Source: a virus. From it: a stretch of DNA of 37,748 bases. Every line of letters starts with the position of its first letter. Within the stretch, counting starts at the first letter, position 1. This document shows, in pieces, positions 1 to 37,748 of the stretch. The stretch lies in the IMG/VR virus record IMGVR_UViG_3300020385_000025, positions 1 through 37,748 of that record, one strand, 5' to 3'. The notes under the pieces are model-generated. The model saw nothing but the letters and a program-made list of their open reading frames with translations, ran no database searches and was not told the origin of the DNA. The translations under genes were made by a program, and so were the position numbers.

Positions 1-32
1 TTGAGGCAGGAAAAACGGGTTGATAGCTAGGC

Positions 33-72
33 AAAAAATTCGCTATTTAGTTGTTCTAAATGAGAATTTTTT
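33..72. repeat. AT-rich imperfect stem-loop in host flank
   Basis: Outer arms AAAAAATTC (33-41) and GAATTTTTT (64-72) are perfect complements. Inner arms ATTTAG (45-50) and CTAAAT (56-61) enclose a 5-base loop. The run of T on one side and A on the other would let it act as a weak bidirectional terminator. It could equally be part of a dispersed intergenic repeat; I cannot tell without the genome. Confidence 0.4.
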
Positions 73-230
73 AACAGAGATAGCGACACGTTTAGCCCCG
101 CAAAATGATTGAGTATTATTGCGGATTAGTATTACCCCAAACGGATATATTTTCATAATGCTTTTATTTTCAGGCCTTCTATTGCAAGATGTCGTGGTGT
201 CGTCCACAGCGTTAGAGTAGGCTTTAGGCG

Positions 231-236
231 CTTATT
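231..236. repeat. Target-site duplication, left copy (CTTATT)
   Basis: CTTATT sits immediately before the TG terminus at 237. The identical hexamer follows the CA terminus at 37575 (37576-37581). Mu-family transposition duplicates about 5-6 bp of target, so the pair fixes both prophage boundaries. Confidence 0.88.
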
Positions 237-286
237 TGATGCAAGCCGCGAAAATTAAACACTGAAATCCGCGAAAAACGCGAAAA
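237..286 (+). repeat. Left transposon end with transposase-site cores
   Basis: Three CGCGAAAA cores lie in the same orientation at 247-254, 270-277 and 279-286. The first two are 23 bp apart, close to the 22-bp MuA site, whose known consensus also ends in CGAAAR. The stretch CGAAAAACGCGAAA (272-285) matches, from memory, part of the Mu right end. This end abuts the late-gene side, so it corresponds to the Mu right end. The pairing with 37534-37575 is what defines the terminus at 237 rather than at a nearby TG such as 263. Confidence 0.85.
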
Positions 287-340
287 CTCACACTTTGAGT
301 ATCTTGAACAGTATTTAATATATTAAAACAAAACTCTAAT

Positions 341-868
341 TCATTTATAAGTTGGATCTGAGTTAATCAAACATAAGTTATTTGACTCAAGCTTTGACGT
401 TAATGCTGATTGTTCTTTTCTTACCTCTTTCAGTTCACTCAAAATGCTTATATGTGATTCATCCAATATATCGTACATTTTATCTGGGACGTTTATATCT
501 GATTTCATTGCGGCAATACTCATCACAATAGAGGTTAAAGTTGATACAACCGCGATACCTATTGCAACCATCGATTTCGTGTTTGCATCCTTAGATGATT
601 TCCTTGTCTCTTTAAGCTCAACATATTCTAAATACCTAAAGTGATCCTCTGCACCTGCGAAAATTTTTATATTCGAATCAGGCTTATCCACACTGCTATA
701 AAATGTAGAATGGCTATGAAATAGCAAAGACTTATGATGAATTAATAACTTCAATTGATGCTGCTCAACTTCACTTAAGTCTACCGCTGCACATAATTCT
801 TGAAAGGTGAACTGTTCTTTCTTAGTCGCCCACTCTAATACACGTATCATCAAATTTTTATCGTCCAT
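341..868 (-). CDS. Unknown protein with one membrane segment, last gene of the late operon
   Basis: 175 residues; AAGGA precedes the ATG at a good distance. Residues about 1-60 look alpha-helical and could form a small winged-helix-like domain, but I recognise no family. A hydrophobic segment (roughly residues 100-120, AIGIAVVSTLTSIVMSIAA) is followed by a charged helical tail likely to form a coiled coil. The gene lies between the TipJ tail gene and the transposon end, the place where Mu carries its mom operon and where transposable phages often carry accessory genes. It is more AT-rich than the tail genes. A lysogenic-conversion or late accessory role is inference only; no modification-enzyme motif is visible. 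Confidence 0.7.
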   Translation of the reverse strand: MDDKNLMIRVLEWATKKEQFTFQELCAAVDLSEVEQHQLKLLIHHKSLLFHSHSTFYSSVDKPDSNIKIFAGAEDHFRYLEYVELKETRKSSKDANTKSMVAIGIAVVSTLTSIVMSIAAMKSDINVPDKMYDILDESHISILSELKEVRKEQSALTSKLESNNLCLINSDPTYK

Positions 869-885
869 TATATTTCCTTATTATG

Positions 886-3375
886 TTAAGTAGGAGCTAA
901 ACTATTATCGTCAAGATAAACTCTATCATCGTACAGTTCTGCAGTGACATTAACTTTATCAACTGATGATGGTTTGATATCCCTTATCAGCACAGCATTA
1001 CACCACTTGTTTGTAATCCCGAACATATATAATGGTGGCTCCATTGATCCATCAAAAACTGGTGTAAAGTCTATGTCACTATCGATTATAACTTCATTGC
1101 TTGATGAGCCAATAGTCGCAGTGTAAGGACCAGATAAAGTACCATCTGGCTTTCTTAGCGCTAATATGTGCGATTGGCCGCTTTGCCACTTTAATATAGC
1201 GTCAACATACACAGAGCGCCCAACTATATACTCAACACGGCCTGTCTGTTCATATCCTGGTATGTCATCAGCTAATGCGCAGTAATCTAAATAACGCGAG
1301 TTTAATGCGTCCATCTCTGTTTTAAAGCTAAAGCTTGTACGGCGATAGCGGCGAGCTCGGCGCTTACGCATGCCAAATTGATATGCTTTATCCCTGCTTG
1401 TAATACCAAACGCTCTTACCTTCTCAGGGTTAACACCTAAGTCACCAGGGAGTAAACACAAGATTGTTTCTGACTTCCATGTAATTGGTGAGAAGTACTC
1501 TACTTCAACCCCGTCATGTTCATCATCATCTATCAGTGTAATGGTACGCTCTAAAAGTCCGATATAGTTATCTGGCTGGTACATATGCTGGAATACAGAA
1601 CGTTGCTGGTCTCGAACAGGAATGATACGCCCATAATCAATAGTTGGTTCTGCAAAGCCAACAGCAAGCACTCGCTTTAATACTTCGAACATGGTGCTTT
1701 CGCTATCGAATACTGCATTAAATTCATCTCCCCTTTCATGCCAAATAGCGTGTAATGCTTCTATAGCCTCTAAACCTATTTTACTATCTGTATGCCCTGC
1801 ACTTTTTATTACGTGGGCAAAAAATGGTGCGATGTCGGTGGTTGGCTTTGGTGCGCTCCATGCGCCATTCTCAAAAACGGGTAATACACGCGTAGCAATA
1901 AGATTAAATTTGTTTTCAGCAGATCCGGCTAAGTTATTCGTACCCCGTATTCTTACTGCAAGGGTTGTAATGCCTTCATAAGTCGTGGCACTTTCAAGCT
2001 CTGCCTTTAAGGCCGTCCAAAATACATCATCATATATACGGGTATCATCATTTGCGGCTGTGCTGCGTTTTACTCTTACTTCAGGGCGTATTTTTTCAGA
2101 TAAACTAATAGGAATGGTTTTGCCTAGTTGGTTGTTCGTTTTACCTGAAAAAGAAATAGCTGGAGCTTGTGTCCACTCAAGTGCGCCTTCGGCTCGATAC
2201 TCAACAATAATGTTTACTGAGCGAGTTAAAAAGTCACCTTCATCATCAAGTTCGCCCAAACCTTGTGGCATAGAAAAATCAAGCCATAACTGATCTGTTA
2301 CTTCACCTTCTGGTACCGCAAAGAATGGGCCGTTAAACTCACCGTCACCACCACCATCTTCGGTGAATACTTTTGCGTTAGTATCATATTGGCTGACGAA
2401 ACCTGTCCACGCTGCATCGGGTTTGTATTGTCCATCTAACTTTTGAACTTTATTACCTTGCACATTTGAGTCTATTATTTCGTAATAGCCTACGTTCTGC
2501 GCATCAACTCCCTCTACTTTTATTATTTCACCAAGCGCAAAGGGCAAAGGTGCTTTATATTTAAAGCGACCCAATTCGGGCTCATACTCTTCTAGAAATG
2601 CGATTATTTCTTTGCCCGCAAAAGTATACGTATAGCCACTACTCCACACGCCGCCCGTACTTTTAACCTTTCCTTTCAGCTCTATACCTGTGCTGCCTGA
2701 CGTTGAACCTACCTCACTTGAAGTAAAAACATTCCGATGGCCTTCATGACCACTTACATCTTCACCGGGGCCAAAAATTTCATAAAACACATCACCTGTG
2801 TAACTTTTAACTGGTGTATTGGCGATAAACACCTCTTCAGGCAATATTTCATACTCACCACTACCTACGCTTAACATTAAATAAAGCCATTGTTCGTTAT
2901 CAATATACTCACGGCGCGGCATGGTTAAGTAATCGGGGTAAATTAAATGGCGACCAGCTGCTTCTGGAATAATACCCATCAAACGAGGTTTGTTACCTTG
3001 AGTGTTTACATCATAAATGCTACTGCCATCTGGCACAGTCGAATTATAATTATCAGGTATTTGGTTAGTCGCATAGATGGCAACACCGATGGCGATAACT
3101 GCAATAACCGCATACGCAATTGTGGCAGGGTCTTTAGACTCAACAACAAATTTTATGTTGTCATTGTGCTTGAACGTGCACGTATCCCATTCACTAGGAA
3201 GTACATGTCTGTTATTTATATTTACACTAAATAGAGGCTGCTCTAGCTCTGCATATGCTGGCACGTTTGCCCTTAACCATGAGTTTACTGTTTGACCAAC
3301 TAGACCAGTGCATGGCTCATACAAACTATCGTCAAGCTTATTTGGGTAAATCTTAATTTCAACCTGTGTACTCAT
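886..3375 (-). CDS. TipJ-like tail tip / host specificity protein
   Basis: 829 residues from the ATG at 3375, chosen because GAGG lies 9 bases upstream; a start at 3390 has no comparable site. The first 80 residues resemble the ubiquitin-fold (MoaD-like) N-terminus of this family and are followed by a hydrophobic stretch (about 90-105, AYAVIAVIAIGVAIYA), as is usual. The rest is tail-hub-like, with segments such as PQGLGELDDEGDFLTRSVNI. In lambda-type and B3/D3112-type siphophages this protein forms the tail tip and contacts the host receptor. It overlaps the NlpC/P60 gene by 17 bp, the conserved order K-like peptidase then J/TipJ. The family call is confident; receptor specificity cannot be read. 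Confidence 0.85.
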   Translation of the reverse strand: MSTQVEIKIYPNKLDDSLYEPCTGLVGQTVNSWLRANVPAYAELEQPLFSVNINNRHVLPSEWDTCTFKHNDNIKFVVESKDPATIAYAVIAVIAIGVAIYATNQIPDNYNSTVPDGSSIYDVNTQGNKPRLMGIIPEAAGRHLIYPDYLTMPRREYIDNEQWLYLMLSVGSGEYEILPEEVFIANTPVKSYTGDVFYEIFGPGEDVSGHEGHRNVFTSSEVGSTSGSTGIELKGKVKSTGGVWSSGYTYTFAGKEIIAFLEEYEPELGRFKYKAPLPFALGEIIKVEGVDAQNVGYYEIIDSNVQGNKVQKLDGQYKPDAAWTGFVSQYDTNAKVFTEDGGGDGEFNGPFFAVPEGEVTDQLWLDFSMPQGLGELDDEGDFLTRSVNIIVEYRAEGALEWTQAPAISFSGKTNNQLGKTIPISLSEKIRPEVRVKRSTAANDDTRIYDDVFWTALKAELESATTYEGITTLAVRIRGTNNLAGSAENKFNLIATRVLPVFENGAWSAPKPTTDIAPFFAHVIKSAGHTDSKIGLEAIEALHAIWHERGDEFNAVFDSESTMFEVLKRVLAVGFAEPTIDYGRIIPVRDQQRSVFQHMYQPDNYIGLLERTITLIDDDEHDGVEVEYFSPITWKSETILCLLPGDLGVNPEKVRAFGITSRDKAYQFGMRKRRARRYRRTSFSFKTEMDALNSRYLDYCALADDIPGYEQTGRVEYIVGRSVYVDAILKWQSGQSHILALRKPDGTLSGPYTATIGSSSNEVIIDSDIDFTPVFDGSMEPPLYMFGITNKWCNAVLIRDIKPSSVDKVNVTAELYDDRVYLDDNSLAPT

Positions 3376-3754
3376 AAAATTTAACCTCAAAAAATAGCTT
3401 GTAGAAATCAGATACTTTTATAATAGATGGCCCTTTTTTGCGTGATGTATGCAGTATTTGTAGTTGGCCATCAGTAAATACACATAACCCCATATGTATT
3501 AAGTTTCCCCCTCTAAAACCACACGCAATAGCCTGCTCTTTAGCTGAGCAAGGTTTAAATTGATCAACTATTTGTCTATATGAGTTAGTGAGGTTGTTTT
3601 TATCATCAGGACTAACATGGCCAAACGACTTAAATAAAGGCTTTCCGTATACGTTGTGAAGCACAAAACGTGGCTGGCCCCAACAATCAAGCCCAGTCAT
3701 ATCTCGACCACCATCGACATACGGTACACTCAGGTAATCATTAATATGTTTCAT
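3359..3754 (-). CDS. NlpC/P60-type tail assembly peptidase
   Basis: 131 residues. The motif GLDCWG puts the candidate nucleophile at Cys24; His87 in IHMGL and His102 in ILHTS fit the rest of the NlpC/P60 site. In lambda the corresponding domain is in gpK, a tail-tip protein that acts on peptidoglycan or during tail assembly. The gene has only the NlpC half, without the metal-dependent JAB domain, as in many Mu-like siphophages. It sits between the DUF1833 and TipJ genes, the expected place. Its ribosome site is weak, suggesting coupling to the gene upstream, which ends 4 bp before it. Confidence 0.85.
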   Translation of the reverse strand: MKHINDYLSVPYVDGGRDMTGLDCWGQPRFVLHNVYGKPLFKSFGHVSPDDKNNLTNSYRQIVDQFKPCSAKEQAIACGFRGGNLIHMGLCVFTDGQLQILHTSRKKGPSIIKVSDFYKLFFEVKFYEYTG

Positions 3755-3758
3755 AGGA

Positions 3759-4250
3759 TTAACTAAAGTACTTTAAACCAGGTGCAACATCTGGTGTATA
3801 GCGATCTCTTGGCCATGCTCTGTTAACCAAGTCATTAAATGATGCAACTACATTCACCCGCATTGCAGTGGCTTGCACACTCACTGCAATCATTTCTACA
3901 GGTGGCTCGGCAGGTTCTGTTAAGTCACTCGCCGTATAAACGCGGTAAATCACTTTGACTTTATCGCCAGCCTCTTTAGCAGCATCAACTTTTTCCAGTG
4001 CTTCGCCCGATACGTTATCAAGCTGAAACTGTAAATCTTGGCGGCCTTTTACAGCGCGAGATGGGAGCGAAACCCCCATCCCACTTGCTTCAAAAAGTAC
4101 AATCTCGCCACCCTCAATGCCAGCATTAACATTATCAAACCCGTTACAGAGTCTGATAACCCCAAACGAATCGGCTTGCAGTTCTAATGTGTGAATTGGC
4201 AAGTCATTTACTGGGGCGCTTGCGTAAATTTTTTGAAGGACTGTAGACAT
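3759..4250 (-). CDS. DUF1833-type minor tail protein
   Basis: 163 residues, with AAGGA ahead of the ATG. The C-terminal signature WPRDRYTPDVAPGLKYF (about 145-162) is what I recognise from DUF1833 proteins of siphophage tail clusters, where they probably form the distal tail or hub like lambda gpL/M. Order and spacing support this: tail protein, DUF1833, NlpC/P60, TipJ, with gaps of only a few bases. No catalytic motif is visible. Confidence 0.78.
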   Translation of the reverse strand: MSTVLQKIYASAPVNDLPIHTLELQADSFGVIRLCNGFDNVNAGIEGGEIVLFEASGMGVSLPSRAVKGRQDLQFQLDNVSGEALEKVDAAKEAGDKVKVIYRVYTASDLTEPAEPPVEMIAVSVQATAMRVNVVASFNDLVNRAWPRDRYTPDVAPGLKYFS

Positions 4251-4253
4251 AAT

Positions 4254-6707
4254 TTATCCTTCTTTATTCTTCATAAAAGCCCAGACTGTATTAGCCATAT
4301 CTTCGTAGCCCGAACCGTCATCTATTGGATGAATTGGGTCAGCTACATTGTAACCAGACTCAACATCAATGGTGCAGTTTGTTGGTAGTACAAATATATC
4401 CTCACCCGTTCGATTATCAAATGTATCAATCATAATATTACACCACTCGCTTCGGTTTGCGTTGTAGCGCCAGTACACCACCGCATCAGAATAAACAATG
4501 CCAAATGCGTCTTGGTCAAACGATGAAGCTATCGGAAGCATTAGCCCGATTTTAACACTAGCACTAAACGCTTTAAACTGAGTTACCATATCTTCCAGTT
4601 GCACCATAGCCGCCTCTGAAACAGCGATGGCGCTTGCGTCACTTGTTAGTAAACCGACATCATTAACGCCAAGGTGAATAAAAATATAATCGAGTGTTGA
4701 GTATCCGTTCGTTGACATATACTGTGCGAAATCAAATACACCACCAAAAACGAATGGACTTGCTGCGTCAGTATAAAACCAATCAACAGTTTTACCGCCC
4801 TCACCCTCATGATTGTTTGGTGCTGTGCCACGCGTGCCGATGAGGTTTAACCCCATTACATCAGCCCCAGCTAAATCTAACAAGTCTTGTGTGTAGAATC
4901 CGCGAGCTGTAATGCTATCACCAATGCATAAGGCTGTCGGTGTTTTACCCGTACCAGCACTAGATGTAACTTGGTTTAGAGTTGACGTTGTTTCATCTAG
5001 CAATACTCTGTTTCTGTTGTAGAGCTTAGCTGTGATAGTTTGAGTGCCTGCACCCACCTTTCTATTTTGGAAACTCTTAGCTTTCATGCGTCCTGTTAAG
5101 CCTGCGCTAATATCAAACAAATAATCATCAGCGCTCGCAGCTTTAGTGATATTTGAATAATAAATACTCTGATTATTCAAGCCATCAATTGAATAGAAAT
5201 TAGACGGTATTGCCATTCTTACCGATGCTGTTGATTCTGCATTAGACACAGCAACAGACAGTGCATTTGCAACGCTAGATAAATCATAAAATTCAACATA
5301 CAGGCGGAACGCAATAGATGATCCACCACCTATCCAGTTGGTATTGTCATCATCATCTGCGGCCATAAATTTAACAGGGTAATCGCTTGGCGGTTGTGGA
5401 AATTTAGACTCATCATCTATAAATTTACGCACAGCCAATCTACTAACATGATTGATAGATTCAATAGCTACATAAAATTGCGAGCCAAGCTCTGCTGAAG
5501 TGTAAAATTTAGATAGCGCTATGACTACGGACTGAGGTCCAGCGGGTAAAACCTCTGTTTCAACAAACTCAATATCGCCAAGCACGTCATTTTTTAAATA
5601 GAATCTAAATGCCGAGTCTGATTCACTAATAAAATAAACACGCATAGAGTCAAATGCGTCTGCCGGGGTGCTGTAAGCTGTTGCAAATGCTGAGAAAGTG
5701 CCGCTAAAATTAGTGTAGGTATTTTCCAGCTCCCCACCTCTACTGCTGGACATGGCAGTTGTTAATGATTCAGCTAAAATTGGTGCAACTCGGTTTGCCT
5801 GAGACTCTAAGCCAGCTTGCCATTTGATGTATAAATCATGTGTATTCCATAACCGAACAGGCATACGGTACTGGCTTGACACTGTTGCAGTAAATCTGCC
5901 CAGCCCATTCGCGAATGGTGTAGCTTTTACTGGATATGTTCCTGTTTCTGCATACTCTGAGGGCGGTGTAATTGTGTTGATTGTCATTGGATCACGATTA
6001 ACGGTCTCGATGCCAATGTAAACTACTGAGCCATCTTTTTTTAAGTCTATCAGACTTGGCAAGGTTACACTGTTCCACCCGTCCATTGCGCTGATTTCAG
6101 TAGAGGTTAAAACATTTAACTCGCTTGATAGGACATACACTTTACATGTTGTTGGCGCGTCTAGTTGAATGTGCATATCAACTCTATCAAACGCTCCAAA
6201 ATTAGCCAAAGTCAGCGCTACAGCGTAACCTGCGTAAGTTGTAGATTGCGCTTTTGGCACTCCACTTTCAGTGTAAAGTATTGATGCTCCTTTATTTAAT
6301 TTACCCGAATTATCAAGTACTGTTATTCTTTCTGAATTTATCTGACGTAAGATTGCATCGATATATTCGAGGGTTGGATACGACTTTATAAATTTCGCGA
6401 TCCCAGCTTCATTCTTGTATAGATCCAAATAGCTTTCATCATTATCACTCACAACACTAAAATATTTGCCATCTGTTGTAGCTGCAATACCCGCAGATAT
6501 GCTCGAATATTTAACAGCGTCAATGTCAGCCGCTGCATCAATGACTAATTGCACTGTGTTACTAATTGCTTCTACAGTTGCTTTTTTTATGCTGGGTTTA
6601 TCTTCACCATTTATTTCTACAGTAGTGTTTTCATCACCCGCTAAAATTGTATTTAACTGGGATAAAAGCGTCTCAAGCTCTGTCACTAAACTAAAAAATG
6701 ATGCCAT
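4254..6707 (-). CDS. Large tail protein with C-terminal SGNH esterase domain
   Basis: 817 residues; AGGAGA lies 7 bases before the ATG. The C-terminal 225 residues form an SGNH/GDSL hydrolase: GDS at 596-598 (Ser598 nucleophile), GVND at 680-683, and Asp790-x-x-His793 completing the triad. The N-terminal 590 residues are Ser/Thr-rich and probably beta-structured, with repeated carbohydrate-module-like stretches (around 200 and 390). Phage SGNH domains remove acyl groups from surface polysaccharides, so the likely role is trimming an acetylated capsule or O-antigen during adsorption. The gene lies between a minor tail protein and DUF1833, an unusual place for a fibre, so it may be a side fibre or hub-attached enzyme. 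The substrate is unknown. Confidence 0.82.
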   Translation of the reverse strand: MASFFSLVTELETLLSQLNTILAGDENTTVEINGEDKPSIKKATVEAISNTVQLVIDAAADIDAVKYSSISAGIAATTDGKYFSVVSDNDESYLDLYKNEAGIAKFIKSYPTLEYIDAILRQINSERITVLDNSGKLNKGASILYTESGVPKAQSTTYAGYAVALTLANFGAFDRVDMHIQLDAPTTCKVYVLSSELNVLTSTEISAMDGWNSVTLPSLIDLKKDGSVVYIGIETVNRDPMTINTITPPSEYAETGTYPVKATPFANGLGRFTATVSSQYRMPVRLWNTHDLYIKWQAGLESQANRVAPILAESLTTAMSSSRGGELENTYTNFSGTFSAFATAYSTPADAFDSMRVYFISESDSAFRFYLKNDVLGDIEFVETEVLPAGPQSVVIALSKFYTSAELGSQFYVAIESINHVSRLAVRKFIDDESKFPQPPSDYPVKFMAADDDDNTNWIGGGSSIAFRLYVEFYDLSSVANALSVAVSNAESTASVRMAIPSNFYSIDGLNNQSIYYSNITKAASADDYLFDISAGLTGRMKAKSFQNRKVGAGTQTITAKLYNRNRVLLDETTSTLNQVTSSAGTGKTPTALCIGDSITARGFYTQDLLDLAGADVMGLNLIGTRGTAPNNHEGEGGKTVDWFYTDAASPFVFGGVFDFAQYMSTNGYSTLDYIFIHLGVNDVGLLTSDASAIAVSEAAMVQLEDMVTQFKAFSASVKIGLMLPIASSFDQDAFGIVYSDAVVYWRYNANRSEWCNIMIDTFDNRTGEDIFVLPTNCTIDVESGYNVADPIHPIDDGSGYEDMANTVWAFMKNKEG

Positions 6708-6709
6708 GT

Positions 6710-7177
6710 CTAAATCTCCTGATAAGTACTTAAGGCGTTTTCAACACCATTAACAAATTGTTCTAGCGTTTGTGGTGCTAAGGTGCTGTTAACTGCCTCT
6801 TCCTCACTCGCTACTTTATATTCTTTAACCTCAACCTGTGCTTGGTATTGCCATACCAGTGCACTGATTGGCTTAAAATTCTCTAGAGGGTCTTTAACAA
6901 ATCGCACCTGGTGTTTAACAACACCTTTGGGCGTTAAAATATCCATCAAAAACCAGCCTGTTAGCTGTACGCCATGGTCAACAAAGCCTTCAAATAACAC
7001 GGCGTCGTCTTTTCTAAAGCGCCATGTGGCTTCCATAAATGTTGGTACGCTTAAAAACCTGCGGCGCTGGCGGGCACGGCCGCTGCTCATTTCTGTTCTT
7101 AATATGTTTGACTGTCGCTTGTAAGACACTTCTTTTAAGCGCGGTAAAGGCAGCGACAACGGGTAATTAACCATCAT
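6710..7177 (-). CDS. Minor tail protein downstream of the tape measure
   Basis: 155 residues starting at 7177 or the adjacent ATG at 7174. It overlaps the tape-measure stop by one base (TAATG), so translation is coupled. The start MVNYPLSLPLPRL and the pattern TWRF (about 50) then a Trp/Phe-rich core look like a distal-tail protein of Mu-like siphophages, but I cannot name a domain. Position after the tape measure and before the hub genes matches lambda gpM or a distal tail protein. Confidence 0.65.
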   Translation of the reverse strand: MMVNYPLSLPLPRLKEVSYKRQSNILRTEMSSGRARQRRRFLSVPTFMEATWRFRKDDAVLFEGFVDHGVQLTGWFLMDILTPKGVVKHQVRFVKDPLENFKPISALVWQYQAQVEVKEYKVASEEEAVNSTLAPQTLEQFVNGVENALSTYQEI

Positions 7178-9948
7178 TAAGTTCCTGTACGCTGTAAGCC
7201 AAATGTTGTGCTAAGCACACCTGCCGCATCGCCGCCTTGGCGTATGTCGGCCACAAAGGCTTTAATAACAAATTCACTGTCGTTGGTGCGTTCTTGCTCT
7301 ACTTGGCCACTGCGGCTGGCATCTTCTATTAGTTGCACAGTTACATTCACAACCGTATTGCCGCCTGCACTTGCTGTTTGTTTAGCTGCAGGCAATTGGC
7401 TTGGGTTGAACACACGACCACCATTGCCGCCCGCAATGTAGTTTTTACCGCCTAACTCAAGCAGCTCAGGCGTATTGCGCTCACCAATTTCAATAAGCTT
7501 ATTGCCATTGGTATAACCACCGTATTGGAAGCCTGGTGGTTTTTGTGAAGCTATAGATTTAACCTGTAAAAGCCCCATACCAGTAATAACACCTGCGGCA
7601 ATTGGCCCAGCAATAGGGCCCAATTCAAGCGCTGCAGCTGCAGCGGTATAGGTGCTCATTAACGCTTTAGCAATGTTCAATGTTTGTTGAACTTTAAAGG
7701 CTTTTTTACTGTGTTTTGCGGCTTGCCCAGCTAAGTTCTCACCAATATCTAAACCAATCGCCACGCGGTCATTACCGCTGGCACGGTCTAAATCAACAAA
7801 TTGCTGTACCACTTGGCCATAGTTGCCCGCATACTTTAATTGTTCCTGGCGTTTACGATCTTCGTGTGCGGCTTCTTCAGCTTCCAAACGACTATGAAAG
7901 CCCTGTAATTCCGCTATTTCGGTTTCGTAGCGGTCGCGGCGGGTTTGGTCTTCAAGCTGGCGTAATTCATTTTGGCGCTGTGCATCGCGTGCTGCTTTAT
8001 CGGTTGCTAACTTATCAAGGGCAGCATCACGTTGTTGGCGTAGTTGTAGCTCAATTTCAGCATAGCGGGTGCTGTCTTTGCTTTGTTCATCCAGCGCTGT
8101 GCGTGCAATATCAACGCGGCGCGTGTATGACTGACGAATACGGTCTTCTTCAGTGAGTAAATCAGCCTCAAGCTGGCTAAAGTCTTTTTCAGAATCTGCT
8201 TGCTTGTTTTTTTGGTCGATTAACTTTGCTAAATTTTGCAATTCTTGCTGCTGAGCAGGAAGCAGCTTGGCGTATTTGCCGCTGGCTATTTCATAATTTA
8301 GTTTTTCAAGCTCAGTGTTTTTACCCAATAAAGCCAGGCGTTGCTGATAATTCGCATTGGCTTTTTGAAAGTTAGCTAATTCTTTTGGGTCTTGGCCTTT
8401 CTCAGGCGCTTTACCTGCAGGCTTACCGACTACCGATTGCAGCGCAACAATTTCATTTTTTAAATCAGTAACGCGCTGTTCTGCTGCTTGCACATCGTCA
8501 AACTTGCCTTTTAAAAACGGATTATTAAAACGCTGGCGAGCTTCATCAGCTAATTGAATGGCCCCTTGTAAACGCCCTTGCGCTAATAACAACAAGCCCT
8601 GTGCTTGTTTGCCCGTTAGGTTTGCATACGGGTTTAAATCCTTACTGGCTTCTTTTAGCTTGTTAACTGAATCAGTAGCATCATCAGAGCTGCTCGCAAA
8701 TTCATAAATGCCCCATGCCGCCAACATGATCAAACCAGCTGGCCCACCAAGTAAACCCATAGTGCCACCGAGCGCACGCATCGCAACATTAGAACCACGA
8801 ACAGCCGCAGTATGAGCAACCGTAGCCGCAGTTAACCGCGCTTTAGCGGGTGCTAAAATGTTACTCGCACCCGTTAAATTAACGGTTGTTTGCACACTGC
8901 GTAAATTAGCCTGTGCCGCTGCAAGCTCTGCTGCTGTCAACTTAACGGTTTCTTGTGCAGCTCGTACTTTGGCAATCGTGTTTTTAGCAAACCCCGCAGC
9001 ACTTACAGCTAAGCTGGTCGCTAAGCGCCCACCAATAATAAGTGCTAACGCGGTTACACCTGTGGTTAAGTTATCTACTAGCTCTTGATTGGTCGTTAGC
9101 TCATTTAACACACTGGTTACCGCATCAATAGCAGGTACTAACGCAGCACTCACTGGCTGCTCAACGCGGTTAACTAATTGCTCATAGGCGGTTTCAGCGC
9201 GATTAAGTGCCCCTGGAATGGTCTGCGCCGTACGCTGTGCTGCACCTTCATAATCATCAAACGCTTTAATAAGGGTTTCTTTAAAAAACTGACTGGTAAC
9301 CTTTCCGCTAATAACCATTTGTCTAAAGCCATTAGCATTAAGGCCCGCTGCTTTATCTAAACTTTGCATTAACCCTGGCAGTGGCTCAACTACTTGTTTA
9401 AACTCTTCTGCTTGCAATACACCAGCACTAAAACCTTGCGATATACCATACATCGCTTGCCCAAGTCGGTTTGTATCAGCCCCCAACTTACTGGCTACAT
9501 CACTCATACCCTCGAGTATTTGTTTGCTTTCCTTGTCTGTAACAATACCGCTATTTCTTAAGGTTAAAATTTGGCTGTAGCTATCTGCCATGCTCGAATA
9601 CACTTTATTGTGCTCATTACTTGTTTCTATCAAGTAACGTTGCACTTGGGCGTATTCTTGGCTTGATGAGGTAAGCCCTTGCAAACGGGCATTGAGTAAT
9701 TGAATTTGGCCAATATTTTGCACTTGTTGCTGTGCAAAATTAAGTGCCATAAAGCCACCAACGGCCGTAGCTAAACCGCCATAGCTTTGCGCTACGCTGT
9801 TATTACTTGAGGCTAACGCACGATTTTGCGCAACTTGCTGCTGCGTTTGTCGCTGTAGCGAGCGTATATCGTTTGCATTAGTACGCGTACCTTGGCTAAT
9901 TGCTTTGCCATCGTACAGTACTTTTAAACTCAAATTATATCGGCTCAT
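7177..9948 (-). CDS. Tail tape measure protein
   Basis: 923 residues from the ATG at 9948; an upstream in-frame ATG at 9978 would add ten residues. Residues about 60-270 form the tape-measure N-terminal domain (GIVTDKESKQILEGMSDVA and the following VLQAEEFKQVVE). Hydrophobic stretches near 300-330, 400-425 and 775-800 and long Gln/Lys/Glu-rich coiled coils (about 450-740) are typical. The protein sets tail length; by the usual rule of thumb a protein this size implies a tail of about 140 nm. It follows the frameshifted chaperone gene, as in nearly all long-tailed phages. Confidence 0.92.
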   Translation of the reverse strand: MSRYNLSLKVLYDGKAISQGTRTNANDIRSLQRQTQQQVAQNRALASSNNSVAQSYGGLATAVGGFMALNFAQQQVQNIGQIQLLNARLQGLTSSSQEYAQVQRYLIETSNEHNKVYSSMADSYSQILTLRNSGIVTDKESKQILEGMSDVASKLGADTNRLGQAMYGISQGFSAGVLQAEEFKQVVEPLPGLMQSLDKAAGLNANGFRQMVISGKVTSQFFKETLIKAFDDYEGAAQRTAQTIPGALNRAETAYEQLVNRVEQPVSAALVPAIDAVTSVLNELTTNQELVDNLTTGVTALALIIGGRLATSLAVSAAGFAKNTIAKVRAAQETVKLTAAELAAAQANLRSVQTTVNLTGASNILAPAKARLTAATVAHTAAVRGSNVAMRALGGTMGLLGGPAGLIMLAAWGIYEFASSSDDATDSVNKLKEASKDLNPYANLTGKQAQGLLLLAQGRLQGAIQLADEARQRFNNPFLKGKFDDVQAAEQRVTDLKNEIVALQSVVGKPAGKAPEKGQDPKELANFQKANANYQQRLALLGKNTELEKLNYEIASGKYAKLLPAQQQELQNLAKLIDQKNKQADSEKDFSQLEADLLTEEDRIRQSYTRRVDIARTALDEQSKDSTRYAEIELQLRQQRDAALDKLATDKAARDAQRQNELRQLEDQTRRDRYETEIAELQGFHSRLEAEEAAHEDRKRQEQLKYAGNYGQVVQQFVDLDRASGNDRVAIGLDIGENLAGQAAKHSKKAFKVQQTLNIAKALMSTYTAAAAALELGPIAGPIAAGVITGMGLLQVKSIASQKPPGFQYGGYTNGNKLIEIGERNTPELLELGGKNYIAGGNGGRVFNPSQLPAAKQTASAGGNTVVNVTVQLIEDASRSGQVEQERTNDSEFVIKAFVADIRQGGDAAGVLSTTFGLQRTGT

Positions 9949-10596
9949 GGTGCTCTCGTGCTGCGTTGATTGCTTCAACTTCTAATACCTGAAACTTTGC
10001 AAACGTATCAGGCGTAATCTCTAACCCAGCCAGCTTCCATGCCACGGCGGCATTGCTGTAACTAATGCCGTTTCCGTCTCCTTGCCATTGTGTTGACACC
10101 GTTAAAAACGCAGTAAGGGCCAGCGCATTGCACCTAAACACATTAAATTCTTTGTCTAGGTCGAGCGCTTTAACTTGGTCAATTACATGCTTTGGTGCGT
10201 TTTGCTGAGTTAATACATCTATTAAATGGGTTGTGTCTGGGTGTTCGTCGGCTACCCAATAGCGTGCAGCCTCTAGTAGTTTTTTCTTCCGGCCGTGGCA
10301 ACCGCTACAAAATAAGCGTCAATCACAGCGGTGCGCCACCAACTAATTTTTAAACACGCAGCCAAGTTCTCCGCATTAAATGGCAATGGCTTGTCGTCTT
10401 CGCCTACAAAGTCATCACCCCAGCCCACCAAAATCTTTTTAATAAAGTCATGGTCGCCGCCATTGGCCAACTGCTCATTATTGTTGTCATCAAGCAACTT
10501 AAACTTGCCTGTAAACTCATGAGTATCACCGTCAAAAGTAAATTTAACCGGCTGCTTAACTTCTAGGTTCTGCATAGTCACGATTGAAAAAGCCAT
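9935..10596 (-). CDS. Tail assembly chaperone, -1 frameshift product (G-T type)
   Basis: Ribosomes slipping -1 on A-AAA-AAC (10279-10285), just before the TAC-TAG end of the 107-residue ORF, enter a frame that stays open to 9935. I read every codon from 10279 to 10142 in that frame and found no stop (LLEAARYWVADEHPDTT...). It then joins the segment FRCNALALTAFLTVSTQ. The fusion is about 220 residues: 106 from the first frame plus 114. This is the lambda gpG/gpGT arrangement, where the extended form loads the tape measure with tail-tube subunits. The downstream segment has no ribosome site of its own, only a GTG at 10141, and resembles DUF1799-type tail proteins. Confidence 0.82.
10273..10596 (-). 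CDS. Tail assembly chaperone, short form (G type)
   Basis: 107 residues ending GRKNY; AGGAGA lies upstream of the ATG. It starts 36 bp after the tail-tube gene ends and precedes the tape measure, the fixed place of gpG-like chaperones. Small, acidic and probably soluble. It serves as the default product; a fraction of ribosomes make the extended form. Family assignment rests on position, size and the frameshift rather than on a motif. Confidence 0.82.
   Translation of the reverse strand: MAFSIVTMQNLEVKQPVKFTFDGDTHEFTGKFKLLDDNNNEQLANGGDHDFIKKILVGWGDDFVGEDDKPLPFNAENLAACLKISWWRTAVIDAYFVAVATAGRKNY
10279..10285 (-). promoter_or_regulatory. Programmed -1 frameshift slippery site A-AAA-AAC
   Basis: In the reading frame the codons are GGA AGA AAA AAC TAC TAG. 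The heptamer A AAA AAC fits X-XXY-YYZ and is among the sequences known to slip well in bacteria. The zero-frame stop follows one codon later, and the -1 frame is open for 114 codons. I did not identify a stimulatory downstream RNA structure. Confidence 0.8.
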
Positions 10597-10631
10597 TGTT
10601 TTCTCCTGGTGTTTAAATTGGTTTAAAAAAG

Positions 10632-11546
10632 TTAATCGAGTAGCAAGCTAAATTCGTCATTGCCAGCGCTTGGTAAAATAGCCAATGCCATTTCAATCTC
10701 TGCTTTTTTAGTGCGCTCAACATATTTAGGCTGTTTTACTTGCACTTTAGGGCAGCTAATTGTTACGCGGTGGCCACCTGCAGGGCCGTGCTTAATTTGT
10801 AAGTTGCCTGTTTGCGAGTTAAGAGCACGGCTAAAAAAGTCAATATCAGCAATGTTAGGCGCAGCAATATTCACCGAGCCAGACATAGCACGGTCTAAAA
10901 ATTCAATTTTTGCAGTGGTAAGCGTTGGGTCAAACTCCACTTCGTTACCGCTATCAATACTCAGTTTTGATGGCACCACCTCAAAGCCATGCAATAAAAA
11001 GTCAGTAGTACGCCCAGCGCCGAGCGGTATAGGCTTAGGCCATGCACTAAAGTCAGCAGCAGGCAATGCGTTATCACTGGGTGGTACATAAAGCCCTTTA
11101 AAATCGAACGACAAATAAGGAATGCCTTTCTCAAGCTCAATGGTATAGCTGCCTTGCGCGCCCAAGAGCGTGTGCTTATTTCGGCCAAGCTGAAAGTGCA
11201 TCGCCACCGATTCAACCGCATCAGACACAGGCGTATATTCAACACTGGTATCAGCCACAATTACTTCAGCCATACCACATGCGCGCATTAGCGGCCCCCA
11301 CGCTGGCGCTAAGCCCAACGTGCCCGAACCAACAAGCTCAACCTTAAAACTGATCCCCGCATACTCATTGGTAAACATGGTTTCTTCAGCGCCCAAATAC
11401 GGCGTATTTAAACCACGTTCAACCTCTTCGCCTTCTAAAGGGCGTACTTCAATATCTTTAGTTAGCATCGCATTTAGCACCGCTGGCAACGTGCCATAGG
11501 TCGCTTCTATTGCGGCTAAAAGGCTAGTTTGGCTCCACTTAATCAT
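10632..11546 (-). CDS. Tail tube (major tail) protein
   Basis: 304 residues with GGGGAAAG upstream. The composition is beta-rich, with a modest-affinity pattern known from siphophage tail tubes: an N-terminal segment (IEATYGTLPAVLNAMLTKDIEVRP), a central ELEKGIPYLSFDFKGLY and a C-terminal KVQVKQPKYVERTKKAEIEMAL. It sits right before the G/GT chaperone gene, the near-invariant place for this protein. There is no sheath gene beside it, consistent with a non-contractile tail. Its start overlaps the 48-residue gene upstream by 8 bp. Confidence 0.83.
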   Translation of the reverse strand: MIKWSQTSLLAAIEATYGTLPAVLNAMLTKDIEVRPLEGEEVERGLNTPYLGAEETMFTNEYAGISFKVELVGSGTLGLAPAWGPLMRACGMAEVIVADTSVEYTPVSDAVESVAMHFQLGRNKHTLLGAQGSYTIELEKGIPYLSFDFKGLYVPPSDNALPAADFSAWPKPIPLGAGRTTDFLLHGFEVVPSKLSIDSGNEVEFDPTLTTAKIEFLDRAMSGSVNIAAPNIADIDFFSRALNSQTGNLQIKHGPAGGHRVTISCPKVQVKQPKYVERTKKAEIEMALAILPSAGNDEFSLLLD

Positions 11547-11685
11547 TGTCTTTCCCCTTTGCTTTTACGGGTTTAGTAACTGGTTTTTTAACCGTGGCAA
11601 CCGGCTGTGTACGCGCAACTAGGGTTAACTCACCTTTTGCGTCTTTGGTATAGCTGCCGCCGTGGCTGGGTGTTTTACTCATCAT
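11539..11685 (-). CDS. 48-residue basic protein, unknown
   Basis: Reads MMSKTPSHGGSYTKDAKGEL and continues to KAKGKDND, rich in Lys, Thr and Pro. The start at 11685 (or the adjacent ATG at 11682) has a strong AGGAGA site 3-6 bases away. It fills the gap between the tail terminator and tail-tube genes and overlaps the tube start. Small proteins of this kind (DUF2635-like) occur in the same place in Mu-like phages, but I do not see a family signature. Too short for most length cut-offs. Confidence 0.68.
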   Translation of the reverse strand: MMSKTPSHGGSYTKDAKGELTLVARTQPVATVKKPVTKPVKAKGKDND

Positions 11686-11691
11686 GTTCTC

Positions 11692-12138
11692 CTAACTACT
11701 CACGTTCACGGTTAAATGCATTCGTGCCTGGTGGCATAACACGCCACAAAACATCACCGGTGTTTGGTCATCTAAAATAAGGCCGGTGTCGTCGCCATCG
11801 TCTAAATCGTCAACCAAATCACTCAATAGCGGATCAACAGCAAAGGCATCATCTAATGCGTCAATGGCATCTTCAAAGGCCACTTGGCTGCTGTCTTCAT
11901 CAACAAAGCTTTGTAAAAACACCACATCAAACGTATAGGTTTTAGTGGTTCGGGTAGCGTACGGGTTTTGGCGCTTGCGGCGCTTTAACCGTATATAACC
12001 GCCGGCAATACCCTCACCTTGGCCATACATATCTTTTAGCGTGTTCATGTTTTTACTAAAACGTTCTTTAGGGTAAAACGTGCCAATGTTGGCACCGTTT
12101 AACACCGCTACAATGGCCGCTCTAAGCTGTTCAAGCAT
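11692..12138 (-). CDS. Probable tail terminator protein
   Basis: 148 residues, starting with a strong GGGAGG site 5 bases upstream. The opening LRAAIVAVL followed by an Arg/Lys-rich beta segment (GYIRLKRRKRQNPYATRT) and an acidic centre (LVDDLDDGDDTGLILDD, about 110-126) fits the tail-terminator/minor-tail fold. It overlaps the gp10-like gene by 8 bp and precedes the tube. Assignment is mainly from gene order: connector, completion protein, terminator, tube. Confidence 0.65.
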   Translation of the reverse strand: MLEQLRAAIVAVLNGANIGTFYPKERFSKNMNTLKDMYGQGEGIAGGYIRLKRRKRQNPYATRTTKTYTFDVVFLQSFVDEDSSQVAFEDAIDALDDAFAVDPLLSDLVDDLDDGDDTGLILDDQTPVMFCGVLCHQARMHLTVNVSS

Positions 12139-12637
12139 TACCGCCTCCCAATGTATTCAGCAGCGTTTTCATTGCTTGGTTAAAACGCTCTTGAATATAA
12201 GGTTCACTGGCCTCTAGGCCTTCTTTAAACATAAATTGCCCATCAGTACCTCGAGAGTTAATTTTGAGTGCTATTAACGTGGCTACTTTTTCAGCCTCTA
12301 AGCCTTCTAGGTTTAATACCGCTTCTACCCAGTTCACTAACGGCTCAATAGGTGGCATGTGTGGCTTAGTGCCAAGCTCTACCGCTTCAGCGTAAAGTTT
12401 ACTGGTACCCACATAACCAATTTGCACAGTGGGGTTAATTATCACCTCACTGTTAATACTTGCCGCTAAGTGGCCACCTTCACCGGCTCCCGTAGGTGTT
12501 CGGCTTACAATTTGGTGCTGCGCATACGCCACGGCTTCATTCATCGCGCTCGACAACTCATTTTGTACAATCGCGGGTGAGTGTTGCCAAAGCTCAGTTA
12601 GCGCATCAAAGCCCTGGGCGGTAATTCGTACTGTCAT
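12131..12637 (-). CDS. HK97 gp10-like head-tail/tail completion protein
   Basis: 168 residues. The segment YAEAVELGTKPHMPPIEPL (about 84-102) is the hallmark of the HK97 gp10-like family, which joins the neck to the tail. It also has the usual N-terminal amphipathic helix (IVQNELSSAMNEAVAYAQHQI). Start overlaps the preceding stop (TAATG) and its own stop overlaps the next gene, indicating coupled translation. Confidence 0.85.
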   Translation of the reverse strand: MTVRITAQGFDALTELWQHSPAIVQNELSSAMNEAVAYAQHQIVSRTPTGAGEGGHLAASINSEVIINPTVQIGYVGTSKLYAEAVELGTKPHMPPIEPLVNWVEAVLNLEGLEAEKVATLIALKINSRGTDGQFMFKEGLEASEPYIQERFNQAMKTLLNTLGGGNA

Positions 12638-13014
12638 TAGCGCAACCGTTGGCGCTTAGGTAACGCAACAGGCTTACCATACGCTGAGCTTTTATTGTCA
12701 TTGATCACTACCGCGTTGTACTGGCTGCGGTAGCCGTTTGCGATGCGTCGGTAACTGTCGGCTTTGCTGCCGTGGTCAACGCTATCGCTGGAAATCGTGC
12801 TGTTATCATTGTTAGCAAAATAGGTCGCTAACATATCAATACAACTTGCTGCGGCCAGTTTTAAACAGGCATCAACATGTTCAATTGCAATATCTAAATT
12901 GCCCGTGTCTTTTTGGTACTTAGCAAGCATATCGGCATACGCGTTATTGATTTCTTCAGCGCTTAAAATGCCTTGCTCGTCTTGTACATAACTTGGCAAT
13001 CGTGTTGCATACAT
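12637..13014 (-). CDS. Head-tail connector (DUF1320/gp36-like)
   Basis: 125 residues from the ATG at 13014; AAGGG lies upstream. An in-frame start at 13056 would add 14 residues but has no ribosome site. The all-helical body with SYVQDEQGI, IEHVDACLKLAAASCIDMLATYF and a C-terminal GYRSQYNAVV matches small connector proteins that dock under the portal. In Mu-like phages a gp36-type gene follows the capsid gene, as here. Confidence 0.7.
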   Translation of the reverse strand: MYATRLPSYVQDEQGILSAEEINNAYADMLAKYQKDTGNLDIAIEHVDACLKLAAASCIDMLATYFANNDNSTISSDSVDHGSKADSYRRIANGYRSQYNAVVINDNKSSAYGKPVALPKRQRLR

Positions 13015-13079
13015 AATAAAAACCCTTATAAAGCGCATCCGTGCGCAACGTGTCATCCATCACCAGTTCACCAAGGAAA

Positions 13080-15347
13080 TTAAATAACTATCGCTTTAGT
13101 CGCACCACGGTAGTCAGTACATTGGCCACCATAAATGTGGCGGATCTTCATTGTAGTTTGGTCGTTCGTAAACACGGAGCCCACGTTCTGCATGTCTTGC
13201 GTAAAGATTTCAGGGTTTTCCATGCCATCTAAAAAGCCCATCTCAAAGTTAGCCAGCTCGCCTGGGTCCGTCATTAAGCCCCAATCGTTCGGATCAGTCG
13301 CACCAGGAACCCGCAGAATTTCGAGGTTAAGTTGCTGAGCAAAACCTTTGTCGTTGTTTTGCAGGCGTTGGAACAAGTCAAATGCAGCATCCACATTACC
13401 CAGCGAGCACAGTAAAAATGCTGGCTCAATTTCTAGCATCTCACCGGTATCAAGCTCTTGCTGATTCATAATCGCGCGCCAGTGGGCCATCAGCTCAGTT
13501 TGGTCAAGCGCACCACTAAACAGGTTGTTGTGGTCAGCATGAAACAGCGCTTTAGCATCCGGTGCATTGCGGTTGTTAATGTAAAAGTCCCATGCAAACT
13601 TACTAAGCGTTCGTGCAGCAGCACGGGCCAGCTTGTTAGGAATTTGCGTAATGATGTTGCGGTCATCATTTTTAATCATTTCCATAGTGATGGTTGCAAT
13701 ACCGCCTTTTTTGCTCACACGGTATTTCGCGTTGCTATCGGTAGGTTTTGCAAGCTCTGGGTAAGCGCCACTTTCAAGTACTTCTTGTAAGTCGCCATAG
13801 CCACCCCACTCAGTGACATTCTGATCTTTAAAATCAGTTGCAGTGCCAATGCGGAACACTTTGCGCCATAGCTGGTACTTCTCAAGGCTGCCATATACAT
13901 CAACCACGCGGCGGTTAATTACATCAGCCAGCACATTTGGCAGGCTATCGCTATCAAGTGCTTCGACCATACGGGTGCGGCTACAATCACGTAACTTACC
14001 TGTGCAGTGCTTGTCACCGGTCAGGTCAATGTAAGCTTCTTTAAGGCTCACAACGTCTTTGTTAGCAGGGTCAAATAATGCCGTGAGCATTTCAATGCCG
14101 CTTGGGTTATCGGAGTACTGCACACCATGCGGCATGTTCACTTTGCCCGACTCAGTAAACTGTTTTAAATAACTGGTTTCAGCATCAATTAAGCCTTTCA
14201 CCATTTCAGTGGTTAAGTCGTCTTTGCTTTGCACGCTTTCGGTTAAGCGTGTTTTGGCGGCGTCTGGCAAAGTCGATTGGTTAATTAACGCCACCGCGCT
14301 TTGCTTTGCTTCAACTAAACGTTGGCTTGCAACAATCACTTTATTCACATCAGCAAGGGTTAAGCCTTCAGCGTTACTAGGCTCTGGCGCACCGTGTTTT
14401 GCCAGCGCTTCGGTTAATTGCACAATAGCGGTTTCATCATCGTCAGCTGTCACAGATGCAGCTAACGCGGGGTTCGATTTTTTAAGCGCTTCGATTAGGC
14501 GCAACAATTGTTCATTCATGACATTGCCTTGATTATGAGCTTCTTTAAATGACACGATCCGACCACCTGCACCAGGTACCATGATCAAATCGACGGAATT
14601 AACTTTGAGGAACTGCTTAGCCGTGCGGTTAGCGCCTTTGCCTGTGGCTTTACCGTCTACATCAATACTTAAACCAAACAGCTCTTGCATGTTGTTATCA
14701 ACGGCTTCGCGCAATTTAGTGGCATAACCTGAGCTTTCTAGCACGGTTAAATCAGCTTGCAGAGCACCTTGCTTACCTGCGCCAATCCCTTCAACAAACT
14801 GGGCATTAGCAAACTGGCCAATCAAGTTGTTAAAGTGTTGAGCGCCGCCTTTTATATGGTCGTCATCAGACTTAACCATACACTTGGCACCGTTAAACAA
14901 AGGGGCAGCTTCACGCAGAACGTGGGCTGGGTAGTTCACACCATTTAAGCTTTTGCCAACTTCAATAAGCGTTACTAAAAACTTACTTGGCTTAATGTTA
15001 CTGGCTTCAATAAAACGGCTTTCGTCAAACCAGGCTTCGGTCAGCTTTACAACACCTGCTGGTTTAAACTCTTTAACCACTTCAACCGGTGCATCAAACG
15101 TAACTTGGTTAGCTTCGTTCACTGTGTAAGCGTATGCCCAGTAACGGCCATCTTTATTAACCACCACTTGTTCAGGGTAAAAAGCGGTAATATCTACCCA
15201 ACTATCACGGTGCGAATTATTAGGGACGATCACTTTTATAAGCTCACGGCGCACTAAGTCCATCACATCACGGTAATCAGATGTTTTAGCCTCAACAAAC
15301 GCACGGTTGCCTAAAAAGCCAGTACCTGCAGGTAATAAGGTCAACAT
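13080..15347 (-). CDS. Prohead protease / major capsid protein fusion
   Basis: 755 residues with AGGGG upstream. The first 260 residues look like a prohead serine protease: His171 in QHFNNLIG and Ser227 in FGLSIDV are likely catalytic. A helical, charged middle (about 277-400) could serve as internal scaffold. Residues about 400-755 resemble an HK97-fold major capsid protein (LWRKVFRIGTATDFKDQ; FAWDFYINNRN; C-terminal DYRGATKA). Such fusions are annotated in other prophages. A second ATG at 14519 (Met277) has AAGG 7 bases upstream and could give a separate scaffold-capsid chain, as Mu makes Z from within I. No other capsid gene exists in the window. Confidence 0.87.
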   Translation of the reverse strand: MLTLLPAGTGFLGNRAFVEAKTSDYRDVMDLVRRELIKVIVPNNSHRDSWVDITAFYPEQVVVNKDGRYWAYAYTVNEANQVTFDAPVEVVKEFKPAGVVKLTEAWFDESRFIEASNIKPSKFLVTLIEVGKSLNGVNYPAHVLREAAPLFNGAKCMVKSDDDHIKGGAQHFNNLIGQFANAQFVEGIGAGKQGALQADLTVLESSGYATKLREAVDNNMQELFGLSIDVDGKATGKGANRTAKQFLKVNSVDLIMVPGAGGRIVSFKEAHNQGNVMNEQLLRLIEALKKSNPALAASVTADDDETAIVQLTEALAKHGAPEPSNAEGLTLADVNKVIVASQRLVEAKQSAVALINQSTLPDAAKTRLTESVQSKDDLTTEMVKGLIDAETSYLKQFTESGKVNMPHGVQYSDNPSGIEMLTALFDPANKDVVSLKEAYIDLTGDKHCTGKLRDCSRTRMVEALDSDSLPNVLADVINRRVVDVYGSLEKYQLWRKVFRIGTATDFKDQNVTEWGGYGDLQEVLESGAYPELAKPTDSNAKYRVSKKGGIATITMEMIKNDDRNIITQIPNKLARAAARTLSKFAWDFYINNRNAPDAKALFHADHNNLFSGALDQTELMAHWRAIMNQQELDTGEMLEIEPAFLLCSLGNVDAAFDLFQRLQNNDKGFAQQLNLEILRVPGATDPNDWGLMTDPGELANFEMGFLDGMENPEIFTQDMQNVGSVFTNDQTTMKIRHIYGGQCTDYRGATKAIVI

Positions 15348-15358
15348 AATTTAGCCCC

Positions 15359-15898
15359 TTACTTAGCCGCTTTATCTGCAACAGGTTTAGCGGGCGCTTT
15401 ATCTGCAGCAGCTTTGGCATCCTTTTCAGCTTTATCAAGCAGCGCTTTAGCGTCAGCGCGGGCTTTAGCAATAATATCCGCCGCTTGCTTCTCTGCGTCT
15501 TTTGCTTTGTTTGCAGCGTCCAATTCTGCATTAGCAAGTAATTCTTTGGCTTTATCAGCGGCAGCGGCTTCTTGCTCCAGCAAGTTTTTACCAACATCGC
15601 TAGCGCCATCACTAACCAGTAAAGCTTCGGCAAGGTCGGCAGCAGCAAGTACACCTTCCACACGTTGGCCAGCTTTAGTAAGTGCTTTTACAACACCTGT
15701 TTCGCGCTCAACTTTAAAATCAAACACTTCTTCAGGTTGAACTTTGCGGATTTGCTTTTTAATAATCGGTTGACCACGTTCATCCGTTTTAGGCTTTTTG
15801 TCGTCGCCAATCTCTTTAACGTCTTCAACAATGTCGAGCACTTTGGTTGCTATTTCTAGTAACGCATGGCCCTTGGTCAGTAATGCAAAAAAACTCAT
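15359..15898 (-). CDS. Ala/Lys-rich coiled-coil protein beside the capsid gene
   Basis: 179 residues, AGGG upstream. Residues 1-35 are a hydrophobic helix-like start (FFALLTKGHALLEIATKVLDIVEDV). A beta-like part follows (about 45-80). Residues 95-179 are Ala/Lys/Asp heptads ending in a Pro-Ala-Lys tail, surely a long coiled coil or unfolded tail. It is the first gene after the promoter-like repeat at 15960-15982 and ends 11 bp before the protease-capsid gene. A scaffold, spacer or decoration role in head assembly fits, but I recognise no family. Confidence 0.7.
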   Translation of the reverse strand: MSFFALLTKGHALLEIATKVLDIVEDVKEIGDDKKPKTDERGQPIIKKQIRKVQPEEVFDFKVERETGVVKALTKAGQRVEGVLAAADLAEALLVSDGASDVGKNLLEQEAAAADKAKELLANAELDAANKAKDAEKQAADIIAKARADAKALLDKAEKDAKAAADKAPAKPVADKAAK

Positions 15899-15959
15899 TA
15901 TGTCGCCCTCAAGTTTGTTAGTTTGGCTAATGAGTTTTTAATGTAAGGGAATGTGGGGA

Positions 15960-15982
15960 GGGGCTAAATTAAAGGGTTTTAG
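15960..15982 (-). promoter_or_regulatory. Late-promoter-like repeat, head-gene copy
   Basis: The 23 bases are identical to those at 23164-23186. On the minus strand both contain CCCTTTAATTTAGCCCC, in which TTTAAT or TAATTT could serve as a -10 box. This copy lies after the stop of the two-TM protein gene and 62 bp upstream of the coiled-coil/protease-capsid genes. Mu uses several C-dependent late promoters, one before lys and one before the protease gene I; the two copies here have equivalent places. Confidence 0.6.
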
Positions 15983-15987
15983 GAAAG

Positions 15988-16878
15988 TTACCTGAGATCT
16001 GTTATTTTTAATTTATGAATATCTCGGAGAGTTTTCTTAATTTTTTTAAATACTTGCTTATAATCATCTTTGAAATTAAAAGTGTGCTCTAACGAAATAA
16101 TATATAATTCAATAACGCAAAATAGTTCCGCAACAAATTGCTCTCTATCCTTTAAAGACTCTTCATCAATAGTTATGTAGAACCCAAGAGACATTAATGA
16201 ATTCTGAATGTTAGAAAAATGCTCTATGTCCAAAACTGGTTTATTTTTATTTTTTATGTGTGTTAAAAGTACCATTAATGGTGTCAGTAAATTTAAAAAC
16301 ACACCACTATTTACATAAGTACCTGTGTTATCAAAGTTTCTCGTATCGTTCTCTGGGAATAAGATGCTATAAAGCCTATGAGTATTGTACTCGTATCGTA
16401 CTCGCTCCAAACTTTTAAAATGTGGTATTGTAGAAACCAACCTATTTATCACTTGATTTATTAGCTCATTTACATTCTTTTGATGTTCGATCCTTAGCAT
16501 AAAGTGCTCTTTCTTCTGTGCTAAAGCAAACTGTTCTTGTGCCAGTTTAAACTGCTCATCAGAACGTTTAAATTGCTTGTTGGAAATTGCTATTTGCTCT
16601 TGAACTTTTTCCAGCTGCCTATTTAACAACATACTTCGATGATACAAACCGATAAGTGATGTCACAGCTGCTAATAAAGCAAAAATACCTAGGGGTAGAG
16701 CAAATACTTTCTCAGTGTTAGTCCAAGTCGCTAGTTTTGTTACATCAAAACTGAGCTGATTTCCTACCAATGCTAACTGTAACCCTGCCAGTAATATTGG
16801 AACCCCCAACGTTAACCTAACCAAAAGCTCGAACCTTTCTCGCCATTTTACAATAAGGTTGTTATTAAAATTCCCCAC
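15988..16878 (-). CDS. Two-TM membrane protein with coiled coil; accessory gene in the head operon
   Basis: 296 residues from a GTG with AAAGGA 7 bases upstream. Two hydrophobic helices (about 18-40 and 57-80) are followed by a Gln/Lys-rich coiled coil (about 83-125, EQFKLAQEQFALAQKKEHF) and a cytoplasmic domain of 170 residues with no motif I know. It is clearly more AT-rich than its neighbours and splits the Mu F-type head gene from the protease-capsid cluster, a place where Mu has structural genes only. Composition and place suggest an acquired accessory gene. Membrane-anchored sensors with a soluble effector are common among anti-phage or exclusion proteins, but no catalytic residues support that here. 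Confidence 0.75.
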   Translation of the reverse strand: MGNFNNNLIVKWRERFELLVRLTLGVPILLAGLQLALVGNQLSFDVTKLATWTNTEKVFALPLGIFALLAAVTSLIGLYHRSMLLNRQLEKVQEQIAISNKQFKRSDEQFKLAQEQFALAQKKEHFMLRIEHQKNVNELINQVINRLVSTIPHFKSLERVRYEYNTHRLYSILFPENDTRNFDNTGTYVNSGVFLNLLTPLMVLLTHIKNKNKPVLDIEHFSNIQNSLMSLGFYITIDEESLKDREQFVAELFCVIELYIISLEHTFNFKDDYKQVFKKIKKTLRDIHKLKITDLR

Positions 16879-16923
16879 AGCAATTCCTTTAAACTATTTA
16901 AACTCCCTTTAAAATACCATAAC

Positions 16924-17760
16924 TTATTCTACTACTGCACGCGTCTTATCAACTTTCCAATGCGCCATTGCTGGCACTGTAAAGCAGCTGCAATTTACGG
17001 TTTCTTTAGCCGGTGCTTTGGGGTCGTGTGGGTGCATCATTTTAATACCGCCTACCGTAAACGGTTCTTTTGCTCCAACGCGGGTATTGCGCACAGCCAA
17101 GTGATTAGCGCGGTGTTCTTTACGTTTGCCCATACGCCATTCTTTTTCCATGCCTGGTACTGCATCGCCTATTTCGGTCATACGCATTTGCCCTGCAACA
17201 TTGTATAAACGGCTAAGCTCGGTGTTTACAATGGTTTTAGCGCGCCACATTTTTTTGTCACCTAAGCTTTCGGCAATGGCTTTTTTAGCGGTGTTGGCAT
17301 CTTGTGCGCCCATCATCACCAGCCCCAGCTGCGAGCGTATAAAGTCGGCTTTACCGCTGAGTACGTTTTTAATCCGATCAACCATAAAGCTATCAATGGC
17401 CACAAGCTGGCGGTGCTGTAAAAGTTGCGTCATGGCGTTAACCGTTACACCACCGGCTTTAAGTGGCACGTCAATTAAGTTAATGCCCGCCACCCATGTT
17501 GTTTTTGAAAACGCCGTAATTTGCGCCGCACTACGCTCACCCAGTTCTTGCATTACCTGGTTAATTTGCCCCTGCAATTTACCGTAGTGCCATTGCTGCC
17601 AATCGGTTGGTTGCCCTTGCAATATGGTTTGGGTGTTTTCTTCAGCCAGCTCTAATAAGCGTAATAACGAATCCCACAGCCCTTGCTTGTTTTTAAGCAA
17701 CTCCTTGAGCTGTGCGGTACGGGCTTTATTAAACGCTGCTGTGCGCTCACTTGGCGTCAT
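16924..17760 (-). CDS. Mu F-like / SPP1 gp7-like minor head protein
   Basis: 278 residues. The C-terminal part carries the family signature: TELSRLYNVAGQMRM, then EWRMGKRKEHRANHLAVRN, FTVGG, MHPHDPKAPAKETVNCSCF. This protein enters the head with the portal and helps DNA delivery. It follows the portal gene with a 14-bp overlap, the standard order. The first 130 residues are a helical region that contacts portal in relatives. The start has only a weak site, consistent with coupling. Confidence 0.9.
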   Translation of the reverse strand: MTPSERTAAFNKARTAQLKELLKNKQGLWDSLLRLLELAEENTQTILQGQPTDWQQWHYGKLQGQINQVMQELGERSAAQITAFSKTTWVAGINLIDVPLKAGGVTVNAMTQLLQHRQLVAIDSFMVDRIKNVLSGKADFIRSQLGLVMMGAQDANTAKKAIAESLGDKKMWRAKTIVNTELSRLYNVAGQMRMTEIGDAVPGMEKEWRMGKRKEHRANHLAVRNTRVGAKEPFTVGGIKMMHPHDPKAPAKETVNCSCFTVPAMAHWKVDKTRAVVE

Positions 17761-19309
17761 CAGTTAGCTCTTTATCGGCTGTTGTTTCATTAGCCGCTTC
17801 ATCAGCGCTTTCATCGTCAGCGCCATCAAAGGCATTAAAGGTATCGGCCTTTGCCTGGTCTTTGGCTTTTTGCGCTATTTCAGTTTTTACGTTCTCAAGC
17901 TCTGTGGCTGGGTCTATCTCAACACCCAAGCGGTCAGCAATTGAGGCAATCACACTTAAACCTGTTTCTTCAGTAATAATGCCCTGTGTAATCGCAAGGT
18001 TTACAGCCACCACCACTTGCTGTAGCGCCGCAGCATAACGGCTAATATCTTTAGCGGTCATTTCTGGCATCACCACTTTTGACTTAAACACATCGGCTTC
18101 AATCGTGCGGTCTGGCTCTTGGCCTAGTGTTGCTGTGTAATACTGGCGAATAACAAAGGTGGCTATTTCATGCAGCATGTAAATAATGTAGCGCTGGCGC
18201 ATGGCAAGTATTTTAAAGGTGGGCTCGGCCATGGCTTCACCGTTGGCGCGGTTAACGTCGCCACCATCAGCAAACCAACTCGGCGGCATGGTTGCACCAC
18301 CTAGCATGTGGTTTCTAAATAACTTAGCCAGGGCTTCGGTATCGCCAGTACCAAGCGATGGGCTCTCGGCCTTCCACACTTCGCTGTCGTTATGCACATT
18401 TACAGAGCCTGGGCGCGGTGGGTTACTTTCGATTTCTGAGGCGCGCTCAGTCACTTTGTTTTTATCTGCGCCTGTAAGGGTTACGTCCCACACAAACGCC
18501 CGGGAGTTTTCGGCTCTGTCGCCTTCGCCAAAAATAAAGTCGTCGTACAAATCTAAAAAGTCGCACTGCGCGGTTAAATCAGAGTTGCCCCGTCCGTGGG
18601 CGCAAAAGCTGTTTATTGCAAAGTAAAAAATATCACCATCGGCAAAGCCTTCACGTAGCCGCTGGGTTTGCTTGGTAAATACCGATTCACTGCCATTGAT
18701 GATCACTTTATAAAAGTAGTGGCGGCCATTGCTCATGCGTTTAGTTTTAACGCCTACTGGCTGCTCTGGGTTGCGCGGGTCGTAAATTACCTCTTCCACG
18801 TGGGCGGGGTCTAAATAACTTAATTGCACCTCACCACTCAAGGGGTTTACAAACGCTGGGTAAAACTGCTCACCAAATATCGCCAGCTCTCTCACTTTCT
18901 TTTCAAGCTTAATGGCCATGTTATTAATCGGGTGATTCCAAAACGCATCGATCACCGCTTGGTAGTCTTCATCGTCATTGGTAATTTTAACGCCCTCGGC
19001 CAGCAAATAAGCCAATGGCAATTCAATAATGCGGTTGGCAATCATGTTACTTTGCCAAAGGTATGGGGCTATTTTGTTCATACGCACCCGCGTAGGGCCA
19101 ATTAAATTGCGGTTAGAATCAGCCGACAACTTAGAATACAAGTGATCGTCTGCGTCAATACTGCCCGCCATCGCCCCAGCGGCTTCTTTAAACGTGGTGG
19201 TATTTTCATTTGCTGAATTTTTTGTGGCAATTGTTTCAGTCACAATTGCTGCAATTTTTGCCGCAAATTCTGCCTCTTGCTTTGCCTTGCGTTTTTTAGA
19301 ACCAAACAT
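17747..19309 (-). CDS. Portal protein
   Basis: 520 residues. The order terminase, portal, F-like protein makes the call, and the sequence fits: residues 70-110 MIANRIIELPLAYLLAEGV, the stretch YLDPAHVEEVIYDPRNPE (about 170), and a wing/stem with WFADGGDVNRANGEAMAEPTF (about 365). It does not look like the DUF935 portal of Mu. The last 60 residues are acidic and Ala-rich and probably disordered. A 120-bp gap separates it from the terminase gene and holds no clear gene; a GC-rich stem-loop at 19413-19429 lies there. Confidence 0.83.
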   Translation of the reverse strand: MFGSKKRKAKQEAEFAAKIAAIVTETIATKNSANENTTTFKEAAGAMAGSIDADDHLYSKLSADSNRNLIGPTRVRMNKIAPYLWQSNMIANRIIELPLAYLLAEGVKITNDDEDYQAVIDAFWNHPINNMAIKLEKKVRELAIFGEQFYPAFVNPLSGEVQLSYLDPAHVEEVIYDPRNPEQPVGVKTKRMSNGRHYFYKVIINGSESVFTKQTQRLREGFADGDIFYFAINSFCAHGRGNSDLTAQCDFLDLYDDFIFGEGDRAENSRAFVWDVTLTGADKNKVTERASEIESNPPRPGSVNVHNDSEVWKAESPSLGTGDTEALAKLFRNHMLGGATMPPSWFADGGDVNRANGEAMAEPTFKILAMRQRYIIYMLHEIATFVIRQYYTATLGQEPDRTIEADVFKSKVVMPEMTAKDISRYAAALQQVVVAVNLAITQGIITEETGLSVIASIADRLGVEIDPATELENVKTEIAQKAKDQAKADTFNAFDGADDESADEAANETTADKELTDDAK

Positions 19310-19429
19310 AGCTTTTCAACCCTTTTGTAAATCTTTTACATTTGCCTAAGCGGCTTTAAATTCGTTTTTGCGTGCAATGCCATTCAACGCACCCAACACA
19401 GCCTTAAAATCGCGCTGAGCGCGTCAGCG

Positions 19430-20965
19430 TTAATTTTTTAAATAACCGGTAATTCGCTTAAACAGTCCACCTGGTCTTGTTCGACCTTGTAACCGCGATG
19501 GCTGGTTTGTGCGTGACTGCTTATTTTTTGCAACCGTGGCACCTGCGGCGGGTTCGCCTTCTTCTAATGTGGCGGCATTAGCCAACACCCCAGCAACGGC
19601 TGTATCACCGTGTCGCCATTTACCATCACTGCCTTTGTCGCGGCCATCATCCATTTTGGGTTGGCCTTTTTCTAAAATCACTCGGCGGTGGTCGGCCACT
19701 ACATCTTCACTTTCAGGCACAGTAATAAACTGCCCCTCAAGCGCGGCTTTGTATTTAGGAAAGAATTGGTTGTACCAAGGGCGCGACAGCATCACGCAAT
19801 CAATGCGGCTTGGGCCATAACGTTGCATGGCTTTTTCAGCAATCGACTGGCCATTACCACGGCTATCAAACTTGCCATGAAAAAACAGCGGCACGTTATC
19901 CAGCAGGTAAAACACTATTTGCTCTTGGCAATCAAACGGAATATTACGCAGCTCAACTAAAAAAGGCGTGTGGTACTTAGTCGGGCTTTGCTGCTGCATG
20001 GGCCAAAGTACGGTTAAATCGCCACTGCGGCCAAAGTCTTGGCCAAACACAGTGCGTTGCCCAGGCATAGCATCAATTAATGGTTTTAAGGTATCGGTTA
20101 ACCAGTCACCAATAATGCGAGTGCGCTCAGGGTTCGTTACAAAGTCATCCGGTTTTTCTAGGCGGATCACTTTAGTGTCTGGGTGCTGGCAGCGCTCAAC
20201 CAATAAGCGGTTAATGTAAACACCGCCGCCCGCACTTGGGATCACATCAAGTTCTTCTGCAGCGCCATCACCATAAAAGTCATAAATACCATTGGCCCAT
20301 TCGTCTTCTAGTGCTTGGCTATACTCTGTGCCTTTCATTGCACAAATGCGTTTATATAAGCCCTGGCTTAATGCTTCTCTAAACGTTGTGCGGTAAACCT
20401 TATAAGGTTTAGTGCCTGCGCGGCACTCTTTAATTAATAGATTAAAGGGGTTTTCTTCACCGTCATGGGTGCTAATAATGCGTACCTTACCGCCCCAAAT
20501 TAATAACGCGAATGCCGCTTTTATTAGTTCATCTAGGTTATCGTGGAAGGCTGCTTCATCAATAATTACTCGCCCTTGCTTACCCCGTAAGTTAGACGGG
20601 CGCGAGCTAAGCGCGGTAATCCTAAAGCCACTGGCAAAGCGAATAACATAGGTAAGAATGTCTTTGCCTTCATCAGCGTAAATCTCTTCACTTACATCAC
20701 CGCATACTTCGTTAAAGCTTTTAGCCCAGTTGGCACAGTCGCGAATAAACTCTTCGGCCATATCCTTGTTATAACCTATGTACCAGCAATCCATGCCGCC
20801 AGCGGCTTTACTTGCAGCGGCATCAAGCACACTGGCCGCCGCCTCGCCCCAACTTAAACCAATACGACGCGACTTTTCATAAAGAATAACCGGCGATTGA
20901 TCCCACACATATTCCGCCTGATACGGTAATAAAATCGCTGTTAATTCTTCTTCATTCATAGCCAT
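19430..20965 (-). CDS. Terminase large subunit (Mu gp28-like)
   Basis: 511 residues. The ATPase site has KSRRIGLSW (31-39) as Walker A, as in Mu gp28, and GRVIIDEA with Asp136-Glu137 as Walker B. The nuclease domain has Asp310 in FGQDFGRSGD, the first metal ligand of the RNase H-like fold. The enzyme packages DNA into the prohead by headful cutting; Mu-like phages also pack a little host DNA at the ends. It overlaps the small-subunit stop by one base. Confidence 0.93.
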   Translation of the reverse strand: MAMNEEELTAILLPYQAEYVWDQSPVILYEKSRRIGLSWGEAAASVLDAAASKAAGGMDCWYIGYNKDMAEEFIRDCANWAKSFNEVCGDVSEEIYADEGKDILTYVIRFASGFRITALSSRPSNLRGKQGRVIIDEAAFHDNLDELIKAAFALLIWGGKVRIISTHDGEENPFNLLIKECRAGTKPYKVYRTTFREALSQGLYKRICAMKGTEYSQALEDEWANGIYDFYGDGAAEELDVIPSAGGGVYINRLLVERCQHPDTKVIRLEKPDDFVTNPERTRIIGDWLTDTLKPLIDAMPGQRTVFGQDFGRSGDLTVLWPMQQQSPTKYHTPFLVELRNIPFDCQEQIVFYLLDNVPLFFHGKFDSRGNGQSIAEKAMQRYGPSRIDCVMLSRPWYNQFFPKYKAALEGQFITVPESEDVVADHRRVILEKGQPKMDDGRDKGSDGKWRHGDTAVAGVLANAATLEEGEPAAGATVAKNKQSRTNQPSRLQGRTRPGGLFKRITGYLKN

Positions 20966-21540
20966 TACAAACGCTCTCCTGCAATTGCACGGCGTATTAA
21001 ATCAATATTGCCCGAGCTTAAACCAGCCGCTTTACCTGCGCTTTCAGCCTGAGCTTGTGCTTCAGCTAGCGCCTGTTTACGGGCTTTTTCTGCTATTTGC
21101 TTTTCTAAGTCGGCGTTGTGGTTTGCACTGCGTTGTAAGCGTGCAACGGCCATTACAAGGTCGTTAAGTGTGTCAGCATCAATGGGGTCTTCGCCGCCCA
21201 TTAAGCTGCTGGTTGTTTTAAACGCCGCACTTTGCAGCAAACTCATAAGCACGCGGCCAGTGTCACCAATACTGGTTAAATCACATTGTTTAGATAACGA
21301 CTCAACATAGGCTTGGCTGCGGCGTATTTCGTCAGCAATGCTCTCAATACGTTTTTTTTCACGCCACACCGTGTTGTCATCAATGCTTTCAACATCAGTT
21401 TGCACGCCAGATAGCGCCGCTAGCTCTTCGTTAATTGCATCGGCTATTTGTTGGCAGGTGTGTTGTTTGGTTGCCAGCATTTCACGTAGGTTTTCACGTA
21501 AGTGATCAGGCAAGCGCTCTATCTTATTGCCGCGTGCCAT
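20965..21540 (-). CDS. Terminase small subunit (DUF3486, Mu gp27-like)
   Basis: 191 residues opening MARGNKIERLPDHLRENL, with a HTH-like segment (TCQQIADAINEELA). That beginning is the recognisable DUF3486 pattern of Mu gp27. The C-terminal 60 residues are an Ala/Gln/Glu coiled coil for oligomerisation. It recognises phage DNA and feeds it to the large subunit. The gene is coupled by overlap to gp28. Confidence 0.88.
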   Translation of the reverse strand: MARGNKIERLPDHLRENLREMLATKQHTCQQIADAINEELAALSGVQTDVESIDDNTVWREKKRIESIADEIRRSQAYVESLSKQCDLTSIGDTGRVLMSLLQSAAFKTTSSLMGGEDPIDADTLNDLVMAVARLQRSANHNADLEKQIAEKARKQALAEAQAQAESAGKAAGLSSGNIDLIRRAIAGERL

Positions 21541-21542
21541 AA

Positions 21543-21839
21543 TTAAATGCCCCCAGGTGCTGGGCGTTTAATGCCATCTACAAACTTACGCCCTGCGGCT
21601 ACATCAGCCCCTTGCTCTGTAATTTTAGCCACTAAGGTTTTATCACCCACCACATCAATGGTGATGGTGTTAACGTCTTCTAAAAAACGCATGTGCGCGC
21701 GTACTTTGTCGCGGCTTAATTGATGCCCGTACGAGCTAAGCACACAGCTCAACATGCTACAGTTAGCGCTATAGCCTGCGGCCTCAGCTAAGGCACGCAA
21801 AATAACTAAACGCTGATCAGCTTCAAATAGCTCTTTCAT
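21543..21839 (-). CDS. Mu gp26-like small winged-helix protein
   Basis: 98 residues from the ATG at 21839, for which AAGGA lies 8 bases upstream; an ATG at 21848 abuts that site and is less likely. Helices around LVILRALAEAAGYSANCSML and SRDKVRAHMRFLEDV followed by a beta-hairpin (TITIDVVGDKTLVAKIT) give a winged-helix look. Proteins of this type always lie just before gp27 in Mu-like phages; role unknown. Confidence 0.8.
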   Translation of the reverse strand: MKELFEADQRLVILRALAEAAGYSANCSMLSCVLSSYGHQLSRDKVRAHMRFLEDVNTITIDVVGDKTLVAKITEQGADVAAGRKFVDGIKRPAPGGI

Positions 21840-21993
21840 TGTCCCCATCCTTAAAAAATCGTTTAAAAATAAGCGCCACTATAAAACCACCCAGTACATA
21901 ACCAAGCCGAAAAAACACATACAAAAAGAACAATGCACCCGCAATGAGCAAACAAAAAAGCAGCCATACCTCTACCTGAAACTCACTTGCCAT
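21823..21993 (-). CDS. Small two-TM protein, holin candidate
   Basis: 56 residues from the ATG at 21993, preceded by AGGTGA. Two hydrophobic stretches (VWLLFCLLIAGALFFLYVFF and LGYVLGGFIVALIF) are joined by a short turn with Arg, then a charged end (KDGDNERAI). No other obvious holin is encoded between the lysozyme and terminase genes, so this is the best candidate to release it; sequence alone does not prove it. Overlaps both neighbours. Confidence 0.68.
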   Translation of the reverse strand: MASEFQVEVWLLFCLLIAGALFFLYVFFRLGYVLGGFIVALIFKRFFKDGDNERAI

Positions 21994-22345
21994 TTCGTTC
22001 ACCTGTAATTTTTGATGCAACAATTAAATTAAGTGGGTGCTCTATACGCTTTAAAATGTCGTGTAGGTGCTTGGTTTCGCTTTGTAGCTTAGTGACTTCT
22101 TGGGTCAATTTACCTACGTCTTGCGGTAAATCTTTTATCTCCACTTCAATGCGCTGCACGGTTTCATTCACCTTGGTAAAATCTTTATTGGTCACATAGG
22201 TTTGCTCAACGGTTTGCAGGCGCTTGTCTTGGCTGTTCACATCGTCTTTGCTGGCAAACGATTTCTTAAGTGCGTAAACCACCACAAAAAACACCACCAA
22301 CACAAAACCTTGCACCCACGGGTACCACTTAACGTATTCGTCCAC
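21983..22345 (-). CDS. DUF2730-type membrane-anchored coiled-coil protein (Mu gp25-like)
   Basis: 120 residues: one N-terminal TM helix (about 10-27, VQGFVLVVFFVVVYAL) followed by a coiled coil to about residue 100 (QRIEVEIKDLPQDVGKLTQEV). The layout matches Mu gp25 (DUF2730) and is also that of an inner-membrane spanin. It lies in the lysis cassette, 16 bp overlapping the gene upstream. Spanin function is inference; no matching outer-membrane lipoprotein (o-spanin) is visible next to it. Confidence 0.78.
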   Translation of the reverse strand: MDEYVKWYPWVQGFVLVVFFVVVYALKKSFASKDDVNSQDKRLQTVEQTYVTNKDFTKVNETVQRIEVEIKDLPQDVGKLTQEVTKLQSETKHLHDILKRIEHPLNLIVASKITGERNGK

Positions 22346-22559
22346 GGGGCAAACTCCTTACTGTATTTTTTGAATTCAAAACACGCGCCTCTACTTCAAG
22401 GCGCACACCCGTTATTGAGTGCCAACCTTTTAAAAAGGCGTTCTTTAATGTGGGGTTGCCTGTGGGGCAAACGGTTTGAGGGTCGGGGTTTTCGCCATTA
22501 GCAAAGGTGCTAATGCGCAGGTCATAACCGCGCTTTTCATAAAGTGGAATGCTCTTCAT
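22329..22559 (-). CDS. Small lysis-cassette protein, possibly ribosome modulation factor-like
   Basis: 76 residues from the ATG at 22559, which overlaps the lysozyme stop (ATGA). The stretch EKRGYDLRISTF then CPTGNPTLKNAFLKGWHSI recalls the RMF pattern (RGYQAG..., CP..., GW). Similarity is weak and the last 25 residues have no counterpart. If real, it might alter ribosomes late in infection. Otherwise unknown. Confidence 0.6.
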   Translation of the reverse strand: MKSIPLYEKRGYDLRISTFANGENPDPQTVCPTGNPTLKNAFLKGWHSITGVRLEVEARVLNSKNTVRSLPRGRIR

Positions 22560-23137
22560 ACAAAATCCCAAGAGCAATAAAATGACTCGTTCATTACCGC
22601 TTTTTCAATGCGGTTTTCAAGCTTAAATAGGCGGCGGTGCCAGCCATATAAAAACGTTATTTGGCTAGGATCATTCACTGCAATACGGCTGTATTTGCTG
22701 GCACGGCGGGCAAAGTAATCAACCAGTAAATCTTCTTGGTTGTGGTTAATGGCCGCAGCAAGGGTGCGCGAGCCTAAAATACCATCTACCTTTACGCCCA
22801 GTACTTGCTGTAACAGCATGTTGGCCAGTGGCACGCCGTGGTTTATGGCACCATCACAATGTAAAAAGGCAAGTTCAAGTAAGCCATGCTCAGCCAGTTC
22901 TTTAGCGCGGCTACCGCGCCAAAAGTCACGGTGGTAAATACGCATAGCCTGCGGCCACGTTAAAGTAGGTATATCCACACTCGGGTAAGCGCCTTTGCTA
23001 ATACCAAAGCGAGTACGGCCACCTTTATCGGCACTATGATCAGAGTCGCCTCCTTCTGCCTCATAAATCCAGTCCATGCAAAATAAAAAGGCACGGCTGT
23101 AATGCGGGGTAAGGTCGGCTGGAATAAGTTTTCTCAT
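22556..23137 (-). CDS. GH108 endolysin (N-acetylmuramidase) with peptidoglycan-binding end
   Basis: 193 residues. AEGGDSDHSADKGGRTRFGIS (about 27-47) is the GH108 signature, with the Glu before GG (Glu28) catalytic. LGVKVDGILGSRTLAAI (about 112-128) is the peptidoglycan-binding repeat that completes the family. It cleaves cell-wall glycan at lysis; there is no signal peptide, so a holin is needed. It is the first gene of the late operon, as lys is in Mu. The ATG lacks a Shine-Dalgarno sequence and its AT sits in a 9-bp hairpin stem (23136-23156). Confidence 0.92.
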   Translation of the reverse strand: MRKLIPADLTPHYSRAFLFCMDWIYEAEGGDSDHSADKGGRTRFGISKGAYPSVDIPTLTWPQAMRIYHRDFWRGSRAKELAEHGLLELAFLHCDGAINHGVPLANMLLQQVLGVKVDGILGSRTLAAAINHNQEDLLVDYFARRASKYSRIAVNDPSQITFLYGWHRRLFKLENRIEKAVMNESFYCSWDFV

Positions 23138-23156
23138 AGCGCCAGTGTGGCGCTAT
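23136..23156 (-). promoter_or_regulatory. Hairpin enclosing the lysozyme start codon
   Basis: Arms ATAGCGCCA (23148-23156 on the message) and TGGCGCTAT (23136-23144) pair perfectly around a 3-base loop. The last two stem bases are the AT of the ATG. In a long read-through transcript the start would be closed. If late transcription begins at or inside the first arm, the stem cannot form, the logic known for T4 gene e. The start site is not known, so this is a hypothesis. Confidence 0.6.
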
Positions 23157-23163
23157 TTGCTGG

Positions 23164-23186
23164 GGGGCTAAATTAAAGGGTTTTAG
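23164..23186 (-). promoter_or_regulatory. Late-promoter-like repeat, lysis-gene copy
   Basis: Identical over 23 bases to 15960-15982 and in the same orientation relative to the genes. It ends 27 bp before the lysozyme ATG, so a -10 box in CCCTTTAATTT would start transcription about 25 bp ahead of the ATG. A dyad for an activator lies further upstream (23210-23233). Confidence 0.62.
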
Positions 23187-23209
23187 TAAAAATGGCGGGG
23201 GAATAGAGT

Positions 23210-23233
23210 GTGTATTTAATTGCAAAAATACAC
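23210..23233. promoter_or_regulatory. Dyad upstream of the late promoter, possible Mor site
   Basis: GTGTATTT and AAATACAC flank an 8-base spacer, giving a 24-bp dyad centred about 55-60 bp upstream of the predicted start. Mor binds an imperfect dyad upstream of Pm in Mu, so this is a reasonable target for the Mor protein encoded at 36245-36583. The head-gene copy of the repeat has no such dyad at the same distance, which weakens the case. Confidence 0.4.
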
Positions 23234-23235
23234 AA

Positions 23236-23257
23236 AAAACGGAAACGTTTCCGTTTT
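23236..23257 (-). terminator. Second GGAAACGTTTCC hairpin between repressor and lysis genes
   Basis: A perfect 22-bp palindrome (AAAACGGAAACGTTTCCGTTTT) with A and T flanks. As RNA it would form a short GC-capped stem followed by U residues, so it could be a second terminator. The same GGAAAC-GTTTCC core occurs at 23302-23319. It could instead be an operator, since LacI-family operators often look like this. Confidence 0.5.
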
Positions 23258-23294
23258 AATTTATAAATGCAAAATAAAAACAACAAGTTAACAA

Positions 23295-23327
23295 TTTAAA
23301 AAGCGGAAACCGTTTCCGCTTTTTAAA
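23295..23327 (-). terminator. Terminator after the repressor gene
   Basis: Sixteen-base arms pair perfectly around a single central base. The inner part is GCGGAAAC/GTTTCCGC and the outer part A/T runs, so reading leftward it is a stem with a trailing U-run. It begins 11 bp after the repressor stop. It also works rightward by symmetry. It should stop repressor transcription before the co-directional lysis operon. Confidence 0.78.
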
Positions 23328-23337
23328 AAAGGCAGTG

Positions 23338-24066
23338 CTAAACTTCTTTGCCTATCCACACAACTTTACCAATAACATTTAATTTGTCTAGCTGGTCTGG
23401 GGCTACGGTTTGTGCTTCATAAAAGGTGTTATCGCTAATTATTTTAACTTCACCGGTGAAGGTGCTTTGTAATCGCTTTACATATAAATGATCATTAATG
23501 CGTATTACATGAATGCCATCGGTTATCCGCTCTATCGGTCTTAAATCAACCAATAACGCATCACTGCTGTTAATCGTAGGCTGCATAGAATCACCTTTAG
23601 CAAACACAATTGCAAGCTGATCCGCTTTTAGTGATTTATCACGTAACCAATCAGTACTAAAAGCAAGACTTCCACGCACTTCTTCACATTCGACATCAGT
23701 GCCATAACCAGCGGAAATATCTATATTGAGTACTTGTATACATTCAAACCCTTCTAAAACCTGATTGTGATAAGCTTTTGAAGGATCATTTCTCAAAATG
23801 TATTGTGCTGTTGATTTATTACCCGCAGTACCATGCTCCGCGGTTCCTTCACCATTAAATAACCAATCTAAAGAAATATTCTTAATTTCAGCCCACTCAA
23901 CAAGCGCAGAATGGGGAATTGTATCCTTTTTTCGCCACTGATAAACATTGCTTCTATCAACTCCTAGCGACTCAGCTATTTTAGAATCAGAACTTAACTG
24001 TGGTTCTAACTCTCGCATTCTGTGAATTATATCATCAATAACTGTTGACAAAATTAGCGACCTCAA
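23338..24066 (-). CDS. CI/LexA-type prophage repressor with S24 peptidase domain
   Basis: 242 residues from the TTG at 24066; an internal TTG at 24051 or an ATG (HRMRELEP) could be the true start. The HTH is at about 25-75 (SKIAESLGVDRSNVYQWRKKDTIP, ending DWLFNGEG). The C-terminal half has the S24 set: Ala119-Gly120 cleavage site in ISAGYG, Ser160 in KGDSMQP and Lys197 in YVKRLQ. The protein should dimerise, keep the early promoter off and cleave itself after RecA activation, so the prophage is probably SOS-inducible. It is transcribed leftward from the shared control region, toward the lysis genes. Confidence 0.92.
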   Translation of the reverse strand: MRSLILSTVIDDIIHRMRELEPQLSSDSKIAESLGVDRSNVYQWRKKDTIPHSALVEWAEIKNISLDWLFNGEGTAEHGTAGNKSTAQYILRNDPSKAYHNQVLEGFECIQVLNIDISAGYGTDVECEEVRGSLAFSTDWLRDKSLKADQLAIVFAKGDSMQPTINSSDALLVDLRPIERITDGIHVIRINDHLYVKRLQSTFTGEVKIISDNTFYEAQTVAPDQLDKLNVIGKVVWIGKEV

Positions 24067-24080
24067 ATATATTTGCTAAT

Positions 24081-24104
24081 ATATTCACATATAGGTGTGA
24101 ATAT
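24081..24104. promoter_or_regulatory. Operator palindrome between repressor and early operon
   Basis: ATATTCACA and TGTGAATAT flank a 6-base spacer, a perfect 24-bp dyad in the 83-bp divergent region. It overlaps the expected start point of the leftward promoter. It is the best candidate for repressor and/or Ner-like binding. Two AATATATT copies (24066-24073, 24078-24085) lie beside it. Confidence 0.7.
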
Positions 24105-24111
24105 AAACATC

Positions 24112-24117
24112 ATTATA
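24112..24117 (-). promoter_or_regulatory. -10 box of the repressor promoter
   Basis: A perfect TATAAT on the minus strand. Transcription would start about 24105, at the edge of the 24-bp operator, so the repressor could control its own synthesis. I find no good -35 box at 17 bp, so the promoter may be weak or activated. Confidence 0.45.
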
Positions 24118-24149
24118 AGTAAACAAACTTAAACACCTAGGAGTCTACT

Positions 24150-24407
24150 ATGCAGCCCTTAGAAATAAAAGCACAGCTAAAAACGAAAGGATATTCGATT
24201 GCTATGATTGCCAGAGCACTCGGCAAATCCCCCACGACTATCTCATCAGTCATTAATCGTTATACAACTTCGGTTGATGTAGCCGAGAAGCTATCAAAGA
24301 TTTTAGATAAGCCACTCATTGAAGTATTTCCCGATGTTGAAACCTATGCCCGCGCTCATTCAAAAGAGCAAAAGCAAGCTGAACTTGAGCAACTACTAGC
24401 AAGCTAA
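24150..24407 (+). CDS. Ner-like / BcepMu gp16-family HTH regulator
   Basis: 85 residues, AGGAG 6 bases upstream. The whole protein is one HTH domain: IKAQLKTKGYSIAMIARALGKSPTTISSVIN, followed by AEKLSKILDKPLIEVFPDV. This is the layout of Mu Ner and of the BcepMu gp16 family. It is the first gene of the early operon, facing the repressor, and should act like Cro/Ner to shut repressor and early transcription. It is a clear paralogue of the C-terminal domain of the next gene; both even end in LLAS. Confidence 0.85.
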   Translation: MQPLEIKAQLKTKGYSIAMIARALGKSPTTISSVINRYTTSVDVAEKLSKILDKPLIEVFPDVETYARAHSKEQKQAELEQLLAS

Positions 24408-24421
24408 TGGAGGATTCTAAA

Positions 24422-25222
24422 ATGATGGGTTTTATTGCAATTTTGAAGAAACTAGAACAGCTAGTCCCCGCAGTAGCGGGCAACGACGCTGAGCTTGCGC
24501 GAGTATTTAATGTAACCAGAACTGCGCCTTCACAATGGAGAAAGCGTGACTGTATCCCATTAAAAAACTTAGTGTCATTCGCGCGTGAATACAAGATTAA
24601 TATCCATTGGTTAATTACGGGCGAAGGGCAAATGAACATAGAGCCATTGAAAACAGCCACCACGCCACTAATAACTGATGAATCTACTTTCACTAGTGAA
24701 TATAAACCATCAATTGAACGTGTTTTCACCGCATTACCAGAGACAAAAAATAGTGATGCAGCTATTGCTCGTGCATTCGATGTAAACAGAACTACTCCCG
24801 CCACATGGCGCAAAAGAAACACATTACCAGCAGAAAATTTAGTAAAACTGGCACTGAAATTTAATATCAATATGAAATGGCTATTCACTGGCAAAGGCGA
24901 TATGTACGAGCATACCAACCATGTTGCACCAGCAGAGCCTGTAAAAGCATTCACCCCAGATGATGTTAAACAAGCCATTAAAGAACAGGGATATACCCTA
25001 TCTATGCTGGCTGAGGCGCTTGATGTAAACCTTGCCACTGTATCTAATGTGATCCTTGGGAATTCTCGTTCACGGCGTATTGCTGAGTCTATCGCTAAAT
25101 TAATTGGCGAGCCGCTTGAGGTGGTGTTTCCTGATGTTGAAGCGTATGCATATTCGCTGTTTTTAACACCAGAGCAACGCACAGAGCGTGTTACAGCACT
25201 TAAACAGTTACTCGCCTCATAA
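24422..25222 (+). CDS. Regulator with three HTH domains (two CI-type plus one Ner-type)
   Basis: 266 residues from the ATG at 24422, chosen for GGAGG 8 bases upstream; an ATG at 24407 overlapping the previous stop lacks a site. Domain 1 (about 5-70) has ELARVFNVTRTAPSQWRKRD and ends NIHWLITGEGQM. Domain 2 (about 95-160) has AIARAFDVNRTTPATWRKRN and ends NMKWLFTGKGDM. Domain 3 (about 175-266) has EQGYTLSMLAEALDVNLATVSNVI and ends like the Ner-like protein upstream. Domains 1 and 2 also resemble the HTH of the phage repressor, but there is no peptidase domain. It could bind several operator half-sites as a single chain, competing with both repressor and Ner. I know of no characterised protein of this make-up. 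Confidence 0.85.
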   Translation: MMGFIAILKKLEQLVPAVAGNDAELARVFNVTRTAPSQWRKRDCIPLKNLVSFAREYKINIHWLITGEGQMNIEPLKTATTPLITDESTFTSEYKPSIERVFTALPETKNSDAAIARAFDVNRTTPATWRKRNTLPAENLVKLALKFNINMKWLFTGKGDMYEHTNHVAPAEPVKAFTPDDVKQAIKEQGYTLSMLAEALDVNLATVSNVILGNSRSRRIAESIAKLIGEPLEVVFPDVEAYAYSLFLTPEQRTERVTALKQLLAS

Positions 25223-25278
25223 GGCCTAAGTAACCAATTAATCACTAAGTCAACCATCGAACCAACAGGATCACTATT

Positions 25279-25650
25279 ATGACTAAAATGCGCTCGCCGC
25301 TGCTCACACAACCACATCAAGGTCAGCAACTGATTGCTGCGTTGCTTGTACAGTGTGCGCACAGCAATACGCCGCTGCATATACCGCTTGCGGCTCAAGT
25401 CAATAATCAACTGTTTAAGTGCCACAGCACTGCACAAAGTAAAGGGGGTGTGTTGAATGGCTTTATCGTCTATGCACAGCCAAACCAATATATTGTTTAC
25501 GGTGTATGTTTGCATGTTACGCCCTTGGGTGTTGGTGTTATATCCAGCGTAGCGCTATGCAATGTACAAAGTGAAGTTCCAAAAATTGTTTGTTTTTGGA
25601 ATGCCATTTTAGCTATTTTTTGCTTGCCAAAAGGAGCGACTTATGACTAA
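25279..25650 (+). CDS. Unknown early protein
   Basis: 123 residues; AGGATC lies 9 bases upstream of the ATG. It is rich in Gln, His, Leu and Val, with HIPLAAQVNNQLFKCH in the middle, and has no motif I recognise. Its end overlaps the start of the next gene by 8 bp, and the operon layout supports it. A long reading frame exists on the other strand over the first half, so I am only moderately sure it is coding. Confidence 0.5.
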   Translation: MTKMRSPLLTQPHQGQQLIAALLVQCAHSNTPLHIPLAAQVNNQLFKCHSTAQSKGGVLNGFIVYAQPNQYIVYGVCLHVTPLGVGVISSVALCNVQSEVPKIVCFWNAILAIFCLPKGATYD

Positions 25651-26137
25651 GCCAAAACGCCGTCAGTGGGGTCGTATTGTTGCCCGTAGCCTGCCCGAAG
25701 CACTCCAACTATGTAAAGAACACGCCCAAGCAACGCGCCAAATGAGTGTGCCGCGCATCGCCGACAGAACAGGTATTAGCACCGATATGCTGTACAAGCA
25801 TTTAGGCAGCGGCGATATGCCCACCAGTTTACTTATTCCGTACATGGCAGCAACAGGGCGCGAATACCCGTTAATGTACATGGCACACAGCCTAGACAAA
25901 CTTATTGTTGATATGCCCAAAGGTAAAAAACCAAGTAACAGCAACCTTACCCATTTAAACCTATTTGCTAACCAAGTGATCGGTATGGTTATGCAGTTAG
26001 AAGAAGGCGCAGGCAATGCCCAATATGTGGCAGAGCAAATAATTTTGTTAATGCAACAACTGGCTTATCAAAAGCTCGAAGCCGAAAAGCTTGACGAACC
26101 CCAAGCCTGTTTTGACCTAATCCACGAACCCCATTAG
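25643..26137 (+). CDS. HTH early regulator (CII-like appearance)
   Basis: 164 residues with AAGGAG upstream. A HTH lies at about 34-60 (MSVPRIADRTGISTDMLYKHLGSGDMP), preceded by a basic N-terminus (KPKRRQWGRI) and followed by a helical C-terminus suited to oligomerisation. The look is that of phage CII-type or related regulators in early operons. Target unknown. Confidence 0.7.
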   Translation: MTKPKRRQWGRIVARSLPEALQLCKEHAQATRQMSVPRIADRTGISTDMLYKHLGSGDMPTSLLIPYMAATGREYPLMYMAHSLDKLIVDMPKGKKPSNSNLTHLNLFANQVIGMVMQLEEGAGNAQYVAEQIILLMQQLAYQKLEAEKLDEPQACFDLIHEPH

Positions 26138-26152
26138 TTAAGAGCAAAAGCC

Positions 26153-26275
26153 ATGAAGCCTGCCCCTATCAAAGACCAAGAACCGCCTAAATTTCGCCCA
26201 AGTAGCACTAAAACGGTGTTTTTGATGACTATGGCGCAGTTAAAAGCAATGGCTAATAAGGAATACAAAGCATGA
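26153..26275 (+). CDS. 40-residue protein, unknown
   Basis: Reads MKPAPIKDQEPPKFRPSSTK and ends AMANKEYKA. Its stop overlaps the next ATG (ATGA), and AAGAG lies 8 bases upstream, so it fills the gap between two operon genes exactly. Pro-rich start, helical end. Function unknown. Confidence 0.6.
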   Translation: MKPAPIKDQEPPKFRPSSTKTVFLMTMAQLKAMANKEYKA

Positions 26276-26517
26276 AATTACTAACTCAAAAAATCACTAC
26301 AGCGCAGCTCAAGATTGAATCACCAAAAATCACTCTACAGTGCAACTGCTGCAAACGTGTAGAGCACGGCACCATACCAGTCAACGCATTTATTGATGCC
26401 GCCAGTTATATGGGCTGGCGACACGTTACAACGAGCCACATTGAAATAGAGGCAGCATGCCCTAGCTGCGTTAGAGAACTGCAACAGTTCTACCAAAGCA
26501 AGCAGGCTTCAGCATGA
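26272..26517 (+). CDS. Small Cys-rich (zinc-ribbon-like) protein
   Basis: 81 residues. CNCC near residue 24 and CPSC near residue 64 could hold one zinc. Between them FIDAASYMGWRHV is probably a short helix and strand. It is joined by ATGA overlaps to both neighbours. Small zinc-ribbon proteins are frequent in Mu-like early operons, with no known function. Confidence 0.7.
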   Translation: MKLLTQKITTAQLKIESPKITLQCNCCKRVEHGTIPVNAFIDAASYMGWRHVTTSHIEIEAACPSCVRELQQFYQSKQASA

Positions 26518-26822
26518 GCGATCAATATATTTCATCCACCATGCAGCGCGGCCTAAACGCCATTAAAGCACTGAGCGGCTATGAAGCCGATGGTCTGCGC
26601 CCTGGCGAATTGGCTAAGCGTTTAAACATCACCCAATCACAGGCTACCGCAGTTATTAAAAATCTGATCCAAGCAGGCTTTGCCGAGCATTGCCCGTGGG
26701 ATCAAAACAAAGTGCGCTTAGGACCAGCCCTAATCACCTTAGCCAATAGCGCCCAGCTGGCGATTACCCAGCGCAGCCAGCAACTAGAACAAGACCGTAG
26801 AAATTATGGAGCAATAGTATGA
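26514..26822 (+). CDS. IclR/MarR-type winged-helix protein
   Basis: 102 residues. About residues 10-70 form a winged helix: RGLNAIKALSGYEADGL, then PGELAKRLNITQSQATAVIKNLIQAGFAEH and the wing NKVRLGPALIT. This is the DNA-binding half of IclR proteins without the effector domain. Similar genes lie ahead of transposase A in several Mu-like phages. Starts and ends with ATGA overlaps. Confidence 0.8.
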   Translation: MSDQYISSTMQRGLNAIKALSGYEADGLRPGELAKRLNITQSQATAVIKNLIQAGFAEHCPWDQNKVRLGPALITLANSAQLAITQRSQQLEQDRRNYGAIV

Positions 26823-27100
26823 ACAAATTAAAAGTAATGGCAGAGGTAGGAAACAAACTTAACCCAACTTCACGAGCTGCTGAACGTGCCAAACATAAAG
26901 CATCAAAAGCACCGACTGCCACAGGATTACCAGCAAATAAAAAGTTACGCGTGCCGTGTCACTCAGGTAAGGCTATTAACCCTGCGGATGTTGTGTGGGA
27001 TGTAAGCCACTGGGCACAAATACAAGCACTGCGTTTAGGCTGCTCCTTACCCGTTGTGTATATAATGCTAGGTACAGTGACGCGAGGGTCAAACGTATGA
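26819..27100 (+). CDS. Unknown basic early protein
   Basis: 93 residues. The first 40 are Lys/Ala-rich and probably disordered (AAERAKHKASKAP). The rest (VVWDVSHWAQIQALRLGCSLPVVYIML) may form a small helical unit. ATGA overlaps at both ends make it part of the translation chain. No family recognised. Confidence 0.62.
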   Translation: MNKLKVMAEVGNKLNPTSRAAERAKHKASKAPTATGLPANKKLRVPCHSGKAINPADVVWDVSHWAQIQALRLGCSLPVVYIMLGTVTRGSNV

Positions 27101-27540
27101 GCTTCACTATTTATTTAGCCGTGTTCGACAGCGGCAAAATCACGCTTAATCAACTAACTGAATGGTTAGGGCTATTCGACATGATCATTGAACTAGACGA
27201 AACCGATAGTCAACACGACTTTATTGCCCTTAAACAAAACGTGCTTACAAGCGTTGCAGAGCATGGGGTAATAGTAGATAGCCAAACCCATATGAGTTAT
27301 TACCGCTTTAAAATCAGCATTGGTAACAGCTGGTTACGCAATTTAATCAGCACACTAGATGAAACTAAACAGGCAACACGCCACAGCTTAATTAAGCCGC
27401 TTGTTCACAAGCAAAAGCACCAAGCACTCAACCGTTATGAACACGCAAATTTAAGGCGTCACCGCAAAAATTGTGCAACCAGATCAGCCATGCAACAAAA
27501 ACTAAGCGACGCTTTACTCCTCTGGGAGTTTTCCCTATGA
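27097..27540 (+). CDS. Unknown early protein, first of a tandem paralogous pair
   Basis: 147 residues from the ATG at 27097, with GAGGG upstream and ATGA overlap with the previous stop. LTEWLGLFDMIIELDETDSQ...FIALKQNVLTSVAEHGVIVD aligns with FREWLHLLDHVIEHDDSNNI...WLALKNSILHSAAQHGAVLD of the next gene, and the C-terminal RSAMQQKLSDAL with MSVMQKKLLNI. So the two are diverged duplicates. The C-terminal third is basic. No known domain. Confidence 0.72.
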   Translation: MSFTIYLAVFDSGKITLNQLTEWLGLFDMIIELDETDSQHDFIALKQNVLTSVAEHGVIVDSQTHMSYYRFKISIGNSWLRNLISTLDETKQATRHSLIKPLVHKQKHQALNRYEHANLRRHRKNCATRSAMQQKLSDALLLWEFSL

Positions 27541-27962
27541 GCAATGTAATTCCACTTAATAACCTAAACAGTGGCCCCATTAGCACTTACGAATTTAGAG
27601 AGTGGTTGCACCTATTAGATCACGTCATCGAACACGATGATTCTAACAATATCAGCAACTGGTTAGCCCTTAAAAACAGCATTCTGCATAGCGCGGCACA
27701 ACATGGTGCGGTGCTAGATGAGTTAGGAAACAGTGGCTATGAGTTCCGCATCACTATTGAGCATAAATGGGCAGTGGCGTTAGTGGAATGGCTAAAGTAC
27801 AGCAAAGAGTTAACCCGTGACCTCCAAATTAGACCCTTTGCTCGCAAGAAAAGAAAGCAATCTCTTACTTTTACTTTAAATGTTTCCCGCCATAGCTGCT
27901 GGGTTATGTCGGTTATGCAAAAAAAACTCTTAAACATCATTAACCATGAGGAAATTAACTAA
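27537..27962 (+). CDS. Unknown early protein, second of the paralogous pair
   Basis: 141 residues from the ATG at 27537, which overlaps the previous stop (ATGA) and has GGGAG upstream. It is alignable over most of its length with the gene before it. The middle is helical and acidic, the end basic (RPFARKKRKQSLTF). The pair sits between regulators and the transposition genes. Function unknown; keeping both copies suggests a hetero-oligomer or specialised roles, which is guesswork. Confidence 0.72.
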   Translation: MSNVIPLNNLNSGPISTYEFREWLHLLDHVIEHDDSNNISNWLALKNSILHSAAQHGAVLDELGNSGYEFRITIEHKWAVALVEWLKYSKELTRDLQIRPFARKKRKQSLTFTLNVSRHSCWVMSVMQKKLLNIINHEEIN

Positions 27963-28156
27963 TGACTACGTGCCCATTAACGCAAAAAAAACAAAGACTC
28001 GCGGCATTAACGCCGGATCCAAATCTGCCATTTTTTACATGGCTAAGAGCAGAAGCCAAACGCCAGTTTGTTGTACCGAGTGAGCTTTACCGAGCAATGG
28101 CGGCTAAGGGCTTGGTGCCTGAAGATGATGATAAAACTGAGGATAACACTCTATGA
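27962..28156 (+). CDS. Small early protein, unknown
   Basis: 64 residues, starting on the last base of the previous stop (TAATG). FFTWLRAEAKRQFVVPSELYRAMAAKGL could be a helix-turn-helix-like unit, and the end is acidic. Its last 53 bp overlap the 3' end of the oppositely oriented gene at 28104-28460. Confidence 0.58.
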   Translation: MTTCPLTQKKQRLAALTPDPNLPFFTWLRAEAKRQFVVPSELYRAMAAKGLVPEDDDKTEDNTL

Positions 28157-28460
28157 GACCTTCGATCATATCTTCCCAATCGCCTATAGCGCATTTAAGT
28201 GAAACAAGAATGTCTTGGGCTAAATCATCAGCAGCTAATGAAGGATCAAAGCCTTTTTCGTACTTTTGTTTTAACTCAATAAGTACGAGCTGTATTGCTT
28301 TTGGGTCAAGTAACCCTTGTGAAAACAATTGTTCGAGTATGTTTTCGAATTTTGTATTCGCAATAAAAAAATCACTTTGCAGCCTTAGCGTTTCAAACCT
28401 GAGCTCTGCGTTGTCTTTTTCAAGGGCTGCTAGACGCTGCTCAATAGTTAATTTGTTCAT
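28104..28460 (-). CDS. Inverted accessory gene in the early operon, coiled-coil protein
   Basis: 118 residues from the ATG at 28460, preceded by AAAGGAC. The first 50 residues form a coiled coil (LTIEQRLAALEKDNAELRFETLRLQSDF). The rest is acidic and helical, ending with several aromatic residues (ECYPQFYHH). It runs against the surrounding early genes and has promoter-like boxes upstream on its own strand (TTGATT, 19 bp, TATAGT). That fits an independently expressed accessory gene (moron) transcribed in the lysogen. No known family. Confidence 0.65.
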   Translation of the reverse strand: MNKLTIEQRLAALEKDNAELRFETLRLQSDFFIANTKFENILEQLFSQGLLDPKAIQLVLIELKQKYEKGFDPSLAADDLAQDILVSLKCAIGDWEDMIEGLIECYPQFYHHLQAPSP

Positions 28461-28547
28461 TCTTAAAGTCCTTTTATTGGGATCTGATTGGGCGTTGTTA
28501 ACTATAGCAGATATATCACACCACCAATCAAACAAGGTGCATTAATC

Positions 28548-29483
28548 ATGACTAATAAAGACCTAACCACCGTTAAAAGCGAAGCACAACACGCTATTGC
28601 CGACAGCCAACAAAGCACAGCTGTTAGAGACCAATCATTGGTTGAAGTAGGGCAAATACAAGCTTTTGACTTTATGAAAAAGCAAAGTGAGGCGTTTAAC
28701 CTCAAAACTATTTTAAAGCACAAAGAGAGCAAAGCTTATAAAGGCCTGCCATACACCGATGAAAACGGCAACACCGCCTATACAAATACATGGGAAGACT
28801 ACTGCATTCATAAAGTGGGTATGTCGCGCAAAATGGTGGATGAAAACCTTGCTAATTTAAAACACTTTGGTGAAGCATTTTTAGAGTCGAGTAAAAAGAT
28901 TGGCCTAGGTATACGTGATTTAAAATCTCTGCGTCAATTACCAAGTGACGAGCAAACGTTAGTGATTGAGTCTGAGGCGATTGATACCGGTGATAAAGAA
29001 TCAATTAAAGACCTGATTGACGACCTAAAAGCCAAGCACAAAAAAGAGCTTGATACTGAAAAGAAAAAAGCGAAAGAGATTGACGACCAACGCCAAGTAG
29101 CCGTTCGTATGCGGGACGACTACCAAATGAAAGCTATGGACTACCAAAATGAACTTGAAAGCACCAAGTTTAAGGCCGATGCCTGGGTAGACCAAACCAA
29201 GCACCTATTATTTGAAGCCACCAAGTACGAAAGCAATGCCGTTGAATCGCTAAGCCGTTTAATAGCACTGCGCGAGCATTTTTTAGATGACGACAACTTA
29301 TCACCCCAAGTAACCGAGTACTTAGCAGCAGGCTTACTACATAGCTTTAAAACCCTCGCTGAAGACTTTGCCCAAGCCTGGCTTGAAACCTCAAACATAC
29401 TTGAGGGTTACTTACCAAAAATGCGCCCCAGCCTTGATGTACTGCAAGAGCTTAACGACAGCGCCATGAGCAACGAGGAGTAA
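28548..29483 (+). CDS. Conserved-type early protein with long coiled coil, precedes transposase
   Basis: 311 residues from the ATG at 28548, with AAGGTG 8 bases upstream; earlier in-frame starts have no site. The N-terminal third includes TNTWEDYCIHKVGMSRKMVDENL, the look of a HTH-like DNA-binding segment seen in ParB-like or DUF3102-like proteins. Residues about 155-225 are a Lys/Glu coiled coil (DDLKAKHKKELDTEKKKAKEI). The C-terminal 90 residues are helical. It ends 5 bp before transposase A, so a role in transposition or its control is plausible. Confidence 0.7.
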   Translation: MTNKDLTTVKSEAQHAIADSQQSTAVRDQSLVEVGQIQAFDFMKKQSEAFNLKTILKHKESKAYKGLPYTDENGNTAYTNTWEDYCIHKVGMSRKMVDENLANLKHFGEAFLESSKKIGLGIRDLKSLRQLPSDEQTLVIESEAIDTGDKESIKDLIDDLKAKHKKELDTEKKKAKEIDDQRQVAVRMRDDYQMKAMDYQNELESTKFKADAWVDQTKHLLFEATKYESNAVESLSRLIALREHFLDDDNLSPQVTEYLAAGLLHSFKTLAEDFAQAWLETSNILEGYLPKMRPSLDVLQELNDSAMSNEE

Positions 29484-29488
29484 GCATC

Positions 29489-31246
29489 ATGGCTGACGAA
29501 ATTTTACTTGGTTTTAAGCAGCGTATCGAAAACGCGAAACATGGCGAAAAAGGTGCAATTTTAGCTGAAGCTAAACAGCGCCTAGGGCTAAGTAAAGATG
29601 CCTTTTACCGCGAGTTAGCCAAACTCGGTTACAGCAGTGGCCGTAAACCGCGTGCTGACAAAGGTAACAGCAGCCAAGACCCTGAAAGCCTAGATAAGCT
29701 TAAAGCCATGCTGGCTGTGGGTAATCGTAAAAACGGTAAGCAAATTGTTGAAACGCCCAATGCCGTAAGCATATTAGCGGCTAATGGCTGTGAGTTTAAA
29801 AGTAACAGCACGGTTAGGCGTTTACTACGTGAGCAAAACGCTACCGCAAAAATGCTTACCCAAAGCACCGCGCATGTGCAGCTGCGTAGCCTTTACCCAA
29901 ACCATGTGCATCAGGTTGACCCAAGCTTGTGCTTAATTTACTACCCGCCAGGCGGTAAAAAAGGCCGTGTGCAACGCTTTATGAGCGATGACGAGTTTTA
30001 CAAAAACAAGCCTGAAAACCTTGAAAAGATAAAAAACCTGCGCGTATGGCGCTATGTATTAACTGATCACTATTCCGGTGCGGTACGTGTGCGTTATTAC
30101 GAAAGCGCCGGTGAAACCATGGCAAACCTGTATGACTTTTTACTGTGGTGCTGGGGTTTGCACAACGATGAAAAGTGCCCAGTACGTGGCCTGCCTGACA
30201 TTTTAGTAATGGATAAAGGTTCAGCCAATACAGCGGGGGCAGTTCTTCGCGCCCTGGATGCATTAAGCGTTGATGTGATTGATCACGAAGTGGGCCGCGC
30301 ACGCGCTAAAGGCCAAGTAGAAAACGCCAACAACTTAGTTGAAAAACTGTTTGAGTCGCGTTTGATGTTTGAGCCAGTAAACAGCGTTGCGGAGCTAAAC
30401 GAGCATGCTATTGCATGGCAGAACGCCTACAACGCAGATCAAATACCGCATTACTCAGCTAAACATAGCCGCCACGGTAAAGGCCGTTATGAGTTTTGGA
30501 TGAAACGCATGGCGCACGGCAAAGTACGCGACCTACCAAGCGAAGATATTTGCCGCTGGTTACTTACCCATAAAGAAGAAACCCGCATGGTTAGGCCTGA
30601 CCTGTCGATCACGTTTGTTCACCCGGGTGTTAAGCGCAGCCAAAAGTATGCGCTTGATGGCCTTGTTGGCATTTACAAAGGCTTAAAAGTGTTAGTGCTG
30701 CCTATGGCGTTATCAGAGCGTGGCGAAGTACTGGTGTATTGCAAGCACCAAGGCGAGCAGCAAATACATACCGTTGCCCCCATTGAAACCGACGAAGCGG
30801 GCTTTGATGTAAACGGCGCGGTGATTGGCCAACAAATGAAAGCCCCTAAAGATACCTCGTTAGATATTGCCCGTAAGCAAGCCGAGCGTGGTGCTTATCC
30901 AGGCATGAGCGATGAAGAAATAGTAAAAGCTAAGCGCGGTAAAAAAGCCGTGCCGTTTGGTGGTGCGCTAGATGCACACAGCCACTTAAACGAGCTGCAA
31001 ACACCTGACTTTATGCGTGTGCGTGGTGAGCAAGTTGATACTGGCTTACAGCAACCAACCCACACATTGGCGGGCGTTGCACTGCGTAAAGCGATTGTGG
31101 CAAAGCGCGGCACACCTATTACCCCTGAAGAAAAAATCTATCTTGCTGATCGCAGTATTGATGCAAGCCAATTACCTAGCTTACTTGACGAGCTAGCAAC
31201 CTTTGACAAACCAAACCACTTAAACGTGGTTAATTTTACCCGTTAG
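29489..31246 (+). CDS. A: Transposase A (DDE, rve-type)
   Basis: 585 residues. N-terminal DNA-binding helices (about 1-50, QRLGLSKDAFYRELAKLGYSSGRKP) precede the catalytic core. The acidic triad is Asp144 (HQVDPS), Asp242 (VMDKGSAN) and Glu278 (GQVENANN). The 35 residues between the last two make it a DD35E enzyme; MuA has a longer gap (D336, E392). A beta-barrel-like region (about 370-450) and a basic C-terminus follow. It cuts and joins the TG/CA ends at 237 and 37575 and makes 6-bp staggered joins. B lies 242 bp downstream with a small gene between. Confidence 0.95.
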   Translation: MADEILLGFKQRIENAKHGEKGAILAEAKQRLGLSKDAFYRELAKLGYSSGRKPRADKGNSSQDPESLDKLKAMLAVGNRKNGKQIVETPNAVSILAANGCEFKSNSTVRRLLREQNATAKMLTQSTAHVQLRSLYPNHVHQVDPSLCLIYYPPGGKKGRVQRFMSDDEFYKNKPENLEKIKNLRVWRYVLTDHYSGAVRVRYYESAGETMANLYDFLLWCWGLHNDEKCPVRGLPDILVMDKGSANTAGAVLRALDALSVDVIDHEVGRARAKGQVENANNLVEKLFESRLMFEPVNSVAELNEHAIAWQNAYNADQIPHYSAKHSRHGKGRYEFWMKRMAHGKVRDLPSEDICRWLLTHKEETRMVRPDLSITFVHPGVKRSQKYALDGLVGIYKGLKVLVLPMALSERGEVLVYCKHQGEQQIHTVAPIETDEAGFDVNGAVIGQQMKAPKDTSLDIARKQAERGAYPGMSDEEIVKAKRGKKAVPFGGALDAHSHLNELQTPDFMRVRGEQVDTGLQQPTHTLAGVALRKAIVAKRGTPITPEEKIYLADRSIDASQLPSLLDELATFDKPNHLNVVNFTR

Positions 31247-31257
31247 GAGATACCACC

Positions 31258-31491
31258 ATGGGAAACAGTAAAAAGCACCAACTACGCAAAGCCGAACATG
31301 CACCGTTTAACGTTGTGTCTGGCCGTACTCGCACCGTGTATATGGTGCATGTGAAGTTGGTTGATTCAAAACGATGGACGGAACTAGCCGACGAAAAAGG
31401 CCAGTACATTTTTAATGACGAGCAAGAACGCGATGAGTTTTTTAATCGCGTGCTAGCCGCTTATCCAACGCAATACAGGAAGGTGGCATGA
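31258..31491 (+). CDS. Small protein between A and B, unknown
   Basis: 77 residues, GGAG upstream. Basic start (GNSKKHQLRKAEH), then beta-strands (RTVYMVHVKLVDSKRW) and a helix near the end (NDEQERDEFFNRVLAAYP). It overlaps the B gene by 4 bp. Not recognised. Confidence 0.68.
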   Translation: MGNSKKHQLRKAEHAPFNVVSGRTRTVYMVHVKLVDSKRWTELADEKGQYIFNDEQERDEFFNRVLAAYPTQYRKVA

Positions 31492-32771
31492 GCGAACCCA
31501 ACGAGCATAAAAAGAAGTTAAGCCGAAAGACCTGGAAGATAAAGCTAGGCCGCATGATGGCTAACCGTGGCATTACCTATAAACAGTTAGCGCAGTGGTT
31601 AAACCTAAATGCCAACGTTAAAACCAGCGAGGCCACGCTTAACAAAATAGTCACTAAGTCTGACTGGCCAAAGCGCACGCTACCGCGTGAAGCACTTAAA
31701 GCAGGCTTAGAAAAGTTCGCAATTGAAAACGGCTTAATTGTTGAGAGCAACGTTTACCAAATATTTTTGGATGATCCACATAACAACGCGGTGACCACAG
31801 GCAGCCAGTGGAAACATGCACATAAAACCAAACGCCTGATCATTGGTCATGAAGACTCAATTAACGGGCACATAGTCATTGAATTACCGGAGGCACAAAT
31901 GCTTACACCAAGAGCAAGACAACATTTTAAAATTTTTAACGACCCATGGGATAACGAAATTTACAGCATTGACCATGTGTATTTAGGCGCTCAGCAGCGC
32001 TATGTGGTTGAGTCAATTATCAACTGTGCAAAGGTAGGTACCTTAATGGCATTGGTCGGTGAGTGCGGCAGCGGTAAAACTGTAATGATGAACTTTACCA
32101 TGGAAGAAATACGCGCTAAGCACCCTAATATTCGGGTTATTCGCCCTGCCCGAATTGATAAAAAGAAAATTGGTTCAAGCTCGATTAGTGAGGCTATTTG
32201 TCGTGAGCTGAACATTTCTAAGCTGCCACGTAGTAGCGAAGACCGTGATTCGATTATACGTGATGAACTTACCCGCAGCTGTAACGCTGGCAACCGCCAT
32301 ATTTTACTTATTGACGAAGGCCACCGCCTAGACGAAGAAACCATTAAGCAATTAAAGGTGCTGTGGGAGCTAAGCGAAGGGTTCACTAAGTTGATTGGTA
32401 TTTGCATTATCGGCCAAACCGAGTTGGACAAAGTTTTAAGTTCAATGAACGTGCGCGAATTTGCATACCGCGTAAATAAGCTAAATGTGCCGCCCCTTGG
32501 TACTGAGCTTAAAGACTACATTGATCACAAACTCAAAGCCGCGAACTTGGTACCTGAGAAAGTGATTGAACCCGCCGCGATTGAAAAAATGCAGCAGGCG
32601 CTGCGTGGTATTCGCAAGTTTGGCCGCACTACTGGCCGCCCTGATGAAACCGTTGATATGAGTTACCCACTCAACGTAAACACGCTGATGAAAAACCTGA
32701 TGAACGAAGCAGCCGACCTAGGCGAAGACCGCATTACGGCAGAACTTGCCGAAGAATACGTGAGGGTTTAG
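31488..32771 (+). CDS. B: Transposition protein B (AAA+ ATPase)
   Basis: 427 residues. Walker A is GECGSGKT (191-198), Walker B is ILLIDEGH (Asp276, Glu277). The N-terminus carries a HTH (about 15-75, RMMANRGITYKQLAQWL) as in MuB, which uses it to bind DNA and A. It forms ATP-dependent filaments on target DNA, stimulates A and gives target immunity. The protein is longer than MuB (312 residues), with an insert between HTH and ATPase. The C-terminal 100 residues resemble the DNA-binding end domain. Confidence 0.93.
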   Translation: MSEPNEHKKKLSRKTWKIKLGRMMANRGITYKQLAQWLNLNANVKTSEATLNKIVTKSDWPKRTLPREALKAGLEKFAIENGLIVESNVYQIFLDDPHNNAVTTGSQWKHAHKTKRLIIGHEDSINGHIVIELPEAQMLTPRARQHFKIFNDPWDNEIYSIDHVYLGAQQRYVVESIINCAKVGTLMALVGECGSGKTVMMNFTMEEIRAKHPNIRVIRPARIDKKKIGSSSISEAICRELNISKLPRSSEDRDSIIRDELTRSCNAGNRHILLIDEGHRLDEETIKQLKVLWELSEGFTKLIGICIIGQTELDKVLSSMNVREFAYRVNKLNVPPLGTELKDYIDHKLKAANLVPEKVIEPAAIEKMQQALRGIRKFGRTTGRPDETVDMSYPLNVNTLMKNLMNEAADLGEDRITAELAEEYVRV

Positions 32772-32773
32772 CT

Positions 32774-33460
32774 ATGGATGCCCGCATTCTTAAAAAAATT
32801 CGCCAGTGTTTAGCGCTTGCCAAGCAAGCAACCAACGAACACGAAGCAGCTGCAGCAATGCGCCAAGCACAAAACCTGATGCGCAAGCATAAAGTAAGCG
32901 AAAGCGACATTGATTTTAGTTATGTACAGCATGAACGCGTTGAAACTGATTGCAAAAAAGTAGTGAGCTATCACGCGGCTTTATTGCATTTGATCAAACG
33001 GGTATTTGGTGTGCGCTTTGTGATGTCGTCCAGTTTGTTTAGTAATTCAGAAGTCGCTTTTATTGGTATTAACCCACAACCAGAACTTGCTAAATATTGC
33101 TACGAAGTGCTCTGGAGCAAGCTAAAACAAACTCGCCAAGAGTATGTAAAGCAGCAACCTAAGCAGTGCAAGCGTGCAACTAAAGTAGCCCGTGGCGATC
33201 GCTTTGCTGAGGGCTGGGTGTTTGGTATTGCTCGCACGGTTGAAGAGTTCGCCCTTAGCGAAAAAGAAACCAGCATTATTGAACGCTACATGGCGCAAGA
33301 GTTCCCCAACCTGAGTAGCAGCTCACCGTTAAAGCGAGGCAAAAAAGCGAACACCAGCCGCGCAATTCTTGACGGTATTAAGGCAGGTAAAAAAGAGTCT
33401 TTGCATCGTCCAGTTAACGGGCAAGAGCACCAGAAATTAAACCATAACTTAGGAGCCTAA
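32774..33460 (+). CDS. DUF2786-type protein
   Basis: 228 residues. The opening LKKIRQCLALAKQATNEHEAAAAMRQAQNLMRKHKVSESDID (about 5-47) is the DUF2786 pattern. The C-terminal part (RGDRFAEGWVFGIARTVEEFA) follows the accompanying domain. These proteins are common in Mu-like early regions; their job is unknown. The last 40 residues are basic. Starts 2 bp after the B stop. Confidence 0.85.
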   Translation: MDARILKKIRQCLALAKQATNEHEAAAAMRQAQNLMRKHKVSESDIDFSYVQHERVETDCKKVVSYHAALLHLIKRVFGVRFVMSSSLFSNSEVAFIGINPQPELAKYCYEVLWSKLKQTRQEYVKQQPKQCKRATKVARGDRFAEGWVFGIARTVEEFALSEKETSIIERYMAQEFPNLSSSSPLKRGKKANTSRAILDGIKAGKKESLHRPVNGQEHQKLNHNLGA

Positions 33461-33461
33461 C

Positions 33462-33695
33462 ATGGCCTTTTTATCAATTACTGATTTTGACAAGGCACTT
33501 TTGAGCCAGTTAAAAACAGAAAAAGAGCGCGCTAAGTACTTACTGCAATTTGAGATAACGACGCGCATTACCATCGAGAACTTAACACCTAAAGCACAAG
33601 CGGTAATAGCTGATATTGGTTTGCCATTTACTGGTAATAACGAAGCCGATGTGATCACCGCTGCCCGTGCTTGGTTACAAGAAAAAGCAGCGTAA
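33462..33695 (+). CDS. Small early protein, unknown
   Basis: 77 residues, AGGAG upstream. Helical, with a DFDKALLSQLKTEKERAKYLLQFE segment and NEADVITAARAWLQEKAA at the end. No family recognised. Starts one base after the DUF2786 gene ends. Confidence 0.68.
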   Translation: MAFLSITDFDKALLSQLKTEKERAKYLLQFEITTRITIENLTPKAQAVIADIGLPFTGNNEADVITAARAWLQEKAA

Positions 33696-33705
33696 GGAAC
33701 AAACC

Positions 33706-33918
33706 ATGAACAGTGCAACAGCCCAAATTAGCACTACCCGATTAACCCAAAATACCGCGCCATCAATTTATACCATTGCACAATTAACTGAGCTGGTTAA
33801 TGGCGAAATTTTAGCGGGACGTAAAGACGATGCACTAAGTACTTTAGCGCAACTGCAAGACGCAACCCACAAACTTGAAACTCAAACCCACAACATGAAG
33901 GATAAACGCCATGGCTAA
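33706..33918 (+). CDS. Small early protein, unknown
   Basis: 70 residues from the ATG at 33706, with AAGGAA upstream; an in-frame ATG at 33667 lies inside the preceding gene. The first 25 residues are Ser/Thr/Gln-rich and the rest is helical (QLTELVNGEILAGRKDDALSTLAQLQ). Overlaps gam by 8 bp. Confidence 0.65.
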   Translation: MNSATAQISTTRLTQNTAPSIYTIAQLTELVNGEILAGRKDDALSTLAQLQDATHKLETQTHNMKDKRHG

Positions 33919-34465
33919 ACCAACAAACCGCCGCGTAAAATCAGACGATATGCTATCTGTAAGCAGCTCAGACGAGTTAGAACAAACCATATTCCGCATT
34001 GGCCAGCTGCAAACAATGCTAGACATAGCGACTGCACAAACCAATCAAACTATTGAAGATGCAAAGACATCGTTAAAAGAACAAGCCACGGCAATCAATA
34101 ACGAAATTAAGGTATTGAGTAAATCAGCTCAAATATTCTTTAGCGCCAACCAGCAAGACATAGTGCCTGCGGGTAAAAAGTCGCGCATTTATACAGTAGG
34201 CGAAATTGGCACCCGCACACCACCGCTATCTGTCACAGTGAAGAACGGCCAAGATGTGATCGACGCGTTAGCAAAGCTACAAGAGCAATTAAAACTGACT
34301 GATTTGCTTAGCGTTAAAACATCTGTGAATAAAACAGGCCTCATTAAACACCGTGAACAAGTTAAAAATATTGCTGGCATTACCTTTAATCAAAAAGAAC
34401 AGTTTTTTATTAAACCAGTGCATGTGCCTGTTGATCACTTAAGTGATGTGGAGGAATCAGCATGA
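33911..34465 (+). CDS. gam: Host-nuclease inhibitor Gam
   Basis: 184 residues. The first 85 are a coiled coil (ELEQTIFRIGQLQTMLDIATAQTNQTIEDAKTSL). The core then runs SRIYTVGEIGTRTPPLSVTVKNGQDVIDALAKL to KTSVNKTGLIKHRE and GITFNQKEQFFIKP, the recognised Mu Gam end. Gam is Ku-like: it binds DNA ends and blocks host exonucleases such as RecBCD. Position between B and gemA is as in Mu. Confidence 0.93.
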   Translation: MAKPTNRRVKSDDMLSVSSSDELEQTIFRIGQLQTMLDIATAQTNQTIEDAKTSLKEQATAINNEIKVLSKSAQIFFSANQQDIVPAGKKSRIYTVGEIGTRTPPLSVTVKNGQDVIDALAKLQEQLKLTDLLSVKTSVNKTGLIKHREQVKNIAGITFNQKEQFFIKPVHVPVDHLSDVEESA

Positions 34466-34638
34466 GCACAATAACTTATAAAGTGCGTGTAAATGATTAC
34501 CCAATGATCACTTCGCCATCATACAAAAAAGCGCTGAACAGCTTTAATCAAGCAAAAATCAATAACGCAGGATCAAAGGTTGCTTTTATCAAAGAGGAAA
34601 CCTTGGCTGTGCACGAACCAGTAAACCAATCCGCTTAA
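34462..34638 (+). CDS. 58-residue early protein, unknown
   Basis: Starts inside the gam stop (ATGA) with GGAGG upstream. Reads MSTITYKVRVNDYPMITSPS, then a helix (YKKALNSFNQAKI) and VAFIKEETLAVHE. Probably a small alpha/beta protein. Too short for most length cut-offs but well placed. Confidence 0.68.
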   Translation: MSTITYKVRVNDYPMITSPSYKKALNSFNQAKINNAGSKVAFIKEETLAVHEPVNQSA

Positions 34639-34644
34639 CGATAT

Positions 34645-34660
34645 GCCGCCTACGGGCGGC
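34645..34660 (+). terminator. GC-rich hairpin in the early operon
   Basis: GCCGCC and GGCGGC close a 4-base loop, followed by only three T. It is too weak in T to be a firm terminator and may be an attenuator or RNA-stability element between gam and gemA. Confidence 0.45.
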
Positions 34661-34673
34661 TTTGGAGTAACCA

Positions 34674-34877
34674 ATGAATAGTATAAATATTAATGAAGGC
34701 GATAAGGTTGAGTTTGTGTTAGTGCGCAGAATTGGCAGTGGTTACCAAATTTCAAAAAGGCTAGGCAAAGTATTACGAGTTGATACTGAAAATGGTAGTT
34801 GCTCAATCAAATATGGAAAGAAAATGTATGCTCGTAAATTAGATAACGTTGAACTAGTGAAGAGGGCTGCATCGTGA
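34674..34877 (+). CDS. Small basic early protein, unknown
   Basis: 67 residues, GGAG upstream. The run GDKVEFVLVRRIGSGYQISKRLGKVLRVDTENGSCSIKYG is beta-rich, like a small SH3/KOW-type barrel. Overlaps gemA by 4 bp. Fold guess only. Confidence 0.65.
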   Translation: MNSININEGDKVEFVLVRRIGSGYQISKRLGKVLRVDTENGSCSIKYGKKMYARKLDNVELVKRAAS

Positions 34878-35557
34878 AAAAGTTAATTCAGCTTATCCAA
34901 ATCGCTAAACGTGATCTTAATATGGACGATGATGTTTACCGTGCAAACCTTAAAGCCTGGGCGGGTATCGACAGCACCACCAAGATGGATAAAAAGCAGC
35001 TTGATAAAGTAATTAAAGGCATGGAAAAGCTCGGCTTTAAAAAGAAAAAGCCGGTAAAACGTAAGATTGATCAAGCCTTACTTGATAAAGAGCCAAGGCT
35101 TAAAAAGCTAGGCCAAGTATGGACCATGATGAAAGCGCATAAGCTGCTTGAAAATGGCAGTTATATTGCCCTTGAAAAGTGGTGTGTAAAGCAATCAAAA
35201 AGCCTAAACGATGGCAAAGAAATTGAACGTTTAGACTGGATGGCCCCCATATCAAATGAGTTAATTGAACGTTTAAAGCGCTACCATTTACGCTTAATGA
35301 AACAAGCGATGACGGTAAAAATTGCCGCTGTTTTGCGCTACTACAAAGACCTTGATATGGAATCACTAGACGACTCAACAGAAATGTTTGCCGTTCAAAC
35401 CAAGTTGCAAGCAAGCCGTTTAAATATTCCCGTTAATATGCAACGTGCGCGGTACCTTACAATTTTACACGCCTTTGAAGACTGCAACGAGTTTATTAAG
35501 CGCTTTGGTATATCGGTGGATCAAGCTAAGGAGGCAGGCAATGCAAAAACTAGCTAA
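34874..35557 (+). CDS. gemA: Regulatory protein GemA (DUF1018, Mu gp16-like)
   Basis: 227 residues opening KKLIQLIQIAKRDLNMDDDVYRANLKAWAG and continuing KMDKKQLDKVIKGMEKLGFKKKK, the DUF1018 pattern. In Mu, GemA alters host gene expression and DNA supercoiling-related functions, and its gene overlaps the mor region. Here too it is a few genes before mor. The C-terminal 100 residues are helical and basic. Confidence 0.9.
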   Translation: MKKLIQLIQIAKRDLNMDDDVYRANLKAWAGIDSTTKMDKKQLDKVIKGMEKLGFKKKKPVKRKIDQALLDKEPRLKKLGQVWTMMKAHKLLENGSYIALEKWCVKQSKSLNDGKEIERLDWMAPISNELIERLKRYHLRLMKQAMTVKIAAVLRYYKDLDMESLDDSTEMFAVQTKLQASRLNIPVNMQRARYLTILHAFEDCNEFIKRFGISVDQAKEAGNAKTS

Positions 35558-36035
35558 ATGCCCTCATTGCCGAGGTTTATTAGATATATCAGCGATTGCA
35601 CACAACAAAGCCTCTGACGAACTGCTGTGCATTTACACTGCGTTACCAGGGCAAGCAAGTGCGGCGTTGGCTGATTATGTTCAATTGTTCACGCCGGACA
35701 AATCAGACCTATCACACGCGCGCCAATTAAAGTTAAGCCAGGACATAATAGAGCTAACTAAACAGCACGATTTAGCAGTATTTACCCAAGCGCTAACCAT
35801 TACTGTTGCCAGCATTCGTGACCACTGGGAACGCAACGGTTATCGCCGTATGGGTGATGATCACGCCTACTTACAAAAGGTGCTAGAAACCGAGCAACAA
35901 AAGTTCTTAAACAGCCAAACTTCTAAAAAGTTTGTCTCTGCTAATCAGGCCATCGAAATGAAAGTCGAACGCCCTGAAACACTGCAAGAGTCGACTAAGA
36001 AGTGGCAAGAGAACCTAGCAAAGTACAGGAGCTAG
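35541..36035 (+). CDS. Unknown early protein with CPHC motif
   Basis: 164 residues from the ATG at 35541, with a strong AGGAGG upstream inside the end of gemA. CPHC (residues 7-10) is a half zinc-site; I see no second pair, so zinc binding would need another residue set or a partner. The rest is helical (ARQLKLSQDIIELTKQHDLAVFTQALT). Function unknown. Confidence 0.68.
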   Translation: MQKLAKCPHCRGLLDISAIAHNKASDELLCIYTALPGQASAALADYVQLFTPDKSDLSHARQLKLSQDIIELTKQHDLAVFTQALTITVASIRDHWERNGYRRMGDDHAYLQKVLETEQQKFLNSQTSKKFVSANQAIEMKVERPETLQESTKKWQENLAKYRS

Positions 36036-36037
36036 CT

Positions 36038-36229
36038 ATGAAAACATTTAGTTTTATAGATTTTGGTTTAAAAGACTTTTTACGTGATGAGTTCAATGAA
36101 GTTATCAAAATAAATGCTGAAGATAATCACCATGCACTTGATTTGTTTTTAGCGCCTGGAGGCGTTGCTGATAAATCTGACTGGACGAATAAAGGATTAA
36201 AATCCTGGTGCTGGGAAGATGAAGCTTAA
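36038..36229 (+). CDS. Small acidic early protein, unknown
   Basis: 63 residues from the ATG at 36038, preceded by CAGGAG. Acidic, with DFGLKDFLRDEFNEVI and a Trp-rich end (KSWCWEDEA). Small acidic phage proteins sometimes mimic DNA or inhibit host enzymes, but nothing here proves that. Confidence 0.62.
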   Translation: MKTFSFIDFGLKDFLRDEFNEVIKINAEDNHHALDLFLAPGGVADKSDWTNKGLKSWCWEDEA

Positions 36230-36244
36230 ATTGGAGTAGAAGTT

Positions 36245-36583
36245 ATGAGTAGGAAAGAACAAACTGCTGAAACTCTATTATTATTGTTAGATTCTATAGA
36301 GCGTATGCTTTTAGATAATAAAGTCGACGAAGAACAGTCAATGAAGCTAGCCACATTAATAGTCGATGATTTTAGGTATCAATGTGGTGGTACAAGCATC
36401 TATATTCCAAAAGGAGTTGGTCTTGATGCAATACTGAAGCACAGTAAAATTTACCAAGACTTCAGAGGGAATAATCACGCTGAACTTGCTAAAAAGTACA
36501 ATCTATCAGAGCAACGCATTTACCAAATAATACGGGCTATGCTAGCTGCTGAAACTAAGCGTATACAGCCAGACTTGTTCTAA
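36245..36583 (+). CDS. mor: Mor-family transcription activator
   Basis: 112 residues. FRYQCGGTSIYIPKG (about 44-58) and GNNHAELAKKYNLSEQRIYQIIRAML (about 77-102) are the dimerisation part and the HTH of Mor/C proteins. It activates middle or late promoters with host RNA polymerase sigma-70. No second gene (C) is present, so this single protein probably drives the late operon directly. It is the last gene of the early operon and is followed by a terminator. Its targets would be the promoters at 23164-23186 and 15960-15982, more than 13 kb away. Confidence 0.93.
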   Translation: MSRKEQTAETLLLLLDSIERMLLDNKVDEEQSMKLATLIVDDFRYQCGGTSIYIPKGVGLDAILKHSKIYQDFRGNNHAELAKKYNLSEQRIYQIIRAMLAAETKRIQPDLF

Positions 36584-36593
36584 CCAATCAATT

Positions 36594-36613
36594 GCCCCGA
36601 AAGGGGCTTTTTT
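36594..36613 (+). terminator. Terminator of the early operon
   Basis: GCCCC and GGGGC pair around a GAAA tetraloop, followed by six T. It begins 11 bp after the mor stop. Confidence 0.9.
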
Positions 36614-36740
36614 ATGGCAAAAATTTACTAAAAATTCCCTGTCGTTTTTTTATTCAGGTGATAAATTAATTCAAATAACTTAAACTGATCTTGGCCGCAT
36701 GAACAGCAGCTGTATCAACTTAAAATAAATGGAACTATAT

Positions 36741-37442
36741 ATGTTTTTGTCAAAATCAAATTGGAAATATTCAGTAGCTTTAACATCTGCGCTAGTACTT
36801 AGTGGCTGTGCTTCACCAGACTATAATTACCTACCTGAAACAACTCAAATCAGTGAACCTGCAATAGGTAGCATCAATACAGCCTACGTTGGCGATGTAA
36901 TGCTTAGACAGGGTAAATACTCTGAACATGATGCCATTTACCTACCTGAAAAAGTAGAAGTTAGCTGGGCTTACGATCTGCATGCTGGTTACTACATTAA
37001 AAAAGGTGAGGATAAAGACACTGAAACTTATATGCCAAGTAACGACAATGAAGGCGGTATGATTGATAAAGCAGCCCTTGCTGATCCTTGGAGAGCGGTA
37101 ATGGCTTATAAAGAAACACAAGAGCTATGTGTGATCACAGCATTTAATGCAGCTTCATGTACAGACAATGCAAACTTTGAAAGGCGTAAAAAACCGATTT
37201 TGACACATGACTCTTTCCAACAAACATTAATATATAGCGGGAAGGTAGGTAGTAAAATTAATATTGGCTATAGAGAGTTTTCAAATAGCTTGGCTCGTCC
37301 TGCATTTAATAACGATGTTGAGTATGATCTAGATTCTTCAAATGTGATTGGGTATAAAGGTGCTAGAATTGAGATTATCGAAGCTACTAACGAACATATA
37401 AAATATAAAGTAATTCAGAACTTCAATAGAGCAGCTCTTTAG
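36741..37442 (+). CDS. Outer-membrane lipoprotein, lysogenic-conversion candidate
   Basis: 233 residues from the ATG at 36741; GGAA precedes it, while the ATG at 36729 has no site. A signal peptide (SNWKYSVALTSALVLSGC) ends in the lipobox LSGC with Cys23. No Asp follows the Cys, so export to the outer membrane is expected. The mature part is probably beta-rich (SINTAYVGDVML...YIKKGEDKDTETYMP) and of no family I know. It lies beyond the mor terminator and before the transposon end, so it has its own promoter and is off the lytic programme. Surface lipoproteins of prophages often block superinfection; here that is inference. Confidence 0.78.
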   Translation: MFLSKSNWKYSVALTSALVLSGCASPDYNYLPETTQISEPAIGSINTAYVGDVMLRQGKYSEHDAIYLPEKVEVSWAYDLHAGYYIKKGEDKDTETYMPSNDNEGGMIDKAALADPWRAVMAYKETQELCVITAFNAASCTDNANFERRKKPILTHDSFQQTLIYSGKVGSKINIGYREFSNSLARPAFNNDVEYDLDSSNVIGYKGARIEIIEATNEHIKYKVIQNFNRAAL

Positions 37443-37450
37443 AACAAACA

Positions 37451-37497
37451 ATAGCATTTTGAACTTTCACTATTTTAAAGACTGTTTAAAATGCTAT
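37451..37497. repeat. Inverted repeat after the lipoprotein gene
   Basis: ATAGCATTTT (37451-37460) and AAAATGCTAT (37488-37497) are perfect complements 27 bases apart. Inside them ATTTTAAA/TTTAAAAT (37472-37479, 37485-37492) makes a smaller stem. It could end lipoprotein transcription, though the T-run is poor. Confidence 0.5.
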
Positions 37498-37530
37498 CCC
37501 ACTAAATCCCAAGTCATCCCCGCTTATCCC
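37496..37530. repeat. Four ATCCC repeats at exact 10-bp spacing
   Basis: ATCCC occurs at 37496, 37506, 37516 and 37526, so all four lie on one face of the helix. The array ends 5 bp before the inner transposase-site core of the right end. Likely a binding array for a protein that bends or caps the end, or a cluster of sites for a regulator; function unknown. Confidence 0.7.
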
Positions 37531-37533
37531 ATA

Positions 37534-37575
37534 TTTTTCGCGAATTTTATTATCTAGTTTTCTTAACTTGGATCA
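37534..37575 (-). repeat. Right transposon end with transposase-site core
   Basis: Read inward on the minus strand it begins TGATCCAAG and has CGCGAAAA 33 bases in (37535-37542), exactly the offset of the second core at the left end. Thirty-one of 42 positions match the left end without gaps. Confidence 0.88.
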
Positions 37576-37581
37576 CTTATT
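37576..37581. repeat. Target-site duplication, right copy (CTTATT)
   Basis: Identical to 231-236 and directly adjacent to the CA terminus. Confidence 0.88.
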
Positions 37582-37646
37582 CTTTTACTTTTACCTGATG
37601 CCTTTTACCTTTCAGCTGCATTTTCACTTTTCTGCAGACGTAAAAA

Positions 37647-37670
37647 AGCCCGACTATTGCTAGTCGGGCT
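37647..37670 (-). terminator. rRNA operon terminator
   Basis: AGCCCGACTA and TAGTCGGGCT pair perfectly around a 4-base loop. On the minus strand a run of T follows. It lies about 12 bases after the 5S rRNA 3' end. Confidence 0.9.
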
Positions 37671-37681
37671 TTCTCAATTTG

Positions 37682-37748
37682 GAGCCTGGTAATGTCCTAC
37701 TTTCACATAGCAAATGCTACACTATCATCGGCGCTGTTTCGTTTCACT
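37682..37748 (-). rRNA. rrf: 5S rRNA, 3' part (truncated by window edge)
   Basis: The minus strand reads AGTGAAACGAAACAGCGCCG, then GATGATAGTGTAG, and ends AGTAGGACATTACCAGGCTC, matching the 3' half of gammaproteobacterial 5S rRNA. About 67 of roughly 120 bases are present; the 5' part lies beyond the window. The exact 3' base is uncertain by one or two. Confidence 0.93.

Follow-up and report, generated by a model that had tools for sequence, protein, structure and literature searches.

Tandem helix-turn-helix (HTH) domains of the CI type are known from the repressors of P2-like phages. The CI proteins of PSP3 (286 amino acids) and Klebsiella phage RCIP0057 (280 amino acids) each carry two Phage_CI_repr domains per chain and end in a Phage_CI_C domain. 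In phage TP901-1, the regulator MOR binds the N-terminal domain of CI (CI-NTD) on a composite operator (PMC7250872). The Wolbachia prophage protein Wmk has two XRE-type HTHs per chain, which its authors suggest act as physically connected dimers (PMC6736233). We identified a gene, here termed TRI, that carries two Phage_CI_repr domains as the P2-like repressors do, but ends in a Ner-type HTH rather than in Phage_CI_C. The gene encodes 266 amino acids and occupies positions 24422..25222 on the plus strand of IMG/VR virus record IMGVR_UViG_3300020385_000025, a Mu-like prophage whose 37,748 nucleotides are called the window below.

The open frame of TRI comprises 801 bp, starts at ATG 24422 or 24425, and ends with the stop at 25222. 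A GGAGG Shine-Dalgarno sequence lies 8 nucleotides upstream of ATG 24422 (duplex -9.3 kcal/mol), and an alternative ATG at 24407 has almost no such pairing (-1.9). Ribosome sites at internal starts are weak or badly spaced; the best reaches -4.9 at 25004, inside the third domain, and the start just before this domain, at 24902, reaches -4.2. Because of these weak sites separate proteins from internal starts are unlikely, and TRI is probably made as one chain. The initial annotation had proposed a single chain with three HTHs at 24422-25222, and the intact frame, the Pfam domains and the structure model bear this out: no domain scored as non-HTH in Pfam, and no convincing internal start was found.

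Two matches to Phage_CI_repr (PF07022) cover the N-terminal part of TRI, together scoring 82.9 bits against a cut-off of 22. Scored alone, the two halves of the pair reach 38.5 and 44.8 bits against the same cut-off. The first match (residues 21-71, E 1.5e-9) lies in domain D1 (residues 1-74, 24422..24643) and the second (residues 110-162, E 1.6e-11 as a fragment) in D2 (residues 92-163, 24695..24910). Within D3 (residues 177-266, 24950..25219), residues 178-238 match HTH_3 (33.8 bits, cut-off 23) and HTH_35 (31.2 bits, cut-off 25). The order CI-like, CI-like, Ner-like was thus read correctly from the outset, with all three domains above Pfam cut-offs. The description of D3 as similar to both Ner and BcepMu gp16 is apt for Ner and HTH_35; however, the gp16 model TIGR04111 gives 22.1 bits for TRI and 23.9 for D3 alone, below its cut-off of 34, and D3 is therefore only weakly gp16-like.

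An AlphaFold2 model of TRI, computed from an alignment of relatives, contains three compact five-helix units with well-formed HTH cores (mean pLDDT 82) and predicted disordered or flexible linkers at residues 75-91 and 165-170, with the mutual placement of the domains left undefined by a pTM of 0.37. A combined alignment was left out of the folding because it placed repressor HTHs on D3. Foldseek matches of the model in BFVD are phage repressors and HTH proteins (best E 8e-6). Those in the PDB are HTH domains with E of at least 0.1, among them 186 CI and Mu Ner (1neq), which matches an HTH unit of TRI in fold with a probability of 0.98 and a TM-score of 0.70 by target; searching with the full chain returns mainly single-domain matches at E of about 1.

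TRI lies beside a phage switch. The divergent repressor gene, REP (23338..24066, minus strand), encodes a Phage_CI_repr HTH and an S24 peptidase domain. A predicted early promoter (TTGACA-17-TATATT, 24045..24073, plus strand) agrees with the consensus at 11 of 12 positions, and its -35 element is common to relatives. It is followed by an operator palindrome with perfect 10-nucleotide arms (TATATTCACA-N6-TGTGAATATA, 24080..24105), by NER, which encodes a stand-alone Ner-like protein of 85 amino acids recognised by Pfam and PHROG (24150..24407, plus strand), and, after a gap of 14 bases, by TRI. NER is intact and complete. The promoter boxes and the short gap suit a single transcript, and we infer that NER and TRI are co-transcribed; with a near-consensus promoter and an operator ahead of both genes, TRI should be off in lysogens and on early in lytic growth. 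Exact peptides of REP and NER retrieved no close relatives of either protein from viral contigs.

In four relatives (L010, L013, L065 and L160) the -35 (TTGACA) and a TATACT-like -10 flank the operator palindrome upstream of ner; the palindrome varies in sequence with immunity type while the promoter boxes remain constant. Within TRI, the joint between D1 and D2 at 24695-24711 contains GTGAATATAAACCATCA, a 17-nucleotide near-copy of the right operator half GTGAATATAAACATCA; 6 of 500 codon shuffles score equally high.

This arrangement sets TRI apart from a CI immunity repressor. Pfam finds neither Phage_CI_C nor Peptidase_S24 in TRI, both of which types occur among the repressors compared with it, and no other known oligomerisation domain accompanies its DNA-binding domains. 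Nor is TRI divergently coded: it lies on the plus strand behind NER, and REP is the divergent gene. TRI resembles a Ner-like early regulator in its HTH_35 and HTH_3 matches and in its place at the start of the early operon beside a divergent repressor, but at 266 residues with two further HTHs it is not a small single-domain protein.

The origin of D3 is apparent from relatives gathered by their transposase. L007, L008, L010 and L013 have a single stand-alone Ner of 90 amino acids at the place of TRI, and no tri-HTH gene. The downstream genes are the same, with the CII-like protein 82-95% identical. In L010, L013 and L007 this Ner has one HTH, its own start codon and leader and no CI domains, and it is 54-59% identical to D3 (57% for L010), whereas D3 and the neighbouring NER of the window are about 38-39% identical. 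An unbroken DNA match of 75% to L010 and L007 extends from 24966 to 26822. A further match to L010 covers 22605-23191, with none between 23192 and 24965. Blastn homology to L010 and L013 stops at 23191 and, for L010, L007 and L013, restarts at 24966, which corresponds to codon 6 of the ancestral ner; the ancestral ATG aligns to TTC at 24950, and the ner leader of the relatives is missing from the window in the alignment.

The segment 23192..24965 (about 1.77 kb), which contains the repressor, promoter and operator, NER and D1-D2, is thus unshared with the closest relatives. Its left edge falls in an intergenic stretch and its right end within the ner frame. Its GC content is 0.384, against 0.438 for the phage, a value as low as in only 4 of 349 stretches of the same size. 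From these comparisons it is likely that the immunity cassette was exchanged and that the right end of the incoming one was joined in frame to the resident ner; which way the exchange went is our inference. Such exchange does occur in the group, since L014 has a transposase 99.8% identical yet a different immunity region.

D1 and D2 also point away from the local switch. Their mutual identity is about 35%; against the HTH of REP it is 30-31% over the aligned domain, or 36-42% in local alignments. A tree built from 61 CI-type HTHs places D1 and D2 in a single clade, supported at 99/91, together with the L057 and L082 repressors, from two Mu-like phages whose loci have the repressor-ner layout; REP and the P2-like tandem repressors fall outside it, although the 75-column alignment is too short to order the finer branches. 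The HTH pairs of the P2-like repressors form a separate clade, and a shared origin of the two tandem arrangements, which we considered, is unsupported by the tree. The recognition helices of D1 and D2 (VTRTAPSQWRKR and VNRTTPATWRKR) are unlike that of REP (VDRSNVYQWRKK). Both keep a W-R-K-R motif, and RTTPATWR in the D2 helix is common to the L082 repressor. Local duplication as the source of D3 or of D1 and D2 is rejected by the identities, the DNA comparison and the tree. The initial annotation held that TRI was built from the parts of its own switch, which these results do not support: D3 is the resident ner, and D1 and D2 have their affinities with the repressors of other Mu-like phages. 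Its observation that all three domains have relatives next door stands at the level of families, but those relatives are only 36-42% identical to D1 and D2 and about 38% identical to D3.

In its C-terminal part, the L057 repressor shares 42% identity with REP. The incoming cassette may therefore descend from an L057-like one, with its repressor HTH type surviving in TRI, a speculation drawn from the two sequence likenesses. In the ner-containing loci that were compared, the CI-type HTH gene is on the opposite strand, bar one weak pair in L128. That we found no donor phage in which a tandem CI-HTH gene follows ner counts against the cassette explanation.

The fusion appears in one record only, and this too counts against that explanation. 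Searches by protein and by motif across phage records, plasmids and viral contigs returned no second CI-CI-Ner protein. One scan of genome contigs gave none either, nor did genome samples at three ranks (399 from the family, 369 from the class, 109 from a single genus), and no D1-D2 pair with a Ner domain turned up among 395 genomes from the order. A distant Ner alignment was too diverse to serve as a search query. All inspected matches were stand-alone Ners, single-HTH repressors or tandem repressors lacking Ner. The search for the same fusion elsewhere, which the initial annotation had proposed, thus yielded no second copy; since the collections may omit records that lie very close to the window, the apparent rarity of the fusion may be overstated. 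Tandem CI-type HTHs without Ner occur in the P2-like repressors and in one phage, L097, that has a transposase-like gene close by. In L097, a protein of 196 amino acids with two tandem CI-type HTHs is encoded at 2779-3369, and the transposase-like gene has 744 codons.

The dN/dS of D3 is about 0.2 against the closest relatives and about 0.2-0.4 against stand-alone Ners, comparable to the 0.1-0.2 among the Ners themselves. With dS near saturation and a divergence that may for the most part predate the fusion, these ratios show only that D3 is free of visible decay; they mostly average the time before the fusion and do not prove that the fused protein is used.

Several other features of the region deserve mention. 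A conserved gene (25204..25515, minus strand) runs against the early operon between ner and the CII-like gene and encodes the antisense protein MQTYTVNNILVWLCIDDK...WLLRPYEASNC. Its frame is conserved in over 20 loci with a dN/dS of 0.2-0.3 among the closest, and no PHROG family matches the protein at E below 0.05. Its C-terminus overlaps the 3' end of TRI and of ner, which would explain the conserved LLAS-stop end of ner. In the window, the antisense frame is free of stops until 24316. An overlapping plus-strand frame of 123 codons (25279-25650) has a dN/dS of about 1 and is probably not a gene. The 5' leader of ner contains a hairpin in L010 (4175-4222), L013, L052, L065, L150 and L154-L159, with complementary arms that vary around a conserved core, (T)CGCCAAA and (GTT)CGCCAAAAC. 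Ten of 11 ner leaders of relatives fold at a z-score of -3 or lower against mononucleotide shuffles. The hairpin has been lost from the window and is absent from the leader of its own NER. No Rfam family was found in the searched regions of the relatives, including the ner leader, or in the last 1.7 kb of the window. By eye, positions 37690-37748 resemble the end of a 5S rRNA gene on the minus strand, with no Rfam match at the cut-off; this resemblance suggests that the record includes host flank.

We favour, with moderate confidence, the explanation that cassette replacement created TRI and that TRI now serves as an early regulator of the Ner/Cro kind, D1-D2 forming a pseudo-dimer. The resident cassette would have given way to a foreign one that brought a repressor, an early promoter with its operator, a ner gene of its own and a tandem CI-HTH gene. 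The right end of this newcomer would have met the opening codons of the resident ner in frame, turning the old Ner into a third domain. As the second gene on the predicted early transcript, TRI would be kept silent by the repressor in lysogens and would appear together with Ner upon induction. D1-D2 would sit as a covalent pseudo-dimer on a CI-type palindrome, D3 would add a Ner-type contact, and TRI would down-regulate promoters in the switch region. The computed support consists of the domain make-up, the gene position, the replaced segment and the affinity of each domain; DNA binding, targets and regulatory effect are predicted from these. It is uncertain whether TRI binds the local operators, since D1, D2 and D3 carry recognition helices unlike those in REP and in the neighbouring Ner.

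The strongest alternative, itself on the unlikely side, is that TRI is a by-product, the scar of a recent cassette exchange in which one part or nothing works, NER regulates and TRI is a passenger. The confinement of the fusion to this phage across all searches, the intact and complete NER next door and the lack of a known functional target for D1 and D2 would agree with this. Weighing against a passenger are three intact HTH cores above family cut-offs, an open 801-bp frame with a strong ribosome site, and the retention of the W-R-K-R motif in both CI domains. The initial annotation had suggested an antirepressor; it is unlikely that TRI is instead such an antirepressor or a competitor, promoting lytic growth through contact with the repressor or its displacement, by analogy with MOR of TP901-1. 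TRI does unite in one chain the domain types of the CI-NTD:MOR complex (PMC7250872), is probably made from the early promoter and has no S24 domain such as that of the repressor. However, MOR is a separate protein, and the HTHs of D1 and D2 are distant from that of REP and have different recognition helices, so the targets of TRI may lie elsewhere, which lowers confidence in an antirepressor role.

A further reading is interference with related prophages, in which D1-D2 and D3 would recognise the operators of other Mu-like phages and not those of their own. Every domain of TRI is nearest to regulators of other phages (the L057 and L082 repressors and the L010-type Ner), and RTTPATWR in D2 recurs in L082. 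Nevertheless we regard this as improbable, for lysogens, in which interference would be of use, are expected to have TRI switched off. A chimeric assembly of two phages joined at about 24950-24966 might account for the fusion being in one record only, but is very improbable given a joint in frame at the resident ner start and an intergenic left edge, as in biological exchange. Bridging of the two phage ends by TRI, a role raised in the initial annotation, is scarcely credible even though several DNA-binding heads per chain could hold two sites, because the only exact copy of the operator in the window is at 24084-24101, near-matches are fewer than the shuffled mean, copies at the phage ends do not exceed chance, and relatives with the same transposase family have no such protein.

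On the explanation that we prefer, TRI seems to be a new multi-domain regulator seen close to its origin. The edges of the immunity-cassette swap can be mapped to within a few codons, and the fused gene came into being at one of them. If the fusion works, it illustrates how recombination supplies phage switches with composite regulators.

In agreement with the initial annotation, we found no described counterpart of the three-domain protein: tandem CI-HTH repressors were already known from PSP3, and the CI-CI-Ner combination was found only here. Unlike TRI, PSP3 CI is annotated as the immunity repressor itself. Mu Ner holds an analogous early-operon position but is a single domain. Wmk differs in having two domains of the same kind, no Ner domain and a role proposed in the insect host. 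The nearest described behaviour is that of the CI-NTD:MOR complex of TP901-1, in which CI-NTD and a second small DNA-binding regulator are two separate proteins, whereas TRI is one fused chain. A bolder and unlikely reading sees in TRI a natural single-chain counterpart to complexes of the CI:Cro type, with a covalent pseudo-dimer and a Ner head that would act together on a composite operator to set the lytic decision and that would have been united in one step by immunity-cassette exchange.

Follow-up and report, generated by a model that had tools for sequence, protein, structure and literature searches.

The phased array and its prophage

What is the role of a run of identical five-base words, helically phased at exact 10-bp steps, close to one end of a transposable prophage? 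The stretch of DNA that raises this question, hereafter the window, is one IMG/VR record of 37,748 bases, with a B3-type transposable prophage at positions 237-37575. The features of a B3/Mu-type phage are all present, namely a MuA-type transposase, a MuB-like ATPase, TG...CA ends and a short target duplication. The features needed here are the following.

231-236, plus strand: target-site duplication CTTATT, left copy
237-286, plus strand: left (late-gene) phage terminus, TGATGCAAG; three CGCGAAAA sites present, array absent
7177-9978: tape measure
19430-20965, minus strand: large terminase (phrog_2, E 5.5e-32)
20965-21540, minus strand: small terminase, Phage_Mu_Gp27 (PF11985; Pfam E 3.5e-23), the proposed reader of the array
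29489-31246, plus strand: MuA-type (B3-type) transposase (phrog_310, E 4.1e-74; no Pfam family match)
31488-32771, plus strand: MuB-like transposition ATPase (phrog_296, E 2.8e-43)
37496-37530, plus strand: phased array of four ATCCC units at exact 10-bp steps, GGGAT when read inward from the phage end
37535-37542, minus strand: CGCGAAAA, likely transposase site of the right end; the same word occurs at the other phage end
37563-37575, plus strand: right (early-gene) phage terminus, ...TTAACTTGGATCA, common to the window, L004-L007, L011, L014 and L045, with divergence right after
37576-37581, plus strand: target-site duplication CTTATT, right copy

The right boundary of the prophage was set by comparison. 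Seven relatives (L004, L005, L006, L007, L011, L014 and L045) match the window up to ...GGATCA and then diverge, and the phage end is therefore at position 37575. Consequently, the array lies inside the phage, 45 bp short of its early-gene end. Target duplications of 6 bp were also read in two of the relatives (CAAAAA in L006/L239 and AACGCA in L045/L240). The final gene ahead of the array (36729-37442) belongs to phrog_1353, which has no assigned function, and in L011 the stretch preceding the array looks different from that of the window, with the array itself being kept.

The four ATCCC units start at positions 37496, 37506, 37516 and 37526. They represent the sole 5-mer that is repeated four times in 10-bp phase across the whole window, and when the window was shuffled 60 times with dinucleotides preserved, no four-fold 5-mer arose at a constant spacing of between 6 and 15 bp. 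A previous sequence-only reading had described the four units at exact 10-bp steps correctly, as well as the start at 37496 and the adjoining TTTTCGCG core, which is the plus-strand reading of positions 37535-37542 (the minus strand reads CGCGAAAA). However, the array proper stops at 37530 rather than extending to 37549, and its distance from the core is 4 bp instead of the claimed 5 bp. The claim that the two ends are asymmetric was correct, as no counterpart of the array is present among the three CGCGAAAA sites of the left end (237-340).

Occurrence of the array at the ends of other phages

A comparison with related prophages, which had been suggested along with the first description, revealed the array at the same end in both close and distant relatives. 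All seven close relatives with a right junction, as listed above, carry the four-fold ATCCC array. In the close relative L013, the transposase of which is 85% identical, no array was found in the 5.5 kb past the transposase, and the phage end was not located. Several distant prophages, found by their transposase, have a phased array that agrees with that of the window in both phage end and orientation. Units of (A/G/T)TCCC in 10-bp phase are present at this end in B3, JBD25, Ps59, Bise and Mu; in Mu they occupy nucleotides 33-67 of the left end. The nearest unit is 44-45 bp from the terminus in the window and Bise, as it is at the left ends of the B3/Beetrevirus phages B3, JBD25 and Ps59, which have the same array; this distance is 39 bp in a Vibrio phage and 32 bp in Mu. 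Compared with B3, the window phage differs in its transposase (34% identical) and in residing beside an rRNA operon. Arrays were also recognized by eye in HS6, which belongs to a third transposase group, and in martha (19.1 and 16.4 with the scoring profile described below), while the units of AFS-2018a are 20 bp apart (10.3). Both AFS-2018a and martha, which are gp27 phages, thus score below the profile threshold.

The array was missing at the ends of D3112, RcapMu, RcWaterboi, AP2 and KS10, and none was seen in OXA48phi1.1 and VW-6B, the records of which may not start at the phage end. Among the IMG/VR contigs found with the Mu transposase (L119-L198), 36 of 80 scored at least 16, and none of the 30 scored contigs found with the D3112 or KS10 transposase exceeded 14.6. 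In both sets many contigs stop before the phage end, so that an absent array means little there. The first scans for the array had used exact ATCCC pairs and ATC words; one match from these scans, in L101 and on the wrong side of the transposase, was rejected as a chance hit. No array was detected by unit score in L063, L068, L072, L074, L079, L082, L084, L095 and other distant loci with undefined ends. The loci are related by transposase and come from assemblies of spirochaetes, geobacteria, KSB1 and Nitrospirae; the genomes have PF11985.

Unit sequence and helical phase

To describe the unit, 51 arrays (29 B3-type and 22 Mu-type) from loci with both an array and gp27 within reach were aligned in register, four of them (L109, L113, L062 and L050) being placed by hand, and a transposase-similarity filter reduced this set to 36. 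TCC was present in 116 of the 144 units, and in 14 of the 36 arrays all four units contained it. Among these 36, four exact ATCCC units were found in the window alone. The spacers between units vary and hold little information, except for a purine after units 1 and 3.

At period 10, a unit score of at least 17 was reached by 26 of 104 representatives, a set that excludes KS10-type loci and regions of less than 1200 bases. Among the other periods tried on the forward strand of the same representatives, those between 6 and 19 yielded no such score and period 20 yielded two. In the controls, reversed sequence yielded none, and the opposite strand one at period 7 and two at period 12. The weights of the unit score were fixed after arrays had been seen, and the period, reversed and opposite-strand controls use the same weights.

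Four G-runs on the GGGAT strand, with loops of up to 7 nt, could conceivably fold into a G-quadruplex, and by inspection the window array does fit the pattern G3N1-7. Only 5 of the 36 arrays fit it, however, and a quadruplex has no need of a fixed 10-bp step. We therefore rejected this explanation, which we regard as having next to no chance of being correct.

After correction for the transposase, variation among the arrays did not covary with that of gp27 (partial Mantel r 0.036, p 0.27; 36 phages), in a test of low power because the unit varies little. Towards the transposase there was a slight relation (Mantel 0.19), with p 0.0005 under free permutation and p 0.25 when permuted within types. 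This slight leaning, together with the adjoining CGCGAAAA site, would be in line with the array being a set of extra binding sites for the MuA transposase that make the phage ends unequal. MuA binding sites measure about 22 bp, for which a spacing of 10 bp is too tight. Moreover, a TCC-like unit persists across differing terminal sequences and transposases, and the window has no array at its other end. Extra transposase sites are therefore an improbable explanation.

The array and the small-terminase family

Supporting a connection with packaging, PF11985 was present in all seven scanned phages with a whole or partial array, which were the window phage, JBD25, Bise, KP12 (the record of which stops inside the array region), Mu, B3 and Komp. 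By contrast, the array-less phages D3112, RcapMu and KS10 have a DUF1804 small terminase according to Pfam, and the small terminases of RcWaterboi and AP2 match that of D3112 in tblastn. In a transposase tree of the named phages the DUF1804 phages form one clade, and this contrast therefore counts as a single event.

A case-control comparison was made among 299 genomes of one phylum, in which PF11985 was found in 32 genomes and PF08822 in 36 (34 above the curated cut-off). Loci were picked by the terminase alone, 20 of 41 gp27 places and 20 of 49 DUF1804 places, mostly with contig room, and the flanks of every place, to a maximum of 20 kb in either direction, were searched with a scoring profile that had been trained elsewhere, on the 36 arrays. 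A profile score of at least 18 was obtained at 11 of 20 gp27 loci versus none of 20 DUF1804 loci (Fisher p = 1.5e-4). The 11 matches scored 18.1 to 37.4, and relative to the transposase all had the side and strand that were expected. When only loci with a transposase and room for the phage end were considered, the numbers were 11 of 17 versus 0 of 9 (p 0.0024). The counts for these Fisher tests were made by hand. Some of the loci are related to one another, with G247 and G284 each contributing two prophages, and G002, the sample centre, was known beforehand for such phages. With the profile, the DUF1804 loci scored 17.7 at best, and a value of 18.2 came from one reversed stretch of G214, which shows that a threshold of 18 is near chance for odd stretches. 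With a cruder unit score at period 10, 9 of the 20 gp27 loci scored at least 17.7 and no DUF1804 locus exceeded 16.6, while the control periods gave up to 16.9, and 20.0 in one DUF1804 stretch (L329).

Nine of the 20 gp27 loci remained under the strict threshold, seven of them with weak or variant arrays that were accepted post hoc and two being limited by the contig. The contigs of G082 and G246 stop before the expected place of the array. When at most 7 kb upstream of the transposase was searched, the top matches in G244, G131, G216, G052 and G310 scored 8.3-11.3 and resembled weak arrays; the same upstream search in nine DUF1804 loci gave 1.5-6.8 on the array strand, the opposite strand reaching 10.1. 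A weak array was recognized by eye in G002 (15.5). The top match of G204 (4.8) fell elsewhere, and a run of TTCGC-like units ranked second (2.0). A motif-free search for the period-10 maximum arrived at the array in G131 (0.52), G216 (0.65) and G204 (0.78), and off the array in G244, G052 and G310. Since these maxima were 0.43-0.63 in the DUF1804 loci, only G204 and perhaps G216 stand out.

Two of these loci have units of a different sequence at the expected place of the array. About 5.7 kb upstream of the transposase, L300 (G204) contains five TTCGC-like units at 10-bp steps, and about 1.3 kb upstream of the transposase L273 (G131) contains TCAC-like units, also at 10-bp steps. Possibly, these runs represent specificity shifts of the same reader.

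The transposases of Mu and the window phage show no BLAST similarity (E 0.27), while those of Mu and D3112 are detectably related (E 2e-19), yet D3112 has no array. The terminase label, mapped on a tree of 42 transposases, has to change three times, and only one of these changes is a clear swap. This concerns two sister transposases (support 100/99), where G043 has gp27 and an array scoring 28.3, whereas G066 has DUF1804 and no array, its best score being 8.8 over 40 kb and 6.8 in the 7 kb upstream. That the terminase and transposase belong to one prophage in G043 and in G066 was assumed from their nearness. In addition, G052, with gp27 and a weak array (8.3), is placed inside a clade otherwise made up of DUF1804 phages (100/99). 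Evidence that the array follows the terminase thus comes from two swaps, one clear and the other weak, and the array appears to go with the small-terminase family rather than with the transposase.

These data bear on the two functions that the sequence-only reading had offered. A role in end synapsis has become less likely, as the array is common to phages with BLAST-dissimilar transposases, is absent in D3112 and tracks the small-terminase family, although a part in DNA bending is still conceivable. The same findings lend no support to a host-protein array. A related idea is that the phased GGGAT DNA serves as an architectural spacer of the transpososome, which bends, alone or with HU, and so brings inner transposase sites to the terminus, like HU between Mu L1 and L2. 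The Mu array presumably lies between the L1 and L2 transposase sites, in the same stretch of DNA as the HU site in this spacer; HU binding is not known to be tied to the type of small terminase. The phasing would suit bending, and the L1-L2 spacer was deleted as 'HU site' in PMC3820752. However, this deletion had only a small effect on the Mu domain, in an assay of neither transposition nor packaging. Furthermore, the transposable phages D3112, RcapMu and KS10 do without an array, and the array spans dissimilar transposases and follows the terminase in the sister pair. Altogether, an architectural spacer seems unlikely.

A candidate pac site

As the array recurs at the same end in Mu and in distant relatives and goes with a packaging protein, it is probably a packaging-start mark. 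We propose, with a probability of roughly three in four, that the array is the core of the pac site, of which one 5-bp unit per helical turn would be bound by a ring of the gp27-type small terminase. The ring would expose outward-facing DNA-binding motifs about one helical turn apart, and each turn of the DNA, bent along the ring, would present one unit. The bound array would mark the early-gene end of the integrated phage, upon which the large terminase would cut the flanking host DNA and package inward. The window phage carries its array at the end that also bears it in Mu and B3, and its packaging would presumably start there as well.

The pac site of Mu is known from genetics, and in 1985 it was reportedly mapped near the left end. 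The window phage and Mu agree in their phased GGGAT-type units, in the phage end that bears these and in the small-terminase family; what is added here is a candidate helically phased core common to gp27 phages. In the titles, abstract openings and some passages that our literature search covered, subscription papers being outside it, no phased array was described as the Mu pac, and an earlier description may exist. According to PMC5977238, the left end is where packaging of Mu begins, with 50-150 bp of host DNA being taken along, and the left host DNA measures 31-36 bp in the D3112 group and RcapMu.

The spacing of the units can be compared with that of known small terminases. In the model of SPP1/SF6, as outlined in part of PMC4737164, DNA wraps around the small terminase, the pac site contains repeats, neighbouring helix-turn-helix motifs (HTHs) of the ring are about one turn of B-DNA apart, and one SF6 domain covers 3-5 bp. 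By analogy, a 5-bp unit every 10 bp fits this geometry. The individual HTHs of SPP1/SF6 have little sequence specificity in binding, whereas the unit core described here is strongly conserved and phased. The predicted structure of gp27 is all-helical (pLDDT 77.6). Only weak matches to this model were found in the PDB (best E 2.7), none of them convincing among solved small terminases, and a profile search with gp27 for solved relatives gave one weak match (E 0.07).

Conceivably, the array is instead a site for another phage or host protein that is inherited with the gp27 terminase module, as linkage alone cannot tell gp27 from its module neighbours. Its place at the packaging end nevertheless points to the terminase, and another protein is a very improbable reader. 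Returning to gp27 as the reader of a pac core, a bolder version is that the family reads pac sequence-specifically in a nucleosome-like manner, with one 5-bp word per turn around the ring, and that the words shift together, as in the five TTCGC-like units of G204 and the TCAC-like units of G131. This would amount to a readable packaging code across Mu-like phages, a notion that we hold tentatively and find slightly more doubtful than plausible.

DNA binding by small terminases was called unclear and controversial in a passage of PMC9611059. A conserved array with one unit per turn, which is present in Mu itself and tied to one terminase family, offers a simple substrate for this question. The array could also allow the prediction of packaging ends in prophages and metagenomes.

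Insertion beside rRNA operons

A separate observation concerns the insertion sites. In the wider clade of the window phage, 10 of 12 right junctions are located just 3' of the 5S gene or terminator of an rRNA operon, which the early-gene end faces, although some of the metagenome contigs in this count may sample one population. These are the junctions of the window (37576-37748), L004, L005, L006, L007, L011, L045, L047, L051 and L055; L014 is inserted elsewhere and L046 gave no call. The transposases of this group are 44-100% identical, the distances to the operon differ, and so do the three 6-bp duplications that were read.

The evidence for the operon varies between the junctions. L055 is a complete chromosome, in which Rfam identified 5S, 23S and 16S beside the phage, and in L051 it identified 5S. 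At the Rfam gathering score no 5S was called in the window, L011, L045, L005, L004, L006, L007, L014, L046 and L047. A model derived from L055, L051 and L045 recognized a cut-off 5S in the window, L011 and L045, and the cut-off 5S of L005 was recognized through its 3' end. The contigs of L004, L006 and L007 stop at the terminator, so that their adjacency to the operon rests on the common terminator sequence, and the flank of L047 is the sequence found 3' of a 5S gene in the same genome. Together, these junctions suggest an oriented target preference near rRNA operons, which would be unusual for Mu-type phages.
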